Shown here in pieces: positions 1 to 58,013 of a DNA stretch of 58,013 nucleotides. Below the pieces are notes generated by a model, which worked only from the letters and a program-made list of their open reading frames with translations, searched no databases and had not been told where the DNA came from. This DNA comes from a virus. The stretch lies in IMG/VR virus record IMGVR_UViG_3300025671_000073, positions 1 to 58,013 of that record; one strand, 5' to 3'. The stretch's first letter is position 1. The number at the start of each line of letters is the position of its first letter. Made by a program: the position numbers and the translations under genes.

Positions 1-773
1 CGGGTCTTGAAGCTACCGCCTCCCCGGGTTCCGTTACGGTCTCGACCGACGCCAACGCCAACGTAACGACGGGTAGTCTTGAAGCTACCGCCTCCCCGGG
101 TTCCGTTACGGTCTCGGCCAACGCGAATGTTTCCCCCTCGGGACTTGAAGCTACCGCCTCCCCGGGCTCCGTTACGGTCTCGACCGACGCCAACGCCAAC
201 GTAACGACGGGTAGTCTTGAAGCTACCGCCTCCCCGGGCTCCGTTACGGTCTCGACCGACGCCAACGCCAACGTAACGACGGGTAGTCTTGAAGCTACCG
301 CCTCCCCGGGTTCAGTTACGGTCTCGGCCAACGCGAATGTTTCCCCCTCGGGACTTGAAGCTACCGCCTCCCCGGGCTCCGTTACGGTCTCGGCCAACGC
401 GAATGTTTCCCCCTCGGGACTTGAAGCTACCGCCTCCCCGGGTTCAGTTACGGTCCCGGAAGACGCGAATGTTTCCCCCTCGGGACTTGAAGCCACCGCC
501 TCCCCGGGTTCAGTTACAGTCGCAATCGACGTCGACGCCCCTGTCACGGGTCTCGAGACCACCGCCTCCCCGGGTTCCGTTACGGTCTCGACCGACGCGA
601 ATGTCGTTGTTCTTGGTGCACAGGCTCGCGGCCTAGTGAGCGGTGTCTTTATTTGGAGCCGACTTGATCCGGACACCAACCCCGACTGGACGCTTGTTGA
701 TCCGGACACCAACCCCGACTGGACGCTTGTTGATCCGGACACCAACCCCGACTGGACCGACGTCGCAGCCTAG
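1..773 (+). CDS. Tandem-repeat tail protein, C-terminal part (continues from 57476)
   Basis: The frame is open from the first base, with codons starting at position 3, to a TAG at 771-773, and contains no internal start. It encodes nine near-identical units of about 22-24 residues (GLEATASPGSVTVS followed by DANVSPS or DANANVTTG), then a short unique stretch ending VSGVFIWSRL and three copies of DPDTNPDWTLV, and finishes DVAA. The 57476 ORF ends in the same repeat, and joining base 58013 to base 1 keeps the frame, so I read these as two halves of one gene of about 436 codons. Low-complexity Ser/Thr/Ala/Val repeats fit a beta-rich extended tail or surface fibre. Function is not known; the repeat number may be collapsed by assembly. 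Confidence 0.75.
   Translation, partial: GLEATASPGSVTVSTDANANVTTGSLEATASPGSVTVSANANVSPSGLEATASPGSVTVSTDANANVTTGSLEATASPGSVTVSTDANANVTTGSLEATASPGSVTVSANANVSPSGLEATASPGSVTVSANANVSPSGLEATASPGSVTVPEDANVSPSGLEATASPGSVTVAIDVDAPVTGLETTASPGSVTVSTDANVVVLGAQARGLVSGVFIWSRLDPDTNPDWTLVDPDTNPDWTLVDPDTNPDWTDVAA
3..620 (+). repeat. In-frame tandem repeat, about 66-75 bp period, nine units
   Basis: Each unit begins with CTTGAAGCTACCGCCTC and contains GGTTCCGTTACGGTCTCG. Spacers alternate between a short form encoding NVSPSG and a longer form encoding NANVTTGS. The last units at about 420-620 have diverged (VPEDANV, VAIDVDAPV, LETTASPG). The same array continues at 57651-58013. Multiples of three preserve the frame, so unit gain or loss changes protein length without breaking it. 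Confidence 0.95.
666..755 (+). repeat. 33-bp in-frame direct repeat, three copies
   Basis: Three consecutive 33-bp units encode DPDTNPDWTLV, the third truncated to DPDTNPDWT before the final DVAA. The units are almost identical at DNA level, suggesting recent duplication. They form the C-terminal tip of the repeat tail protein. Confidence 0.9.
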
Positions 774-795
774 TGTATGCTGCGCAGCATACACT
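772..795. promoter_or_regulatory. 24-bp perfect palindrome overlapping the stop codon
   Basis: The half-site AGTGTATGCTGC is followed directly by its exact reverse complement. It begins inside the TAG stop of the repeat protein and ends 15 bp before the next ATG at 811. There is no T-run after it, so it is a poor intrinsic terminator. It could be an operator, an mRNA end hairpin or a site for a dimeric DNA-binding protein. Confidence 0.6.
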
Positions 796-810
796 TTGAG
801 GTGATAAACC

Positions 811-2214
811 ATGCCCAGCACGTACAGTGGAAACCTGCTTCTCGAACTCATGGCCGACGGTGAAAAGGACGGCCTGTGGGGAGACATCACCAACGAGAAC
901 CTTGAGATTCTTGGCCGCGCCATCAGCGGCGTGACCACGGTTTCGCTGGCAGGCACCACCCACACTCTAACCGTGAGCCAAGGTTCACTGTCCGAGGGCC
1001 ACTACGCAGTTCTCGAGCTGGGTGGTTCGCCCACCGGCACCAACACGATTACCATCAGCCCCAACACCGTTGCCCGCGTCTATATTGTGAACAACGGCTC
1101 CGGGCAGGATGCTGTGTTTACGCAGGGTTCCGGCGGCAACGTAACAGTGGCCGACGGCGATGGTGCAATCATTTACTGCGACGGGGCCGGGGCCGGAGCA
1201 AAGGTCACAGACGTCACCGCCGCCCTGACCTTTATGCTTGGCTCAAATAACCTGTCTGACGTGTCCGATGCCGCCGCCTCGTTGGTAAATCTTGGGCTTA
1301 CTGCAACTGCGGCGGAACTCAACAAGGTCGATGGTTTTACCGGGACGTTTGAGGATTTGAACTACGCAAAGGATTTGCGTGCCACGGGCGTCACGGCTGC
1401 CGAGTTTGACACTCTCGACGGTTTTACTGGAACCGTCAACGATCTGAACTACGCAAAGGATTTGCGTGCCACGGGCGTCACCACCACTGAGTTTGATAAA
1501 CTGGACGGCGTAACGTGGACCTTGGTCGACTACAACACCCTGACATCCACCGCCGCTGAACTCAATCTTCTTGACGGTAAGACGCTGTCCGGATCGGACA
1601 CGCAAATTGTGACGGGGACCGCCGGAACGGACGGCGACATCGTAAAATGGAACGCCGACGGAGACCTCGTGTCTTATGGCGCGGCTACGCAGGCCGAGGC
1701 GACTTGGGAGGCCGGAACCGGAACGACCGAAAGCCTCGTCAGCCCGGCCAAAATAAAGGCGGCGATTGATGCTAATAAACCATCCACAACCGCTACAGCC
1801 ACCCTGTCTGGGACCGCGGTTGATTTCACGTCTTTGCCAACAGGACTGAGCCGTGTGTGGGTAGTGTTTAAGGATTGTAGTGTTAGCACTAGCAGTATGT
1901 CTATTCAGCTTTCTACCGGCTCAACTTTTGCAACTTCGGGCTACAATAGCACGTACGTTTTTAATACAGGGGTAACAACGCGCACCGACATGTTTTTAGC
2001 CGGCATATCTACCACTGGTTTTAACGGTGTGTATGAGTTTTTCAAAATACCTGAAACCGACGAGTGGGTTGGTAGCTTAGGCGGTGCAGGCGCACAATTT
2101 TATACTGCGGGCGGCAGGTCCCCCGACCTCGGAGGAGCTTTAGACGGTATTCGTATTACCTCTATAACGGGGTCTGCTACGCTTAGCGGCGAAGTAGTTG
2201 TGTATTATACTTGA
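811..2214 (+). CDS. Tail fibre protein
   Basis: 467 residues, started by ATG behind a good ribosome site (GAGGTGAT). The N-terminal 130 residues (LLLELMADGEKDGLWGDITN) resemble the attachment part of phage fibres. Residues about 165-255 carry repeats of the kind TAAELN-LDG and LNYAKDLRATGVT, known from many phage tail fibres as trimeric shaft segments. The last 130 residues are a separate, more AT-rich domain (1830-2214), probably the receptor-binding head. It lies between the repeat tail protein and the nozzle gene. Specific receptor unknown. Confidence 0.8.
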   Translation: MPSTYSGNLLLELMADGEKDGLWGDITNENLEILGRAISGVTTVSLAGTTHTLTVSQGSLSEGHYAVLELGGSPTGTNTITISPNTVARVYIVNNGSGQDAVFTQGSGGNVTVADGDGAIIYCDGAGAGAKVTDVTAALTFMLGSNNLSDVSDAAASLVNLGLTATAAELNKVDGFTGTFEDLNYAKDLRATGVTAAEFDTLDGFTGTVNDLNYAKDLRATGVTTTEFDKLDGVTWTLVDYNTLTSTAAELNLLDGKTLSGSDTQIVTGTAGTDGDIVKWNADGDLVSYGAATQAEATWEAGTGTTESLVSPAKIKAAIDANKPSTTATATLSGTAVDFTSLPTGLSRVWVVFKDCSVSTSSMSIQLSTGSTFATSGYNSTYVFNTGVTTRTDMFLAGISTTGFNGVYEFFKIPETDEWVGSLGGAGAQFYTAGGRSPDLGGALDGIRITSITGSATLSGEVVVYYT

Positions 2215-2222
2215 GATGACTA

Positions 2223-4142
2223 ATGCCGCTTTCTAAACTGCAATTTCGCCCCGGCCTCGTGAAGGACGCGACGGATTACGCCAACGAGGGCGGTTGGTTT
2301 GACGCCAACAAGGTGCGTTTCCGGTTGGGGTTTCCGGAAAAAATTGGCGGCTGGCAAAAGCTGTCCTCTAGTTCATTTTTAGGCGTCTGCCGACGTCTGA
2401 TCTCGTGGAACGCGCTTTCTGGCCAGCTCAACATTGGCGTCGGTACAAACCTGAAATACTATGTCAACCAAGGTGGCCAGTATTACGACATCACCCCGGT
2501 CCGAGACACGACCGCCGCGGGCGACGTAACCTTTAGCGCAACCGACGGCTCGTCGACTATCACCGTGACGGACACCGCCCATGGCGCTCTGGCCACAGAC
2601 TTTGTGATCTTCAGCGGCGCCGTCAGTCTCGGCGGCACCATCACCGCAGACGTGCTGAACCAAGAGTATCAGGTTGTCAGCGTCGTTGACGCTGACACAT
2701 ACACGATAACGGCCCGTACGGCCGGAACCTCAATCTCCAGCATTACCGTCGACGGAGAGCTCGACCCAACCCCTGTTGTCGCCAACTCTTCGGACACCGG
2801 CAACGGCGGTGCTTCGGTTGTAGGAACGTATTTGCTAAACCGCACGCTGGACACCACGGTTCTCGGCACTGGTTGGGGTGCTGGTGCATGGGCCCGTGGC
2901 ACGTGGGGTTCTTCTGCCTCCACCCCGATTGTGGCGTCCCAAATCTCGCTTTGGTCGCATGATTTGTTCGGAGAGGATTTGATCATCAACCAACGTGGGG
3001 GTCCTCTCTACTATTGGGATACCAGCGTGGGAACCAGTAGCCGCGCGGTCCTCGTGTCGTCTTTGGGTGGCGCATCGGATGTTCCAGCGCAGGTCAACCA
3101 AGTCATGGTTTCGGACCGGGACAGGCACGTCATTGCGTTTGGTGCCGTGCCGCAGGGTGGCACGGACCTCGATCCAATGCTTATTCGGTTTTCCGATCAA
3201 GGAGACCCGGCTGACTGGACTGCAACCTCCACCAACACAGCGGGGGACTTGGTCCTCGGTACGGGGTCCGAGATCGTACGGGCTGTTGAAACACGTCAGC
3301 AAACGCTGGTTTTGACAGACAAAGCCGTCTACGCGATGCAGTTCCTCGGACCGCCATTTACGTTTGGCGTCACTCGGCTTTCGGCCAATACCAGCATCAT
3401 CGCTCCTACGGCAGCGGTGGCGATTGACGACACCGTGATCTGGATGGGCGAAGAAGAGTTTTTTATCTACGACGGCACGGTCAAGCCTTTGCCCTGCCCT
3501 GTTCTTGAATACGTGTTTGACACCATGGACCGAGCCCAGCCTTTCAAGGTGGCCTGCGGATCCAACACCGCCTTTGGGGAGGTGTGGTGGCACTATCCCT
3601 GCTCAATCAGCAGCGAGTGCGATCGATACGTCGTCTATAACTACGAACAAAACATCTGGTACACCGGCACCATGGGCCGCACAGCATGGCTGGATCGAGT
3701 GGACAAAAACAGGCCATTGGCTGCAGCGATGGACGGCTACCTCTACTACCACGAAACTGGCAGTGACGACGGCTCGACCAACCCGCCATCTGGTATTCAT
3801 GCCTATATTGAGTCCAGTCCAATCGACGTTGAAGACGGGGACCGGTGGACGGTGATCAACCAGTTGGTTCCGGATGTGACATTCCGTGACTCTGAAAGTC
3901 AAACCGCCTCTGTGGAGATGACCCTGAAAGCATATGACCACCCGGGAGAGGTGGTGCAGGCCACTGAAACGGGTAGTGTGATCCGATCCGCGGGTGGAAC
4001 TGTGGACACATACACGGACAAGCTGGACGTTCGGCTGAATGGACGTGCGTTTAGCCTACGGGTTGAGTCCACTGACCCGGGTGTATCTTGGAGATCAGGG
4101 GCGGTGAGGGTTGAGATTCTTCCCAATAAAGGGCGCCGCTGA
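2223..4142 (+). CDS. Tail nozzle / packaged DNA stabilisation protein (P22 gp10-like)
   Basis: 639 residues. The N-terminus, LQFRPGLVKDATDYANEGGW followed by a KVRFRLGFPEKIGGW motif, is typical of the large distal-tail protein of short-tailed phages, whose family includes the P22 gp10 stabilisation protein. An inserted beta-rich segment (about residues 95-190) interrupts it. The central part (LGTGSEIVRAVETRQQTLVL, then WMGEEEFFIYDG) looks beta-propeller-like. Its role is to close the DNA channel and connect to fibres. Family assignment is by sequence feel, not alignment. It ends with TGATG overlap into 4142. Confidence 0.7.
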   Translation: MPLSKLQFRPGLVKDATDYANEGGWFDANKVRFRLGFPEKIGGWQKLSSSSFLGVCRRLISWNALSGQLNIGVGTNLKYYVNQGGQYYDITPVRDTTAAGDVTFSATDGSSTITVTDTAHGALATDFVIFSGAVSLGGTITADVLNQEYQVVSVVDADTYTITARTAGTSISSITVDGELDPTPVVANSSDTGNGGASVVGTYLLNRTLDTTVLGTGWGAGAWARGTWGSSASTPIVASQISLWSHDLFGEDLIINQRGGPLYYWDTSVGTSSRAVLVSSLGGASDVPAQVNQVMVSDRDRHVIAFGAVPQGGTDLDPMLIRFSDQGDPADWTATSTNTAGDLVLGTGSEIVRAVETRQQTLVLTDKAVYAMQFLGPPFTFGVTRLSANTSIIAPTAAVAIDDTVIWMGEEEFFIYDGTVKPLPCPVLEYVFDTMDRAQPFKVACGSNTAFGEVWWHYPCSISSECDRYVVYNYEQNIWYTGTMGRTAWLDRVDKNRPLAAAMDGYLYYHETGSDDGSTNPPSGIHAYIESSPIDVEDGDRWTVINQLVPDVTFRDSESQTASVEMTLKAYDHPGEVVQATETGSVIRSAGGTVDTYTDKLDVRLNGRAFSLRVESTDPGVSWRSGAVRVEILPNKGRR

Positions 4143-4369
4143 TGTCCCGTAACCTACCCCTTCCTTACTTCGCGGTGCCGCCGGCCGAATACAGCCAGCG
4201 GTATTTTGACGAACTGGTTCGGTCGATCGCCACCTATATGCAGCAAGAGCGAAATCCCGGCGAAGGCCGGTTCACAAAGGTCGTGCTTACGGATCTGCCG
4301 ACGTCGGCCACGGGCCTAGAACCGGGAACCCTTTGGAATGATTCTGGCACAGTAAAGGTAGTAACATGA
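4142..4369 (+). CDS. Small virion-region protein
   Basis: 75 residues, translationally coupled to the nozzle gene by a TGATG overlap. The sequence begins MSRNLPLPYFAVPPAEYSQR, and GTLWNDSGTVKVVT at the end is a motif common in phage tail-module proteins (a fibre-like beta-strand tail). I do not recognise a function. It overlaps the next gene by an ATGA. Confidence 0.65.
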   Translation: MSRNLPLPYFAVPPAEYSQRYFDELVRSIATYMQQERNPGEGRFTKVVLTDLPTSATGLEPGTLWNDSGTVKVVT

Positions 4370-4554
4370 AACCAAGCTCAAGCATCAACCTTATTCACTG
4401 CGACCACTGCGATAACGCGGTTGATACCCCCGAGGAACACGCGTCCTACCCCGACGGTCAGTGCCCAGAGTGCAAAAACCCGTGGACAGGTGCTGAACGC
4501 ACCGGAGTTCGGATTTTTGCGACTGTCCCCGAGGCAGCAGACGGCCAAGCCTAG
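4366..4554 (+). CDS. Small zinc-ribbon-like protein
   Basis: 62 residues. Two CxxC pairs, HCDHC near residue 12 and CPEC near residue 34, would form one zinc-binding knuckle. It starts in the ATGA overlap with the preceding gene and is followed by a 53-bp gap. Function unknown; such small zinc proteins are frequent in phage structural operons. Confidence 0.6.
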   Translation: MKPSSSINLIHCDHCDNAVDTPEEHASYPDGQCPECKNPWTGAERTGVRIFATVPEAADGQA

Positions 4555-4607
4555 CAAGACTGCAACGGCTCTGCTATACTGCCTGAGACAACAACCAAGG
4601 TGCGTAC

Positions 4608-5564
4608 ATGCCCCTCCCTATTCTTGCTCCCATTATTGGCGGTCTGATCGGAACAGCCGCGGCTCCGGCCATTGGCATGAGCACGGCACTGGCGGCTGGT
4701 CTGGGCAGTTTTGTTGGCGGTCTGGCCGCCGGGCAAAACCCGGGGCAAGCTGCACTGGGGGGCATCATGGGCGCGTTGGTCCCGGGTATCGCAGGCGCTG
4801 CAGGCAAGGGAGCACAAGCGGCTGCCAGCGCGGGAGCACAGGCGGCGCCGCAAATGGCGGCAGGGGAAATTGCCAAGCAGACGATCGCCAGCTCCGCTGC
4901 GCCGGCGGCCACACAGCAAGCCCTTACCGAGGCTACAAAGAAAGCGATTGATCCGGGCAAGGCCATCGAATTGGCCTCCACCCTTATAAGTGGGGGTCAG
5001 GAAGAGCAGCGTCAGGCACCTCCGCCGGGTCCCATGCGGATGCGTCTTGGCGAGGGTCAGGCCCCCAGTAGTGCAGACGCCATGTCAAACTTTGCGTCGG
5101 CCCCGGTGTCAAACTTTGCGTCGGCCCCCGTTGCGATCGAACCGGTGCTGCCTCCAACAGGGGTCCAACGGATTCCTCTTCAACCTGTCTCGGCAGGGGT
5201 TGGGTCTTTGGCCGTTGGCGAACTTGAGCGGCGCGGGCTTAACACCCTGCCAAACCTGAGCGATCGCGAAGAAACCTACCGCATGGCTGTAAGGGAATTT
5301 GCTCGGGGCGGCTTGATCCGCGGTCCGGGGACCGGGACCAGCGACGACATCGACGGGATGATCTATCAAAGTGGTCGGCCGGTGGAACACATCAAAGTCT
5401 CCAACGGTGAGGTCATCCTGTCGAAGAAAGACTTGGCGGCTGCCGATCCGGACGGGGATGCGGATCGAGCGGCCGAACTTATCGGAAACGCACCCAACGG
5501 CACGAGGGCCAAGAAGGCCGCGCAGATGCTGATGGGAATGCCTGAATTTAGAGGAGTGGGCTGA
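4608..5564 (+). CDS. Putative ejection / internal virion protein
   Basis: 318 residues. The first 110 are Gly/Ala-rich and hydrophobic (PIIGGLIGTAAAPAIG), able to insert in or cross membranes. A short duplication, SNFASAPV twice, sits near residue 160. The C-terminal part has FARGGLIRGPGTGTSDDIDG and then SNGEVILSKKDL, a motif pair I know from many marine phage proteins of unresolved role. First of four consecutive genes of this character, which in short-tailed phages usually encode proteins ejected with the DNA. TATACT at 4575-4580 could be a -10 element, but no good -35 accompanies it. Confidence 0.55.
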   Translation: MPLPILAPIIGGLIGTAAAPAIGMSTALAAGLGSFVGGLAAGQNPGQAALGGIMGALVPGIAGAAGKGAQAAASAGAQAAPQMAAGEIAKQTIASSAAPAATQQALTEATKKAIDPGKAIELASTLISGGQEEQRQAPPPGPMRMRLGEGQAPSSADAMSNFASAPVSNFASAPVAIEPVLPPTGVQRIPLQPVSAGVGSLAVGELERRGLNTLPNLSDREETYRMAVREFARGGLIRGPGTGTSDDIDGMIYQSGRPVEHIKVSNGEVILSKKDLAAADPDGDADRAAELIGNAPNGTRAKKAAQMLMGMPEFRGVG

Positions 5565-6682
5565 TGTGCGGTGGTGGGGGCGGCGGCCAGCCGTCGACAA
5601 CAACTCAGATCCAGCAGCTGCCTTTGGCGGCTCGACCGTTTCTTTACGGTGGCGAGGGCTACGCAGGCCTGCTTCCGCTAGCCTACGAGCTTTCGCAACA
5701 GCCCCTGCAGCTTCCGGACTACATGGTGGCTGCTCGCACGCCCACGCAAGTGGCAGCGGAGACGATGGCTCGAGAGGCGCGCGGGAGCTATGAGCCTTCG
5801 ATCGCCGCCGGTGAAGCTCTAACCGGCACCGGGGTTATGGCGACCGAAGAGGCCGGCCGGTTAGCCGGATCCGAGCTAGAGGCTGCTCAAGCAGAACGGC
5901 GCGCGGCCCGTGAAGCCATGACCGCGGGCCTTGGCTCTTTGGAAGGCACCGGCGCAGAATATGACCCGGCTTCTGTTGCGGCGTATATGAGTCCGTATCA
6001 ACAGCAGGCGATTGATGTTGCGCTCGGGGACATTGCGCGGCAGGGGCAGCTACAGCTAAATGAGGCACGAGCTGATGCGGTTCGTTCCGGCGCGTTTGGA
6101 GGTGCTCGTTCCGGATTGGCAGAAGCAGAGGTTGGCCGCAACATCCTCAGTCAGCAGGGTGCGACAGCAGCCAGAATGCGGCAAGAGGGTTTTGCAGATG
6201 CCGCGCGGCGCTCGCAGGAAGCTTTCGAACAGGCGCAACTTAGGCGGCAGCAGGCTGCGGCAACCGCGTCCGGCATCGGGTCTCAGCTGGGCGGACTTGG
6301 CACAAGTTTCGGGCAGCTGGGGCAGCAGGCCGCCAGCAACATCGCTGGGTTTGGTCAAGGCCTCGGCGCCCTTGGGGCGCAGATGGCCGGGTTTGGCTTG
6401 CAGCGTCAGGGACAGCAATTGCAGGACATCAACACGGCGATGACAATCGGCCAACAGCAGCAGGCGCAGGAGCAGGCCTACCTCGACGCCGCGCGCCAGA
6501 ATCAATATCAAGCGACGATGGCTCCGTATCAACAACTTGGGTTCTTCTCGGATATCTTCCAAGGCGCGCCCACCGGCACCAGCGCCATCGTGCAACAGCC
6601 GCAGTCAAGCCCCAATATGCTGTCGCAGATCGGGGGCCTCGGCCTCGGCGCCTACGGCTTGTACAAATCCGGCTTGTTTTAG
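5564..6682 (+). CDS. Putative ejection protein, Gly-rich start and Gln-rich helical body
   Basis: 372 residues, ATG overlapping the previous stop (TGATG). It opens MCGGGGGG, as does the protein at 37602, so these two may share a membrane or lipid-modified start. Residues 100-330 are Ala/Gln-rich helix with SPYQQQAIDVALGDI and GAFGGARSGLAEAEVGRNIL, a pattern seen in internal virion proteins of podoviruses. No catalytic motif was seen. Confidence 0.55.
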   Translation: MCGGGGGGQPSTTTQIQQLPLAARPFLYGGEGYAGLLPLAYELSQQPLQLPDYMVAARTPTQVAAETMAREARGSYEPSIAAGEALTGTGVMATEEAGRLAGSELEAAQAERRAAREAMTAGLGSLEGTGAEYDPASVAAYMSPYQQQAIDVALGDIARQGQLQLNEARADAVRSGAFGGARSGLAEAEVGRNILSQQGATAARMRQEGFADAARRSQEAFEQAQLRRQQAAATASGIGSQLGGLGTSFGQLGQQAASNIAGFGQGLGALGAQMAGFGLQRQGQQLQDINTAMTIGQQQQAQEQAYLDAARQNQYQATMAPYQQLGFFSDIFQGAPTGTSAIVQQPQSSPNMLSQIGGLGLGAYGLYKSGLF

Positions 6683-6694
6683 GGGGGACGCAAC

Positions 6695-8530
6695 ATGCCC
6701 TATGACGCAAGAAACAAACTCCGCAGCATGGGCGGCATCATGGCGTCGTCACCTGAACTCATGCAGGCGGCGGCGCAGCGGTTTAATAATGGCGGCATTG
6801 CAATGACCACGGCGCCGATGGCGCCGGTGCGCCCCGCCGTGCAGTACAACGACATCATGCGCCCGCAGATGGAACCACCGGTCGTGGGCCTTGGGCGTGT
6901 GACGCCGGTGCGACCGGCGGGGCTGCCCGATCGTCTTCCCGCAGGCCTTGCAAACTTCAGCATGCAGGACTGGCGAAAAATGACTCGACAGCAGCGGAAA
7001 GCCGCGGGTCTTCCCGTCAGCGAACTTGGCGGCCAGCTTTTCTTTGATCGATTTGGGGTCGGTTTGGGGCTCGTGGAACCAGATACGCGATACACCTCTG
7101 AGGGTCCGGTGGAGACGGAGGCAGAACGGTTGATGGCGGGGAGTTCCGCAATGTACTCTCTGGGCCAGCAAAACACGAGGGATATCCTCTCTCTTCCGGA
7201 GGTAATAGTTGGCGGCGTGCCGTACCGAGTTGACGTTAAAACAAAGAGTGTTTTTAGAAGCGATGGCTTCCCTGTTCGTGGCGCAGAAGCAGAGTTGGCC
7301 CTTAAACAGGCGGCGGAAGCGCTTCATGCGGCAGAAAGGGCTACCTCCTCCGCCGCTGAACGTCGAGCGGGAAAAAAACTCGAGGCCAACAAAGCTCGTT
7401 TACAAGAGCTTGAAGAGGCAAAAGTCGGCGGGGTCGCCCCAAGAAGCAGCGCAGCGGCGGAAGAGGAAGCCGCGCTTAAGGAAGAAAACCGCGCACTCGG
7501 TCGTGAACTGGGATCATTTGCATCGGCGGAAGATACGGTCATGGCTCAAGAAGTCGCTCCCTCAATGACGCCGGAACAGATGACCGAAGAGGGCCGTAAG
7601 GCCTTGGAGGGCCTTGTACCTCCAAAGTCCGAAGACCCAGCCGAAGCTGAAAAGATTGCACAAGATGCGATGTCCGTGCTCCTGAGAACTCAGCAGCCCA
7701 CGGGCGACGGGGGCGACGGGGGAGGCGGGGGAGGCGGCGACGGTGAAGAAGCTCCGGCAAAATCCTTGGAGGACTACTACAAGGATGCGCGGGCCTTGAT
7801 CTCCAAGGTCTATGGAGAAGAGGACGACGGCGTCGACAACCGCATGATGGACCTTGCCATGATCGGCCTCGCCATTGCCGCGGGCCAAAGTCCCAACGCC
7901 CTGACCAACATCGCCCAAGGCCTGTTGGTGGGAACGCAAGGTATTGCAGAACGGCGCGAGGCCGAACGTGAACGGGAGCGCGGGCTTCGGACCTTGGCTC
8001 TTGAGACGGCAATCGCACAGCAGACTGCGGCGACGAAGGCCGAACGTGAAGCGGCGCGTATGGACGTCGAGCAGCAGAACAGACTGGAGCTGGAGCGGGA
8101 AAAAGCGCGGCTGGGCGCTTACCGCGGCTCTTCTGGAAGCAGTGGTTATGAGGCGGTTCCCCGGGTTGCTGAGCAAGCGATTACGACTGCCACAGAACTT
8201 CGCGATGGGGTGGCTGCCGGATCCATTAGAATTCCTGATCAGTACAAGGATAACCCAGAAGCGTTTATCACAAACGAGCGAAACAAAGAGATGCTCAACT
8301 ACATTGAAGGGCTCAGTATTGAGGGTCAAATCACAGACCCCCGTCAATACGCGGCTCTTGGTCAGATGTACATGTATCGAGATGTCGACCCGGAAGACCC
8401 CGAAGCGGGACAATTCCCCGTGGTGCGAAGCGAACGAGAACTCGGCTTTATCCTTCCGGGCCAGTCATATTTGAGATACAATCCAAGCACGGGCAAATAC
8501 ACGCGCGAGACAAAGCCGGCTTCGGAATGA
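6695..8530 (+). CDS. Putative internal virion protein with coiled coils
   Basis: 611 residues. Strong ribosome site (GGGGGGAC) before ATG. The N-terminus MPYDARNKLRSMGGIMASSP is followed by a proline-rich stretch. Long charged helices (about residues 200-265 and 425-475) predict coiled coils, separated by a Gly/Asp linker near 340. The segment MMDLAMIGLAIAAGQSPNAL is amphipathic. The neighbours suggest a component of the DNA ejection apparatus. No enzyme signature was recognised. Confidence 0.55.
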   Translation: MPYDARNKLRSMGGIMASSPELMQAAAQRFNNGGIAMTTAPMAPVRPAVQYNDIMRPQMEPPVVGLGRVTPVRPAGLPDRLPAGLANFSMQDWRKMTRQQRKAAGLPVSELGGQLFFDRFGVGLGLVEPDTRYTSEGPVETEAERLMAGSSAMYSLGQQNTRDILSLPEVIVGGVPYRVDVKTKSVFRSDGFPVRGAEAELALKQAAEALHAAERATSSAAERRAGKKLEANKARLQELEEAKVGGVAPRSSAAAEEEAALKEENRALGRELGSFASAEDTVMAQEVAPSMTPEQMTEEGRKALEGLVPPKSEDPAEAEKIAQDAMSVLLRTQQPTGDGGDGGGGGGGDGEEAPAKSLEDYYKDARALISKVYGEEDDGVDNRMMDLAMIGLAIAAGQSPNALTNIAQGLLVGTQGIAERREAERERERGLRTLALETAIAQQTAATKAEREAARMDVEQQNRLELEREKARLGAYRGSSGSSGYEAVPRVAEQAITTATELRDGVAAGSIRIPDQYKDNPEAFITNERNKEMLNYIEGLSIEGQITDPRQYAALGQMYMYRDVDPEDPEAGQFPVVRSERELGFILPGQSYLRYNPSTGKYTRETKPASE

Positions 8531-8541
8531 GGGCTATCTGA

Positions 8542-11500
8542 ATGGACGAGGATTTTATACCGCCGGGCGCGTTGACCGGAGGCCCAAGCCTCGACCAAAC
8601 CCCTTCAGCCGAAGACTTTATCCCGGCAGGGGCGGTGGCAGGCGATGCCATGTCAGGTGAAACCGCAGAGGACCAGCCAAGCGCTATTGCAGAGTTTGCT
8701 CGCGGGGTCGCGTCTGCTCCGGTTGAGTTTGCCCGAGGCTTGGGGGAGCTGGCCGCCCTCGGCATAGATGCTGCGTTTGACACAGACTACGTCGACGATG
8801 TGTCGGCTGCGTTTGATGCGGCGGATCGTTTTGTTGGTACTCCCACGACACCCGTCGGCACCACCACCCGAGACCTACTGGTGTTTGGTGCGGGCGCCAT
8901 TCCTATTGCAGGATGGATCGGGCGTGCCGGGCAGGTCGCAAAGACCGGTAGGGGCCTCGGTGCTACGAGCAGGTTTATGAAGTCCGCCGAAAGCTTTGGA
9001 CGTTCCAAGGCTGGTAAACAGCTACTTGGCAACCGAGCCAAGGTCCTTGGTGCAACGGCCTTGGCCTCCGGTGTTTATGACGCCGTGGTGTCCTCCGCTG
9101 GTCGTTCGACTCTATCCGACCAGTTCGAGTTTTTGCCGGAGGCGTTGAAGACCGAAAAAGACACGGGACTAACTGGTCGAGAAGAGGCCTTTCGCCAATT
9201 CCGGAACCGGGCACGTCAGGGCGCAGAAGCGGCGGCACTAAGCTCAGTTTTTGACACCGCCCTGCTGGGCCTTGGTCGTGGGTCAAGGACCCTCGGCAGC
9301 GCCCCTGTCATCGGCCCCGCACTTTCCGGCACTGCCCGCGCCACACTCAAGGGCTGGGACATTCTCGGGACGTATGCAGGCAAGCTTCCCGGCGCCGAAA
9401 CGGTCAAAAAGCAAGCGGTCCGATATTTCGCACCCGGTGGTGGTTTGGCCCCTCAGATCAGGGCTAACATCCGAGAAGTGCAAGGCATATCCCGGTCGCT
9501 TCAAAATGAGATATCGAACGCGCTTTCGCGTTACGATCGCGCCAGCCGCAAGGTTGTGAAAGCCTCCGCCAAGCGGTCGGACAGGGCCGACTTCATGAAG
9601 CAGATCGAGCGGGACGTCTTGCGCTACCTAGATGCACCCACCGGCTCACCTCTGGCCACGAAGTATGGCGATGATTTTCAAAAGGCTGTAGACGATCTCG
9701 TTCAAATCGACACCGACCTAACCGACCTGTTGATCAAGAACCTAGAGGATATTGTGGGCGGCTCACCCATGGTTTCGGGAAAGGCGGGTATACCTGAAGA
9801 GATGCTGCCGCTGGGCGCGCAAAAAGAAAAAGCCCGGGCTGTTTTGGAAATCGTAAAAGCCAACCACGAAGCGGGGAAGAACCATCTGACACGGGTCTAT
9901 CAACTTTATCAGGACCCCGAACAGCTGTATCGCTCCCTCGGCGGCAAGAACCTGATGGAAAGCCCGCAGTTCAAGGCTGCGGAAGACCTGCTTGTTCGGC
10001 TGAAAAAGACAGAAGCCAAGGGTCCGATCACCGACGAGTATGCGCGTGCGGCCGCACAAAAAACGCTGCTCGACATGCTGAACTTGAAACCGATCGGTGA
10101 CGTGGACTTAACCCCCGAAGTAATTCAAAAGCAAATAAACAAAAGGTTGAATCAAATCCGCAAGGAGGTTCTCGGGGAGCAGCGCGGCGTCACCCTGCAG
10201 GACACCCCCATCTTTAAGCTTGAAAAAGGGATACTGCAGGAGCGAGTGCCCCTTATGGAATACGCCCCAGTGCGCGCATTGCTTGGGGAGTTTACCGACC
10301 CCAGAGAAAGACTGGGCTACATGCTTGATCAGATGGCCACACTCAACACCAGTCTTCGGTTCTACAACCAGCAAGCCCGTACGGCCATACCCGCAGCCGA
10401 GGGGTTGGCAAGAATTGATTCCGGCCTTCGGCCGGCATACGTTTATTTGCCCGGGGCAAAAAGCGGGAACATCGAAAAAGAGTTCGCGGATCTTTCTGTG
10501 GCCATTGGCGCAGGGAAATCAAACCAAGCGCTGCTGGACGATGCCGCCACAAAGCTGCGGGAGGAGGGTTACATCAAGCTTGGTGATGAAGACCTGAATG
10601 ACATTGCCGGCGGCCGGTTTGGCGCCTTGAGCGGCATGTACGTTCCGAAAGAGCTCTACGACAATTTGAACGCCCCGCTGCAGTTGAACATGAACCCGAT
10701 CAGTCAGGTCGGCGCCATGCTGAACCAGATGAAGGGCCTGACGCAAAAGATGACGATCGTCCCGAACCCCGCCTCTCGGGTCCGGGACATCATAGGCAAT
10801 AAACTCATGACCATCGCCAGCGGCAACACGGCGTCCGGATTTGGCCAAACCGAGAGCCAGTCTTTGCTGACAATCTTTCGGGGCCTGCAGGGTCTCGACC
10901 AAGAGGGGACGGACGCGCTGGCGAGGAAGCTCGATCTTGTCGGGGTGACAGACAGCAACGTCCTTTTGCGCACCCTGCAGGGCATCCAGAAAGAGGGTCC
11001 GAAGTTCGGGGCCCCGCAGCGCCTTCGCTCAGCCATCGAAACACTGGAGACCAAAACGCCGATCATGGCACCGATGCTGGAGTTTTTTGAGAAAACCACA
11101 CAGGGGGCGGACGCATTGGCCAAGGCGCGCGTCCTGCTGAGCGAGGAGGCAAAGTTGCGCGAGCTTGTAGGCTCCGTTGCCAATAGCGCTGACGACGAGC
11201 GCGTAGTGTTCAGCTGGCTTGAGCGTTCAGGCCTCGTGGATCGCACACGATCTGAACTGGACTTGGTCGGTGACTTGGCCGGCGCCGGGCGCGGCGGTCG
11301 CGCAAAAAGAACGCTGGACTCTTTTGAAGTGGCTGCCGCCGATAGAACGCGCAAGTTTATGCCCACGTATAGTGAGATCGGCTTGGCCGTTCGATCCGCG
11401 GACCGGCTTTTGCCTTTCGGTAACTTCACCTCCTTTGCCTCCGAAAACATCCGCAACATGGGGAACATCCTAGAGCAGGGGGTGAAGGAGCTTGCCGCGC

Positions 11501-12933
11501 AGGTGGACGATGAGCTGGTGCGCGAGCTGGGCCAAGAGGCCGCGGAACGTCTGGTGCGCGCGACACGGGCGCATGGCGCCCAGCGACTCACCGGACTTCT
11601 TACCGTCGCAACGATCGTACCCAAGGCTATTGTTCGTGCGGGTCAAAACGCCACTGGCATGACCGACGAGCAGATGGATCGATTGCACGAGCAGGCAGAC
11701 TACTTCCAAAAGGGGCAGGACCTTGTCCCCCTTGAGTTCAGCGGCGACGGCAAAATCAAATACATCAACCTAAGCTATGTGGCCCCATATTCGTTCGTCA
11801 CGGATGCCGTCCAAGCTGCTCTGCGAGGTTACCAAGAACGAGGTCGGTTGGACCAGAACGAGGTCCAGCAGATCGGGGGTAGTGTTTACGACTTGGTGGG
11901 CGCACTCGCTGATCCGTTTGCCTCAGAGGCAATTTTCTTTGAGCGGGTGCGCGACGCCCTCCCGTCGTCCGGGCCGGGGTCCTTGGGCATTGGCCGTGGG
12001 GGTGTGACCCAGACGGGCGCACGGATCTACAACCCTTCTGACTCTTGGGGCACAAAAGCCTCGCAGGGGTTTGTGCATGTCGTAGATTCCGTAATCCCCG
12101 CGATTGTGAAGCTTGGCGTTTCGGGGCAGCGAGGGGACATTGAGCCGGGTAGACTGATACGTGCGATGACCGAAACTCCGGGCCCGCGTGCCCAAGAGTA
12201 CAATGTGGCGGAGGAAATCGGTCGTCAAATCACGGGCTTCACGCCGATGGAGATCGATCTTAAAAAGGACGCCGAGTTTGCGGCATATGAGTATGGCCCG
12301 CTGCGAAGCGACGCAAAGAAAGTCGCCTATCGCGCTATTCGACGTGCTGACACGACACCCGAAGACATGCTCAACGCATGGGGTAATTACCTCGACTCTC
12401 TGTATCGGTCGCAGTCGAAGCTGTACAATGAGATCCTTGCTTATCGCGAACTAGGTTTGTCGGATCAAGAGATTCGCCGCAACCTCATACAGAAGGGTAA
12501 CCTTGGTAAGGACGAGGTCAACGTGATCATGCGGGGCGAGTTTATGCCGGGGCTGGCAACAGACGAGATTCGCAAAGACGTGGCCATGCAAACAAATGTC
12601 GAGGGTCGTCGCCGCGTGACGGAGGATGTTCCGTGGGGCGAGCTTAACCGGCTTTCAGCAGAGCGTCGGGGTCAGCGTTTGGCGCCGGAAGAGTTCCGTC
12701 GGCGGCGACAAGAAACCCCCGAAACCAATCTAGATGCCGTTGGTCTAGGGGAGGATTTCATCCCGGCCGCTGCTGTGCCGGTGGCCCAACCGGCGCCGAG
12801 TCTCACACCCCTGTTCGGTGAACCTGCGCCGGCGCCCGCAGCAACCCGGCAGCCGCCCGCCCCAGAACTCATGGGCGGGAACCTGATTGACCGGCTGCGG
12901 AACATGGAAATCTTCCAGCGCCAGCAGCAGTGA
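8542..12933 (+). CDS. Giant virion protein (1463 residues), probable ejection protein
   Basis: The longest gene of the window. It has a short repeated acidic motif, EDFIP followed by PGAL, AGAV or AAAV, twice at the N-terminus and once near residue 1408, suggesting a docking peptide for another virion protein. The body is mainly helical with hydrophobic stretches. In short-tailed phages the longest late gene usually encodes an ejected internal protein, sometimes with peptidoglycan-cleaving or polymerase activity. I could not find a transglycosylase or RNA polymerase motif. It stops exactly where the convergent polymerase gene ends, with no spacer and no terminator. Confidence 0.6.
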   Translation: MDEDFIPPGALTGGPSLDQTPSAEDFIPAGAVAGDAMSGETAEDQPSAIAEFARGVASAPVEFARGLGELAALGIDAAFDTDYVDDVSAAFDAADRFVGTPTTPVGTTTRDLLVFGAGAIPIAGWIGRAGQVAKTGRGLGATSRFMKSAESFGRSKAGKQLLGNRAKVLGATALASGVYDAVVSSAGRSTLSDQFEFLPEALKTEKDTGLTGREEAFRQFRNRARQGAEAAALSSVFDTALLGLGRGSRTLGSAPVIGPALSGTARATLKGWDILGTYAGKLPGAETVKKQAVRYFAPGGGLAPQIRANIREVQGISRSLQNEISNALSRYDRASRKVVKASAKRSDRADFMKQIERDVLRYLDAPTGSPLATKYGDDFQKAVDDLVQIDTDLTDLLIKNLEDIVGGSPMVSGKAGIPEEMLPLGAQKEKARAVLEIVKANHEAGKNHLTRVYQLYQDPEQLYRSLGGKNLMESPQFKAAEDLLVRLKKTEAKGPITDEYARAAAQKTLLDMLNLKPIGDVDLTPEVIQKQINKRLNQIRKEVLGEQRGVTLQDTPIFKLEKGILQERVPLMEYAPVRALLGEFTDPRERLGYMLDQMATLNTSLRFYNQQARTAIPAAEGLARIDSGLRPAYVYLPGAKSGNIEKEFADLSVAIGAGKSNQALLDDAATKLREEGYIKLGDEDLNDIAGGRFGALSGMYVPKELYDNLNAPLQLNMNPISQVGAMLNQMKGLTQKMTIVPNPASRVRDIIGNKLMTIASGNTASGFGQTESQSLLTIFRGLQGLDQEGTDALARKLDLVGVTDSNVLLRTLQGIQKEGPKFGAPQRLRSAIETLETKTPIMAPMLEFFEKTTQGADALAKARVLLSEEAKLRELVGSVANSADDERVVFSWLERSGLVDRTRSELDLVGDLAGAGRGGRAKRTLDSFEVAAADRTRKFMPTYSEIGLAVRSADRLLPFGNFTSFASENIRNMGNILEQGVKELAAQVDDELVRELGQEAAERLVRATRAHGAQRLTGLLTVATIVPKAIVRAGQNATGMTDEQMDRLHEQADYFQKGQDLVPLEFSGDGKIKYINLSYVAPYSFVTDAVQAALRGYQERGRLDQNEVQQIGGSVYDLVGALADPFASEAIFFERVRDALPSSGPGSLGIGRGGVTQTGARIYNPSDSWGTKASQGFVHVVDSVIPAIVKLGVSGQRGDIEPGRLIRAMTETPGPRAQEYNVAEEIGRQITGFTPMEIDLKKDAEFAAYEYGPLRSDAKKVAYRAIRRADTTPEDMLNAWGNYLDSLYRSQSKLYNEILAYRELGLSDQEIRRNLIQKGNLGKDEVNVIMRGEFMPGLATDEIRKDVAMQTNVEGRRRVTEDVPWGELNRLSAERRGQRLAPEEFRRRRQETPETNLDAVGLGEDFIPAAAVPVAQPAPSLTPLFGEPAPAPAATRQPPAPELMGGNLIDRLRNMEIFQRQQQ

Positions 12934-14847
12934 TCAGTCGACGTCGCCCCAGTCTTTTTCAAGGGCGACGTCTACCTTGCTCGGCACCCTGAGCTCCAGA
13001 CCGTTCTCCATGATTTCGACTATTTCGTTTGCTTGCTCGTCGGTTGCAATGGAAAAGCACAGTTCGTCGTGGACCTGCAGCATGGGCTTGAGCCCCGCCT
13101 CGTAGCATTGCGCGAACGCCAGCTTCGTCTGGTCGGCCGCCGAACCTTGGATCAAGCGATTGAGGGCCTTGTAGGTGAACGCCCGGCGGATACCTTGACC
13201 AACCGTGCCGTACTCCTTGACGGCCTCTTCGTACTTCAGCGGCTTGCTGTATCCAAAACTGCGCGGCTCCCACATGTCGAACCGGCACAGCCGCCCATGG
13301 ACCGTTCGTATCTGCCCATTGCGCTCGGCCTGATCGCTGGCGACCGTGGCCAGCATACGGACAAACGGCACCTTCTCCTGATGCAGATCCAGCAGTCGCT
13401 TCGCTTCGTCCTCTGAGATTCCCAACTGGTTGGCGAGCTTGCCCTTCCCCATGCCGTACATGATGCCGAGATTCACCGTCTTGGCTTCCTTCCGGCTGAT
13501 CCCGGCCATGTCAGCCACCATTTGGTGCAGGTCGGCGTTGCCCTCGTGGAATTCCTTGACGATCTCATCGACCATCGTGCCACGCATGCGCGGCGGCAGG
13601 CTGGCGGCAAAGTGGGTCAAGAGCCTCGGTTCTTGGGATGCATAGTCAAAGCTGCCCCACCGCTCGCCCTCCTCCGGCACAAAGATGCCGCGAATCAGCT
13701 TCTTGATCTCCGGGTCGCGCGCTGGAATTTGCTGCAGGTTGGGGCTCGAAGAGCTGAACCTGCCGGTCACCGTGCCCCCGTCGTCGCTGCGCAGCTGATG
13801 CATCTCGCAGTGGATGCGACCCTTGTGCTCATATTTCAGGATACTGTCAATAAACGTGCTGTCCGCCTTGTCCGCCTCGCGGATCTTGTTGATCGTCTGC
13901 GCCACCTCGTTCGGATGGTCCTTCAGAAAATCTTTTGTGAAGGACGGCGCTCCGGCCTCGGTCCGAGGATAGGGAAGCCCCAAATCCTCAAACACCTTCT
14001 TGATGCTCTCGGCCGCCCACACCTCGACCTCGATGCCCGTCTTATCCTTGACGAATGCCAGCAGCTCTTGCTTCCGCTGACGCAAAATCTTTCGCGATCG
14101 ATCCGCCTGATCGAGATCCACCCGCACGCCTCGGGCCCGCATGTCGATGACGCCGGGCAACACGCGAGACTCAAGATCAAACACCGACCACAGGTCCTGC
14201 TTCTCGATCTCGGCCTTAAGGTGTTCCCACAGCTTGAGCGTCATGACGGCGTCTTGTTCGCCGTAGCCGCCGACAAACCGGGCAGGGAGCTTCCACATTT
14301 CCGCCTTGGGATCGATGCCCCACTCGGTTGCGGCAGCCCGCAAGACCTTCTCGTCCTTGCGCATGCCGATATATTCCTTGCCCAACAGGTCAAGGCGATA
14401 GCTGAACCGGTTCTCGTCCACCAGAGGCGCGGCGATCAGGGTGTCGATTATCGGACCTTGGACCTTGATTCCCTCGGCCATCAACCACCCGATATCGTAA
14501 GGCGCGTTGTGGCACACCTTCGTTATGCCCGGGGTATCCATCTGCTCTTGTAGCCATCCAAGGGTCATCGTCAAGTCCAGATTTGGACCATTGGCATGGC
14601 GGATTGGAAAGTAGCCGTGGAAGTCGCCGGCGGCCACGGCGATACCGACGACGTATCCATCGTTCGTGGCCCAGCCCGGCCCCTTGTTTGCGCCGAGGCC
14701 GTCGTCCCGGGTCTCAAGGTCGATGGCGATCGTCTTGTGTTTGGTCAAGTCTGGAAACTCGGTGGGCGCCGACCACTCGGTCTCGATGTTGTTGATGTCC
14801 AGTTTAAGCAGGAAGTCATCCGTGCCTGTGTCATACTTGTCTTTCAC
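12934..14847 (-). CDS. polA-like: Family A DNA polymerase with 3'-5' exonuclease
   Basis: 637 residues from a GTG at 14847, chosen because it overlaps the upstream stop as GTGA and has GGAG 9 bases before it. An upstream GTG at 14886 is possible. Exonuclease motifs: IDLETR (Asp near 43), HNAPYD (113-118), YGEQDA (195-200). Polymerase motif A is DYASQEPR (about 401-408), motif B RKEAKTVNLGIMYG (452-465), motif C QVHDE (591-595). The residue matching Phe762 of E. coli Pol I is leucine. It replicates the phage genome and ends the leftward replication operon. Confidence 0.95.
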   Translation of the reverse strand: MKDKYDTGTDDFLLKLDINNIETEWSAPTEFPDLTKHKTIAIDLETRDDGLGANKGPGWATNDGYVVGIAVAAGDFHGYFPIRHANGPNLDLTMTLGWLQEQMDTPGITKVCHNAPYDIGWLMAEGIKVQGPIIDTLIAAPLVDENRFSYRLDLLGKEYIGMRKDEKVLRAAATEWGIDPKAEMWKLPARFVGGYGEQDAVMTLKLWEHLKAEIEKQDLWSVFDLESRVLPGVIDMRARGVRVDLDQADRSRKILRQRKQELLAFVKDKTGIEVEVWAAESIKKVFEDLGLPYPRTEAGAPSFTKDFLKDHPNEVAQTINKIREADKADSTFIDSILKYEHKGRIHCEMHQLRSDDGGTVTGRFSSSSPNLQQIPARDPEIKKLIRGIFVPEEGERWGSFDYASQEPRLLTHFAASLPPRMRGTMVDEIVKEFHEGNADLHQMVADMAGISRKEAKTVNLGIMYGMGKGKLANQLGISEDEAKRLLDLHQEKVPFVRMLATVASDQAERNGQIRTVHGRLCRFDMWEPRSFGYSKPLKYEEAVKEYGTVGQGIRRAFTYKALNRLIQGSAADQTKLAFAQCYEAGLKPMLQVHDELCFSIATDEQANEIVEIMENGLELRVPSKVDVALEKDWGDVD

Positions 14848-15266
14848 GCCTGTATTCTCCGAAAGTTCTTGACCGGTATCATACACACTGGCTCGATGTC
14901 CTGTGCGTCCCCTCGATCTCTGCGGCCGCCGACCTGAATATCCATGTCGATCTCAGACATACACACATAGCCCACCATGTCGTTCCACTTCACCACAAGC
15001 AGTGACGGAAGCTCCGTCTCACGGGTGATCGCCCGGCCTTTCAAAATCTTGGCCATGGAGATCATCAAAGTGTCGTACTGCCAGCTGGGCACTTGCCGGC
15101 GTTTAATCTCGACGAAAGCAACAGCGTTCGGCCCACGGGTCAGGAGATAGTCCAAGCTATATGCCCTCGGCATCTTGTGAGCTTGGGTCCCCCACAAGTT
15201 ATTGAGAGCATCGATGATGTCCCGCTCATTGCGGAGGTCTTGGTCCGTTTCGTAAATCGGCCTCAC
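14844..15266 (-). CDS. PD-(D/E)XK nuclease-like protein
   Basis: 140 residues from a GTG at 15266 that forms GTGA with the upstream stop; an alternative GTG lies at 15284. The core YSLDYLLTRGPNAVAFVEIKRR has the Asp...Glu-x-Lys arrangement of this nuclease fold, followed by a Gln/Lys helix (QYDTLMISMAK). Placed between the diphosphohydrolase and polymerase genes, it may trim replication or recombination intermediates, or degrade host DNA. The family is inferred from the motif only. Confidence 0.65.
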   Translation of the reverse strand: MRPIYETDQDLRNERDIIDALNNLWGTQAHKMPRAYSLDYLLTRGPNAVAFVEIKRRQVPSWQYDTLMISMAKILKGRAITRETELPSLLVVKWNDMVGYVCMSEIDMDIQVGGRRDRGDAQDIEPVCMIPVKNFRRIQA

Positions 15267-15613
15267 GACAGCGGGCCTTTCCACCTATCATCTTCACCCA
15301 CGCTGCGCTGCTCGTACGCCACCAAGAACGCGATGCAGCAAGCTGCATGCCAAAGGTGCGACCGCCCTGTTTCAGGGTCGTTTTGTTCACCACCCCACCA
15401 CGCCCACATGTGCCGCATCATGGCGCCAAACGGCCGAGACCACTTCATGCCGTGCTCCCAGTTGCGATCGGCATATTTTTCAGCGCCAAATGTCAGGATG
15501 TCGCCCACAGCCTCAAGAAGCTCGGGCGGGATAAGCTCCATGCGGACCTTGCCGCGATCGTCCTTGTGGCCACCCGCAGCAATCAGCTCCTCTCGACTGG
15601 GATCACCCGACAT
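15263..15613 (-). CDS. dATP/dGTP diphosphohydrolase (DUF5664 type)
   Basis: 116 residues. The signature is a GAEKYADRNWEHG block near residue 43 followed by RHMWAWWGGEQNDPETG and then SHLWHAACC, as in the phage dATP/dGTP diphosphohydrolase family, an all-alpha NTP pyrophosphatase relative. It should cleave dATP or dGTP to the monophosphate and adjust nucleotide pools. It overlaps the deaminase gene by 11 bp. The comparable reaction in 2-aminoadenine phages (MazZ) supplies dGMP, but no PurZ-like gene is present here. Confidence 0.8.
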   Translation of the reverse strand: MSGDPSREELIAAGGHKDDRGKVRMELIPPELLEAVGDILTFGAEKYADRNWEHGMKWSRPFGAMMRHMWAWWGGEQNDPETGRSHLWHAACCIAFLVAYEQRSVGEDDRWKGPLS

Positions 15614-16055
15614 GAACGTACACTCCTGCTTCCATGAACATTTCCATCGACAGCGTCATATCATCCGCCCAGCGCTCGACAAAGGCCGGCTCTGGTTTCG
15701 GCCAGCAGACATGCTTGACCCCATTCTGGATCACCATGGCTGCGCATTGGGTGCAGCAGGGGTGTGTGCAGAACAGGGTCGATCCGTGGAGCGGGGCCGT
15801 GGCAAAGGCCATAGCGTTTTTCTCCGCATGCACGGTCATCTTGAGCTTGGTTTCGCGGTCATGCAACCGGGCGTGGCTGTCTTGGACGCCGCGAGGAAAC
15901 CCGTTGTAGCCGGCCGAAACAATGCGCCGTTTGTCGTCGAAGATCACAGCGCCAACCTTGGTACTTGGATCTTTGCTCAGCTTGGCAACATGTTTGGCCA
16001 TGTCCACGGCCCAGTCCCAAAGGCGCCGCTCTTCGAACGAAAACTCAGATGTCAT
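15603..16055 (-). CDS. dCMP deaminase
   Basis: 150 residues. Zinc and catalytic motifs of the cytidine/deoxycytidylate deaminase fold are complete: HAEKNA at 76-81 (His ligand, Glu catalyst) and HPCCTQC at 98-104 (two Cys ligands). It would convert dCMP to dUMP, the precursor of dTMP. No thymidylate synthase was found, so the host enzyme must finish the pathway. It overlaps the helicase and diphosphohydrolase genes by 11 bp each. Confidence 0.92.
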   Translation of the reverse strand: MTSEFSFEERRLWDWAVDMAKHVAKLSKDPSTKVGAVIFDDKRRIVSAGYNGFPRGVQDSHARLHDRETKLKMTVHAEKNAMAFATAPLHGSTLFCTHPCCTQCAAMVIQNGVKHVCWPKPEPAFVERWADDMTLSMEMFMEAGVYVHVG

Positions 16056-17559
16056 ATCTATTCCTCATACCGCTTTGAATTACATGCAGGTTGTGCTTAG
16101 CACGTGTGAAACCCACATAAAAGACCCGATGTTCGTCGTCCGGGAACCGAGATTCGACGGCCGCGCGTGTCGACCCAAGGTCCACGGCCACATTGTCGTC
16201 TTCCCCGCCCTTGTTGCTGTGGATTGTTCCGACCTTGATCCTTGGTTCTTGGGTCACGTCTTCACCCCGGCGCTCAAGCGCTCGGATGTAAGTTCTCTCG
16301 CGATCGTTCATCTTAATCACGGACAATGCATCTGCATTGTCACCGGCCTGTAGCCCAAAGCTACCTTGCAAATCGGAGATGTTATATGCGATTTGCGGGT
16401 CTGCTGCTTCAAGAAGTTTCTTGGCCCCGCGTTGCAGTACGCCGGGCGCCGTCTGTGCATACAGCTTCTTCATCTCTCCAGCGTAGATGCTGCCGCCACC
16501 GGCCAAGTGCCGCCACAGTGCGATGGAGTCTGTCAGCGATTCCCGAATGCTGCGCCGGCCGTTGATGCTGAACATAAACCCGTCGTCTCGCAGTGACTCG
16601 CCCCATTGTTGAGCCATGTAGTTCGCGCGCGTCATCAAGGTCCATGAACCTTGGGTCAGGTCAAGGAACTCCCGGTCCGGTTCAAACACCACCCTGCCCT
16701 CTCGGGTGGTTGGGTGGTAGGTTTTTGGAACTCGGTCCTTGATCCTGTGGACGATGCGCTGGGACAGGTCGAAGACGGAACGCGGAAGGCGGTAGCTCTG
16801 CTCGAGGATCTGGATTTTGGGCGAGCACTCAAGAAACTGCCTCACATCAACACCCGCCCAGCGGTGGATGGCTTGGTCATCGTCGCCGGCGAAGTACACC
16901 TCTTCGGCGTTGTCCATGAGCTTTTTGACCATGGCCCACTGCAAGGGGACAAGGTCCTGAGCCTCGTCGATAATCAACATCTTGAGCCGGGGCGCCTCGC
17001 CGAAATCAACGAACATGCTCAGCATGTCGACGAATGTCACCTTGCCGAGCTGCTGTCGGTAGACCTGCAGCAGGCTGCTGATCTTTCGCAGCATGGCAAA
17101 ACTCAGATCGTAGTCATCTGCATCCCGGAACTCCTGTTCCAAGGAGACCATCCGCATGGTAGCCCGTTCGATGATCCGAAGATACTTGTCCCCGCCACCA
17201 GCGGCGCTGTTCACGAGGCCGCTCAGGTCGTCGAGGTCCGCCTTCTCCCCATTGATCTCCATGCCCAGCTCATCGGCAAAAGCCCGCCAGTCGGCAGCGC
17301 TCATCACGTCCTCCTTCTTGAGGCCAAGCAGGTGGAAGCCGAGGGCGTGCAGGGTCTTGAAGTACGGCATGTCTTTGGGTAGGAAACCGAACTCTTGGGC
17401 TGCGCGATCGCGGGCCTCGTTGACAGCCTTTCTGGTGAAAGAAAGAAAGCCGATTTCCCACGGAGAAATTCCTCGGGACAAGGCCTCGTTGATAATCTGC
17501 ATTAGGCGATAGGTTTTGCCGCAGCCGGGAGGTCCTAAAATCAGGGTGCTATTTCGCAT
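16045..17559 (-). CDS. UvrD/Rep-type superfamily 1 DNA helicase
   Basis: 504 residues, shorter than host UvrD. Walker A GPPGCGKT is at residues 8-15. Further motifs are FTRKAVNEA (Ia), IIDEAQD (II), GDDDQAIHRW (III), EQSYRLPRSV (IV), GTIHSNKGGEDDNVAVD (V) and FYVGFTRAKHNL (VI), so all helicase motifs are present. It should translocate 3'-5' on single-stranded DNA. No DnaB-type helicase is seen in the window, so this or the SNF2 protein may serve at the fork. It is coupled to its upstream gene by an 11-bp overlap. Confidence 0.93.
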   Translation of the reverse strand: MRNSTLILGPPGCGKTYRLMQIINEALSRGISPWEIGFLSFTRKAVNEARDRAAQEFGFLPKDMPYFKTLHALGFHLLGLKKEDVMSAADWRAFADELGMEINGEKADLDDLSGLVNSAAGGGDKYLRIIERATMRMVSLEQEFRDADDYDLSFAMLRKISSLLQVYRQQLGKVTFVDMLSMFVDFGEAPRLKMLIIDEAQDLVPLQWAMVKKLMDNAEEVYFAGDDDQAIHRWAGVDVRQFLECSPKIQILEQSYRLPRSVFDLSQRIVHRIKDRVPKTYHPTTREGRVVFEPDREFLDLTQGSWTLMTRANYMAQQWGESLRDDGFMFSINGRRSIRESLTDSIALWRHLAGGGSIYAGEMKKLYAQTAPGVLQRGAKKLLEAADPQIAYNISDLQGSFGLQAGDNADALSVIKMNDRERTYIRALERRGEDVTQEPRIKVGTIHSNKGGEDDNVAVDLGSTRAAVESRFPDDEHRVFYVGFTRAKHNLHVIQSGMRNRYDI

Positions 17560-17902
17560 TTTGTTGCCTCACGTTTTTCTTTCCAGTTCCTCGCGGGCGG
17601 CCATGCAGCCACTCGCGCACTTCCTTGTAATACCACCGCTTGGTGGCGAACGGGTCATCCGCCCGGCCGAGATTGACAGGGGGAGGGAATTGTTCGTCCC
17701 GCACCCATTTGTAGATCACCGCCTCGGACACCCCAAACCACGCGGCGATCTGGCTGATCTTGATCATCCGCTCTTCCGGCGCCGGAAACTGGGCGTTCTC
17801 CAGCAACTGCATGACTGAGGCGGGCGACGTGTTCAGAAGCCCAGCCACCTTAGCTAAAATGTCTACTAGCTCGCGATCAGAACGGGACGTCTGTTTGGGC
17901 AT
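17549..17902 (-). CDS. AlpA/excisionase-like HTH regulator
   Basis: 117 residues. The central IKISQIAAWFGVSEAVIYKW, then PPPVNLG and KRWYYKEVREWL, is the winged MerR/AlpA type of DNA-binding domain. A helical N-terminal extension (residues 1-45) may dimerise. It lies inside the replication operon, between primase and helicase genes, with overlaps on both sides. It could regulate this operon or assist origin recognition. No integrase is present, so an excisionase role is unlikely. Confidence 0.7.
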   Translation of the reverse strand: MPKQTSRSDRELVDILAKVAGLLNTSPASVMQLLENAQFPAPEERMIKISQIAAWFGVSEAVIYKWVRDEQFPPPVNLGRADDPFATKRWYYKEVREWLHGRPRGTGKKNVRQQNAK

Positions 17903-19430
17903 CGGCGTCCTCTATGTCTAGTTGCACTTCCGTCGTGTCAAAAGCCGGCACCTTCCACACCCGCACAGAAGCGTATGTGCCGTCCTCCTTCTTGACCTTC
18001 ATCACGGTGATGGCTTTGTCCGGGTCATCGCTCAGATCCTTGATGTATTGCTGGGCTTGCGGACGCGTCACCGCCTTGAAATCCTTCCGCTTCAAGAACT
18101 CCATCAGCCCTTGGATTTTGAACGCGGTGACGCCCTTGTCTGTCCAAGGCTTGCCCATTACGAGTTCTTCCGGCGCCATGGCGCGGGTGCGGCTGGTACA
18201 GAACTGCTCCAGCAGCTCCATGAACTGGCCCTTGGTTGTGAGCTCGGGCGCGACATCCGCCTCTGTAGCCTCGGCCATAAGGCCATTGACCAATGCGCCC
18301 CAGTCTTTGTCCTTGAGGACGTCAGGGCGCCGGTTCAACTCCTTCAGGCATTTCTTCTGAAACTCCCTCGGACTGTTCAACTCGTCCAGCGTCAGCTCAA
18401 TACGCTCCCCGTCGACGTTGACGTAGTAGAGGCGCGGATCGGATTTCATGATGGTCAGGCCCGTCAGAACCGGCATGAAAGATGAGCCGCCGCCCCCGCC
18501 GATGCCGAACTTGCACATGCGGCACTTGGCCTTGTCGCAGAAGTTGACCATGGGCGCTTGGTCGCAGAGATGACCGTAGTCCTTCCGACGGTGGGACTTG
18601 ATGACAGTCTCCTGCAGCTCCTTTGAGCTGAGCGGCGGGTTGATGTAGCGTCGATTGAACTCGTCGACCCCATCCTCCCAGTCGTCCGGCCGTTCCTTCT
18701 TGATCGACACGGTGGCATGCATCATGAAATTGTTTCTGTTCTCCGACACTCCCAGCGCCACAAGGGACTGAATGCAGGGTGGATACTCGGCCAGCTCGGC
18801 AACGTCCGGTCGCTGCTCAGCCAGCGCCGTTTCCAGATCCGTCAGGTTGCACCGCTTCTGATCAACCAAGTCCAAGAACTCCTCGACCGACATTGCGTTG
18901 CCGCTGGCGTCGAGAGCATAGCGCATCGAGCGCTGGGCGTTGTGGTACGGCAGGTTGATGAAGTTGCCCACGTCGCCTTTGTCGTGCAGCACGGCGTCTT
19001 GCTTGGGGAAGATTTCACGGCCGGCGAAACCCAGCAGTGCGGCAGCCTCGGTCAAATACTCTCGGACCACGGACGCCTTCTCCCACTCTTTGAGAAACAG
19101 GTAGATGTGTGCGCCGCCCGACTTGGAGCGGCATATGACAAGGGGCAGGCCGGCGGACCACACACGGGCAACCACGTCTTGCAGGTTCAGGTCGTAGTCG
19201 TCGACGTCGATGGCGCCAAACTTGCACATGTTGTTCGAGTTGATCGGAATAGACCCGATCCCCTGACCACCATTCAGGTGTGACGTTACGAGATCCTCGG
19301 TCATCGGCTCTCGGACCACGAAGCTTTTTGCTTCCGCTTTCCCAAGCCGGGTGGTTCTTCCTACCGTTGTCTGCCCGTGGGCCACCTCGGACCCCTCAAA
19401 GGCAGACATGAAACGTGCGGCGGTGTTCAT
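17877..19430 (-). CDS. Archaeo-eukaryotic-type primase (PrimPol/TOTE-like)
   Basis: 517 residues. The catalytic site of this superfamily is visible: FGAIDVDDYD at about 71-80 gives the metal-binding Asp pair, SGGAHIYLFL at 104-113 the nucleotide-binding His, and FPKQDAV with NFINLPYH the third region. A Cys cluster follows at about residues 280-300 (CDKAKCRMCKFG). The C-terminus ends in acidic residues and DVPF, resembling the tip by which SSB proteins bind partners. It synthesises primers for the polymerase, and a role as polymerase is possible. Ribosome site GGAG precedes ATG 19430. Confidence 0.85.
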   Translation of the reverse strand: MNTAARFMSAFEGSEVAHGQTTVGRTTRLGKAEAKSFVVREPMTEDLVTSHLNGGQGIGSIPINSNNMCKFGAIDVDDYDLNLQDVVARVWSAGLPLVICRSKSGGAHIYLFLKEWEKASVVREYLTEAAALLGFAGREIFPKQDAVLHDKGDVGNFINLPYHNAQRSMRYALDASGNAMSVEEFLDLVDQKRCNLTDLETALAEQRPDVAELAEYPPCIQSLVALGVSENRNNFMMHATVSIKKERPDDWEDGVDEFNRRYINPPLSSKELQETVIKSHRRKDYGHLCDQAPMVNFCDKAKCRMCKFGIGGGGGSSFMPVLTGLTIMKSDPRLYYVNVDGERIELTLDELNSPREFQKKCLKELNRRPDVLKDKDWGALVNGLMAEATEADVAPELTTKGQFMELLEQFCTSRTRAMAPEELVMGKPWTDKGVTAFKIQGLMEFLKRKDFKAVTRPQAQQYIKDLSDDPDKAITVMKVKKEDGTYASVRVWKVPAFDTTEVQLDIEDADAQTDVPF

Positions 19431-19447
19431 GCTCTGCTCCTGATAAA

Positions 19448-19487
19448 GAAAAGGAGGGCGGCGCAGTCCCTCGCAGCTGCGCCGCCC
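19448..19487 (-). terminator. Hairpin with T-rich tail between ssb and primase genes
   Basis: An 11-bp perfect stem (19456-19466 with 19477-19487; arm GGGCGGCGCAG) is followed on the minus strand by TCCTTTTCTTT. It lies just after the SSB-like gene, in its direction of transcription. The tail is interrupted by C residues, so partial termination is likely, giving more ssb than primase mRNA. Confidence 0.55.
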
Positions 19488-19499
19488 CGGACGATATAC

Positions 19500-20318
19500 T
19501 TAAAAAGGTATATCGTCGTCCGAGTACCCACCGCCGCCAGCGGCACCCGGGGTTTCGTTGGTGTCGACGGGGTGGCTTTCCGCCTGTGCCTTGACGGCGC
19601 CAGCCAGCACGCTTTCCCGGAAAGCCTTCGCCTCTTGGAACACGTTCTTGTCGTCGACAAGACCGATACCCTCGACCACCCAGTTCGCGAAGTCCCCCTT
19701 CTCGTTGGACTCCTCGACCGAGCGCAGCTTCCACATCGACGCATAGAGAGGAGGAGTGATCAGGCGGCCATCTTTCGGATGCTTGATCTTCTTCATCGCG
19801 ATCTGCGTCTTCCAGCGGCGGCTGACCTTGAGCTGGGTCGACTTCATGTCGATAACCACCGGCTGGGTCATGCCATCTTCTTCGAGGATAAGGCAGAAAT
19901 GCTGGTCCGACTTCACCACCTCGTTGCCGTCGGGCAGGAGTTCCTTGCCGCCGTTGCGGGTAGTGCTCTGCAGGCGGGGGTCATTCGGTGCGATCTCGCC
20001 ACGGAAGCCACCGCCCTGCTCGCGCGGTGTAAACTCCAGATACTTGGTGGTTTGATAGCAGGGAACGACGGTGATGCCCTCTTCCCCCAACCAGAACTGC
20101 CCGGTCACATTGTTGAAAATATCACCGGACGAGGCGCCGTCGATGTACTGCGGGTCCTTCTTCTTGAGCTGCGGCGACAGGGCCTGCAGCAGGCGGACAA
20201 ACGGGATCTGCATCTCCGAGCTGTCATACGACGCGCCATCGCCGGCGTTGTCAAAGATGTCGTCCATCAGGTCGGCGGACACTTCGGTGGTCTTGGCTTT
20301 TGCTACTGCGGTGCTCAT
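19500..20318 (-). CDS. Single-stranded DNA-binding protein (phage type)
   Basis: 272 residues. The body is a mixed domain with FWLGEEGITVVPCYQTTKYL and then FTPREQGGGF, as in a widespread phage protein placed beside replication genes. The end is a flexible linker and the acidic tip YSDDDIPF, nearly the same as the tip of bacterial SSB that recruits partner proteins. Together with its place ahead of the primase this supports a ssDNA-binding role. It is not a classical OB-fold SSB by eye. A 9-bp inverted repeat (arm ACGATATAC) spans the stop codon at 19491-19516. Confidence 0.75.
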   Translation of the reverse strand: MSTAVAKAKTTEVSADLMDDIFDNAGDGASYDSSEMQIPFVRLLQALSPQLKKKDPQYIDGASSGDIFNNVTGQFWLGEEGITVVPCYQTTKYLEFTPREQGGGFRGEIAPNDPRLQSTTRNGGKELLPDGNEVVKSDQHFCLILEEDGMTQPVVIDMKSTQLKVSRRWKTQIAMKKIKHPKDGRLITPPLYASMWKLRSVEESNEKGDFANWVVEGIGLVDDKNVFQEAKAFRESVLAGAVKAQAESHPVDTNETPGAAGGGGYSDDDIPF

Positions 20319-20321
20319 GGC

Positions 20322-20882
20322 TTACTTCCTTTTGATTTCTGCGGTGTTGAGGATGTAGGCACCAAACATCTCAAGATCGATGTTGGAGCCCTGCTCGATC
20401 TGCTCGCGCACGAAGGCCTTGAGCGTCATGGGGTGGACCTGCACTTTCTGCTGCGGGTCGTAGCCCTGCTCGCGCAGCGCACCCATCACATGGCCAGCCT
20501 CGTTATCCTGACCACGGCCGAACGAACAAGTGATTTCGTTCTTGATGATGTCGTCATGGCCGTGTTGACGCAGCCACTCAAAGGCCTCCTCCCTCCGCGC
20601 AGGCGGGATGGACGCATGCACGATGTTCTTGCGAACGACTGACACGCCATCGACATCAAGGCGCTCGACGCCCATCTGGTCCATCATGTTGGGAATGATC
20701 TCGGTCGACAGGCTGTGCTTTTGCTGCTTCAACGCCTTGATGTGATCTTCGGCGTCAGCAATCTGCTGCTCGATCGACCGCAACTGCCGGACGTGGCCGG
20801 AGAGCTGCGTGGTGGTGTCACCATCGATACTTTGGAGGGCTTCCGCCTCGTCAAAGATATCTTCGAATATGTCGTCTGACAT
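20322..20882 (-). CDS. Coiled-coil protein at head of replication operon
   Basis: 186 residues from ATG 20882, preceded by AAGAGGAGA; the longer frame to 20969 has no such site. An acidic start (MSDDIFEDIFDEAEAL) is followed by a coiled coil at about 35-75. The second half (EEAFEWLRQHGHDDIIKNEI) is a compact alpha/beta domain. Similar proteins accompany phage ssb genes, but I do not know a function. A Gam-like DNA-end binding role is possible from the coiled coil, though this is a guess. Confidence 0.7.
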   Translation of the reverse strand: MSDDIFEDIFDEAEALQSIDGDTTTQLSGHVRQLRSIEQQIADAEDHIKALKQQKHSLSTEIIPNMMDQMGVERLDVDGVSVVRKNIVHASIPPARREEAFEWLRQHGHDDIIKNEITCSFGRGQDNEAGHVMGALREQGYDPQQKVQVHPMTLKAFVREQIEQGSNIDLEMFGAYILNTAEIKRK

Positions 20883-20958
20883 AAGTTTCTCCTCTTCAGG
20901 TTTCAGGGTTGACGAACATGCTTGTTGTTCGTAAGTTGTGACCGTAAAGGAGGAATAG
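20883..20958. promoter_or_regulatory. Divergent control region with inverted repeat
   Basis: It separates the leftward replication operon from the rightward helicase gene. A 7-bp inverted repeat (ACGAACA, 7-bp spacer, TGTTCGT) lies at 20912-20932, suitable for a dimeric repressor or activator of both directions. TTGACG at 20909-20914 could be a plus-strand -35. AAAGGAGGA before ATG 20959 is a strong ribosome site. Confidence 0.5.
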
Positions 20959-22425
20959 ATGACTGTCAACTGGAAATATAAAACTGAACCCTTCGCTCAT
21001 CAGGTCACCGCACTGGAGCGCAGCATGGACCGAGACGCCTACGCTTTCTTCATGGAGATGGGCGCCGGCAAGTCCAAGGTCCTTATCGATACGATCTCGA
21101 ATCTCTACCTGCAAGGGGAGATCGATTTCGCTCTGATCATCGCACCCAAAGGCGTGTATCGCAACTGGACGAACAAGGAGATTCCTGAACACTTTCCCGA
21201 GGATGTACCCCATCGGGTCATCCGCTGGGTCGCCAATCCCAACAAGGCGGAGCAAGCGGAGCTGCGGGGCATCAACAAGAAGTTCGATGGCCTGACAATC
21301 TTTGTCATGAACGTCGAAGCGTTCTCCACGATCAAAGGCAAGGGCGCCGGCGAGTGGCTGGCCAAGAACCTCGGACCTCGGGGCCTGATCGGAATCGACG
21401 AGAGCACGACCATCAAGAACCACAAGGCCAAGCGGACCAAGGCGCTGATGAAGATTGGTAGTGGGTTCAAGTATCGCCGCATCCTGACGGGTTCGCCGAT
21501 CACCAAGGAGCCCATGGATATCTATTCACAGGCCGCGTTTCTCGGACCTTGGCTCTTGGGCTACAACAGCTTCTATTCATTTCAGGGCCGGTACGCGATC
21601 ACCCAACGCCGGACCATGGGTGCGCACTCTTTCCAGCAGGTGGTCGGCTATCAAAATTTGGAAGAGCTAACCCGCAAGATCGATAGTTTCAGTTACCGGG
21701 TGCTGAAAGAGGATTGTCTGGATCTTCCGCCGAAAACGTATACCGCTCGATACATCACGCTCACGAAAGAGCAAAGGCAGATGTATGACCAGCTTCGGCA
21801 GGAGGGGTTCCTTTTGCTGGAAGAGGGCGACACGGTGTCGACCCCGCAGGTCATCACGCTCATGCTGCGCTTGCAGCAGGTTATGTCCGGGCATCTCATG
21901 ACAGATGATGGGGAGCTGATGACGTTCCCGTCCGGGCGGATGGATGCGCTGTTGGAGATCGCAGCCGAAACCTCTGGCAAGATGATCATCTTCTCCCGGT
22001 TCAGGCACGACATCAAACAGATCGAGCAAGCGCTCAACAAAGAGTACGGCGAGGGCTCTGCCGTCACCTACTTTGGTGATACCAGCGTGGAAGCAAGAGA
22101 GCTTGCTGTCAAAAACTTCCAAGATCCTGTCGCCAAAACCCGGTTCTTCATCTCGAACAAGACCGGTGCTTACGGCATCACGCTGACAGCTGCTTCGACC
22201 GTGGTATACTATGCCAACGATTTCGACCTTGAGACCCGAATCCAGTCGGAGGACAGAGCGCACAGGATTGGCCAGAAAAACCCGGTGACGTATATTGATC
22301 TGGTTGCCGAAGGCACGATCGACGAGAAGATCGTGGAGAACCTGCGCAACAAGATAGACATGGGCGCCAAGGTTTTGGGAGAAAAGGCACGCGAATGGCT
22401 GAGCCTGAAACCGAAGACGAAGTAG
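20959..22425 (+). CDS. SNF2-type superfamily 2 helicase/translocase
   Basis: 488 residues. Motif I MEMGAGKSK is near 31-39; motif II has DEST (GIDESTTIKN) in place of DEAH; motif III is LTGSPI. The C-terminal half has IIFSRF, NKTGAYGITLTAAS and the SNF2-typical QSEDRAHRIGQKNPVTYIDL. A double-stranded DNA translocase of this kind may remodel forks, displace bound proteins or drive recombination. It is the first gene of a short rightward operon divergent from the replication operon. Confidence 0.92.
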   Translation: MTVNWKYKTEPFAHQVTALERSMDRDAYAFFMEMGAGKSKVLIDTISNLYLQGEIDFALIIAPKGVYRNWTNKEIPEHFPEDVPHRVIRWVANPNKAEQAELRGINKKFDGLTIFVMNVEAFSTIKGKGAGEWLAKNLGPRGLIGIDESTTIKNHKAKRTKALMKIGSGFKYRRILTGSPITKEPMDIYSQAAFLGPWLLGYNSFYSFQGRYAITQRRTMGAHSFQQVVGYQNLEELTRKIDSFSYRVLKEDCLDLPPKTYTARYITLTKEQRQMYDQLRQEGFLLLEEGDTVSTPQVITLMLRLQQVMSGHLMTDDGELMTFPSGRMDALLEIAAETSGKMIIFSRFRHDIKQIEQALNKEYGEGSAVTYFGDTSVEARELAVKNFQDPVAKTRFFISNKTGAYGITLTAASTVVYYANDFDLETRIQSEDRAHRIGQKNPVTYIDLVAEGTIDEKIVENLRNKIDMGAKVLGEKAREWLSLKPKTK

Positions 22426-22802
22426 GTCTTCACACCAACGAAGAGAAGATGGCGCTCTGGCAGATGAACAAGATCGCCATCGAGTACAAGCGTGGTATCC
22501 TCAAACGCGGGGAGGCCACGCAACGGTTCTCGTACTGGGCCGAGCTGCCGCCCAGCATTTCGTGGATGCTCCTCGGACCTATGGCCGCGAGTAGCCACGA
22601 AGAACTGATGAAAGCGTTCCCGAAGTGGATCACCAAGGATAAGGAGCCGACGTTTGACTATGACCCTGCAAAAGCCACACGTGCTGCAAACCTTGCTCGA
22701 CGCAAAGAATCCGGACTGGATGCGGTTGGAAGACCTAGCTCAGCTCTTGGGGGAAGACGAAGAAAAGATCCGGGCAGCTCTGATCGAACTTCAGGACGAT
22801 GA
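22395..22802 (+). CDS. Hypothetical protein overlapping helicase end
   Basis: 135 residues, starting inside the last codons of the helicase gene. The first 95 residues (EEKMALWQMNKIAIEYKRGI, then RFSYWAELPPSISWMLLGPM) look like a normal globular protein. The last 45 are basic and Gly/Ser-rich and lie in another frame over the next ORF for 143 bp. Either both are made, or the true end involves frameshifting or a sequence error. Function unknown. Confidence 0.55.
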   Translation: MAEPETEDEVGLHTNEEKMALWQMNKIAIEYKRGILKRGEATQRFSYWAELPPSISWMLLGPMAASSHEELMKAFPKWITKDKEPTFDYDPAKATRAANLARRKESGLDAVGRPSSALGGRRRKDPGSSDRTSGR

Positions 22803-22878
22803 GTTTGTCTTCCTACGCAACGGCTGGTATACGGCGTCGGCCTTTGCTAGACGGACGTTCGGCCGTCAGACCGGGTGA
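22660..22878 (+). CDS. Small winged-helix-like protein
   Basis: 72 residues. The pattern MRLEDLAQLLGEDEEKIRAA followed by a Leu/Phe turn and WYTASAFARR fits a winged helix. AAGGAG lies 13 bases before ATG, rather far. The long overlap with the previous frame is unusual, but the codon pattern here is normal for this genome. It may regulate neighbouring genes. Confidence 0.55.
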   Translation: MTLQKPHVLQTLLDAKNPDWMRLEDLAQLLGEDEEKIRAALIELQDDEFVFLRNGWYTASAFARRTFGRQTG

Positions 22879-23030
22879 CCCTGAACGATCTGGCGATAGG
22901 CCTCACGGATCAAGACGCTCAGCTCCCGGGCCATGGACCTTTGTTCGTAGTCCGCTAGCTCCTTGAGCAATGCGTGGTCCTCGACGGGCACCGCGACGTT
23001 TTGAAACCGTGGCTTTTCTTTCTGCGCCAT
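22866..23030 (-). CDS. Ribbon-helix-helix DNA-binding protein
   Basis: 54 residues (MAQKEKPRFQNVAVPVEDHA at the start). One beta-strand (FQNVAVPV) followed by two helices (DHALLKELADYEQRSMAREL, then SVLIREAYRQI) is the Arc/CopG fold, which binds operators as a dimer. It is divergent from the lysis cassette, whose first gene starts at 23096, so it is a good candidate for a regulator of lysis or of itself. It overlaps the 22660 gene end by 13 bp, convergently. Confidence 0.75.
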   Translation of the reverse strand: MAQKEKPRFQNVAVPVEDHALLKELADYEQRSMARELSVLIREAYRQIVQGHPV

Positions 23031-23095
23031 AGTGCTCTCCATACAAATTTGTGCTAGGTTGTGTTATAGGTCAGTTGTTAGCAGGATACAAGCGC
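23031..23095. promoter_or_regulatory. Control region between RHH gene and lysis cassette
   Basis: The 10-bp palindrome ACAAATTTGT (23043-23052) is a possible binding site for the ribbon-helix-helix protein encoded next to it. GTTATAGG at 23063-23070 could be a -10 element for the amidase gene. No convincing -35 is visible, so activity may need an activator. Confidence 0.35.
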
Positions 23096-23734
23096 ATGCG
23101 TAAGATCGACACCATCGTGGTACATTGCACAGCCACTCGACCGGAGTGGTGGGCCAGCAAATCGGCCGAGGAAAAAGTCCGCGAGGTCCGAGACTGGCAC
23201 GTATCTGGGCGTGGTTGGTCGGATATCGGATACCACTACCTGATCGATCGCGACGGCACCGTGGTCCGAGGTCGTCCGATCGAGCGGGCCGGGGCCCATG
23301 CCAAAGGCCACAACGCCACCAGCATCGGCATCAGCCTGTTCGGGGGTCATGGGTCCACCCGCAACGACGACTTCAGCGACAATTTCACGGCCGAGCAAGA
23401 GAGCGCACTCCGCGCCCTGATCCAAGAGCTTGAGGCCAAGTACCCGATCCACAAGATCATCGGTCATAACGATGTCAGCGCCAAGGCTTGCCCGGGCTTT
23501 CAGGTTGGACCTTGGCTCAAGCATCGCCATGTACGTACAAACCCCGTACAGTCCAAGACAGTACAGGCATCTGCGGCGCAGCTCGCTACGGCGGCGGGCG
23601 GCGGCCTAGGTGCGCTTGCAGCGCTCGACGGGACGGCGCAGCTTGTGGCGCTCGGCTTGGTCGGCGCCGTGGCACTACTGGCTATATGGATCATGCGCGA
23701 GCGGCTGAAGGCTTGGGCCGCGGGTTGGCGCTGA
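23096..23734 (+). CDS. N-acetylmuramoyl-L-alanine amidase (endolysin) with C-terminal membrane segment
   Basis: 212 residues from ATG 23096. The amidase_2 / T7 lysozyme fold is clear: VHCTAT at 9-14 (first Zn His), GYHYLIDRDG, and GHNDVSAKACPGF with the second His and the Cys ligand. The last 55 residues contain hydrophobic stretches (LATAAGGGLGALAAL and LVALGLVGAVALLAIWIM), so the enzyme is probably membrane-anchored. No separate holin was recognised, and this tail could supply that function. It cleaves the bond between muramic acid and the peptide stem. Confidence 0.92.
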   Translation: MRKIDTIVVHCTATRPEWWASKSAEEKVREVRDWHVSGRGWSDIGYHYLIDRDGTVVRGRPIERAGAHAKGHNATSIGISLFGGHGSTRNDDFSDNFTAEQESALRALIQELEAKYPIHKIIGHNDVSAKACPGFQVGPWLKHRHVRTNPVQSKTVQASAAQLATAAGGGLGALAALDGTAQLVALGLVGAVALLAIWIMRERLKAWAAGWR

Positions 23735-23964
23735 TGTTCGGTCGGCTCCAGTTATACGCCATTGGCGTCGCCGCCTTCGCCGCCGGCCTGTTTGGCATTT
23801 ACCTCAAAGGTAAGAGCGCGGGCCGGGACGAGGTCGAGAACGAGCACAACAGGCGCCGCATTGATGCCATGCGCAAGGCAAAGGATGTACGCGATGAGAT
23901 CATGGATGATCCTTATTTTGTTGATCGGGCACAGCGCTGGGTGCGCCCAGATCGAGACGAATAG
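23734..23964 (+). CDS. Inner-membrane spanin (Rz-like)
   Basis: 76 residues, ATG overlapping the amidase stop (TGATG). One N-terminal membrane helix (LYAIGVAAFAAGLFGIYL) is followed by a charged helix with periplasmic orientation (DEVENEHNRRRIDAMRKAKD). It would pair with the lipoprotein encoded in the overlapping frame to fuse inner and outer membranes after peptidoglycan is cut. Length is short for Rz, but architecture and position match. Confidence 0.8.
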   Translation: MFGRLQLYAIGVAAFAAGLFGIYLKGKSAGRDEVENEHNRRRIDAMRKAKDVRDEIMDDPYFVDRAQRWVRPDRDE

Positions 23965-24109
23965 CTACTGCGATATAGCTTCGCCGCTATATTTTGACGA
24001 CAGTCGAACCGTCATCTGGCTTTCCGAAAACGATAATATGCTTCTACGCGATATCATCATAGCCAACGAAACGTGGGCGGCGTTATGCGATGGCAAGACA
24101 TCTCTCTGA
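23894..24109 (+). CDS. Outer-membrane spanin lipoprotein (Rz1-like)
   Basis: 71 residues, beginning inside the inner spanin gene in another frame. MRSWMILILLIGHSAGC is a signal peptide with lipobox, with the Cys at 17 to be lipidated. The mature part, with SYCDIASPLYF and then DIIIANETWAALC, matches the usual phage outer spanin pattern. An alternative start lies at 23885. The overlapped arrangement is classical for spanins and implies a Gram-negative host. Confidence 0.85.
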   Translation: MRSWMILILLIGHSAGCAQIETNSYCDIASPLYFDDSRTVIWLSENDNMLLRDIIIANETWAALCDGKTSL

Positions 24110-24258
24110 TAACCCATCGCGCCCTGACCGGGCGTGACTGTTCGTGGTGCGCTTGGGCATGGCACAAGCGGCTGGACAGGGGTTGGTCAGCACTGGTTTT
24201 ATTGGTAGGCAGGCGCCACTGTCGGCGAAGCTGGCTTCGTTACTTCACGAAAAGCTGA
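24085..24258 (+). CDS. Doubtful small ORF after spanins
   Basis: 57 codons, starting within the outer spanin end. It is rich in Trp, Arg and Cys and has a weak ribosome site. It fills the only gap between the spanins and the protease gene. I see no family resemblance; it may be a chance frame. Confidence 0.25.
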   Translation: MRWQDISLITHRALTGRDCSWCAWAWHKRLDRGWSALVLLVGRRHCRRSWLRYFTKS

Positions 24259-24300
24259 TTTTGTGTCATGATTCTTGGGCAACCAGCAAAGGAACATGAC

Positions 24301-25098
24301 ATGGCATTTCGAATCCTGTCTCTTCTGGCAGCCTTGCTTACCGCGAATGTCGCGGCGGCTTGGACCGTTGAAGATATGAACAAGACCATCAACAGCGCCA
24401 ATTTCATCGTCGGGCGCGGATGCAGCGGCACTCTGATCTCGCTGGAACATCGGCTTATCCTTACCAATCATCACTGCATTGGCGATGCGGTTATCAAACG
24501 CCGCAAAGAGGTGGTCGAGGATGACGGCACGGTGGTCCAGAAGCAGGTCGAGGAACTGCGCGACATGGACGTGTCGCAGCGGATGTATGAGGACTACCGC
24601 CTTGTCGGTGAGGCCAGATACAAGGCCCAACTTGTTGCGCGGTGGCAGGAAAGCGATCTGGCCCTGCTGCAGGTGCGGGCCGATCTACCCAACAGTATCG
24701 CCGCCACGGTATTTGCCGGAGATGTGGTGGAGCGCGGCGAGGAGGTGACTGTTGTCGGAAACCCTCTGGGCCTTGATGCCACGGTCACACGCGGCGTGAT
24801 CTCGTCAACCAATCGAATGTTCCGCGTGTCTTGGGCCGAGGCCGAGGTGCCGTTCATTCAGGTGGACGCAGGCATCACGGGCGGCAACAGCGGCGGTGCT
24901 TTGTTCAACGCAGCGGGAGAGCTGATTGGCGTTCCAGCGGCTGCCGCACCGGGCAACGGGCACCTTGGTTTGGCCATCCCGTTCTTCCAAGTCCGGCAGT
25001 TTCTCGACGACAACTGCTGGTCGGAGGTGTGGGATGCAGAGGCACAGAGCCATGAGGTTTGTGTCGCCTCAAAAGAAAGTGAAGACGGGGATCAGTGA
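24301..25098 (+). CDS. Secreted trypsin-like serine protease
   Basis: 265 residues from ATG 24301, behind AAAGGA. A signal peptide (FRILSLLAALLTANVAAA) is followed by a chymotrypsin/HtrA-like domain. Catalytic His is in TNHHC (about 57), Asp in ESDLALL (119) and Ser in GGNSGGA (197). Cys41 and Cys59 could form the disulfide around the His. No PDZ domain follows. It would act in the periplasm or outside. It follows the lysis genes and may aid envelope breakdown, process a virion protein or be an accessory gene acquired from a host. Confidence 0.9.
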   Translation: MAFRILSLLAALLTANVAAAWTVEDMNKTINSANFIVGRGCSGTLISLEHRLILTNHHCIGDAVIKRRKEVVEDDGTVVQKQVEELRDMDVSQRMYEDYRLVGEARYKAQLVARWQESDLALLQVRADLPNSIAATVFAGDVVERGEEVTVVGNPLGLDATVTRGVISSTNRMFRVSWAEAEVPFIQVDAGITGGNSGGALFNAAGELIGVPAAAAPGNGHLGLAIPFFQVRQFLDDNCWSEVWDAEAQSHEVCVASKESEDGDQ

Positions 25099-25349
25099 AC
25101 CCCGTCTTCCGGACCGACAGCGCAGTCCAAAGCGATCTGCGCCTCGCATTCTATGACAGTCGTGACCGCAGCGTCGGCGATGCGCTGTAGTTGCGCGTCG
25201 TTATCCGGATCGCAGTAGTTGCGCAGGATCGTGGCCAACAGGCTCACGACCTGCGAGCCTGTGAGACAGGGCGGCGACACCATGCCGATCGCGTCCATGT
25301 AGGCCAAGAACTCCTCAGTGCTTGGCGGTGAATATCCGTATTCTCGCAT
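25092..25349 (-). CDS. Hypothetical small protein
   Basis: 85 residues from ATG 25349 with GGAG upstream. The sequence STEEFLAYMDAIGMVSPP, followed by GSQVVSLLATILRN, is helical with several Cys. It overlaps the convergent protease gene by 7 bp and is the last gene of the leftward cluster that starts at 26830. Function unknown. Confidence 0.65.
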   Translation of the reverse strand: MREYGYSPPSTEEFLAYMDAIGMVSPPCLTGSQVVSLLATILRNYCDPDNDAQLQRIADAAVTTVIECEAQIALDCAVGPEDGVH

Positions 25350-25626
25350 CTCTGTGAAGCTCCGAGGTTGCAAGGCCAGCGCGTTCCAGACGAATCAGGA
25401 GCGCATGTGCGCTGGGGTGGGGCAGTTCTAGAATGTGCGCTAGGTCCGACGCTGTCAAACTGCTTTTCCGATAAAGAGCCTTGGCCGCGGCCAGAAGTTT
25501 TTCCGGAGCCAGTGGCTTGCTTCGATGCCAAACGCCTTGCTCCTGCCCCACCATGTTCTGCTTCATTCTGGCGTTTTCGACCACCGCAAATGAACACAGA
25601 TGTTTCGCGTACAGTTCCTCGTTCAT
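25315..25626 (-). CDS. Small winged-helix protein
   Basis: 103 residues. The second half, APEKLLAAAKALYRKSSLTA followed by SDLAHILELPHPSAHALLIRL and a basic turn, reads as a winged helix-turn-helix with a recognition helix around SAHALLIRLERAG. It overlaps both neighbours in the leftward cluster. Likely a transcription regulator of early genes; the target is unknown. Confidence 0.65.
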   Translation of the reverse strand: MNEELYAKHLCSFAVVENARMKQNMVGQEQGVWHRSKPLAPEKLLAAAKALYRKSSLTASDLAHILELPHPSAHALLIRLERAGLATSELHRDARIRIFTAKH

Positions 25627-25838
25627 TTCTCCTCCATCAGCTCGTTCACCCTGTCGTGAAGCTTTCTGACCTGCTCCATGGCGTGGTAATTCTGAGTGTT
25701 CAGAAACTCCAGCTCCGTCGCGAACCACGCCGGTGACTGCATGAGCACGCCGCGGGACAGCATGACGTGGCAGCGCTCGCAGAGCTGAGTGCCCGGCGGC
25801 GTTTTGGTGCCGCAGCCCTTCACGACGCATCGAGTCAT
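25623..25838 (-). CDS. Small zinc-finger-like protein
   Basis: 71 residues. Four cysteines in two pairs (TRCVVKGC, then LCERC at about 20-23) could bind zinc. They are followed by a helical C-terminus (YHAMEQVRKLHDRVNELMEE) suited to coiled-coil dimerisation. It is coupled to the next gene by an ATGA-type overlap. Function unknown. Confidence 0.6.
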   Translation of the reverse strand: MTRCVVKGCGTKTPPGTQLCERCHVMLSRGVLMQSPAWFATELEFLNTQNYHAMEQVRKLHDRVNELMEEK

Positions 25839-26035
25839 CCAAGGCCCCTTATGAGCCGCCGCACCCGGCTGATCGTGTTCTTCATCGTTCGCTCCTTCAC
25901 CTTGCTCCCGTGCGACAAGGCGCAAGCCATATGGCCGCCGATATACAGGATATCATGTTTCTTTTTGCTCACGAGCTCATATTCCACGTCGTGCTCATCG
26001 AGGATGTTGAGGATTGGTTCTGGTATCTTGGTCAT
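25835..26035 (-). CDS. Small HicA-like or dsRBD-like protein
   Basis: 66 residues, strong ribosome site AGGAGAAGG. The ending, KHDILYIGGHMACAL, then a Ser/Lys loop and NTISRVRRLIRG, is the small alpha/beta pattern seen in phage HicA-related proteins. The catalytic His of HicA toxins cannot be assigned and no HicB antitoxin follows, so a toxin role is not supported. Confidence 0.6.
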   Translation of the reverse strand: MTKIPEPILNILDEHDVEYELVSKKKHDILYIGGHMACALSHGSKVKERTMKNTISRVRRLIRGLG

Positions 26036-26047
26036 TGGTTCCTTCTC

Positions 26048-26143
26048 CTAAAAGGGTGGCTCTTGGTCCTTGAATGCAGGGCGCCAGATCACGCTGACGC
26101 CGTGCATTGCTTCGATGAAGGCCTCAAGACTCGTCGGCCACAT
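26048..26143 (-). CDS. Possible very small ORF (31 residues)
   Basis: It starts MWPTSLEAFIEAMHGVSVIW and fills the gap between two leftward genes, overlapping the upstream one by 20 bp and ending 12 bp before the next ATG. Its contents look protein-like, but no ribosome site is clear. Confidence 0.35.
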   Translation of the reverse strand: MWPTSLEAFIEAMHGVSVIWRPAFKDQEPPF

Positions 26144-26336
26144 CGTCCATGTGCTCCTTGATCGCGTCCATGTTCTTTTCCATGGTGTTGACCACAGCCC
26201 GAAGAAACGCCACCACGATCTCGGGCTTTTCCAGATAGCCGTGAAGAATGGTCAAGATGAACGTAGCGAGCTGCTCCGGTTCCAAGCGGTCCGGCATTTC
26301 GTCTTCCAGATACTCGACGATCTCATGAATGTTCAC
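26124..26336 (-). CDS. Hypothetical helical protein
   Basis: 70 residues from a GTG at 26336, which overlaps the upstream stop as GTGA and has GGAGG 7 bases before it. It is acidic and helical throughout (IHEIVEYLEDEMPDRLEPEQ, then FLRAVVNTMEKNMDAIKEHM). Function unknown. Confidence 0.65.
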   Translation of the reverse strand: MNIHEIVEYLEDEMPDRLEPEQLATFILTILHGYLEKPEIVVAFLRAVVNTMEKNMDAIKEHMDDVADES

Positions 26337-26830
26337 AGGAAGTCCTCCGGTTTTTTGGCCCACAGGACGTTGCAGGCGCGTTTGTTCGACCCATAGTGCA
26401 CGTCCGCACGGGCCACTCTCTGTTTGGCAAACAGGCGGTTGAGGACGTCGCGCGCCGTGTTGACGTCGACGTCAAGTTCCTTGGCCGCTTCGGCCGTGGT
26501 CAGATAACCGAGCTCCGGGTCGTCGAGGGCAGACAGGATCGTTTCCATCATGTCGTAGATGTCGGACCCCGGACCTTGGTCCTTGTGCGCCTCCGGCATC
26601 TCCGTCTCCGGCGGATCGACATAAATGCCCATCCACTTCGTGTTCGACTGTCGTTCAGGGTTGTTCGGAACCACCGTCACCGTGCGATACTCGCCAGCGA
26701 CAAGCTTGGCTGCACGGGTGACCCCGGGTGGGATGTAAACCCCGTCACCAGTCTCCGGCACCGCACCGAAGGCGTCGTCCTTGATCGTCATGTTCGTGAT
26801 CAGGATCCTCATTTTTTGATTCTCGGACAT
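26333..26830 (-). CDS. Putative DNA-binding protein with C-terminal HTH
   Basis: 165 residues, ribosome site AGGAGA. The N-terminal half is beta-rich (RILITNMTIKDDAFGAV, then YRTVTVV). The C-terminal half has GYLTTAEAAKELDVDVNTAR followed by DVLNRLFAKQRVAR, a winged HTH. First gene of the leftward cluster, divergent from the HTH gene at 26895 across a palindromic control region. Probably an early regulator. Confidence 0.7.
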   Translation of the reverse strand: MSENQKMRILITNMTIKDDAFGAVPETGDGVYIPPGVTRAAKLVAGEYRTVTVVPNNPERQSNTKWMGIYVDPPETEMPEAHKDQGPGSDIYDMMETILSALDDPELGYLTTAEAAKELDVDVNTARDVLNRLFAKQRVARADVHYGSNKRACNVLWAKKPEDFL

Positions 26831-26855
26831 CTTGTCTCCTGTTATGGTTTGTGCA

Positions 26856-26880
26856 TATGTTGTTAAGGATAAACAACATA
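26856..26880. promoter_or_regulatory. Operator candidate: 9-bp inverted repeat
   Basis: TATGTTGTT, a 7-bp spacer and AACAACATA form a perfect dyad centred between two divergent genes, 14 bp upstream of the GTG of an HTH gene and just before its GGAGGG ribosome site. This is a typical place for autoregulation by the HTH protein, possibly together with the divergent regulator at 26830. Confidence 0.65.
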
Positions 26881-26894
26881 GCGGAGGGTTTCAA

Positions 26895-27242
26895 GTGGAT
26901 TTCGACCGGGCGATCGAACTTCGCAGGCAGGGCTGCAGCTACAAAAAGATAGCTGAAACAATGGGTTATGCCCCAAGTACGATACGGAACAGGTTTATCA
27001 AGGAATATGACAAGGGGAATCTCCTTGAGCTGAGTGGTTATGGTGGCGCGGATCCGAATTCAAATCCGGTAGATGGTTACTCCTTGCGGCGTGGACCTCG
27101 GCTCAGGGCCGGGACCCGGATTGTCGACAAGCTGACGAGCGACGAAAAGTGGAAGGTTGCCATCATGATGGAGAAGCGCGGACATCGGACCTTGAACGGG
27201 CTTCTCCTTAGCCTCCTGAGAAAAGAAATAAACGGTCAGTGA
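26895..27242 (+). CDS. HTH DNA-binding protein
   Basis: 115 residues from a GTG at 26895, chosen because GGAGGG ends 6 bases before it; a longer frame reaches 26832. VDFDRAIELRRQGCSYKKIA, followed by ETMGYAPSTIRNRFIKEY, is a Sigma70-region-4-like or resolvase-like HTH. The C-terminal 45 residues are basic. It is a lone rightward gene among leftward early genes, so it is likely a regulator. Confidence 0.7.
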   Translation: MDFDRAIELRRQGCSYKKIAETMGYAPSTIRNRFIKEYDKGNLLELSGYGGADPNSNPVDGYSLRRGPRLRAGTRIVDKLTSDEKWKVAIMMEKRGHRTLNGLLLSLLRKEINGQ

Positions 27243-27445
27243 GGCCTGACCCTCGGCCTCGGTGACGACGACAACACCCTCGTTTCGTGGCACTGGGCCA
27301 TGCTGTCAGGATAGGTTTGCCGGATCGGCTCGTAGATCGCGGGCATTGCATCGCCGCAGGCTTTCATGCTGGGGAACATGATGACGCTCTCGGCGTCCTC
27401 GCCCAGCACGGGGTAGGTCAAGATCAGGAAGGTCCAGAAGGTCAT
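27236..27445 (-). CDS. Small exported or membrane protein
   Basis: 69 residues from ATG 27445 with AAAGG upstream. The N-terminus MTFWTFLILTYPVLG is hydrophobic, like a short signal sequence or anchor. Two Cys follow in a small soluble part (SMKACGDAMPAIYEPI, then AQCHETR). Similar small phage proteins of unknown function are common. It is convergent with the HTH gene, overlapping 7 bp. Confidence 0.6.
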   Translation of the reverse strand: MTFWTFLILTYPVLGEDAESVIMFPSMKACGDAMPAIYEPIRQTYPDSMAQCHETRVLSSSPRPRVRPH

Positions 27446-27458
27446 GTGTCGGTGCCTT

Positions 27459-27587
27459 TCAGTTCTGCGAGCGAAGAACAATCGCAGCAAGTGCTACAAT
27501 AGCCCCTACCCAAGTGCCCAAAAAGAAAGCCGACAAAACGACCCAATTCGGGTGACCTTGTTTTACGATGGTGACTGGATTAGTCAT
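27459..27587 (-). CDS. Single-span membrane protein (42 residues)
   Basis: The sequence MTNPVTIVKQGHPNWVV is followed by one transmembrane helix (LSAFFLGTWVGAIVALAAIV) and a short basic end. It overlaps the upstream coiled-coil gene by 8 bp. Small size and a single span would allow a holin-like or superinfection role, but nothing specific supports either. Confidence 0.6.
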   Translation of the reverse strand: MTNPVTIVKQGHPNWVVLSAFFLGTWVGAIVALAAIVLRSQN

Positions 27588-27792
27588 CGGTCTTGGCCTC
27601 CAGTTCTGCGAGGGTGGTGCGGGCGTCATGGATTTCGTCGTCCAAAGGCGACATGCCCCGCTCGTATTCATCTTTGCGGAACAGATCATACTCCTCGACC
27701 ACGTTGCGCAAAGCCTCCACCGCCTTCGCCAGCTTGGCGTCCAGTTCTTCGCAACGCTTGCACGTCGCCTTGCTCAAGTCCCACTTAGCCAT
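27580..27792 (-). CDS. Small coiled-coil protein
   Basis: 70 residues from ATG 27792, with a GAG-rich leader. After CKRC near residue 11 the protein is a continuous charged helix (ELDAKLAKAVEALRNVVEEY). Function unknown; part of the leftward small-gene cluster 27236-28983. Confidence 0.6.
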   Translation of the reverse strand: MAKWDLSKATCKRCEELDAKLAKAVEALRNVVEEYDLFRKDEYERGMSPLDDEIHDARTTLAELEAKTDD

Positions 27793-27834
27793 ACGCTCAC
27801 TCTCGCCCCTGATTGCAGTCATGATTGCAGCGGG

Positions 27835-28047
27835 TCATCCCACCAACCCCGCCAGCTTCGCGCCCTCGTAGAGCGCCTTAGCATCTTCGAACGCACGGCG
27901 TGTCATGCCGTGGTCGATGATGCAGTCAATGTCGGCGGCTATCTCTTGCAACGCCGCCACAGGCGCACCGTCCTCGTTGTCAGCGGCGCGGATGACGCGA
28001 TAGATCGCGTCATTCAATTCGTGCAAGGCCTCGGTGTAGTCATTCAT
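27835..28047 (-). CDS. Hypothetical helical protein
   Basis: 70 residues, ribosome site GGGAGA; its ATG overlaps the upstream stop. The sequence is acidic and helical (YTEALHELNDAIYRVIRAAD, then IDHGMTRRAFEDAKALYEGA). No family recognised. Confidence 0.65.
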   Translation of the reverse strand: MNDYTEALHELNDAIYRVIRAADNEDGAPVAALQEIAADIDCIIDHGMTRRAFEDAKALYEGAKLAGLVG

Positions 28048-28256
28048 AGCTGTTTCTCCCGGCTCAGCATCTTGGCAAGGTCAAGGATGTCTTGGATGTT
28101 GCACTCTTCAACCTCGAATACCGCCCACCAATCGCCATTGGGCGTCTGGCGGATGCCCTTCAGCGGGCCCTTATGACGTAGGCAGTCGTTGAGCACATCA
28201 GCTTGGTCCGCGGCCCACGCCGCGAGGTTCTCCAGCTTCTCGTCTATTGTTTGCAT
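28044..28256 (-). CDS. Hypothetical small protein
   Basis: 70 residues with AAGGAGG upstream. It contains DEKLENLAAWAADQADVLND followed by a small beta part (GDWWAVFEVEECN). It overlaps both neighbours by a few bases, indicating one transcript. No family recognised. Confidence 0.65.
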   Translation of the reverse strand: MQTIDEKLENLAAWAADQADVLNDCLRHKGPLKGIRQTPNGDWWAVFEVEECNIQDILDLAKMLSREKQL

Positions 28257-28636
28257 TGCAGTTCCTCCTTCAGTGTCATGTATTTCTCACGCAGCCGTCG
28301 GCAGAGCTCGAAGTCGTAACCGCGGTCACGGCTCTCCTCGGATTGCCACTCGCGCCACGCAGCATCGAGCCTTGCTTCTTGGTCCTCCTCCGTGGATAAA
28401 CTCATCTCATAGGCCTCCGATACGTCGCCAAGCACATCCTGAAGATAGTCAGCCTCCAAGAGGGCACACGCGTCCAACATACGGCAAAAGAATGCGGCCT
28501 CGCCCGTTTCCCTGTTGCCGACCGCGATGCCGATTACCTCATACGGAAAGCTGTCCGGCATCTTGTCGTTGATCTCATCAATCTCGTCCCCAAAAATCGG
28601 CTCGATCCCGGCTTCCCAGTCATAAGAATGTGCCAT
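28244..28636 (-). CDS. Hypothetical acidic protein
   Basis: 130 residues, acidic, with an alpha/beta start (YEVIGIAVGNRETGEAAFFC) and a charged helical C-terminus (DAAWREWQSEESRDRG). It overlaps the next gene by 13 bp. Function unknown. Confidence 0.65.
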   Translation of the reverse strand: MAHSYDWEAGIEPIFGDEIDEINDKMPDSFPYEVIGIAVGNRETGEAAFFCRMLDACALLEADYLQDVLGDVSEAYEMSLSTEEDQEARLDAAWREWQSEESRDRGYDFELCRRLREKYMTLKEELQCKQ

Positions 28637-28983
28637 CAGCTTCCCCCCATGAGTTGGCGCGCCTCATTGGTGATCCGCCCGGCCAAGTACCGAGAAGCTA
28701 GGTCCTCGGGCGTCGTGCCGGCCGTGGAGGCCAAGGCATGCAGGAGGCGCAGGTCCGCCTCGCCGAGGGGGACAGAGACGCCGGTAGGGGGATGGTCCTC
28801 CTGATACCGCTGCAGGGCCTCCTCGGCGCAGGTAATGCAGCCCACGCCCACATAACCTTGGTCCTTGGACGCCTCGTGGGCGTCCCAGTAGACCTTGATC
28901 AGCTTGGACAGGTATTGGATGTCGAACGGATGCGATTCGTCGGCAATCGCGCGGGTCAGGTCGGACAGGGTTTTGTAAGTCAT
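28636..28983 (-). CDS. Hypothetical protein, first of leftward cluster
   Basis: 115 residues from ATG 28983 with GGAG upstream. It has CITCAEEALQRYQ near residue 54 and a helical C-terminus (EADLRLLHALASTAG). First gene of the 27236-28983 transcript, facing the AT-rich region that holds its promoter. Function unknown. Confidence 0.65.
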   Translation of the reverse strand: MTYKTLSDLTRAIADESHPFDIQYLSKLIKVYWDAHEASKDQGYVGVGCITCAEEALQRYQEDHPPTGVSVPLGEADLRLLHALASTAGTTPEDLASRYLAGRITNEARQLMGGS

Positions 28984-29476
28984 GCTTGCTCCTTTGCTTG
29001 ATACACACCGGACCAAAATGCAGGGGCTCTTGGCTCTCGGACCTTGGTCCGGTGTAAAGCCCCGTGAGGAGGGCTTGGTTGTAGGTTAGTTGTTGGTGTG
29101 GGTGGTGTCAAGAGGGTGGTTCTTGGTTCTTGGTTCGTTCTAAAAACGGCCCGTAAGGGTTTTTTCGGTTGCGTCGACTCGTTCCACCACTCAATCGGCG
29201 ATTTTGCCGTAGAAACGTAGAAAACCCTGTTTTAACCCCTTTTTTGTTATGTTTTACAGTAACTTAAGTGTTCTACACTCTTTCTACATCGATTGTTTTT
29301 TCTACAGCAGAAACGTAGAATACTCATCTCACAACTGCGGGTTTTAGGTTTTTGTCAACTCAAAGTTTCATCTGACCTAACCAAAAAAAGACTATAGGGG
29401 CTGGAAAAACCCTGTCTTGAGGGGTGCGGGTTGTTGTTGTATTGTGGGGGTCGAGCCCCACATCTGGAGGATTCCG
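28984..29476. other. Divergent AT-rich noncoding region, possible replication origin
   Basis: 493 bp without a gene, between divergent transcripts. It holds a 12-bp perfect inverted repeat at 29005-29016 and 29044-29055 (arm ACACCGGACCAA). Six TTCTAC/GTAGAA hexamers follow at 29209, 29217, 29271, 29282, 29300 and 29315, embedded in T- and A-runs, by far the most AT-rich stretch of the window. Such iteron-like clusters beside an AT-rich tract are usual for replication origins or complex promoters. TTTTGTCAA at 29350 and CTATAGG at 29392 are possible promoter parts for the terminase gene. Confidence 0.5.
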
Positions 29477-30091
29477 ATGCCCAAGCGCAAAGCGCCTGCC
29501 CCTAAAGAACTGACGTACAAGACGCAGGAAGAGCTGGAGATCGAGGCCCAGACCGGCCACAAGCTCTCGATGCGGCAACGCCGGTTCGCGGAGCGGTTTG
29601 TCGAGGGCGATTGCTCCGCCACGCAGGCGGCGATCGAGGCTGGGTACAGCCCGAAGGCGGCAGCGCAGCAGGCATGGCAGCTTTTGAACCCTGCCGATTC
29701 TCCGCAAGTGGTGGCATACATCGCACAGCTGCGCGAAGACATGGAAATCCGCTACGGTGTGACCAAGGAGGGCATGCTCAAGCGCCTGTACACTCTGTCC
29801 CGTGGCGCCGAAGGCGAAGGCCAGTTCAGCGCCGCCATCAACGCTGAGAAGATCCGCGCCTCTCTCGGGGGTCTGACGATCGACAGGCGGGAGACCATCA
29901 GCACCGTGCAGGACATGACCAAGGACCAAGTGCTGGCGCGCCTTGAAGACCTTCGCAAGAAACACCCCAGCGCTTTCTCTGTGATCGACGCCAGTTACGA
30001 GGATGTGACCAATGAGCAAGGGCCCCGAGGCGAACCTCTGGCAATCGATGCGGAAGTCATTGCCCAAGGGGATGAACCCGACCCGGCTTGA
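29477..30091 (+). CDS. terS: Terminase small subunit
   Basis: 204 residues from ATG 29477 with GGAGG upstream. The N-terminal domain LSMRQRRFAERFVEGDCSAT followed by QAAIEAGYSPKAAAQQAWQL is the HTH of the Terminase_2 family that recognises packaging DNA. The central helices (REDMEIRYGVTKEGMLKRLY) would oligomerise into a ring. It is unusual that it lies 9 kb from the large subunit gene (39452) and among early genes. The last 80 bp overlap the nuclease gene. Confidence 0.9.
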   Translation: MPKRKAPAPKELTYKTQEELEIEAQTGHKLSMRQRRFAERFVEGDCSATQAAIEAGYSPKAAAQQAWQLLNPADSPQVVAYIAQLREDMEIRYGVTKEGMLKRLYTLSRGAEGEGQFSAAINAEKIRASLGGLTIDRRETISTVQDMTKDQVLARLEDLRKKHPSAFSVIDASYEDVTNEQGPRGEPLAIDAEVIAQGDEPDPA

Positions 30092-30578
30092 GAACCGGCA
30101 CGGGGGCGGCGTTCCCGATCTCGAACTGCAATGGTCCACAGGATCAGCGTTTGTTGAGCTGAAGGCGCCCCGCTCCACCCCACGTCTGTCTTCTGAAAAC
30201 CTGAAAATCCGACCACACTTGTTCAGTTTTTCCGAACAAGACTGGGCGGATTCAATGTTAAAGGGTTTAACACCACAAAATTTGATGGAAGACATCACAG
30301 ATCTTGATTTTACCACAGCGTCGCAAAGCGCCTCCTTGGCCTCGAAGGATCAGAAGGCTTGGCATGCAAGGCGTTTCGCCAATAACGGCCTCTCGTTTTT
30401 CTTGCAAAAGACCCCCGGTCCAAGCTCCTATCGCCTCCTGTCCCCGTATTTGGACCAAGAATCGGGGTCCTTGCGCCTTGGACTGGTGTGCGAGACGAAA
30501 GATGTTGCGTTAATGTGGTATGCCCTGCGCCTCTGCGCAGAGATGCACAGCCTTGCGGCCCTGCGGCTCGATGTATGA
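30012..30578 (+). CDS. PD-(D/E)XK nuclease, VRR-NUC-like
   Basis: 188 residues, starting inside the terS end. The active site RLENRHGGGVPDLELQ, then SAFVELKAP at about 40-55, gives Glu, Pro-Asp and Glu-x-Lys in the standard order. The rest is helical without recognised motifs. The last 10 residues are encoded by the GCGGCCCT repeat that continues downstream, so the original C-terminus may have been altered by repeat spread. Linked to terS, it could process DNA for packaging. Confidence 0.7.
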   Translation: MSKGPEANLWQSMRKSLPKGMNPTRLENRHGGGVPDLELQWSTGSAFVELKAPRSTPRLSSENLKIRPHLFSFSEQDWADSMLKGLTPQNLMEDITDLDFTTASQSASLASKDQKAWHARRFANNGLSFFLQKTPGPSSYRLLSPYLDQESGSLRLGLVCETKDVALMWYALRLCAEMHSLAALRLDV

Positions 30579-30722
30579 ATAAAACGCACAGCCTTGCGGC
30601 CCTGCGCCTTGCGGCCCTGCGGCTCTATGTTCGGGTTTTCCGAATCTTGCGGCCCTTAAGTTCAGGTTTCCTGAACCTTGTCCCGGGTGGGTGGATCCGG
30701 GCGCCGTGGCGCCCGGCCGTTG
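30549..30722. repeat. GCGGCCCT repeats and hairpins after the nuclease gene
   Basis: Four copies of CTTGCGGCCCT occur between 30549 and 30656. Then come hairpins: TTCGG/CCGAA (30630-30644), GTTCAGG/CCTGAAC with a TTT loop (30660-30676) and a GC-rich 8-bp stem (30697-30716, arm CCGGGCGC). No gene is convincing here. The last hairpin follows the stop of the leftward gene at 30723 and may end its mRNA. Confidence 0.65.
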
Positions 30723-30881
30723 CTATACCTTCTCCTCAACCCACTTTCTCGCCGCTTGGATGGATGGAAAACCGGATTCGAGACAACGGCCGTTTTGAAA
30801 AACGGCCGCTGTTTCATAATTCCTTTTTATAATTAAAAAATTACGGTATCGAATTATTCCATTTTTTTTGCGTCGCGCCAT
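30723..30881 (-). CDS. Small basic protein (52 residues)
   Basis: It starts MARRKKNGIIRYRNFLIIKR behind AAGGAAAGGG. An alternating strand pattern is followed by a short helix (SIQAARKWVEEKV), as in small single-domain phage proteins that may bind nucleic acid. It ends the leftward transcript that includes the GP88-like gene. Confidence 0.6.
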   Translation of the reverse strand: MARRKKNGIIRYRNFLIIKRNYETAAVFQNGRCLESGFPSIQAARKWVEEKV

Positions 30882-30937
30882 GTTTTCCCTTTCCTTGTCT
30901 AGTGGATCCCCGGACCGTGGCCCGGGGACCGTGTCCC

Positions 30938-31552
30938 TCAGTATTTTTTGACCTTTTCCACGATCGTATCCACGCCGTTCCCGATCGTATAGCACAGCAT
31001 GCAATCCTTGCATTTCTGGCCCGTGCAGTTCTGACGCTCCGGTGCCATATCCTCCGGCACGTTGTTAAAGGACCGATGGAACCCGCGCGGCGGCGCGCTA
31101 AGGATATGCCCAATCTTTGGGTTGGAATAGATCAGGATCAGGTTGGCGGGCTTGCTGCGGCTGGCCAGCACGCGGCGGACGATGTCAACCCGCTTTGTCC
31201 AAAGGGCCACGGCGCAATGCGGATTGCGCTCTGCCAAACGGCATATATTCTCAAAATGTGTGCTGTTGATCAGTTCCCCGTGGGCATTGATCCGCAGAAA
31301 TGCGTCTGCCACAAAGGGTAATTGCGCCGGGTCAAGCGCTGCGGCCGCCAAGTAATCGCTGTTGCGCTGCAGGGCCGGGGCCATATTTTTGCGGTATGTG
31401 CGCAGCATGGCATGCGAATAGCATTTAGTGCAGATATTATCCGCGCCCCCTTCGGCGTTTTGCTTCACGCAATATTCGTTTGTTACGGTATTCGTGGACA
31501 CGGCGCGCAACCCGTCAAGCTTGCCGGTCATCTTGGAAAAGTGGATCCCCAT
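30938..31552 (-). CDS. GP88-like cysteine-rich protein
   Basis: 204 residues, AGGAGG upstream. Conserved-looking blocks are NTVTNEYCVKQN, ICTKCYSHAMLRTYRKNM, FLRINAHGELINSTHFENIC and ALWTKRVD. A C-terminal Cys cluster (CTGQKCKDCMLC, about 172-183) follows. This corresponds to the Gene product 88 type of phage protein as I remember it; the cysteines suggest metal or Fe-S binding. No biochemical function is established to my knowledge. The gene sits in a 1.1 kb segment bracketed by GCGGCCCT repeats. Confidence 0.65.
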   Translation of the reverse strand: MGIHFSKMTGKLDGLRAVSTNTVTNEYCVKQNAEGGADNICTKCYSHAMLRTYRKNMAPALQRNSDYLAAAALDPAQLPFVADAFLRINAHGELINSTHFENICRLAERNPHCAVALWTKRVDIVRRVLASRSKPANLILIYSNPKIGHILSAPPRGFHRSFNNVPEDMAPERQNCTGQKCKDCMLCYTIGNGVDTIVEKVKKY

Positions 31553-31899
31553 GGATCAAGCCTCCTATTTGAAAAGGGCAGAATCGCCCACCGAAACCTT
31601 AGCAGAATCACAACCAACACACAAGCGAAAAGGTCGGCGGCGCCCCCAAATAGCGCAAGCCGGCCGGGACGATCGCTGCGGCCCTGCGGCCCTGCGGCCC
31701 TTCGCGCGAGCCCTGCGGCCCTTCGGGCGCTTCCTCCCCGGGTAGAGCCTCGACCCGAAGGGTCGAGTCCGGGTAAACTCGACCCAAGGCCGTAGGCCGT
31801 GGGTCATATAATGAGTGAGCCCCGGAACGGGGCGAACACAATGTAAACCGACGGAGTCTCGAGCTTGGGGCGAGCCGGTGCCCGCCCCGAGATAGTGTG
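31553..31899. other. Noncoding structured region with GCGGCCCT repeats
   Basis: 347 bp without a convincing gene. Four GCGGCCCT copies lie at 31679-31725. Four hairpins follow in a row: 31749-31767 (arm CTCGACCC, GAA loop), 31781-31805 (GACCC-AA-GGCC, GTA loop), 31819-31833 (GCCCCG, GAA loop) and 31864-31891 (arm CTTGGGGCG). They lie downstream of the leftward gene at 31900, so they may form the 3' end of that transcript or a separate RNA. TATAAT at 31807 has no -35. Confidence 0.6.
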
Positions 31900-32109
31900 T
31901 TACCAATCCCCCCACCCGGCCGACCGGCTGGCCCAGTTGTCCGCGGCGATCGCCTCTTCCTCGGCGCGGATCTGCTCGCCGTATTTGGCTTCGCAGTCGT
32001 CGCACACCGCGCGTCCGCCGTATGGGTCAGTGCGTCCGCAGGGAACGAAGATCTCGCGGTAGCTGTATCCGCGGGCGACGTGGTAGCTCACTTTGTTTGT
32101 GCAGGTCAT
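31900..32109 (-). CDS. Small zinc-ribbon protein
   Basis: 69 residues from ATG 32109. PCGRTDPYGGRAVCDDCEAK is a motif I have met in several phage proteins; with Cys3 it would make a zinc ribbon. The acidic C-terminus follows. Last gene of the leftward run that starts at 34279. Function unknown. Confidence 0.7.
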   Translation of the reverse strand: MTCTNKVSYHVARGYSYREIFVPCGRTDPYGGRAVCDDCEAKYGEQIRAEEEAIAADNWASRSAGWGDW

Positions 32110-32155
32110 TGCTTGTCTCCTTTTGGGTGGGACGCCCGAAGGCGCCCCGCTGTGG

Positions 32156-32347
32156 TTATTTGACCCGGGCGCATTCGAACTCGCCGGGGTATTCTTTGCG
32201 TAGTTTGGCGAGGGCCCTTTCGGCCCCTCCCCATGTTTTCCAGCCGGGGTTGCTACTGTCGTAGAACCACTGCCAGACCTGACGTCGTTTGTGCCAGCGC
32301 TCAAGGTCCACGGCGCCCGCTCCGGGTTTTACTATGTGGTAGATCAT
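32156..32347 (-). CDS. Hypothetical small aromatic-rich protein
   Basis: 63 residues from ATG 32347, which touches the upstream stop. It includes WHKRRQVWQWFYDSSNPGWK and then GGAERALAKLRKEYP. The Trp-rich beta part and terminal helix suggest a compact domain. No family recognised. A UUCG-type hairpin (32128-32147 read on the minus strand) follows its stop. Confidence 0.65.
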   Translation of the reverse strand: MIYHIVKPGAGAVDLERWHKRRQVWQWFYDSSNPGWKTWGGAERALAKLRKEYPGEFECARVK

Positions 32348-32583
32348 TAGTAACGCTCGTCGAAGTATCCGGGCGGCACGTCGCCGTCCATCTCCATCTG
32401 GATTTCGCGCTCGATGCGCTCCTGTCGCCGCCGTGTGTCCTCCGGCGACTCGAGCTGCACGCATTGGGACTCTGGGAACATCTCCCGGATCTCGTCCCAT
32501 GCCTCGTCGCGGCTGGCTGCGGTGAAGGTGTGACCGAACTCGCATCCGGTCTCGTCGATCAATACTGCGTGATACTGTGTCAT
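32347..32583 (-). CDS. Hypothetical small protein
   Basis: 78 residues from ATG 32583. The alpha/beta start (YHAVLIDETGCEFGHTFTAA) and following helix (SRDEAWDEIREMFPES) resemble small phage proteins with an unassigned fold. It overlaps both neighbours, so they share one mRNA. Confidence 0.65.
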   Translation of the reverse strand: MTQYHAVLIDETGCEFGHTFTAASRDEAWDEIREMFPESQCVQLESPEDTRRRQERIEREIQMEMDGDVPPGYFDERY

Positions 32584-32837
32584 TGGAAGTCTCCTTTGAT
32601 GTAAGCGTGCGCGCTTTTGTGTGTGTTGAAGCATTGTGACAGGTCGTGCCGCTTCGTGTTGGGCAGCTCGATCACGGTGACGCCGTAAAGCTGCCCGTCG
32701 CCGAGTATGTTATCCCCTCGCGACAGCTCCCACACCATTTTGCCGCGCTTGCCGTAGTCCATGACGGTGGGGGTCATGAAGTTCACCTTGCCGTTGTACA
32801 CCCTGCGGAACACAGCCCTGATTTCGTCATGTTGCAT
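32580..32837 (-). CDS. Hypothetical small protein
   Basis: 85 residues from ATG 32837 with GAGAGAGACG upstream. It contains DEIRAVFRRVYNGKVNFMTP and a C-terminal HKSAHAYIKGDF. Mixed alpha/beta; no family recognised. Preceded by an intergenic hairpin at 32864-32887. Confidence 0.65.
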   Translation of the reverse strand: MQHDEIRAVFRRVYNGKVNFMTPTVMDYGKRGKMVWELSRGDNILGDGQLYGVTVIELPNTKRHDLSQCFNTHKSAHAYIKGDFQ

Positions 32838-32895
32838 GTCGTCTCTCTCCTCTGTGAGTAAGTGCCCGGCGACGGTGGCCGCCGGGCGGTGGTGG

Positions 32896-33204
32896 TTAGG
32901 CGTCTGCGAGATACTCGGCAGGCGTAGGCAGATACGGCTTGGTGATGCCGTAAGCTTCGAGCCACTCGGGCGTGGCTGCGACCAGCGTGCCCCACCGCTC
33001 GATCTCTGACCTGTAGGTGTCGCCACCCTCGAAGCTGCCGTAGGTTGCGTCGGACTTGGCCGCCACGAGCCATCGCGCGTAGGGGTCCTTGTCCTCCGAA
33101 CTTGGCGTCTTGTAGGTCTTGACGACGTGCCACGTCAGGTCGCCGCAGACGTAGATGGCGTAGGGCGACATGGTCGGGCGTGATTTAGCGAATGGGTTAG
33201 GCAT
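32896..33204 (-). CDS. Hypothetical protein
   Basis: 102 residues, ATG overlapping the upstream stop. The N-terminus MPNPFAKSRPTMSPYAIYVC leads into beta strands (DLTWHVVKTYKTP), and a helix (SEIERWGTLVAATPEWLEAY) follows. It looks like a single small domain with no catalytic motif. Confidence 0.65.
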   Translation of the reverse strand: MPNPFAKSRPTMSPYAIYVCGDLTWHVVKTYKTPSSEDKDPYARWLVAAKSDATYGSFEGGDTYRSEIERWGTLVAATPEWLEAYGITKPYLPTPAEYLADA

Positions 33205-33361
33205 CTTCGGTCTCCTTTGTGAGTTCTGCTGCGAGGTTCCACGCCATGCCGGCCGCGGTCCAGAGGTGCGGCCTGTCCTCCGGTGCGTGCCGCATGATCC
33301 ACTCCTCGATCACCTTCCAGCTGTCGGGCGTGTTGAACAGGCCCATCGGTTCGATTTGCAT
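33197..33361 (-). CDS. Hypothetical small protein (54 residues)
   Basis: It starts MQIEPMGLFNTPDSWKVIEE and ends with a helix containing AAGMAWNLAAELTKETEDA. Its TAA overlaps the ATG of the following gene (33204), which supports translation as a coupled pair. Function unknown. Confidence 0.65.
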   Translation of the reverse strand: MQIEPMGLFNTPDSWKVIEEWIMRHAPEDRPHLWTAAGMAWNLAAELTKETEDA

Positions 33362-33370
33362 TGTAGTGCT

Positions 33371-33407
33371 CCTTGTGTGTTGTGGGGCGACGTTGCCGCC
33401 GCCCCGG
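33371..33407. repeat. 37-bp intergenic repeat, copy 1 (hairpin)
   Basis: Identical over 37 bp to 33604-33640. It contains a 6-bp stem GGGGCG/CGCCCC around a GC-rich loop. It lies just upstream of the 33361 start and just after the 33413 stop on the minus strand. There is no T-tract, so it is more likely an mRNA-stabilising or processing hairpin than a terminator. Confidence 0.85.
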
Positions 33408-33412
33408 GTTGA

Positions 33413-33595
33413 TTACCAGATAACTTCGGCGTCTTTTGCCCGGATGATTGAGCAGATTTCGTATGTCGAACCCGGCTCCACCTCTTCGAGATTGAAAGCT
33501 ATATCCATCAGCTGGTCCAGCGTTAGGTCTAGTTCACCATCGACAGCGGTTAACATCGCCGGTCCGTCGACAATCCACGTGATGTAGTAGGTCAT
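33413..33595 (-). CDS. Hypothetical small protein
   Basis: 60 residues from ATG 33595, preceded by GGAAGAAC. Acidic alpha/beta: YYITWIVDGPAMLTAVDGEL, then LDQLMDIAFNLEEV. It sits between the two copies of the 37-bp hairpin repeat. No family recognised. Confidence 0.65.
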   Translation of the reverse strand: MTYYITWIVDGPAMLTAVDGELDLTLDQLMDIAFNLEEVEPGSTYEICSIIRAKDAEVIW

Positions 33596-33603
33596 TTGTT
33601 CTT

Positions 33604-33640
33604 CCTTGTGTGTTGTGGGGCGACGTTGCCGCCGCCCCGG
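33604..33640. repeat. 37-bp intergenic repeat, copy 2 (hairpin)
   Basis: Exact copy of 33371-33407, in the same orientation and the same relative place (after a leftward gene stop and before the next start). The duplication of a whole intergenic element shows that these hairpins move or are selected as units. Confidence 0.85.
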
Positions 33641-33645
33641 TTGGG

Positions 33646-33927
33646 TTAAGCTTCGATCTTGTCGGCTTGCTCCTGAGCATCGTTCAGGCCGTCGGTCAGG
33701 TGCTGGATCGTCGACTTGGTAAGCCAGTCGCCCTCGCACCGCATCGCATCGCCCGCCTTGCCGATCGCTTCGACCAGCTGGGTGTGCAGGTCTGCCGCAT
33801 ACCAGCGGTCCGCGCCCTTGCGAGCCACCTCACCCTGCAGAATGGTGCAGAGTGTGCGCATCTCGTAGACGGTCATCTCGATCCGAACCGGAACGTCGCC
33901 TGCGGTGGTGTATCCATATTTAGCCAT
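33646..33927 (-). CDS. Hypothetical protein
   Basis: 93 residues from ATG 33927, with GGAGAAC upstream. The first part is beta (KYGYTTAGDVPVRIEMTVYE), followed by helices (RTLCTILQGEVARKG and QLVEAIGKAGDAM). It may be a small DNA- or protein-binding domain. No family recognised. Confidence 0.65.
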   Translation of the reverse strand: MAKYGYTTAGDVPVRIEMTVYEMRTLCTILQGEVARKGADRWYAADLHTQLVEAIGKAGDAMRCEGDWLTKSTIQHLTDGLNDAQEQADKIEA

Positions 33928-33961
33928 CGTGTGTTCTCCTATGTGCGATGGTTGGTAGTGA

Positions 33962-33987
33962 GCCGCCCGACGGAAGTGCCGGGCGGC
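33962..33987. other. Intergenic hairpin in the leftward early operon
   Basis: An 8-bp perfect stem (arm GCCGCCCG) lies in the gap between 33995 and 33927. It belongs to a series with 32128-32147, 32864-32887 and the two 37-bp repeats: where this operon has a real gap between genes, a GC-rich hairpin fills it. Confidence 0.7.
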
Positions 33988-33994
33988 AGGGTGA

Positions 33995-34279
33995 TCAGAA
34001 TTCGATTTCGTCCGCGTAGGCGCGAGACCGAACGCTGGCCATGTTGCGGATCGACGACCAGTCGCCGTGATCGATCGCGTGCGTCAGGATCGTGCCGTGC
34101 TCGGCCTCCCACGCTCGGACAAAGAGCATCGCGTCGCAGTCCTCCTCAAGGTAGAGCATGTCGCCCTCGCGGTAGCTGTAAGCGCTGAAGTCGCCCTCTG
34201 TCAGGCCGACCGATGCAGCCTGTGCCTCGGACACCGCTAACCAGCCGTGACCTGCGTCGAAGTAGAATGTGAATCGCAT
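33995..34279 (-). CDS. Hypothetical protein, first gene of leftward early operon
   Basis: 94 residues from ATG 34279 with AGAGGAGA upstream. Beta strands (RFTFYFDAGHGWLAV) and an acidic middle are visible; no family recognised. Its leader reaches back into the large inverted repeat at 34303-34566, whose left arm probably carries the promoter for this operon. Confidence 0.65.
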   Translation of the reverse strand: MRFTFYFDAGHGWLAVSEAQAASVGLTEGDFSAYSYREGDMLYLEEDCDAMLFVRAWEAEHGTILTHAIDHGDWSSIRNMASVRSRAYADEIEF

Positions 34280-34302
34280 GGATAAGTCTCCTCTGTTTGC
34301 GA
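34280..34302 (-). promoter_or_regulatory. Leader of the 33995-34279 gene
   Basis: Short untranslated stretch with the ribosome site AGAGGAGA (minus strand). Together with 34303-35514 it is the longest noncoding region of the window. Confidence 0.5.
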
Positions 34303-34566
34303 ACACCACACAACATGAGTCGTGGTGTATCCCGAACCCGCACTGAATTTTTTACAATGTCAAAGTGACCTGTGCCGCCGAAGGCACACAGGTCACTCAG
34401 CTCGGGTTTTTCGTCCGCCGTGACCTAGCCACAAGCACCTTTATCGTGAGGTGTCGGTGCTCCGCTGACACGCGAGACCACGGACGGAAAAACCCGGCAC
34501 TTTGACATTGTAAAAAATTCGGGGCCATCTGGAAGATACACTACCGCACTCATGTTGTTGTTGTGT
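34303..34566. repeat. Extended inverted repeat with divergent promoter-like arms
   Basis: A 23-bp arm at 34345-34367 is the exact reverse complement of 34498-34520. Farther out, both arms also share GATACAC-C/T-AC and ACTCATGTTG (minus strand 34311-34331, plus strand 34535-34558), at nearly equal spacing. Each arm reads outward TTTGACATTGTAAAAAATTC, so TTGACA points left to the early operon and right to the structured RNA. TTGACA to GATACA is 26-27 bp, too long for a normal sigma70 promoter. Inside are a 15-bp interrupted stem (34403-34417 with 34481-34496) and hairpin GTGACCTGTG/CACAGGTCAC (34365-34396). An origin or an activator-dependent divergent promoter is possible. Confidence 0.75.
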
Positions 34567-35107
34567 GAAGAAACACGGTCGACGAGGGCAGGGCAGCGAC
34601 AAAGGCGAACTCAACTCCGTGGTTCAAGTCCCAAGCAGATCCCGCCCCAAGCGGGATTGCAGGGACGCAGGACCACGTAGTTGTGAGAGCCGGAGCATTG
34701 GTTGATGAAGCACAGCCATGGGGTGTCGGTTGACGGCGCGGGTGCATGTCCCTGTCGCTGACGACCCTTGTGCAACGATTAGGCGACGACGCAACCGACA
34801 CTTCATGGTTGTGTGAAGTCATCCAATGTGGACGCTGCCCTGTCCGAGGAGATCGTTTCGCCAAGACGTGCACCGGTCTTTTTACTCGCAACGCTGGCCA
34901 ACGTAGCCGGAGGATCCAAGGACAGGCAATGTCCTTGGTCGACTGCCGTTCGACGACGGCTCGATGACCGAGGGCTCGATGCCCTCGGTCATCGAATCAG
35001 GATGGTTGCGCGCGACTAGCGCGCTCCGCTGATACAACCTCTCGGGGGTTACTCCAGCTGTTCAGTGTCCGCGGCAGCGGGTCGGAAAGGGGGTCGACCC
35101 CCCTTTT
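34547..35107 (+). ncRNA. Probable large structured RNA (about 560 nt)
   Basis: No convincing ORF. P1: 34586-34598 pairs with 34833-34845 (13 bp, one G-U). It encloses P2, 34619-34676, three stacked helices GTGGT, GTCCC and ATCCCGC with their complements, and P3, 34704-34823, with GTGTCGGTTG/CAACCGACAC plus CCATG and GATGA pairings: a three-way junction. Then follow CCAAGGAC/GTCCTTGG (34916-34938), GCCGT/ACGGC (34945-34960), a perfect 15-bp hairpin (34961-34995) and a hairpin closed by GGTTG/CAACC (35004-35039). The 3' end may be the hairpin AAAGGGGG-TCGA-CCCCCC plus TTTT (35086-35107). Ends are inferred. Size and phage setting recall GOLLD or ROOL RNAs, but identity is untested. The strand could be the opposite. 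Confidence 0.65.
35085..35107 (+). terminator. Possible intrinsic terminator of the structured RNA
   Basis: GAAAGGGGG, a TCGA loop and CCCCCC followed by TTTT. The stem is strong but the T-tract is short (four) and the A/T flanks can extend pairing, so it might act in both directions. Confidence 0.4.
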
Positions 35108-35265
35108 CGGCCCCCCTCCGGTGGAGCTGAGCGCCTTTATTGCTGGTTTCGTAAATTCAATGCCCAGCAATTTCATTCCGTGCTTGGCATACCCCCTGTT
35201 CTCCAGAAAACGCCCCTGTCAGAAAACCGCTCAAAAATATGCGCATATTTTTTCATTCCGACTTG

Positions 35266-35294
35266 TTGACAACCCACAATCATTCCGCTACATT
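35266..35294 (+). promoter_or_regulatory. Sigma70-type promoter
   Basis: TTGACA (35266-35271), 17-bp spacer, TACATT (35289-35294). The -35 is perfect and the spacing optimal. The surrounding ACTTGTTG..AACCCACAA recurs at 36776-36793 before another promoter, so it may also be bound by a phage factor. Transcription would start near 35301. Confidence 0.75.
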
Positions 35295-35300
35295 CAACCC

Positions 35301-35473
35301 CAGAACCAAGGTCCAAGACCCGAGCGCCGAGGCCCCAGAGGCCCACTGAGCGCCCATCCCGTCTCCGAGGCTCCCGAAGCCCGGACCTTGGTTCTCCCAT
35401 GCTCAACCGGAGACTCTCCTCCCTTGTTTCCGGTATGCCTCACCTGCCCCGGCCTTTGCGCCGGGGCTTTTTT
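35301..35473 (+). ncRNA. Small RNA or attenuated leader, about 173 nt
   Basis: This is the segment between a good promoter (35266-35294) and a strong intrinsic terminator (35446-35473). Its 5' end AGAACCAAGGTCC (35302-35314) is the perfect complement of 35383-35395, closing a large hairpin. The interior contains small GC stems such as GGCT/AGCC. No start codon with ribosome site is seen. It could be an independent small RNA with a closed-stem shape like 6S-type RNAs, or a leader controlling the late operon that begins at 35515. Confidence 0.6.
35446..35473 (+). terminator. Intrinsic terminator
   Basis: GCCCCGGC, 6-nt loop, GCCGGGGC, then TTTTTT: a textbook Rho-independent terminator. It stands 41 bp before the first late gene, so late transcription must read through it or start after it. 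Confidence 0.9.
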
Positions 35474-35514
35474 CTGGTAGGGTTTGCGGGACTTGACCCT
35501 CGGACCTTGGACCT

Positions 35515-36768
35515 ATGGCTGATCGAAACCCCCAAATCCCCGACCTCGGCGAAATGTTGGGCCTCCCTTCCGAGGAGCTGCAACGCCCTGTTCAACGGGG
35601 GGACCTGCTGGATTACTACCTTGGCCCGACGGGTATCCCCGACAGGTTGCGGGCGGCGAACGAGGTGTTGAACCCGATTGTTGCCCTCTCGGATGCAGGT
35701 CAGGACCTTCGCCGTGGGGATTATGTTGGCGCGCTGACCAACACGGCTGCGGCCGCAGTTCCAATTGTTGGCGGCCGCATGGCCATCAAGGCCGCTCGTG
35801 GTTTGCCGACACTTGCTCCCCGACAGTATGACGAGGCAGCCTCTGCGGTGACGGAGACCCTGACGGGCGTGACATCTCCCAAATCAACTTCTGCGACGGA
35901 CATGACGCGCCGCCAGTTTTTGACGGGTGTAGCCGCCGCTGGCGGCACTGCGGCCATGGGCCCAGACATTGTGGAGTTGGCCCGAAAGGCCGCCCCGGAC
36001 ATTGCGCGGCAGGCAGGTCCGTGGGAGGCGTTGGTCGCCCGAGGCAAAAACATTTCGGACAACCCCATACCGGGCCCGTTTTCAGACGCCGCTAACAAAA
36101 TTCCTTACGAGGAGTTAATGCGGATGGAGGAACTTAGACGCATCGAACTTGACGATCTGCAGGACGATGTCTATGAGACGGCGCTTTCCGACCCCGAGGG
36201 TTTCGCAGACACTATTTTGCGGAAAACCGACCCCGAAGACACGCTGGAAAAAATCGGAATCAACCGGCGGATGCAAGATGTTTTTCGAAGATCGGGCCTA
36301 GATTACTATAATCTTTCGCAAGGCGCTTTAAGAGAATACCCGGAGGAGGTCGCAAAGAGGGCCAATGTTTCAGTGGAGGACGTGAGCCGATATCTTGAAG
36401 AGATGGACGAGGACTATCAAGACTACCTTGCGATGAAGGGGTACGACAGGCTCGTAGATTACAACCCGGGACTTGCCGAAAAACTGGATAGAACCGCTAT
36501 CGGGATTGCTCGGGACAAGCTTCTTGACGGCGATATTGACGAGGTGAACAAGCTTATCGGTAATGCCCCTACGCAATTTATAGGCGTGAGCAATGACGAT
36601 TTTCAGCTTTGGAAGGCGCTCGAACAAAAGCGCCGTCAACTGGCGGATGACCAAATTGAAATGGCTCTTGACGTTGGCGCAATCGACGACGAGATGGCGG
36701 AGAATCTCAGAAAAGAACTGAGTGGACTCAGTGCGTCGGATATTTTTTATGAGACAGGCGCTTTTTAA
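35515..36768 (+). CDS. Putative virion protein with an internal twin-arginine-like motif
   Basis: 417 residues from ATG 35515; the ribosome site is weak (GGACC only). Residues 1-125 are a helical region with AALTNTAAAAVPIVGG. At residue 130 comes MTRRQFLTGVAAAGGTAAMG, which has the form of a Tat signal peptide but is internal unless translation starts at 35902. The rest is acidic and helical (EELMRMEELRRIELDDLQDD). First gene of the late operon after a terminator. I do not recognise a family. Confidence 0.6.
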   Translation: MADRNPQIPDLGEMLGLPSEELQRPVQRGDLLDYYLGPTGIPDRLRAANEVLNPIVALSDAGQDLRRGDYVGALTNTAAAAVPIVGGRMAIKAARGLPTLAPRQYDEAASAVTETLTGVTSPKSTSATDMTRRQFLTGVAAAGGTAAMGPDIVELARKAAPDIARQAGPWEALVARGKNISDNPIPGPFSDAANKIPYEELMRMEELRRIELDDLQDDVYETALSDPEGFADTILRKTDPEDTLEKIGINRRMQDVFRRSGLDYYNLSQGALREYPEEVAKRANVSVEDVSRYLEEMDEDYQDYLAMKGYDRLVDYNPGLAEKLDRTAIGIARDKLLDGDIDEVNKLIGNAPTQFIGVSNDDFQLWKALEQKRRQLADDQIEMALDVGAIDDEMAENLRKELSGLSASDIFYETGAF

Positions 36769-36779
36769 AGGCCCACTTG

Positions 36780-36808
36780 TTGCAAACCCACAACCCGTAA
36801 CCTATAGT
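36780..36808 (+). promoter_or_regulatory. Sigma70-type promoter
   Basis: TTGCAA (36780-36785), 17-bp spacer, TATAGT (36803-36808). It is preceded by the same ACTTGTTG..AACCCACAA context as the 35266 promoter. It drives the small gene at 36836 and perhaps the packaging genes. Confidence 0.7.
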
Positions 36809-36835
36809 CTCTCCAGTCAACCACTGGAGAAACCC

Positions 36836-37114
36836 ATGAACATGTTCAAGAACGACCCTGAGTTTGCCAAGATGGAAGAGCAGGCCAACGAGCAGCTGGA
36901 AAAGCTGCTGAGAGCCACGGTCCAAGATTATGAGGCCTATATGGCAGATCGGGACGCCGCGGCCGCCGATATGTCGGCATTGGTCAAGCAGGCCAAGGAA
37001 AACGGCCTGAACATCAAGGCCTTCAAGCGGTTGATCGCGGAGCGGAAGCGAGATCGCGAAGAGGTGATCGAAGAGCAGCGGATGCTGGAACAGTATCGTA
37101 GTCTTTTGTTTTGA
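36836..37114 (+). CDS. Small coiled-coil protein
   Basis: 92 residues from ATG 36836 with GGAG upstream. It is almost wholly helical and charged (AKMEEQANEQLEKLLRATVQ, then RLIAERKRDREEVIEEQRML). It directly follows its own promoter, so it may be expressed strongly or early. Function unknown. Confidence 0.65.
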   Translation: MNMFKNDPEFAKMEEQANEQLEKLLRATVQDYEAYMADRDAAAADMSALVKQAKENGLNIKAFKRLIAERKRDREEVIEEQRMLEQYRSLLF

Positions 37115-37165
37115 TTCATGTTATAGGTCCCCGGACCACGATCCGCGGTACGGGGACCTTGGACC

Positions 37166-37552
37166 TTGGAGCTATCAAGACAGGCTATAGGCCGAGCCGG
37201 TGAGTTTCAGGCTGCCACGATATTCGAACGACACGGGATAGTAACCACGCACGTGGATGTCTACGGCGTGGATCTGTGGTGTGAAACCCCCTCTGGCAGG
37301 CGGGTGACGGTGCAGGTCAAGGCCACGCAAGGGCCGCAGGCCGTTGACGGGCATCACGCCACTCCTCGATACCACTTCAACCTGCGGGCGGGCGATCATC
37401 CCGCCGACGTCTACTGCTTTGTCGCCTTGGACAAGGCGCTGCTTCGGCTGTTCAGTGCGGGGGAGCTGCCGAAATCCACGTCCAAGAAAATCGGGCAGTC
37501 CGGGTTCAGTCAGGCAAATATGGAAATGGACATTAAGCGTTACCTTTACTGA
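37166..37552 (+). CDS. PD-(D/E)XK endonuclease-like protein
   Basis: 128 residues. GRAGEFQAATIFERHGIV, then VDVYGVDLWCE and VTVQVKAT, has the order of conserved Glu, Asp and Gln-x-Lys of the small PD-(D/E)XK endonuclease family. The start is unsure: the first available codon is TTG at 37166, inside a GGACCTTGG copy and without a clear ribosome site. A 9-bp hairpin (37125-37133 with 37151-37159) lies just upstream and may control it. Confidence 0.65.
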   Translation: MELSRQAIGRAGEFQAATIFERHGIVTTHVDVYGVDLWCETPSGRRVTVQVKATQGPQAVDGHHATPRYHFNLRAGDHPADVYCFVALDKALLRLFSAGELPKSTSKKIGQSGFSQANMEMDIKRYLY

Positions 37553-37601
37553 CAGTGGGGTCTGGGGTAGAATCCGCGGGAACCCAAGGAAAGGATTTGC
37601 C

Positions 37602-38180
37602 ATGTGTGGCGGCGGTGGCGGTGGCGGCGGTGGTGCCGTAGATACATACAAGGGTCCTCCGGGCCCGGGCGCCGGCATTGCCGGAGTTCCCATCGGATTC
37701 GGGGATTACAAGGACGCCGCCCGAGCGCTGCTGTCTACGGGACAGACTTATGGTCAGATGGCCGCAAGCGCAGCGCAGGCACTTCAACAAGCTCCGACAT
37801 TTACAGCTCCCCCTGCCCCGCAGTCTGCATTTGCAAGTGGACTGGGACAGTATATTGCCGCTGGCGGCGCCACGCCTTACGGCGGACAAAGTCCGGCGAT
37901 GTCGGCTATTGGCCAGATGGAGGCGGCCTACGATCCGCGGACCGCGGCCACGGAGATGCTGCAGGCGTATGAGCCGGGGTACGAGGCCCGACCATTGAGC
38001 TATTACACTCCGAACGCCATGGAGCAACTTGTTGCCAACCCTCCAAGCCCCACGACTTCAGCATTCTCCGAAATGCTCATCACGGATCCCAGCAACCCGG
38101 AATACTACAGCCCGGAAAACCAAGCTCGGCTGTATCAGAGGCGGAACCGCGGCGGGGACGGTGGCGGAGGTCGCGGGTAG
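37602..38180 (+). CDS. Gly-rich virion-associated protein
   Basis: 192 residues from ATG 37602, AAGGAAAGG upstream. It begins MCGGGGGGGGGAVDTYKG like the ejection-type protein at 5564, then has an Ala/Gln-rich helix and a Pro/Tyr-rich part (PGYEARPLSYYTPNAMEQL), and ends in a Gly-rich tail. Possibly an internal virion or injection component; no enzymatic motif. Confidence 0.55.
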   Translation: MCGGGGGGGGGAVDTYKGPPGPGAGIAGVPIGFGDYKDAARALLSTGQTYGQMAASAAQALQQAPTFTAPPAPQSAFASGLGQYIAAGGATPYGGQSPAMSAIGQMEAAYDPRTAATEMLQAYEPGYEARPLSYYTPNAMEQLVANPPSPTTSAFSEMLITDPSNPEYYSPENQARLYQRRNRGGDGGGGRG

Positions 38181-38182
38181 TT

Positions 38183-39028
38183 ATGGCCCTTGAGGAACTC
38201 GAAAAGTTCAGCGATCGCGAGCTTCTGGCCCGCACGCTTCAGGCCGAGGCTGGGAACCAAAGTCTGGCTGGCAAGCTCGCTGTCGGCGCGGTCATTCGAA
38301 ACCGGGCTGCCGAAGGGGGATACGGCAGCGGCATTCGCGGCGTCATCACTAAGCCCGGGCATTTTTCACCCCTCAACTATTATACCGGTTACGCAGGCGG
38401 GGAGCAGGGCGTAGATCTGGGCAAGATCAAACCGGACAAGTCAACCTATGCCGTAGCGGATGCAATCCTCTCCGGCCAATATGAGGATCCGACGGGCGGG
38501 GCTACGCATTTTTATAACCCAAACATTTCTACGCCCAGCTGGGGACAAAAGGGTGGCGGCGAATGGATGGCGCTGGGCAGTCATCTGTTTGGCCGCGCGA
38601 ACGCGGGCCGCGAGAGCTATCGCGCACCGACCTCGAATCAGACCTACGAAGCCCGCCGCGTCCAATACGGCCTCGGGAGCCGTGGTCCGGGGAATACGGC
38701 TCAAATTCTGGATGCTGTCGCTCGTGGCGACATGACGAAGTCGGAAGCCGGCAAGTACATCAGCGAAGAACTGCTCGAAGGCGTCGAAGGCGGCTCTGCT
38801 TACGATTTTCTGCAGGATGAGAAAAAGGAAAAAGAGCGGGGCATGGCCATGCTTGGACTGGGCCTTGAAATGCTGGCCCCAGAGGAACAGGCTCCCGCTC
38901 CTGAGCTCATGTCCTTGCCGCTGAGGTTGTCTCGCCGTCGTGCACCTGCTACACCCGGCACACAAGCTATTGGCCGTTTTGGACTGGAGAGCCTGCTTCG
39001 TGGAAATCCGTTGCTTGGAATACGCTGA
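38183..39028 (+). CDS. Cell wall hydrolase (SleB/CwlJ-like)
   Basis: 281 residues. ELLARTLQAEAGNQS (Glu near 19), then VGAVIRNRA, FSPLNYY and GGATHFYNPN match the Hydrolase_2 family, which cuts glycan strands of peptidoglycan. There is no signal peptide, and the gene sits among packaging and virion genes. It is therefore more likely a particle-borne enzyme for DNA entry than the lysis enzyme, which is the amidase at 23096. The C-terminal 70 residues are unrelated and flexible. Confidence 0.85.
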   Translation: MALEELEKFSDRELLARTLQAEAGNQSLAGKLAVGAVIRNRAAEGGYGSGIRGVITKPGHFSPLNYYTGYAGGEQGVDLGKIKPDKSTYAVADAILSGQYEDPTGGATHFYNPNISTPSWGQKGGGEWMALGSHLFGRANAGRESYRAPTSNQTYEARRVQYGLGSRGPGNTAQILDAVARGDMTKSEAGKYISEELLEGVEGGSAYDFLQDEKKEKERGMAMLGLGLEMLAPEEQAPAPELMSLPLRLSRRRAPATPGTQAIGRFGLESLLRGNPLLGIR

Positions 39029-39452
39029 CATACCGGAAACGGTGAATCTGGCTTACGAAATGCACCAAGAAGGTGCTTTTTCGCGGTTCCGGTTCAGTCC
39101 GGAAAAGATGGCGTCAAACCTTTCACTGGCCATCACGCACCCCCATATCGCTTTCTGCCACGTCGTCGAGCATGACGAAAAGCTGGTAGGCGCACTGCTC
39201 GGGTATATTAGCGAGTTTTTCTTTGGCCACGACCTCATCGCCTCGGACAGCGGCTGGTTCATCCTGCCCGAGTACCGAGGTTCACGGTCCGCGGTCAAAC
39301 TCCTGAAGAACTTTCAAACGTGGGCCAAGGCCAACGGCGCGAAGGAAGTGGCGATGGGCGTGTCGACAGACGTCAACCCAGAAAAAACCGGCGCGCTGTT
39401 GCAGAAGCTGGGTTATAAGCACGTCGGTGGAAACTACAAACTGGCGATCTGA
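39000..39452 (+). CDS. GNAT-family acetyltransferase
   Basis: 150 residues from a GTG at 39000; a longer frame reaches 38940. The acetyl-CoA loop is in FILPEYRGSRSAVKLL (about 96-111), preceded by the usual strands (VVEHDEKLVGALLGYI). LLQKLGYKHVGGNY ends the fold. GNAT genes just ahead of the large terminase gene are common in short-tailed phages. The substrate is unknown and may be a host or virion protein. It overlaps both neighbours. Confidence 0.85.
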   Translation: MEIRCLEYADIPETVNLAYEMHQEGAFSRFRFSPEKMASNLSLAITHPHIAFCHVVEHDEKLVGALLGYISEFFFGHDLIASDSGWFILPEYRGSRSAVKLLKNFQTWAKANGAKEVAMGVSTDVNPEKTGALLQKLGYKHVGGNYKLAI

Positions 39453-40939
39453 TGGATCTCGCGGCCCTGAAACACCTGCCAGAGGAGACGCTCAAAGAGA
39501 TTCTTGAGCTCACCGAGGCCAAGGCAAAGCTGGAGCTGCGGGAAAAAGCGCATGATCAGTTCATGCCTTTTGTCCATCATGTCTACGACAACTTCATCGA
39601 GGGGCACCACCACCGGATTATCGCCGAAAAGCTGGAGCGGGTGGCCCGGGGCGAGCTGAAACGCCTGATCATCAACATGCCGCCGCGTCATTCGAAGTCA
39701 GAATTTGCATCCTATCTCATGCCAGCGTGGTTCTTGGGCCGAAATCCGAAGCTCAAGATCATTCAGGCCACGCACAACACCGAACTGGCCGTCCGGTTTG
39801 GCCGCAAGGTGCGGGATTTGATCGACGATCCGCACTACAAAGAGATTTTTCCGAACACCATCCTGAAGGATGACAACAAGGGCGCCGGTAAATGGGGCAC
39901 AACGCAGGGCGCGGAGTACTTCGCTGCCGGTGTGGGTGCGGCCGTGACCGGTCGAGGCGCGGATTTGTTCATTATCGACGACCCGCACTCAGAACAAGAC
40001 GCCCTGTCCGAGACCGCGTTCGACCACGCCTACGAATGGTACACCTCTGGCCCCCGACAGCGTCTACAACCGGGCGGGGCCATCATTCTGGTCATGACTC
40101 GATGGGGGAAGAAGGATCTGACAGGGCGTTTGCTTGCGCAGCAGGAAGCGGATGTCATGTCCGACCAGTGGGAGGTCGTGAATTTCCCTGCCATTTTGCC
40201 CTCCGACGAGCCGTTGTGGCCGGAGTTCTGGTCGAAGGACGCCCTGCTGTCGATCAAGGCCTCTCTGCCCGTGGGCAAATGGGCTGCGCAGTGGCAGCAG
40301 CAGCCGACGAACGCGGAATCGGCGATCGTGAAGCGCGAATGGTGGAAGATGTGGGAAAAAGAAAAGATTCCCGCGGTTAAATACATTGTTCAGGCGTACG
40401 ACACGGCGTTTTCCAAGAAGGAAACGGCTGACTACTCCGCGATTACCACATGGGGCATCTTCGACGACGAGGAATCTGGGCGCGAGGCCATAATTTTGCT
40501 GGATGCGCAGCGTGGCCGGTGGAGTTTTCCGGAACTCAAGGAAGTAGCCTTCGAGGAACACCAGTATTGGGAGCCGGACATGGTGATCGTCGAGAAGAAA
40601 GCGTCCGGCGGGCCGTTGATTGACGAAATGCGCAAGCGCGGCATCCCTGCGCTGGGCTTTTCGCCCGGCCGCCGGGCTGGCGGTGGCATGGACAAAACAA
40701 CCAGAATGCATTTGGTTTCACCTTTATTTGAATCTGGTGTAGTATGGGCCCCGCAAGACAAGAAGTTTGCCGACGAGGTAATCGAAGAGGTCGCCTCGTT
40801 CCCAAATGGGGAACATGACGACTACGTGGATAGCATGACGCTCGCCTTGATGCGGTTTCGCCAAGGCGGGTTGATCAGCATCCAAGATGATGACGAAGAC
40901 GAGGAAGAATTTATTCCTCGTAAACGGGAGTATTATTGA
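39452..40939 (+). CDS. terL: Terminase large subunit
   Basis: 495 residues, ATG coupled to the GNAT stop. ATPase: NMPPRHSKSEFAS (Walker A variant, about 75-87) and LFIIDDPHSEQDA (Walker B). Nuclease: YDTAFSKKETADYSAITTWG (first Asp), MVIVEKKASGGPLIDEM and GEHDDYVDSMTLAL (last Asp pair). It pumps DNA into the prohead through the portal and cuts concatemers. The small subunit is encoded 9 kb upstream at 29477. Confidence 0.95.
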   Translation: MDLAALKHLPEETLKEILELTEAKAKLELREKAHDQFMPFVHHVYDNFIEGHHHRIIAEKLERVARGELKRLIINMPPRHSKSEFASYLMPAWFLGRNPKLKIIQATHNTELAVRFGRKVRDLIDDPHYKEIFPNTILKDDNKGAGKWGTTQGAEYFAAGVGAAVTGRGADLFIIDDPHSEQDALSETAFDHAYEWYTSGPRQRLQPGGAIILVMTRWGKKDLTGRLLAQQEADVMSDQWEVVNFPAILPSDEPLWPEFWSKDALLSIKASLPVGKWAAQWQQQPTNAESAIVKREWWKMWEKEKIPAVKYIVQAYDTAFSKKETADYSAITTWGIFDDEESGREAIILLDAQRGRWSFPELKEVAFEEHQYWEPDMVIVEKKASGGPLIDEMRKRGIPALGFSPGRRAGGGMDKTTRMHLVSPLFESGVVWAPQDKKFADEVIEEVASFPNGEHDDYVDSMTLALMRFRQGGLISIQDDDEDEEEFIPRKREYY

Positions 40940-43443
40940 TGGGACTGCCCCCTCGCTCGATGGGTCCGATGGTTGACCAAGCGGTTGGACTGGATGAGAT
41001 CGATCCGGCCCTCCAACTGGAGGAGATTCCCGTCGATATGCCCATGGATTTTTCCGGCGGGGCCGAGATCATCGAAGGCGAAGACGGGTCCGCGATCATT
41101 CGCTCGTTGATCGAGGCGGCTGAGATGGGCGGTATGGGTGAGGAACTCATTCCGTTCGACGCAAACCTTGCCGAGTTCCTCGACGACGGGGACCTTGGTT
41201 CGCTGGCCAGCGAGCTGGTAAGCAATTACGAAGACGACTGTGAATCACGATCCGAGTGGGAAGACACCTATGTCAAAGGGCTGGACCTGCTTGGCGTCAA
41301 GATCGAGGACCGAGACGAACCGTTCGAGGGCGCGTCTGCCGTTACCCATCCGCTGATATCAGAGTCCGTCACGCAGTTTCAGGCGCAGGCTTATAAAGAA
41401 CTGCTGCCTGCTGGAGGCCCTGTCAAGACACGGATCATTGGCGCGCAAACACAGGAGACGGAAGACCAAGCCGAGCGCGTCAAGCATTACCTGAACTATC
41501 TCATTACCGAAGAGATGGAAGAATACGACCCAGAGATGGATCAGATGCTGTTCTATCTCCCTCTGTCCGGATCGACGTTCAAGAAAACCTATTACGACCC
41601 GCTGCTACAGCGGCCGGTGTCGAATTTCGTGCAGGCGCAGGATGTCGTCGTGCCCTATTCTGCGACGGATCTTCGGACCGCTCCGCGTATCACGCACGTC
41701 CTGAAGATGACGGACAATGAGATCCGAAAGCATCAGGCGATCGGTTTTTACCGAGATGTCGATCTTCCGTCCGGAACTCCGGACGACAGCGACGAGGTGA
41801 CTGGCAAGGTTGATGAGCTCCAAGGTACGTCGCCCACGGGCTACACCGACGACACTCGCACACTGCTTGAAATCCACGCCGAGCTGGATCTCGATGGCTT
41901 TGAGGATGTCGATCAAGAGGGAAACCCCAGCGGTATCAAGCTGCCGTATATCGTGACGATCGACAAGGACAGCAGCACCGTTCTTTCAATCCGTCGGAAC
42001 TACAGGGAAGACGATCCGATGCGTCGACCCGTACCGTATTTTGTACACTACAAGTTCCTGCCGGGTCTCGGTTTCTACGGCTTTGGCCTGCTGCACATGA
42101 TTGGCGGGATCGGCAAGGCATCCACCAGCATTCTGCGCCAGTTGATCGACGCCGGGACGCTGTCGAATCTTCCGGGCGGCTTCAAGGCCCGCGGTGTGCG
42201 GGTCCGGAACAGTGACGAACCGATCCAGCCGGGCGAGTGGCGGGACATGGATGCGCCGGGCGGTGTGTTGCGGGACTCGATCATGCCGCTGCCCTACAAG
42301 GAGCCGTCGGCCACCTTGGCCAACCTGCTTGGCGCGCTGATCGACGCCGGTCGCCGCTTTGTTTCGATCGCCGACCAGCAGGTCAGCAACATGAACCAAG
42401 AGGTTCCGGTTGGCACCACGATGGCCATGCTTGAGCGTGGCATGAAGGTGATGTCGGCAATCCACAAGCGCCTGCACTACGCCCAGAAGCAGGAGTTTCG
42501 CATCCTTGCCCGCGTTGTGGCGGAGGACACCCTGCCGCAATATCCGTATCTGGTCGAGGGTGGTCAGGCTGGCATCAAGGCCTCTGATTTTGACGGCCGT
42601 ATTGACGTGATTCCGGTCAGCGACCCCAACATCTTCTCCATGGCACAACGCGTCGCACTGGCGCAGGAACAACTCAAGCTGGCCCAGACCAATCCGCAAA
42701 TGCACAATCTGCACGCGGCGTATAAGCGGATGTATCAGGCGCTTGAGGTCCAGAACATAGAGGAGATCCTGCCGACGCCGCCGCAACCGCAGCCGGTTGA
42801 TCCAGCCATGGAGAATAGTCGTATTCTCATGGGCCAAGGTCCGCAAGCCTTCCCGCCGCAGAACCACGAAGCCCACATTCTGTCCCACATTGCGCTGCTC
42901 CAGACGATGATCGTGCAGCAAAACCCGCAGGCACAAGCGGTAATCTACGCCCACGTTCAAGAGCATATTGGCATGCTTGCCCACGAAAAAGCCCAAGAGC
43001 AGATTCAGCAGAGCATGCAGCAGGTCGAAACACTGGCTGCCGTTGGCGCTGTTGATCCCGCCATGGCTGCGCAACAGCTTGGTCAGGCCCGCGCCGCGGC
43101 CCAAGACCCGAACGAGTACAACAGTTATGTGGCCCTGCTCCAGCAGGAGCTCCTTGCCCAGTACCTGCCGCAGATGCAGCCGCCGCAGCCGGATCCCATG
43201 GCCGATCCTCTGGTCCAGATCCGGCAGCAAGAACTCCTGACCAAACAGCAGGAAACCATGATGGATGCGCAAACAGACCAGCAGAAGCTGGAACTGGAGC
43301 GCGCCAAGCTGGAACAAAAAGCCGCGGCAGAAGCCGCAAGGATCGAGCTGCAGGAAGAGATCGCGGACGATCGCAACGCCGTGAACCGCGAACGCATCGA
43401 GACACAGGCGCAGATCGCTATGCGCAATCGTGGAGGCCAATGA
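40939..43443 (+). CDS. Portal protein
   Basis: 834 residues from ATG 40939 (TGATG overlap with terL). The acidic N-terminus is followed by a clip and wing region ([20 protein letters not shown]). [19 protein letters not shown] and [19 protein letters not shown] are typical of the large portals of marine short-tailed phages. The C-terminal 200 residues are a Gln-rich helical barrel, as in P22-type portals. Dodecameric ring at the capsid vertex; DNA entry and exit channel. Confidence 0.92.
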
Positions 43444-43640
43444 TGACGCTTCGCAAGGGTTCGTCTCAGAAAGTCATATCGGAGAACATCCGAACTGAAA
43501 TGGAAGCCGGCAGGCCTCAAAAACAAGCTATCGCCATCGCCTTGAGTAAGGCTGGCAAAAGCAATCGAAAGGCTGACGGCGGCACCGTCAAAGCTTTCAG
43601 TCCCATCGCCCGTCCGCAAAGATTCAGCGGCATTTATTGA
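43440..43640 (+). CDS. Small conserved phage protein
   Basis: 66 residues (ATG at 43440 or 43443). [20 protein letters not shown] followed by [12 protein letters not shown] is a short helix motif seen in many phage small proteins next to portal genes. Probably a head-associated peptide; function unknown. Confidence 0.75.
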
Positions 43641-43654
43641 AGGAGACCATGACC

Positions 43655-43918
43655 ATGGAAGACTACAACCGATCTGCCGCGCGTCGCGCCAAAGAGGCAC
43701 GGGCGGACGAGATGTCCAAGCCGATGGGCAAGGTGAAACCCAAATCTCGACCGGGCACCGTCCGCCCACAGGCACGTCCTGAAATCGTCGATCTTACGCC
43801 CGAGGCCGAGCGTTACGAGGACGAGACCCGGCAAGAGTTCCGCGACGGCGGCGTTGCCAAGGCTCGTGGCATGAAGATGTGCCAGATGTCCGGGCGCAAC
43901 GGCGGCAAAACCTACTGA
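43655..43918 (+). CDS. Small basic protein
   Basis: 87 residues from ATG 43655 (AAGGAG 9 bases upstream); ATG 43649 is too close to that site. Basic helix at the start (YNRSAARRAKEARADEM), then an unstructured Pro/Arg part and GGVAKARGMKMCQMSGRNGG. It may interact with DNA or scaffold in the head. Function unknown. Confidence 0.65.
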   Translation: MEDYNRSAARRAKEARADEMSKPMGKVKPKSRPGTVRPQARPEIVDLTPEAERYEDETRQEFRDGGVAKARGMKMCQMSGRNGGKTY

Positions 43919-43930
43919 CGGAGCGGACCC

Positions 43931-44308
43931 ATGCCCACAATCCAGATCAGCATTCTGCCGGATATGATTCCGGTAGATCAGTATGACGACGACGACGACG
44001 GCAACAGCTGCCCGCTGCCGACACAGGATGCGGAACTCAACGAGGAGAACAAGGAGGCGGCCGTTGAGCGAGCTGGCTACCGTGATCCCGCTGACGGCGG
44101 CGCCTTTCGGGTATCCGAGATCTGCGGCAACTGCAAAGCCTACAACCAGACCGAAGATATGCTGGAGTGCATTGGCGACGAGTCCGGCGATCTCGGCTAC
44201 TGCCAGATCCACAAGTTTGTCTGCGAATCCGGTTACACTTGCGACGACTGGGTCGAGGGCGGCCCGATGACGTCCGAGAGCCAACAGACGTATCGGGACA
44301 ACCTTTGA
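43931..44308 (+). CDS. Cysteine-rich metal-binding protein
   Basis: 125 residues. Acidic first half with a DQYDDDDDG run, then CGNCKAYNQTEDMLEC, GYCQIHKFVC and GYTCDDW. Six cysteines in CxxC...C...C...C...C order could bind a zinc ion or an Fe-S cluster; the spacing recalls HiPIP-like phage proteins. It lies in the head operon. Function unknown. Confidence 0.7.
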   Translation: MPTIQISILPDMIPVDQYDDDDDGNSCPLPTQDAELNEENKEAAVERAGYRDPADGGAFRVSEICGNCKAYNQTEDMLECIGDESGDLGYCQIHKFVCESGYTCDDWVEGGPMTSESQQTYRDNL

Positions 44309-44523
44309 TGGATGTTGTGGATTTTGCAAAACATCTGTACAAGAAACTGCAGGAGCGAGAGGACGAGCTCGCTCAAGCGCTTGTGGCTGATGTCCCGAAG
44401 GACTGGGAGCAGTACAAGAAGATCGTAGGGGAAATACAGGGTCTTTCCTTTGCGTCAGATGAAATCAGGACCCTGCTGGAGAAACATAGCGACTATGACG
44501 ACGGATTTGACGAATCTGGGTAA
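44308..44523 (+). CDS. Small helical protein
   Basis: 71 residues, ATG in the TGATG overlap. It is charged and helical (FAKHLYKKLQEREDELAQAL), ending in an acidic DYDDGFDESG tail. It overlaps the GroES-like gene by 29 bp. Function unknown. Confidence 0.65.
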   Translation: MDVVDFAKHLYKKLQEREDELAQALVADVPKDWEQYKKIVGEIQGLSFASDEIRTLLEKHSDYDDGFDESG

Positions 44524-44968
44524 ACTCGCAGAAAGTGTGGTCAAGAAAGACACAGGACCATCGCTCGACAGCGCCTACATCGCTACCTCTGACCGGGTCC
44601 TTGATCCCGGACTTCTCGAAAAAGATCTGGTTGACCGTCTCCCCCAGCCTACCGGCTGGAGGATTTTGGTCATGCCGTTCCAAGGCGTCGCAAAGACGAC
44701 CGGGGGCCTTCACATTCCGGACGAGATTCGGGATCGTGAGGCGTTGGCAACGGTTGTTGCCTATGTGCTGAAGCTTGGACCATTGGCGTACAGGGATCCG
44801 GATAAATTCGGACCCGACAGTATTCCATGGTGCGAGCAAGGCCAGTGGGTCTGCATTGGTCGTTATGCAGGTTCACGGTTCAAGATCGACGGTGGAGAGG
44901 TTCGCATCATCAATGATGACGAAGTGATCGCCACGATTCTTGATCCACAGGACATCAAGTCAGTTTAA
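44495..44968 (+). CDS. GroES-like co-chaperonin
   Basis: 157 residues from ATG 44495. The Cpn10 pattern is visible: GWRILVMPFQGVAKTTGGLH then IPDEIRD (mobile-loop region), LATVVAYVLKLGP, PWCEQGQWVCIGRYAGSRFK and VRIINDDEVIATI. It would cap the host GroEL to fold the capsid protein, as T4 gp31 does. A 55-residue N-terminal extension and a long insert before the last strands are extra. It lies just upstream of scaffold and capsid genes. Confidence 0.8.
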   Translation: MTTDLTNLGKLAESVVKKDTGPSLDSAYIATSDRVLDPGLLEKDLVDRLPQPTGWRILVMPFQGVAKTTGGLHIPDEIRDREALATVVAYVLKLGPLAYRDPDKFGPDSIPWCEQGQWVCIGRYAGSRFKIDGGEVRIINDDEVIATILDPQDIKSV

Positions 44969-44978
44969 GGAGGCCGAT

Positions 44979-45878
44979 ATGGCTGAAGACAAAGACGACG
45001 ATCTGGGTCAGGAGATTGTTCTTGACGATCAGACGGATGCGCCTGCTGATGACCTATCGGAACAACAGGTGGCCGAGGCCGCTGACCGGGTTGAAAGCGG
45101 GGAAGACGATCTCGATGACTACAGCAGAAATGTGCAGAAGCGCATCAAAAAGCTGACGGAGAAGTATCGAGAGGCGGAGCGGCAGGGCCAAGAAGCCACT
45201 ACATTCGCGCAGCAGGTGCTGGAGGAGAATAAAAAACTCCGGGAGCGGATGGAGAAACTCGATTCCGGCTACCTGACGGAATACGGCGCGCGAATCGAGG
45301 CCCAGATTGGCACTGCCCGCAAGGCGTACAAGGACGCTTATGAGGCCGGCGACACCGATGCAATGATCGAGGCCCAAGAAGCGCTGGCCCGAGCCACCGG
45401 CGAAAAAGATCGCTATGACATGGCCAAGCGCCGCGCGGATCAGCAGCGGGAAGCACGTCCCGCGCAGGAGAATCTGGCGCAGTATGCCCAGATGCCGACG
45501 CAACAACCGCAGCCTCAACATGCGCAACCTGATCCCAAGGCCCAGAGCTGGGCCGAAAAGAATGAGTGGTTTGGTCAGGACGAAGTCATGACCTACGCCG
45601 CGTTTGGGATTCACCGCAAGCTCGTCGAAGAAGAAGGCTTTGACCCAACAAGCGATGAGTATTATACTGAGATCGATCGGCGGATGCGTGTGGAGTTTCC
45701 ACAAAAGTTCGCCGCCAAGAAATCGAGCACGAAGAGTCAGGTCGCCTCTGCTGGTTCTTCTGCGTCTCGCACCAACAAACAGGGGCGCCGGTCGGTAAAG
45801 CTGTCACCGTCGCAGATTGCCATCGCGAAGAAGCTCAATGTTCCTCTTGAGGAATACGCGAAATACGTGAAGGAGTAA
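44979..45878 (+). CDS. Head scaffolding protein
   Basis: 299 residues from ATG 44979 (AAGGAGG upstream). Highly acidic start (DKDDDLGQEIVLDDQTDAP), long coiled coil (RIKKLTEKYREAERQGQEAT onward), Gln/Pro-rich linker near residue 180 and a basic C-terminus (RRSVKLSPSQIAIAKKLNV) that would bind the coat. Composition and position, two genes before the capsid gene, fit a scaffold. Confidence 0.8.
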   Translation: MAEDKDDDLGQEIVLDDQTDAPADDLSEQQVAEAADRVESGEDDLDDYSRNVQKRIKKLTEKYREAERQGQEATTFAQQVLEENKKLRERMEKLDSGYLTEYGARIEAQIGTARKAYKDAYEAGDTDAMIEAQEALARATGEKDRYDMAKRRADQQREARPAQENLAQYAQMPTQQPQPQHAQPDPKAQSWAEKNEWFGQDEVMTYAAFGIHRKLVEEEGFDPTSDEYYTEIDRRMRVEFPQKFAAKKSSTKSQVASAGSSASRTNKQGRRSVKLSPSQIAIAKKLNVPLEEYAKYVKE

Positions 45879-45884
45879 GTGACA

Positions 45885-46343
45885 ATGGCTGACAGAACAC
45901 CCCGAGCCGCAGAAACCCGCGACAAAACGCAACGTCGCAAACCTTGGGCGCCGCCCAGCCACCTCGATGCTCCTGATCCCCCTGCGGGATACAAGCATCG
46001 CTGGATTCGAACCGCAATGCGGGGCGAGGAGGACAAAGTGAACGTCCATGCCAAGCTTCGTGAAGGATGGGAACCCGTCCGTGCGGATGAGTATCCGGAT
46101 CAAAACTATGCTTCGATCGACGAAGGTCGATACGCAGGCATTATCGGGAATGGTGGTCTGATGCTGTGCCGCGTACCTGAAGAAACAGTGCAGGAAAGAG
46201 CCGCGTATTACGGGAACCGGACCCGCGAACAAATGCAAGCTGTGGATCAGGACCTGATGAGGGATGAACATCCCTCGATGCCGATCACAAGAGATCGGCG
46301 CAGTCGTGTCACGTTCGGTGGTCGCAGTAGCGACGCCGACTAA
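45885..46343 (+). CDS. Head-module protein of unknown function
   Basis: 152 residues from ATG 45885 (GGAG 9 bases upstream; a GTG lies at 45879). A proline-rich start (RRKPWAPPSHLDAPDPPAGY) is followed by KHRWIRTAMRGEEDKVNVHA and LREGWEPVRADEYPDQNYA, a small conserved-looking domain I have met in phage head operons next to capsid genes. Function unknown. Confidence 0.65.
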   Translation: MADRTPRAAETRDKTQRRKPWAPPSHLDAPDPPAGYKHRWIRTAMRGEEDKVNVHAKLREGWEPVRADEYPDQNYASIDEGRYAGIIGNGGLMLCRVPEETVQERAAYYGNRTREQMQAVDQDLMRDEHPSMPITRDRRSRVTFGGRSSDAD

Positions 46344-46365
46344 TTGAAACTGAAGGAGCTATACC

Positions 46366-47010
46366 ATGGCTAACATCAATGGTGCCTTTGGTCTTCGTCC
46401 TATCGGCAAGATGGGTCAGAACACCAACAGCACCGGTGCCACTGAGTATCGCATTGCCTCCAGCAACACGAATGCGATCTATCAGGGCTCTCCTGTTATC
46501 CCGCTCGCCGCCGGTGTCATTGACATCGTTGGCGCGGACGCAGGCGGCACTGTGGGTCTGCTTGGTGTTTTCTGGGGCTGCGAATACGTCTCGTCGGTCA
46601 CCGGTGAAAAAGTCTTCTCGAACTACTGGCCGGGGACGGGTGCAGACTCGAACTTCCCCGTCAAGGCGTTCGTGTATGACGATCCCGCCCAGCTGTTCCT
46701 GATCGCGACGTCGAACGTCGTGGCAGCGGCTGACACCGAAGCCGAGGTTCGTGCCGCAGTGTTTGCAAACGCAAACTTTGCAGACGGCACCGCCGGTTCG
46801 ACGACCACGGGTCTGTCGAGCGCAACGCTGGACCTCAACACCATCGCCACCACCAACACGCTGAACATGCGGATCATGGGCGTCCTCGACGACCCGGAAA
46901 ACTCCGACTTCACCGCGGCTGGTGTGGGCATCATCGTTCGTCTGAACAACCACTTCAACTCGCCGAACGGCGCGATTGCTGGTGGCACTGTTTCGACGAC
47001 TGGCGTGTAA
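46366..47010 (+). CDS. Structural head protein, capsid-associated
   Basis: 214 residues, good ribosome site (AAGGAGCT). MANINGAFGLRPIGKMGQ is a start often found in phage head proteins preceding the major capsid gene. It is beta-rich with many Ser, Thr and Asn. A decoration or capsid-stabilising role is likely but not demonstrated. Confidence 0.65.
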   Translation: MANINGAFGLRPIGKMGQNTNSTGATEYRIASSNTNAIYQGSPVIPLAAGVIDIVGADAGGTVGLLGVFWGCEYVSSVTGEKVFSNYWPGTGADSNFPVKAFVYDDPAQLFLIATSNVVAAADTEAEVRAAVFANANFADGTAGSTTTGLSSATLDLNTIATTNTLNMRIMGVLDDPENSDFTAAGVGIIVRLNNHFNSPNGAIAGGTVSTTGV

Positions 47011-47024
47011 AGGAGGTCTGAGTT

Positions 47025-47939
47025 ATGGCTATTTCTCGCGCACAACTTGCGAAAGAGCTCGAACCGGGTCTCAACGCTCTGTTCGGCATGGAGTATGGTC
47101 GCTACGAGAACCAGCACTCCGAGATCTACACCACCGAATCTTCGGATCGTGCATTCGAAGAAGAAGTGATGCTCTCGGGCTTCGGTGCTGCTCCGACCAA
47201 GTCGGAAGGCTCGGCGATCACGTTCGATGAGGCGACTGAGGCGTACACCGCGCGCTACAACCACGAAACCGTGGCGATGGCGTTTGCACTGACCGAAGAG
47301 GCCATTGAGGACAACCTCTATGACCGCCTCGGCAGCCGCTACACCCGCGCGCTGGCACGTTCGATGGCCCACACCAAGCAGGTGAAAGCCGCGGCTGTGC
47401 TTAACAGCGCCTTCGATGGTGGTGCAACGGCAATCGGCGACGGCAAAGCTCTCTGTGCAACGGACCACCCGCTCACCAGCGGCAGCACGTTTGCCAACGA
47501 GCCCACCACTCCCGCCGACCTGAACGAGACGTCGCTTGAGGACGCCCTGATCAGCATCGCCGGTTTCGTTGACGAGCGTGGTCTGAAGATTGCCCTTCGC
47601 GGCATGAAACTGATCGTGCCTCGCCAGCTGCAGTTCGTGGCCGAACGTCTGATGGTGTCGAACCTGCGGGTTGGCACGGCAGACAACGACGTCAACGCGC
47701 TGAAGTCCATGGGCATGCTGCCCGAGGGCTACGTGGTCAACGACTTCCTGACCGACCCGGATGCATTCTTCATCAAGACGGATGCTCCCCGCGGCTTCGT
47801 GCACTTTGAGCGCACCCCGCTCAGCACGGGTATGGAAGGAGACTTTGACACCGGAAACATGCGTTTCAAAGCACGGGAGCGTTACAGCTTCGGTGTTAGC
47901 GATCCGCGCTGTGTGTTCGGTTCGCCGGGCGCTGCGTAA
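47025..47939 (+). CDS. Major capsid protein
   Basis: 304 residues, AGGAGG upstream. The sequence ALFGMEYGRYENQHSEIYTT, TARYNHETVAMAFALTEEAI then EDNLYDRLGSRYTRALARSM, and CATDHPLTSGSTFAN resembles the Mu gpT-like HK97-fold capsid family. It is followed by the strongest terminator of the window, as expected for the most abundant late product. It assembles the head with scaffold help. Confidence 0.88.
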   Translation: MAISRAQLAKELEPGLNALFGMEYGRYENQHSEIYTTESSDRAFEEEVMLSGFGAAPTKSEGSAITFDEATEAYTARYNHETVAMAFALTEEAIEDNLYDRLGSRYTRALARSMAHTKQVKAAAVLNSAFDGGATAIGDGKALCATDHPLTSGSTFANEPTTPADLNETSLEDALISIAGFVDERGLKIALRGMKLIVPRQLQFVAERLMVSNLRVGTADNDVNALKSMGMLPEGYVVNDFLTDPDAFFIKTDAPRGFVHFERTPLSTGMEGDFDTGNMRFKARERYSFGVSDPRCVFGSPGAA

Positions 47940-47961
47940 GCGGCATCTGGATAGTGAATCC

Positions 47962-47992
47962 GAAAGGGCGGCTTCGGTCGCCCTTTCTTTTT
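47962..47992 (+). terminator. Intrinsic terminator after the capsid gene
   Basis: GAAAGGGCG pairs with CGCCCTTTC (47962-47970 with 47979-47987), closed by GC and a TTCG tetraloop with GT, and followed by TTTTT. It would reduce expression of downstream tail genes relative to capsid. Confidence 0.93.
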
Positions 47993-48072
47993 GTTTGCAG
48001 CTCATGTATCCTACCCCCATCCCTGACAGCCCGCATGGTGCGCGCTGACACTAGCCACGACAGGAGACTCCA

Positions 48073-48585
48073 ATGGCTAATACGACTTTCTCTGGGCCGG
48101 TACGCTCGGAAAATGGTTTCAAGTCCATCACCAAAAACTCGACGACCGGTGCAATCACCGAGATCACGACCATGGGCGGAGCTCCGGTAGCTCTCGCTGA
48201 CGGCGATGTGACCCTGACCAATGCGACCCACAGCGGCCGCGTTCTGGTTGTTCCGGATGGCGGACAGGACAACACCTACACGCTGCCCACCCCGGTCGCA
48301 GGTGCAATGTTCACCTTCGTCTACGGCGGCGCAGCAGCTGACGCCACGGACTTTATCGTGGACGCAGGTTCGGACACCAACTTCTTCGTGGGCAATGTCG
48401 CATTCAACGACACCGACGATGGCGCAGCCTCTGTTGTTTTTGCTGACGGCGATTCGAACAGTGTTCTGCAGGTCAATGTTCCGGGGTCCGCGGTGATCAA
48501 TGTGATGGCCAAGGACGGCACCAACTGGTACGTCTGGGGTTCGGTCACAGGCGCCACTGCCCCCGCCTTCTCCGACCAAGCGTAA
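48073..48585 (+). CDS. Beta-rich structural protein
   Basis: 170 residues, CAGGAGAC upstream. Ser/Thr/Asp-rich beta repeats (TLTNATHSGRVLVVPDG, FTFVYGGAAADATDFIVDAG) ending in WYVWGSVTGATAPAF. Such proteins after the capsid gene are often head decoration or fibre proteins. Function not certain. Confidence 0.7.
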   Translation: MANTTFSGPVRSENGFKSITKNSTTGAITEITTMGGAPVALADGDVTLTNATHSGRVLVVPDGGQDNTYTLPTPVAGAMFTFVYGGAAADATDFIVDAGSDTNFFVGNVAFNDTDDGAASVVFADGDSNSVLQVNVPGSAVINVMAKDGTNWYVWGSVTGATAPAFSDQA

Positions 48586-48596
48586 GGGGGTCGAAC

Positions 48597-49223
48597 ATGG
48601 CCGGCTCTGACGTAAAGGCCAAATTTATCGAGGCCGACACCAACGCAGCAGACGCGGACAGCGTCTGCACTGCGGAAACCCTGTCCGGGGGTGGCGTGCA
48701 AGCCATCCCCATCGACGGTGCCGATGCCTCTGGCGGCGTGGCCACATTCACTGCGGCGCGGAAAATCACCGTGACAGCTTCGGGTGCCGATAGCGCACGC
48801 ACGGTGACGGTGACGGGCACGGATGTGAACGGCGACGCGCAGACGGAAGCGATTGGGGTAACGGCTTCCGGTGTGTCCACTGGAACCTTGTACTTCCGCA
48901 CTGTTACTGCGGTCACCGTGGATGACGACACAGTGGGCACCCTGTCTGTTGGCATGTCCAACGACGCGTTGGACGTGATCTTTGCCGAGCGGGCGCGACT
49001 CAAGGGGGCGTTCATCGTCAACTCTGACACCGCTGGGGTTCTCACCTTCACAAACGGCAGCGCTACGGGCACCGAAAAACTAAAGCTGGGCACGGTTGCT
49101 TCTGCAACAGCCGAGCGCGATGTAACCATCCCGTCCGAAGGGATCATGTTTGAAGCGGGCTGTTTCCTGCCATACACGGCAGGCACAACCGTCTTCACGA
49201 ACATGACGGCCTTTCACGCGTAA
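48597..49223 (+). CDS. Beta-rich structural protein
   Basis: 208 residues, ATG 48597 after GGGGGTCG. The repetitive Thr/Val strand pattern (ARTVTVTGTDVNGDAQTEAI, FRTVTAVTVDDDTVGTLSVG) is paralleled in the next protein (VIITGLDADYNPVSTTITL), so these two may be distant paralogues. Probably head or tail surface protein. Confidence 0.7.
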   Translation: MAGSDVKAKFIEADTNAADADSVCTAETLSGGGVQAIPIDGADASGGVATFTAARKITVTASGADSARTVTVTGTDVNGDAQTEAIGVTASGVSTGTLYFRTVTAVTVDDDTVGTLSVGMSNDALDVIFAERARLKGAFIVNSDTAGVLTFTNGSATGTEKLKLGTVASATAERDVTIPSEGIMFEAGCFLPYTAGTTVFTNMTAFHA

Positions 49224-49235
49224 GAGGTTCACTCG

Positions 49236-49979
49236 ATGGCTCATGAGATCCGTTCCATCTCGCAGGTCGGAACCTCGGAGCCGTTTGAGCTTCAGGTGGC
49301 CCGGGGCCAGATCCCGGGCCACCAATTTATACACCGGCTCGGTCGCGTGCCGCAGATGTCGATCAACACCACGGGCACTGTTTGGGACGTCGATGACACA
49401 ACTTATCCTTGGAGTGCTTGGGACACCGCTGGCACTATAACGGTAAGTCGTGCAGATGCTGGGGATGCGGATAAAAAAGTCATAATCACCGGATTGGATG
49501 CGGACTATAACCCCGTGTCGACCACTATTACGTTGACCAACGCCACAGGCAATACATCCTCGATAGTATTTAAGCGTCTGAATGAGATTCGCATGAACGG
49601 CACCTCTGGAAACGTGGGTCAGATTAACGTGTTGAAGGGGGCGACTACCGTTGGTCGAATTGTTGCCGGAGTAGGCCAGTCTCTAAAAGGGACTTACACA
49701 GTTCCAGCTGGCTTTACAGCCTACATTACCCAAGGCGTTATGACCATTCGAAGCGGGGCCGACGCCACAGGCACATTTTTCTATCGTCTTCCCAACGATC
49801 GGTTTGTGATTGGCCACACGTTTGAGGTCGCCAGTTCAGAATACACCTACGCATTCACTTGCCCACTGGCTCTTCCAGCAAAAACTGATGTGGATGTCCG
49901 CGCTTCGGTTCGTACAAACAACGCCCTGATCACCGCGGCGTACGACATCATTCTCATTCAAAATGCGGGGCCGCTCTGA
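49236..49979 (+). CDS. Beta-rich structural protein
   Basis: 247 residues. It starts MAHEIRSISQVGTSEPFELQ. The middle part (SIVFKRLNEIRMNGTSGNVG) looks like the T4/T7-like phage beta-domain proteins; DNA from about 49430 is more AT-rich than neighbours. The C-terminus (RASVRTNNALITAAYDIIL) is a strand-rich jelly-roll-like end. Function unknown. Confidence 0.7.
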   Translation: MAHEIRSISQVGTSEPFELQVARGQIPGHQFIHRLGRVPQMSINTTGTVWDVDDTTYPWSAWDTAGTITVSRADAGDADKKVIITGLDADYNPVSTTITLTNATGNTSSIVFKRLNEIRMNGTSGNVGQINVLKGATTVGRIVAGVGQSLKGTYTVPAGFTAYITQGVMTIRSGADATGTFFYRLPNDRFVIGHTFEVASSEYTYAFTCPLALPAKTDVDVRASVRTNNALITAAYDIILIQNAGPL

Positions 49980-50224
49980 TGCCGAAGATCGACAAAGACA
50001 GCATGAAGTGCAATAAACCCCGTCGGCAAAAGTCTGGCGGAAAAAAGTTTGTTGTGAAGGCGTGCGACAGAGGCCAAGAGAAAATAGTTCGTTTTGGCGA
50101 TGCCAACATGAAAATCAGAAAATCCAATCCAAAGGCGCGGGCCTCGTTCCGAGCACGGCACGGCTGCGACAAGGGCACCTTGGACAAGCTTAAAGCCAGA
50201 TATTGGTCCTGCAGACAGTGGTGA
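49979..50224 (+). CDS. Small basic conserved phage protein
   Basis: 81 residues, TGATG-coupled. DSMKCNKPRRQKSGGKKFVV followed by KACDRGQEKIVRFGDANM and KARYWSCRQW belongs to a small basic protein type found in many marine phages. Cys and Lys/Arg content suggests DNA or RNA contact. Function unknown. Confidence 0.7.
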   Translation: MPKIDKDSMKCNKPRRQKSGGKKFVVKACDRGQEKIVRFGDANMKIRKSNPKARASFRARHGCDKGTLDKLKARYWSCRQW

Positions 50225-50496
50225 ACGACATGGGCAACATCCAACTCTCCCCCGAAGAACTCGAAGCGATGATGGACCGAGCTGCAAAACGCGGCGCCCA
50301 TGCTGCGCTGAAAGAGCTCGGCCTGCACGACGACAATGCTCCGCAAGATATTGACGAGCTGCGCGGCCTGCTGTCCTCGTGGCGGGAGACCCGCAAAGCG
50401 ATCTGGTCCACGATCGTGAAGATCACCACCACGGCCATCTTGATTTTTATCACTGGCGCCGTTTGGATGTCGTTTAAGGATAAGGTGGGACAGTAG
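50221..50496 (+). CDS. DUF6127-like membrane-anchored protein
   Basis: 91 residues from a GTG at 50221 in the GTGA overlap (ATG 50230 possible). A helical region (MMDRAAKRGAHAALKELGLH, then DIDELRGLLSSWRETRKAIW) precedes one transmembrane helix (TTTAILIFITGAVWMSF). This layout is common in phage and prophage proteins of unknown role; a holin function has been suggested for similar shapes but is not shown. Confidence 0.7.
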   Translation: MNDMGNIQLSPEELEAMMDRAAKRGAHAALKELGLHDDNAPQDIDELRGLLSSWRETRKAIWSTIVKITTTAILIFITGAVWMSFKDKVGQ

Positions 50497-50539
50497 GATG
50501 AACCGTGCTAATATGGCCAAGCAGATAACGGAGGTTCCG

Positions 50540-50671
50540 ATGGCTGGATGCAAAACGAAGATGAAGAACGGCGGCAAGGCTGTAGCCAAAAAGAAAGGTT
50601 CCGAGCGCGGCGGCAAGGTCGATCAGATGGCTTGTAGTCCCCGTAAGCAAATGGCTATGGGCAAGAAATAA
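50540..50671 (+). CDS. Very small basic protein (43 residues)
   Basis: ATG 50540 has GGAGG 6 bases upstream; a longer frame begins at 50498. Sequence MAGCKTKMKNGGKAVAKKKG, then ERGGKVDQMACSPRKQMAMG. Lys/Gly-rich with two Cys. It is coupled to the next gene by TAATG. Function unknown. Confidence 0.6.
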   Translation: MAGCKTKMKNGGKAVAKKKGSERGGKVDQMACSPRKQMAMGKK

Positions 50672-50844
50672 TGGCCAAGAAGGACGCCTGCTACCACAAG
50701 GTCAAGTCGCGCTATAAGGTATGGCCGTCGGCCTACGCCAGTGGCGCGCTGTCCAAGTGCCGCAAGGTGGGCGCCAAGAACTGGGGAAACAAATCCAAGC
50801 AGAAAAAGGCCAGTGGCGGCCTTGTTCGCGCGAGGATGTTCTGA
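50671..50844 (+). CDS. DUF5872-like small basic protein
   Basis: 57 residues. CYHKVKSRYKVWPSAYASGA followed by LSKCRKVGAKNWGNKSKQKK is a recurrent phage motif with two Cys. It overlaps both neighbours by one or more bases. Possibly a DNA-condensing or virion peptide; function unknown. Confidence 0.75.
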   Translation: MAKKDACYHKVKSRYKVWPSAYASGALSKCRKVGAKNWGNKSKQKKASGGLVRARMF

Positions 50845-51062
50845 TGTCTGGGGAGTCACTGCGCAAATGGTTCAACCGGAATGACGGCAAGGGCTGGATT
50901 GACTGCAAGACGGGTAAACCCTGTGGTAGAAAATCAGCGACGGGAAAGAGTAAAAGACCTTATCCTGCTTGCCGCCCGACTAAAGCGCAATGTAAAAGTG
51001 CCAAAGCGAAAGCCGCGGCGAAAAGAAAGACGTCCTCGAAAAGAGTGAGTTGGAAAGCATGA
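50844..51062 (+). CDS. DUF5872-like small basic protein
   Basis: 72 residues. SLRKWFNRNDGKGWIDCKTG followed by KPCGRK and YPACRPTKAQC is the typical Cys-containing core of this small phage and virus protein type; the Lys-rich tail follows. Three such basic genes in a row (50540-51062) look like an expanded family. Function unknown. Confidence 0.78.
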   Translation: MSGESLRKWFNRNDGKGWIDCKTGKPCGRKSATGKSKRPYPACRPTKAQCKSAKAKAAAKRKTSSKRVSWKA

Positions 51063-51289
51063 AGGACAGCTCAAAACATCCTCGTGAATCAGGGCCCGGT
51101 AGATTTCGCCGTGAGTTGCTCCGCGAAAACTGGAATGAAAATAAAGAGGGGCCCCCCGCTCCACCAAAGCGCGAAGGCCCAGAGCTTAGAAAGCCAGACG
51201 GCGGGCTGGAACGGGCGTTGGTAAAACGCTATAAAAACGGCGGCTGCGTCATGGCTGGGCGTGGTGTCCGAGACACGAAGTTTGGATAG
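51059..51289 (+). CDS. Small protein, Gly-Cys tail
   Basis: 76 residues from ATG 51059 (ATGA overlap). A charged, proline-containing body (RELLRENWNENKEGPPAPPK) is followed by KNGGCVMAGRGVRDTKFG, a C-terminal motif repeated in many phage small proteins. Function unknown. Confidence 0.65.
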   Translation: MKDSSKHPRESGPGRFRRELLRENWNENKEGPPAPPKREGPELRKPDGGLERALVKRYKNGGCVMAGRGVRDTKFG

Positions 51290-51292
51290 AGC

Positions 51293-51949
51293 ATGACCAC
51301 CTCAGGTTCCAGAGATTTTAATATCGACGCCGCCGAGATCATCGAGGAGGCGTACGAGCGCTGTGGCCTTGAGGTCCGAACGGGCTACGACGCCAAAACG
51401 GCGCGTCGGTCTCTAAACCTGATGTTTGCTGACTGGGCGAACCGGGGGCTGAACCTCTGGACCGTGGAGCAAGCTACGCTGACCCTGACCCAAGGTCAGG
51501 CGCAAGAGACCCTCGGTGCGGATGTCGTCGACATTCTTGAGATGGCCCTTCGCCGGGACGGCACGGACTACGAGATGGAGCGGATCAGTCGCGGTGATTA
51601 TCTCGACTTCCCGAACAAGACCAGTCAGGGCCGCCCCTCGCAGTTCTATTTTGACCGCAGCATTGAGCCGGTGATCAACCTTTGGCAAACGCCTGAGAAC
51701 TCGACGGACCAACTGGTCTACTACTACGTCCGCCGGATCGAGGATGTTGACACCTTGACCAACACGACGCAGATTCCGTTCCGGTTTTATCCGTGCATGG
51801 TTGCAGGCCTTGCCTATTATCTCGCCGTCAAGCGGGCCCCGGATCGCATTCAGATTTTGAAATCGCTTTACGAGGAAGAGTTCCAGCGCGCGGCGGAAGA
51901 GGACGAGGACCGGGTCAGCCTGTTCTTGGTCCCGGATCGGAGACGTTGA
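51293..51949 (+). CDS. Head-to-tail adaptor protein (gp4-like)
   Basis: 218 residues. Helical N-terminus (DAAEIIEEAYERCGLEVRTG, RRSLNLMFADWANRGLNLWT) and a beta insert (SQFYFDRSIEPVINLWQTPE) resemble the adaptor that binds the portal in P22/SU10-type phages. It starts 4 bp after the preceding stop and leads the adaptor group 51293-53652. Confidence 0.7.
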   Translation: MTTSGSRDFNIDAAEIIEEAYERCGLEVRTGYDAKTARRSLNLMFADWANRGLNLWTVEQATLTLTQGQAQETLGADVVDILEMALRRDGTDYEMERISRGDYLDFPNKTSQGRPSQFYFDRSIEPVINLWQTPENSTDQLVYYYVRRIEDVDTLTNTTQIPFRFYPCMVAGLAYYLAVKRAPDRIQILKSLYEEEFQRAAEEDEDRVSLFLVPDRRR

Positions 51950-52254
51950 TGGCTTTTGCCTCCGACAAAAATGCATATGGCATCTCGGACCGGTCTGGGT
52001 TCCGATACCGCCTGCGCGACATGCGCCGGGAGTGGACCGGCGCGCTTGTCGGTCCGGATGAGTACGAGCCGAAGCACCCCCAGCTTGAGCCACCACGCCC
52101 GGGCCCGGACCCACAAGCTCTTCGAAATCCCCGTCCGGACCGGCCGGAGTCTCTCGAGATATATGTTGGTGGCCCCACCGTCATGGCCCCCAAACTGGAT
52201 CGCCCCCGCGCGGTGGGAAAAGTAGGTGTGGTTACCGTCAGCGCAGGGTCTTAA
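51949..52254 (+). CDS. Proline-rich small tail-module protein
   Basis: 101 residues, TGATG-coupled to the adaptor. The N-terminus ASDKNAYGISDRSGFRYRLR followed by DMRREWTGALVGPDEYEPKH is a conserved-looking phage block; the rest is Pro/Arg-rich and likely extended. It may clamp neighbouring tail proteins. A 63-bp gap follows, with TTGTCA at 52258 as a weak promoter candidate. Confidence 0.65.
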   Translation: MAFASDKNAYGISDRSGFRYRLRDMRREWTGALVGPDEYEPKHPQLEPPRPGPDPQALRNPRPDRPESLEIYVGGPTVMAPKLDRPRAVGKVGVVTVSAGS

Positions 52255-52317
52255 CCTTGTCAAAAATGCGGGTTTCTGGTAGCGTGACTCTGCGACAGAT
52301 CTAAGAGGACACAGACA

Positions 52318-53013
52318 ATGGCAATCACGACGTACGCAGAGCTTCAGCAGGCGGTCGCTGATTGGCTGAACCGCGCTGATCTGGACCAGAAGATTCCAGA
52401 CTTTATCACCCTTGCCGAAAGCACTTTGAACGATGTGCTGCGGTCCAGCTACATGGTCACCTCAGACACCCTAGCAATCACAAACAGCCGGGTCTCTCTT
52501 CCAGCTGACGTGCTTGAAGTTATCTATACGCAGGTTGCCAGCACACCCACACAGCCACTCGAACAAATTTCGCCCCAGCAGCTCGTCATGCTGCGCCGTG
52601 CACGTACGCGCCAGAACGGCGACCCCCGCTTTTTCGCCGTGGTGGGTAGAGAGATGTTGGTAACGCCAAGTCCCTCCGGATCTGTGTCTGTGGATGTTGA
52701 TTACTACCAGCAGATTCCGGCACTCTCAAATTCCAATACCAGCAACTGGCTCTTGGACGAGGCGCCGCACGTGTATCTGTACACGTCGCTTCTGCATGCC
52801 ACGCCGTTTCTCATGGATGATGCTCGTTATCAGGTGTTCAACAACACCGTTTCGCAGCAGGTTATGAGCGCTGTACGCTCCTCTCAGACGCTGTCGTTTG
52901 ACGACATTAAAGCTGCCGGCTTCTCATTGACGGCCCCCACGGACATGGGTTCCAGTGCCGCCAGTCCGCTGAGTGGAACAGTTGCTGCGTCTCCGGTTAT
53001 GCCGCAGGGGTAA
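52318..53013 (+). CDS. SU10-type phage adaptor protein
   Basis: 231 residues. TYAELQQAVADWLNRADLDQ then KIPDFITLAESTLNDVLRSS is the typical start of the phage adaptor protein family described from phage SU10 relatives. The middle is a beta domain (VDVDYYQQIPALS) and the end helical. It forms a ring between portal and tail. The next gene has the same plan, showing duplication. Confidence 0.8.
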   Translation: MAITTYAELQQAVADWLNRADLDQKIPDFITLAESTLNDVLRSSYMVTSDTLAITNSRVSLPADVLEVIYTQVASTPTQPLEQISPQQLVMLRRARTRQNGDPRFFAVVGREMLVTPSPSGSVSVDVDYYQQIPALSNSNTSNWLLDEAPHVYLYTSLLHATPFLMDDARYQVFNNTVSQQVMSAVRSSQTLSFDDIKAAGFSLTAPTDMGSSAASPLSGTVAASPVMPQG

Positions 53014-53016
53014 AGA

Positions 53017-53652
53017 ATGGCCTTTACCTACGCCCAGCTTAAAGATGCGGTCGCTGCGTGGATTAACAAACCGGACATCGAGCAATCGATTCCTATTTTT
53101 GTGCGTCTCGCAGAGGAGCGCATCTTAAAGGGTGTGCAGCTGTCGCTGTTCCAGAAAAACGCGACTGCTACTGTCTCCTCTGGGGGACAATACCTCCCTG
53201 TTCCCTCTGACTTTCTGGCCCCGATGGCCTTGAACCTAAGAGGCGCGGACAACGATAAGTTTTTCTTGGAGTTCAAGGACCTGAGTTTTGTTCAGGCCTA
53301 CACACCCGATCCTGCAACCACGGGCACCCCAAGATATTACGGGCAGTTTGATAACTCGTACTTTCTTCTCGGTCCCACCCCGGATGCTACATACACAGCA
53401 CAGCTCCAGTACCTGTATCGACCGCCTAGCTTGACGGACGGGGCTGACGACGGAACCACATGGCTTAGTCAGAATGCAGAAATTGCTTTGCTGTTTGGCG
53501 CTTTGGTCGAAGCGCAGCTGTTCTTGCAAGAAGACCCACAGCAGTACTCGGCTCGGTTTAACGAGGCCCTAGCCGGCCTGAAACTTTTGGGCGAAGCCAA
53601 GCAAAGCACCGACGAGTACCGCACGGGTGAATTGATCCGGAGAAAAACATGA
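53017..53652 (+). CDS. SU10-type phage adaptor protein, paralogue
   Basis: 211 residues. TYAQLKDAVAAWINKPDIEQ then SIPIFVRLAEERILKGVQLS aligns with the start of the preceding protein, as do AQLQYLYRPPSL and the helical tail. Two different adaptors in tandem suggest two stacked rings or alternative partners. It ends by ATGA overlap with the next gene. Confidence 0.8.
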   Translation: MAFTYAQLKDAVAAWINKPDIEQSIPIFVRLAEERILKGVQLSLFQKNATATVSSGGQYLPVPSDFLAPMALNLRGADNDKFFLEFKDLSFVQAYTPDPATTGTPRYYGQFDNSYFLLGPTPDATYTAQLQYLYRPPSLTDGADDGTTWLSQNAEIALLFGALVEAQLFLQEDPQQYSARFNEALAGLKLLGEAKQSTDEYRTGELIRRKT

Positions 53653-53942
53653 TCACTGGATCCATTGATCTGGCAACGGACTTTCGGGTTGGCGTCAAAA
53701 CAACTTCTGGCCGCGGCCTGACCCCCGAAGAACTGGCAAAACAGTGTGCGGATAAAATTGTGTCTGTTTCTGACACCGCTCCAGAACCCATTCGCGCGCA
53801 GGCGCATGCCTTTCAGGCGCGGGTGCAGCAGCTTGTTGAGCTGTACTTGAAACAAGCGGTTCAAAGTGACCGCACAACCGTGTATAATGCCGTTCGAGAT
53901 GCAGGCCATCCCGAGTTGGCCGAAGCACTGAAAGGACTATGA
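53649..53942 (+). CDS. Small tail-module protein
   Basis: 97 residues. A Thr/Arg start (DLATDFRVGVKTTSGRGLTP) is followed by EELAKQCADKIVSVSDTAPE and two helices (AHAFQARVQQLVELYLKQAV). Similar small proteins follow adaptors in several marine phages. A promoter-like sequence lies inside its 3' part (53860-53888). Confidence 0.65.
   Translation: MITGSIDLATDFRVGVKTTSGRGLTPEELAKQCADKIVSVSDTAPEPIRAQAHAFQARVQQLVELYLKQAVQSDRTTVYNAVRDAGHPELAEALKGL
53860..53888 (+). promoter_or_regulatory. Promoter candidate inside 53649 gene
   Basis: TTCAAA (53860-53865), exactly 17 bp, TATAAT (53883-53888). A perfect -10 with optimal spacing inside a gene whose codons do not demand it. It would start transcription near 53895, just ahead of the fibre genes, and may let them be expressed apart from the head genes. 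Confidence 0.5.
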
Positions 53943-53943
53943 C

Positions 53944-54381
53944 ATGGCATTCTCTGGCAACTTTATGTGCACCAGCTTCAAGGAAGAACTCCTGACGGCC
54001 ACGCACGATTTCACCAACGGCACAGGCAGCACGTTCAAGCTGGCCCTGTACGACAACACCGCCACCTTGACGGCGGCGACCACCGCATACACCACGAGTG
54101 GCGAGGTTTCGGCCAGTGGGTCGTATTCCGCAGGCGGCGGCGCGCTGACCAATGTGACGCCAACCTCGAGCGGCACGACCGCGTTCACCGACTTTGCGGA
54201 CATTACGTTCACGTCGGCCACGATCACTGCTCGTGGCGCGTTGATCTACAACGACACGGCGGCCGGCGATCCTTCAGTTGTTGTGTTGGACTTTGGCGAG
54301 GACAAGACGTCTACTGCCGGTGACTTCCAGATTATCTTCCCGACAGCTGACGCCAGCAACGCCATTATCCGCATCGCCTAA
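53944..54381 (+). CDS. Tail structural protein
   Basis: 145 residues. [20 protein letters not shown] then [20 protein letters not shown], with a beta-rich body and [10 protein letters not shown] at the end, is a pattern common in phage tail modules just before fibres. It possibly forms the collar or fibre base. Two bp after the previous stop. Confidence 0.7.
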
Positions 54382-54395
54382 GCGGGATTATTGGC

Positions 54396-55766
54396 ATGGT
54401 TACGCTCGTCAACCGCGCTAAGGTAGCGACGGCCACCACCGGCACCGGGACAATCACTCTCGGTGCCGCCGAAAGCGGCTATCAGACGTTCGCAGATGGG
54501 GGCGTCACTGATGGCGATGTTGTGCGCTACGTCATTGAGGATGGTACGAACTGGGAGATTGGCACAGGCACCTATACTGCCTCTGGCACCACCCTCTCCC
54601 GCACTGTCTCCGAGAGCAGCAACTCTGGTTCTGCTATTACGCTCAGTGGTTCTGCGAACGTCTACATCTCTGCTGTGGCGGATGACTTTGGTGATGCTCT
54701 CGGCACCGTGGCGACCAATGACCTTGATTTGTCCACAGGGAACTTCTTTGAGGTCACTGCTAACAACCAAACGCTGACCTTTTCCAGTGCACCTGCTGTA
54801 AAGGACTTCAAGATCAAGCTGACTGGTGCTGGGGCAGTTGCTGGTTGGTCTCTCTCCAATGCCTCTTACGACAATGTTTCTTTGAGCGTTAATGCTCAAA
54901 CTACAACACCTTCTGGTTTATTCTTCAAGCCAGACGGAGCAAAGATGTACCTTGTTGGAGAGGCTGATGCAGAGGTGCATGAATATGATTTAAGTACAGC
55001 GTGGGACATCTCTTCCGCTTCTTATCTTCAGAACTTCTCTGTTTCTACTCAAGAAAACGCTAGTCGTGGTTTGTTTTTTAAACCTGATGGCACGAAGATG
55101 TATCTGTCAGGGACGGGAAATGATTCTCTCTATGAATATGATTTGAGTACAGCGTGGGATATTTCTACAGCTTCTTATCTTCAGGGTTTCTCTATTGCTG
55201 CTCAAGAAACTAATGTTTTTGATATATTTTTTAAGGCCGATGGTGCGAGTTTGTATATAGTAGGGGCAGCTGGTGATGAGGTTAATCAGTTCACCTTAGG
55301 CACAGCGTGGGATATTTCTACAGCTTCTTATGTTAGAACTTTCTCTCTTGCCCCCATGGTTGCGCCTGTAGGTCTGTTTTTTCGGGATGATGGGACAGAA
55401 ATGTATATTTCGGAAGTAGTTGGAGATCTGATATATAAATACACTTTAAGCACTCCTTGGAACATTTCTACGGCGTCGCAGGACATAACTTTTAGTATTG
55501 CTTCACAAGACAGCATTCCAAACAGTATTTTTTTCAAGCCTGATGGCACTAAGATGTATATGGCTGGGAATCAAAATGATAGTGTCTATCAATACAGCAC
55601 AAGCACCCAAACCGCAGCCACCATTACCTATCCAGCGTCAGTAAAATTCCCCGGCGGAACTGCCCCTACCGCACCGGGTGTAGGAGACGTAGACACCATC
55701 GGCATCTACACAGTGGACGGTGGAACCACCTATTACGGCTACCAGCTTGGCGATGACCACTCATAA
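54396..55766 (+). CDS. Tail fibre with beta-propeller-like repeats
   Basis: 456 residues. Residues 1-100 are shared with the next protein ([38 protein letters not shown]). Residues about 158-403 hold five repeats of about 49 residues, with core [11 protein letters not shown], then [17 protein letters not shown], likely blades of a small propeller and a candidate receptor-binding head. The C-terminus [18 protein letters not shown] is a short cap found again as a remnant at 56893-56940. DNA of the repeat part is clearly more AT-rich than the rest, so it was probably acquired by recombination. Confidence 0.78.
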
Positions 55767-55780
55767 GGAAACTCTACAAT

Positions 55781-56470
55781 ATGGTTAAACTCGTCAACAG
55801 AGCCTATGTTTCTACTGCAACAACCGGTACGGGCACGCTAACTCTTGGCACTGCGGTTTCTGGTCAGCGATCCTTTGCCGATGCTGGCGTCAGTGATGGC
55901 GATGTGGTTCGCTATGTCATTGAGGATGGAAACGATTGGGAGATTGGCACAGGCACCTACACGGCGTCTGGGACCACCCTGACGCGTTCTGTAGATGAGA
56001 GCAGCAACTCCGACGCTGCCATTAGCCTCTCTGGTTCTGCTGTGGTGTTTATTACTGCGGCGACTACCGATATCCAGCAGCCGCCCTCCGAAGGCGCGTT
56101 TGTCGATGGTGACAAGACTAAGCTGGACGGTATCGAAGCTGGCGCGGACGTAACCGACACGGCCAACGTGACTGCAGCGACAGCGGCATTATCTGCTGGT
56201 GGTATAGGGACTTATTGTTTTGCTAATGGTCCTGACACAGCTTTTGGTTCAACTACTGCTGGTTCAGGTTTAACGCCGATTTCTGCGATGTATAAAGGTG
56301 ATGAGTTCGGTATTCAAGGCGGAACAGGGAACGGTCCAACAGCCGGTAGTGCTTTATCTGGTACGTGGAGGTGTATGGGAACATCTGACGCAACTTGGGT
56401 TATTGATCCTAATGGGGCAAACCCAGATACAATAGGTTATGGCGCGACACTCTGGCTGAGGATTTCCTGA
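55781..56470 (+). CDS. Tail fibre, paralogue of preceding gene
   Basis: 229 residues. The first 98 residues ([38 protein letters not shown]) are highly similar to the gene at 54396, then [20 protein letters not shown], a common fibre shaft motif, leads into a different Gly/Thr-rich head (residues 145-229). A shared attachment domain with different tips suggests two fibres competing for or sharing one base. Confidence 0.78.
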
Positions 56471-56471
56471 T

Positions 56472-56843
56472 ATGAAATACCGTAATCCAAAATATACTGT
56501 AGATGGACGTATTGACTGCGAAATCGAGCATCCTCAATTCGGATGGATACTCTTTACGGCTGACCCGAATGATACGGAGCCGCATGGGCGGGAATTGTTT
56601 GAGACAATAAGCAAGGAAGGCGACATTGCCGATTATGTTCCGCCACCACCGCCTAGTAGTGAAGAGATTGCAGCGCAAGTAAGGGCTGAACGCAACCAAC
56701 TCCTCACTGCATCCGACTGGACTCAAGTGCCAGACGCACCCGTGGATCAGGCCGCATGGGCAACCTACCGCCAAGCCTTGCGTGACATTCCGCAACAGAC
56801 TGGGTTTCCAGAGGGTGTGGTTTGGCCCACTGAGCCGGAGTAA
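56472..56843 (+). CDS. Tail assembly chaperone-like protein (Phage_tail_APC)
   Basis: 123 residues. The C-terminal half RAERNQLLTASDWTQVPDAP then WATYRQALRDIPQQTGFP and WPTEPE matches the phage tail assembly chaperone/APC type domain found behind fibre genes. The N-terminal half (DCEIEHPQFGWILFTADPND) differs from the paralogue at 56954. It would help fibre folding or attachment. Confidence 0.8.
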   Translation: MKYRNPKYTVDGRIDCEIEHPQFGWILFTADPNDTEPHGRELFETISKEGDIADYVPPPPPSSEEIAAQVRAERNQLLTASDWTQVPDAPVDQAAWATYRQALRDIPQQTGFPEGVVWPTEPE

Positions 56844-56846
56844 TCC

Positions 56847-56969
56847 ATGCTCGGCTTCCTTCCATTATCTGCTGCACCCCCACCGGCGTCACGGTGGCAC
56901 CACATACTATGGTGTTCAGTCTGGCGACAACTTCTCGTAAGAAAGGTTACTAAATGTACGTCAAGATAA
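56847..56969 (+). pseudogene. Recombination scar: fused remnants of a tail protein start and a fibre end
   Basis: ATG 56847 opens MLGFLPLSAAPP, similar to the start of the 57476 protein (MLGFSPISAA). After about 12 codons the sequence becomes, in another frame, GGTTYYGVQSGDNFS and TAA at 56938-56940, the C-terminus of the 54396-type fibre ([15 protein letters not shown]). A deletion between a duplicated tail gene and a fibre gene explains it. The 40-codon ORF itself is unlikely to be functional. Confidence 0.65.
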
Positions 56970-57472
56970 CAAACGACCAGCCCGTAGAGTTTCCCTACAC
57001 AATCGGGCAATTCCGTCGTGATAACCCGCAAACCAGCTTCCCCAAAGTCATCCCTGTCGAGATCATGCGGCGGCATGGAATGTTCCCCGTAGAGGAGCTG
57101 AAAAAGCCGAACTTCGACCCTTTGGTTCAGAACCTCAAGCGGGACGACATGCCCCACAAGGAAGTCATCCGCCTTAAGGCCGAGGCAGATGCAACCGATC
57201 CGTTTACAGGTGAAGTGGACCAAGCGCAGGTGGGCCAACCCATTTACGGCAACAAGTGGCTGATCGGCTACACTGTCGCCAACAAGCCGCAGGACGAGGC
57301 TGAAGAGGCTGTCAGAAACCAACGCAACCGCCTCCTTGCCGACACCGACTGGATGGCCCTGAGCGACAACACCATGACGCCCGAATGGGCTACCTACAGA
57401 CAAGCACTTCGTGATATAACTGAGCAAACAGGTTTTCCATATTCGGTGAACTGGCCCACTAAACCGGAGTAA
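56954..57472 (+). CDS. Tail assembly chaperone-like protein, second copy
   Basis: 172 residues. The C-terminal domain (NQRNRLLADTDWMALSDNTM, then WATYRQALRDITEQTGFPYS, WPTKPE) is clearly paralogous to 56472. The first 110 residues (YVKITNDQPVEFPYTIGQFR, then RDNPQTSFPK) differ, suggesting a different fibre partner. It lies directly before the repeat tail protein. Confidence 0.8.
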   Translation: MYVKITNDQPVEFPYTIGQFRRDNPQTSFPKVIPVEIMRRHGMFPVEELKKPNFDPLVQNLKRDDMPHKEVIRLKAEADATDPFTGEVDQAQVGQPIYGNKWLIGYTVANKPQDEAEEAVRNQRNRLLADTDWMALSDNTMTPEWATYRQALRDITEQTGFPYSVNWPTKPE

Positions 57473-57475
57473 CCA

Positions 57476-58013
57476 ATGCTCGGCTTCTCACCCATATCAG
57501 CCGCGACTCTAGGTGATGATAATGGAGGTGTGGCACCGGTACCAATCGAATCTAAGCATTATTTTGGACTTTTGATTGGTGGGCCTTTAGCCTCAGCGCC
57601 TCTAGCGGATGATGGGGTTGGCGCTGAGGGTGTAGTTGTTTCGCCGGTGGGCGTTGAAGCTACCGCCTCTCCGGGTTCCGTTACGGTCTCGGCCGACGCG
57701 AATGTTTCCCCTTCGGGTCTTGAAGCTACCGCCTCCCCGGGTTCCGTTACGGTCTCGACCGACGCGAATGTTTCGCCGACGGGTCTTGAAGCTACCGCCT
57801 CTCCGGGTTCCGTTACGGTCTCGGCCGACGCGAATGTTTCCCCTTCGGGTCTTGAAGCTACCGCCTCTCCGGGTTCCGTTACGGTCTCGGCCGACGCCAA
57901 CGCCAACGTAACGACGGGTCTTGAAGCTACCGCCTCTCCGGGTTCCGTTACGGTCTCGGCCGACGCGAATGTTTCCCCTTCGGGTCTTGAAGCTACCGCC
58001 TCTCCGGGTTCCG
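57476..58013 (+). CDS. Tandem-repeat tail protein, N-terminal part (continues at base 1)
   Basis: ATG 57476, three bases after the previous stop. The first 58 residues (MLGFSPISAATLGDDNGGVA, then HYFGLLIGGPLASAPL) are unique. Then repeats of about 22 residues begin (GVEATASPGSVTVSADANV) and run to the window end in open frame. It joins in frame to 1-773 if the molecule is circular. The unique start plus repeat shaft plus distinct DPDTNPDWT end fits a fibre or long tail-surface protein. Confidence 0.75.
   Translation, partial: MLGFSPISAATLGDDNGGVAPVPIESKHYFGLLIGGPLASAPLADDGVGAEGVVVSPVGVEATASPGSVTVSADANVSPSGLEATASPGSVTVSTDANVSPTGLEATASPGSVTVSADANVSPSGLEATASPGSVTVSADANANVTTGLEATASPGSVTVSADANVSPSGLEATASPGS
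57651..58013 (+). repeat. In-frame tandem repeat, 66-bp period, continues across window ends
   Basis: Five full units and one partial unit starting at about 57651, 57717, 57783, 57849, 57918 and 57984. These use CTCTCCGGGTTCCG more often than the left-end units, which use CTCCCCGGG, so the two sides have their own recent homogenisation. The true number of units between the two ends is unknown. Confidence 0.95.

Follow-up and report, generated by a model that had tools for sequence, protein, structure and literature searches.

A putative giant structured RNA of an uncatalogued family at the divergent gene junction of a marine phage

Genomic setting and coding potential

We analysed a 58,013-nt stretch of viral DNA (IMG/VR record IMGVR_UViG_3300025671_000073, hereafter the window), which is a near-complete genome of a marine tailed phage encoding a DNA polymerase, a primase and helicases. 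Among cultured phages, Pelagibacter phage HTVC027P is the closest in TerL (about 61%). Both ends of the window (1-770 and 57470-58013) lie in one tandem-repeat gene, probably structural, whose frame is open across the joined ends; the genome is therefore probably complete and was cut within the repeat by assembly. The locus of interest is a structured block at the place where leftward genes meet the rightward late genes (TerL, portal and head), a divergent junction at which the GC skew changes. A physical DNA end at the block, near which contigs L006 and L007 stop, was unsupported, in that the window runs through this place and its own ends fall in the tandem-repeat frame. The leftward flanking gene (33995-34309, − strand) has homologues that flank the RNA in the related loci L010, L014, L015 and L018 (tblastn), and the first large rightward gene (35515-36768, + strand) encodes a protein of 417 aa without a significant Pfam or PHROG family. 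A GapR-like DNA-binding protein is encoded among the first late genes (36722-37114, + strand; PF10073, E = 4e-8).

The region is GC-rich and contains several open frames. No frame of the block, including that at 34550-34891 on the − strand, matched a Pfam or PHROG family, and the sole tblastn matches of four block frames were to the conserved hairpin DNA of relatives. A coding block was therefore rejected, because its frames lack family matches and are not conserved beyond the DNA of the hairpin cassette described below; the block is noncoding. A multi-copy element was likewise rejected, since the block is single copy.

The structured block and its parts

The original prediction, made from the sequence alone, had placed a large noncoding RNA at 34547-35107. 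The structured block is wider than this, spanning ~34303-35120 (~820 nt); the predicted start was too late, as a second large domain (34303-34568) lies upstream. The + strand of 34290-35130 (841 nt) folds at −443 kcal/mol against a shuffled mean of −316 (z = −12.1), and the − strand at −399 kcal/mol (z = −10.3); on either strand, none of 20 shuffles was as low as the native fold. In a sliding fold scan of 32500-37000, the signal was strong at the block, and neighbours of like composition were ordinary. Given these results and the strong folds of relatives, chance folding was rejected. The + strand folds better than the − strand by 44 kcal/mol, a bias that makes it look selected, and the twofold number of G-U pairs in the window block (28 on the + strand versus 14 on the −) points to the same strand. 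Both strands nonetheless fold unusually well, and the G-U excess on the + strand is uneven across 18 members, so that the strand and the molecule are less certain for some relatives.

All parts of the element lie on the + strand. The 5′ domain (34303-34568) was recognised from inverted arms and from the minimum-energy and centroid folds, and is closed by a P1-like long-range helix (34307-34331/34535-34567). Within it, the fold contains an inner helix (34340-34525) with 28-nt arms that are 93% complementary (34340-34367/34498-34525), enclosing a hairpin (34364-34397; arms 34364-34374/34387-34397) and a further helix (34403-34412/34487-34496). A segment of this domain (34398-34461) has an 80% relative in L294, a carrier of the GNA domain and core described below; the 5′ domains of the window and L294 as a whole align poorly. 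The middle domain (34586-34845), seen as inverted repeats and in the fold, is closed by a 13-pair stem (34586-34598/34833-34845, one pair being G-U) for which there are no covariation data, and holds two hairpin arms. One is the AAGCAG hairpin (34619-34676), in which a conserved AAGCAG..TGCAG flanks an inner stem that is fully replaced in relatives; the other, long arm (34704-34823) is the inverted repeat I1, 37 nt and 76% complementary, also present in the fold.

Further downstream lies a cassette comprising hairpin H1 (34916-34938), which relatives form at the same place with different pairs, an H-type pseudoknot (34939-34960; 34939-34942/34950-34953 and 34945-34949/34956-34960) and hairpin H3 (34961-34995), a perfect 15-bp hairpin in the window. 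Hairpins at 34996-35037 fall in a gap of the L010/L014 alignment, about where relatives often carry the GNA domain. The 3′ core GGGGTTACT..AGGGGGTCGACCCCCCTTTT (35043-35110) would be the 3′ end of the RNA; no covariation supported base pairing in its 58 nt beyond the G/C runs. The block ends in a terminator-like G/C hairpin (35072-35120). Every helix that the original prediction had named, namely the closing 13-bp stem, the two stem-loops that it encloses and the perfect 15-bp hairpin, is thus present in the sequence; the terminator-like end also held, though a simple terminator scanner did not score it as canonical, and so did the absence of a credible gene.

The AT-rich stretch after the core (35160-35290) contains repeated TTTCATTCCG-like motifs, found in relatives too, which are possible regulator sites. 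The AAAAATATGCGCATATTTTTTCATTCCG element (35233-35260, no strand assigned) likewise lies downstream of the core in relatives and may be a regulator or promoter site. Between the RNA and the late genes is a promoter-like site (TTGACA-17-TACATT, 35266-35294, + strand), and a strong terminator-like hairpin (35446-35467, + strand) precedes the first late gene; both are consensus matches only. The interval 35266-35475 (+ strand), which has this promoter-like site, a 13-bp inverted repeat (35302-35314/35383-35395) and the strong terminator-like hairpin, could specify a second transcript of ~170 nt; its terminator gave weak, sub-threshold sRNA matches.

Relatives, module order and compensatory changes

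Relatives were first fetched via TerL; the core motif was read off, and further motif scans added members. The 3′ ~220 nt of L010 and L014 align with the window at 71-74%, and their 5′ parts do not align. L015, L018 and L072 have equally extreme folds with little shared sequence, and fold z values range from −9 to −17 in L010, L015, L018, L072, L115 and L136. A 3′ core of the form GGGGTWACT-N-CCCCCWWCCCCC is shared by 37 viral contigs, in most of which it measures exactly 58 nt, and lies at a divergent junction; in L027 and L123 it is preceded by only a short noncoding stretch and the fold signal is absent. At least two of four modules were found in 46 distinct loci (window included), always in the order P1, H1-pseudoknot-H3 cassette, GNA domain and GGGGTWACT..CCCCC 3′ core, and these loci typically have leftward genes on one side and late or packaging genes, pointing rightward, on the other. 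Since members supplied the module motifs used in the searches, the presence of the modules is partly by construction; their order, spacing and covariation are not. The window meets this plan with the cassette (34916-34995) followed by the core (35045), and also has the AAGCAG hairpin and the P1-like helix. It lacks the GNA domain between cassette and core, as do L010, L014, L018 and L115; this domain is therefore an optional rather than a defining module. Phage and plasmid records searched by blastn gave nothing useful for the window block, nor did blastn with L115, L072 and L100. Bacterial cassette homologues were rejected: none of 35 matches had both H1 and H3. At the corresponding position in HTVC027P itself (L090:7700-8140), an unannotated gap rich in GC and in hairpins separates the leftward from the rightward genes; it has no cassette match.

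The pseudoknot, the AAGCAG hairpin and the 15-bp hairpin are backed by compensatory changes. In the cassette, H1, the element 5′-YCGA-YT-GCNGT-TCGR-NN-ACN′GC-3′ and H3 follow one another without spacers, and a compact H-type pseudoknot arises from pairing of YCGA with the hairpin-loop sequence TCGR. Across 17 distinct sequences (alignment A6), 99.4% of pseudoknot cells are paired, with 19 double changes; none of 500 shuffles equalled this, and slid versions were far worse. The first pair is C-G or T-A, or G-C in L285, and in L181 the third pair is flipped (TCCA/TGGA); the scan pattern for the cassette had left the R position and both N positions free. In the AAGCAG hairpin (A3), 98.6% of the cells of 14 pairs are paired and seven pairs show double changes (0/500 shuffles), and in H3 (A7) four pairs show double changes, with one pair broken in four of five rows. 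The P1 long-range helix was recovered in nine relatives (−36 to −45 kcal/mol), and the outer N-N′ pair of the GNA domain is variously C-G, G-C, T-A or A-T, its inner NN/NN pairs holding in 63 of 65 cases. These alignments are small (5 to 17 rows) and the shuffle controls leave shared ancestry in; the 5′ halves share little sequence, and covariation covers only the middle and 3′ parts. The earlier claim of selected structure, as opposed to random GC-rich DNA, is nevertheless supported by covariation, by the genomic position in relatives and by the + strand bias. An absence of covariation and a conserved reading frame, named in advance as refuting outcomes, were both checked and neither came true. 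Transcription and function, which the same claim implied, remain inferred, as there are no transcript data.

Some modules also occur outside the family. The GNA domain (CCCGNAGGGCNNAGAC..GGCTNNGTTCAYGA), an uncatalogued and strongly covarying element of ~90 nt, was seen at L193:7873, L240:1176, L184:2721, L185:1619 and other places, some near NinB-like genes. Viral contigs with this domain number 118 and represent many phage types; two microvirus records also have it, as do 3 genomes of 398 sampled from a single bacterial phylum. In AT-rich phages (L174, L176 and their kin), P1 and the GNA domain lie directly upstream of the gene for the terminase small subunit. A third phage type has the cassette without the core (L134:118-185; L135:5960-6030, − strand), upstream of terminase and portal genes. 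Because modules are found alone in other phages, the giant RNAs appear to have been put together from units that are active elsewhere as well.

At gathering score, the only Rfam family in the window was Mu-gpT-DE, outside the block; it is a known phage RNA located upstream of head genes (48021-48075, + strand; RF03012, 59.6 bits). A search of the block up to E = 10 gave only weak, chance-like matches far below gathering scores, as did permissive searches of the L115 and L072 blocks, and L134-L136 had no match up to E = 1. Searched at gathering score, 24 loci of relatives yielded nothing but Mu-gpT-DE elsewhere in L072. Neither the block nor its relatives matched the Rfam models of GOLLD, ROOL, OLE, HEARO or introns. 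The suggestion of a divergent GOLLD or ROOL, or else a new class, thus failed in its first half and held in its second. No tRNA was detected in the window or in 19 loci. An earlier description was not found in the literature searched; subscription papers and preprints lay mostly outside this search, and a prior description is possible.

Interpretation and comparison with known RNAs

What might this element be? The fold signal, the compensatory changes, the recurring module order, the genomic position and the absence from Rfam are shown, and the existence of an uncatalogued RNA family is very likely. Our preferred reading, to which we assign a probability of about 0.6, is that the window carries a + strand noncoding RNA gene of ~820 nt, a divergent member of an uncatalogued, modular giant-RNA family, acting as a trans-acting scaffold; transcription, oligomerisation and action in trans are all inferred. 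Given a real RNA family, the balance tips modestly towards the scaffold role, itself an inference. Transcription would run rightward from the divergent junction, starting near 34300, where no promoter-like match was found at the presumed 5′ end, and would end at the GGGGTTACT..CCCCCC-TTTT core near 35110. The late region of phage lambda has a late promoter, a short transcript and a terminator, and the layout of the window resembles it; the promoter-like site and terminator between the block and the late genes suggest that the giant RNA forms a separate unit. Because that promoter-like site and a second terminator precede the late genes, the RNA is probably transcribed as an independent unit that acts in trans. 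Its most likely mode of action resembles that of GOLLD and ROOL, with the folded RNA serving as a scaffold or multimer: the 3′ half (H1-pseudoknot-H3 and core) is more conserved, and the 5′ half, which changes fast, may hold or display a partner late in infection.

Among mechanisms, none of which has been shown, we rank the trans-acting scaffold above a cis role in late transcription, and the latter above a role as single-stranded DNA. The cis role, which remains possible, would have the nascent RNA control late transcription, the cassette or core acting on its own polymerase as HK022 put does, or the region serving as an attenuator before the late operon. In its favour, loci with only a short giant part still keep the core (L027, L123), structural genes of L134 and L135 have just the cassette upstream, and the region is separated from the late genes by terminator-like hairpins. 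Against it, 820 nt of structure far exceeds the ~70 nt of put (PMC9378689), a promoter-like site follows the core, and the core is absent from L134-type phages. We consider it unlikely that the folded strand acts as single-stranded DNA, serving at the divergent junction as a replication origin or as a site for primase or packaging. A divergent junction with a change of GC skew is a usual site of an origin, and the best support for this view comes from the frequent C(GNA)G triloops and from the related GNA domain in noncoding gaps of single-stranded-DNA microviruses. C(GNA)G triloops are very stable mini-hairpins in DNA. However, the GNA domain is missing from the window, there is no sequence likeness to the complementary-strand origins of G4 and alpha3, the G-U excess on the + strand of the window and the GNRA-type loops fit RNA, and the microvirus gaps are also transcribed. 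A chance fold in GC-rich DNA, or a gene that was missed, to which the GC-richness and the several open frames might be taken to point, is all but excluded by the shuffles (0/20), the ordinary neighbours, the covariation and the lack of frame conservation beyond the cassette DNA; it stands refuted unless the alignments are artefactual.

A bolder reading, which we put forward with less than even confidence, is a new giant phage RNA class that serves a shared step of the late or packaging switch and is built from interchangeable modules, which can also move singly among unrelated phages, single-stranded-DNA microviruses included. Only a handful of giant ornate RNAs have been described from phages, and their role is an open question, so that a further, apparently unrelated family is an independent case for comparison. 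Its value lies in a covariation-backed pseudoknot, in modules common to several phage groups and in a constant place at the early/late junction, and its natural short forms and module swaps are ready tests of which part does what.

How does the element compare with known systems? Identity with the G4/alpha3 complementary-strand origin was rejected for want of sequence likeness. G4-type origins of microviruses are similar in having hairpins in a phage noncoding gap, and the GNA domain of relatives occurs in microvirus gaps, but the window lacks this domain. The put RNA of HK022 (~70 nt, two stem-loops, early genes; PMC9378689), which renders RNA polymerase terminator-resistant in cis, shares adjoining hairpins near a phage operon. 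The window instead has a pseudoknot between two hairpins, embedded in a fold of 820 nt where early and late genes meet, and does not fit a ~70-nt RNA with two stem-loops. ROOL is also phage-borne, ~650 nt and highly structured with pseudoknots; the window family differs in having no Rfam match and no tRNA island. GOLLD is a phage and prophage RNA of ~800 nt with an ornate fold, a conserved 3′ and a variable 5′ part, and pseudoknots (PMC12286853). GOLLD and ROOL often lie near tRNAs (PMC12286853), unlike the window family. The Rfam model of GOLLD is unmatched, the modules are different, and cage formation is a GOLLD trait without evidence here. The size, phage setting, ornate fold and pseudoknot are alike, and the plan of a conserved 3′ and a variable 5′ part is shared, a general likeness that does not prove kinship. 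Because the size, the phage setting and this plan match, the most likely reading is that the element fits the giant ornate phage RNAs as a kind, outside the known families, and resembles GOLLD and ROOL in kind only.
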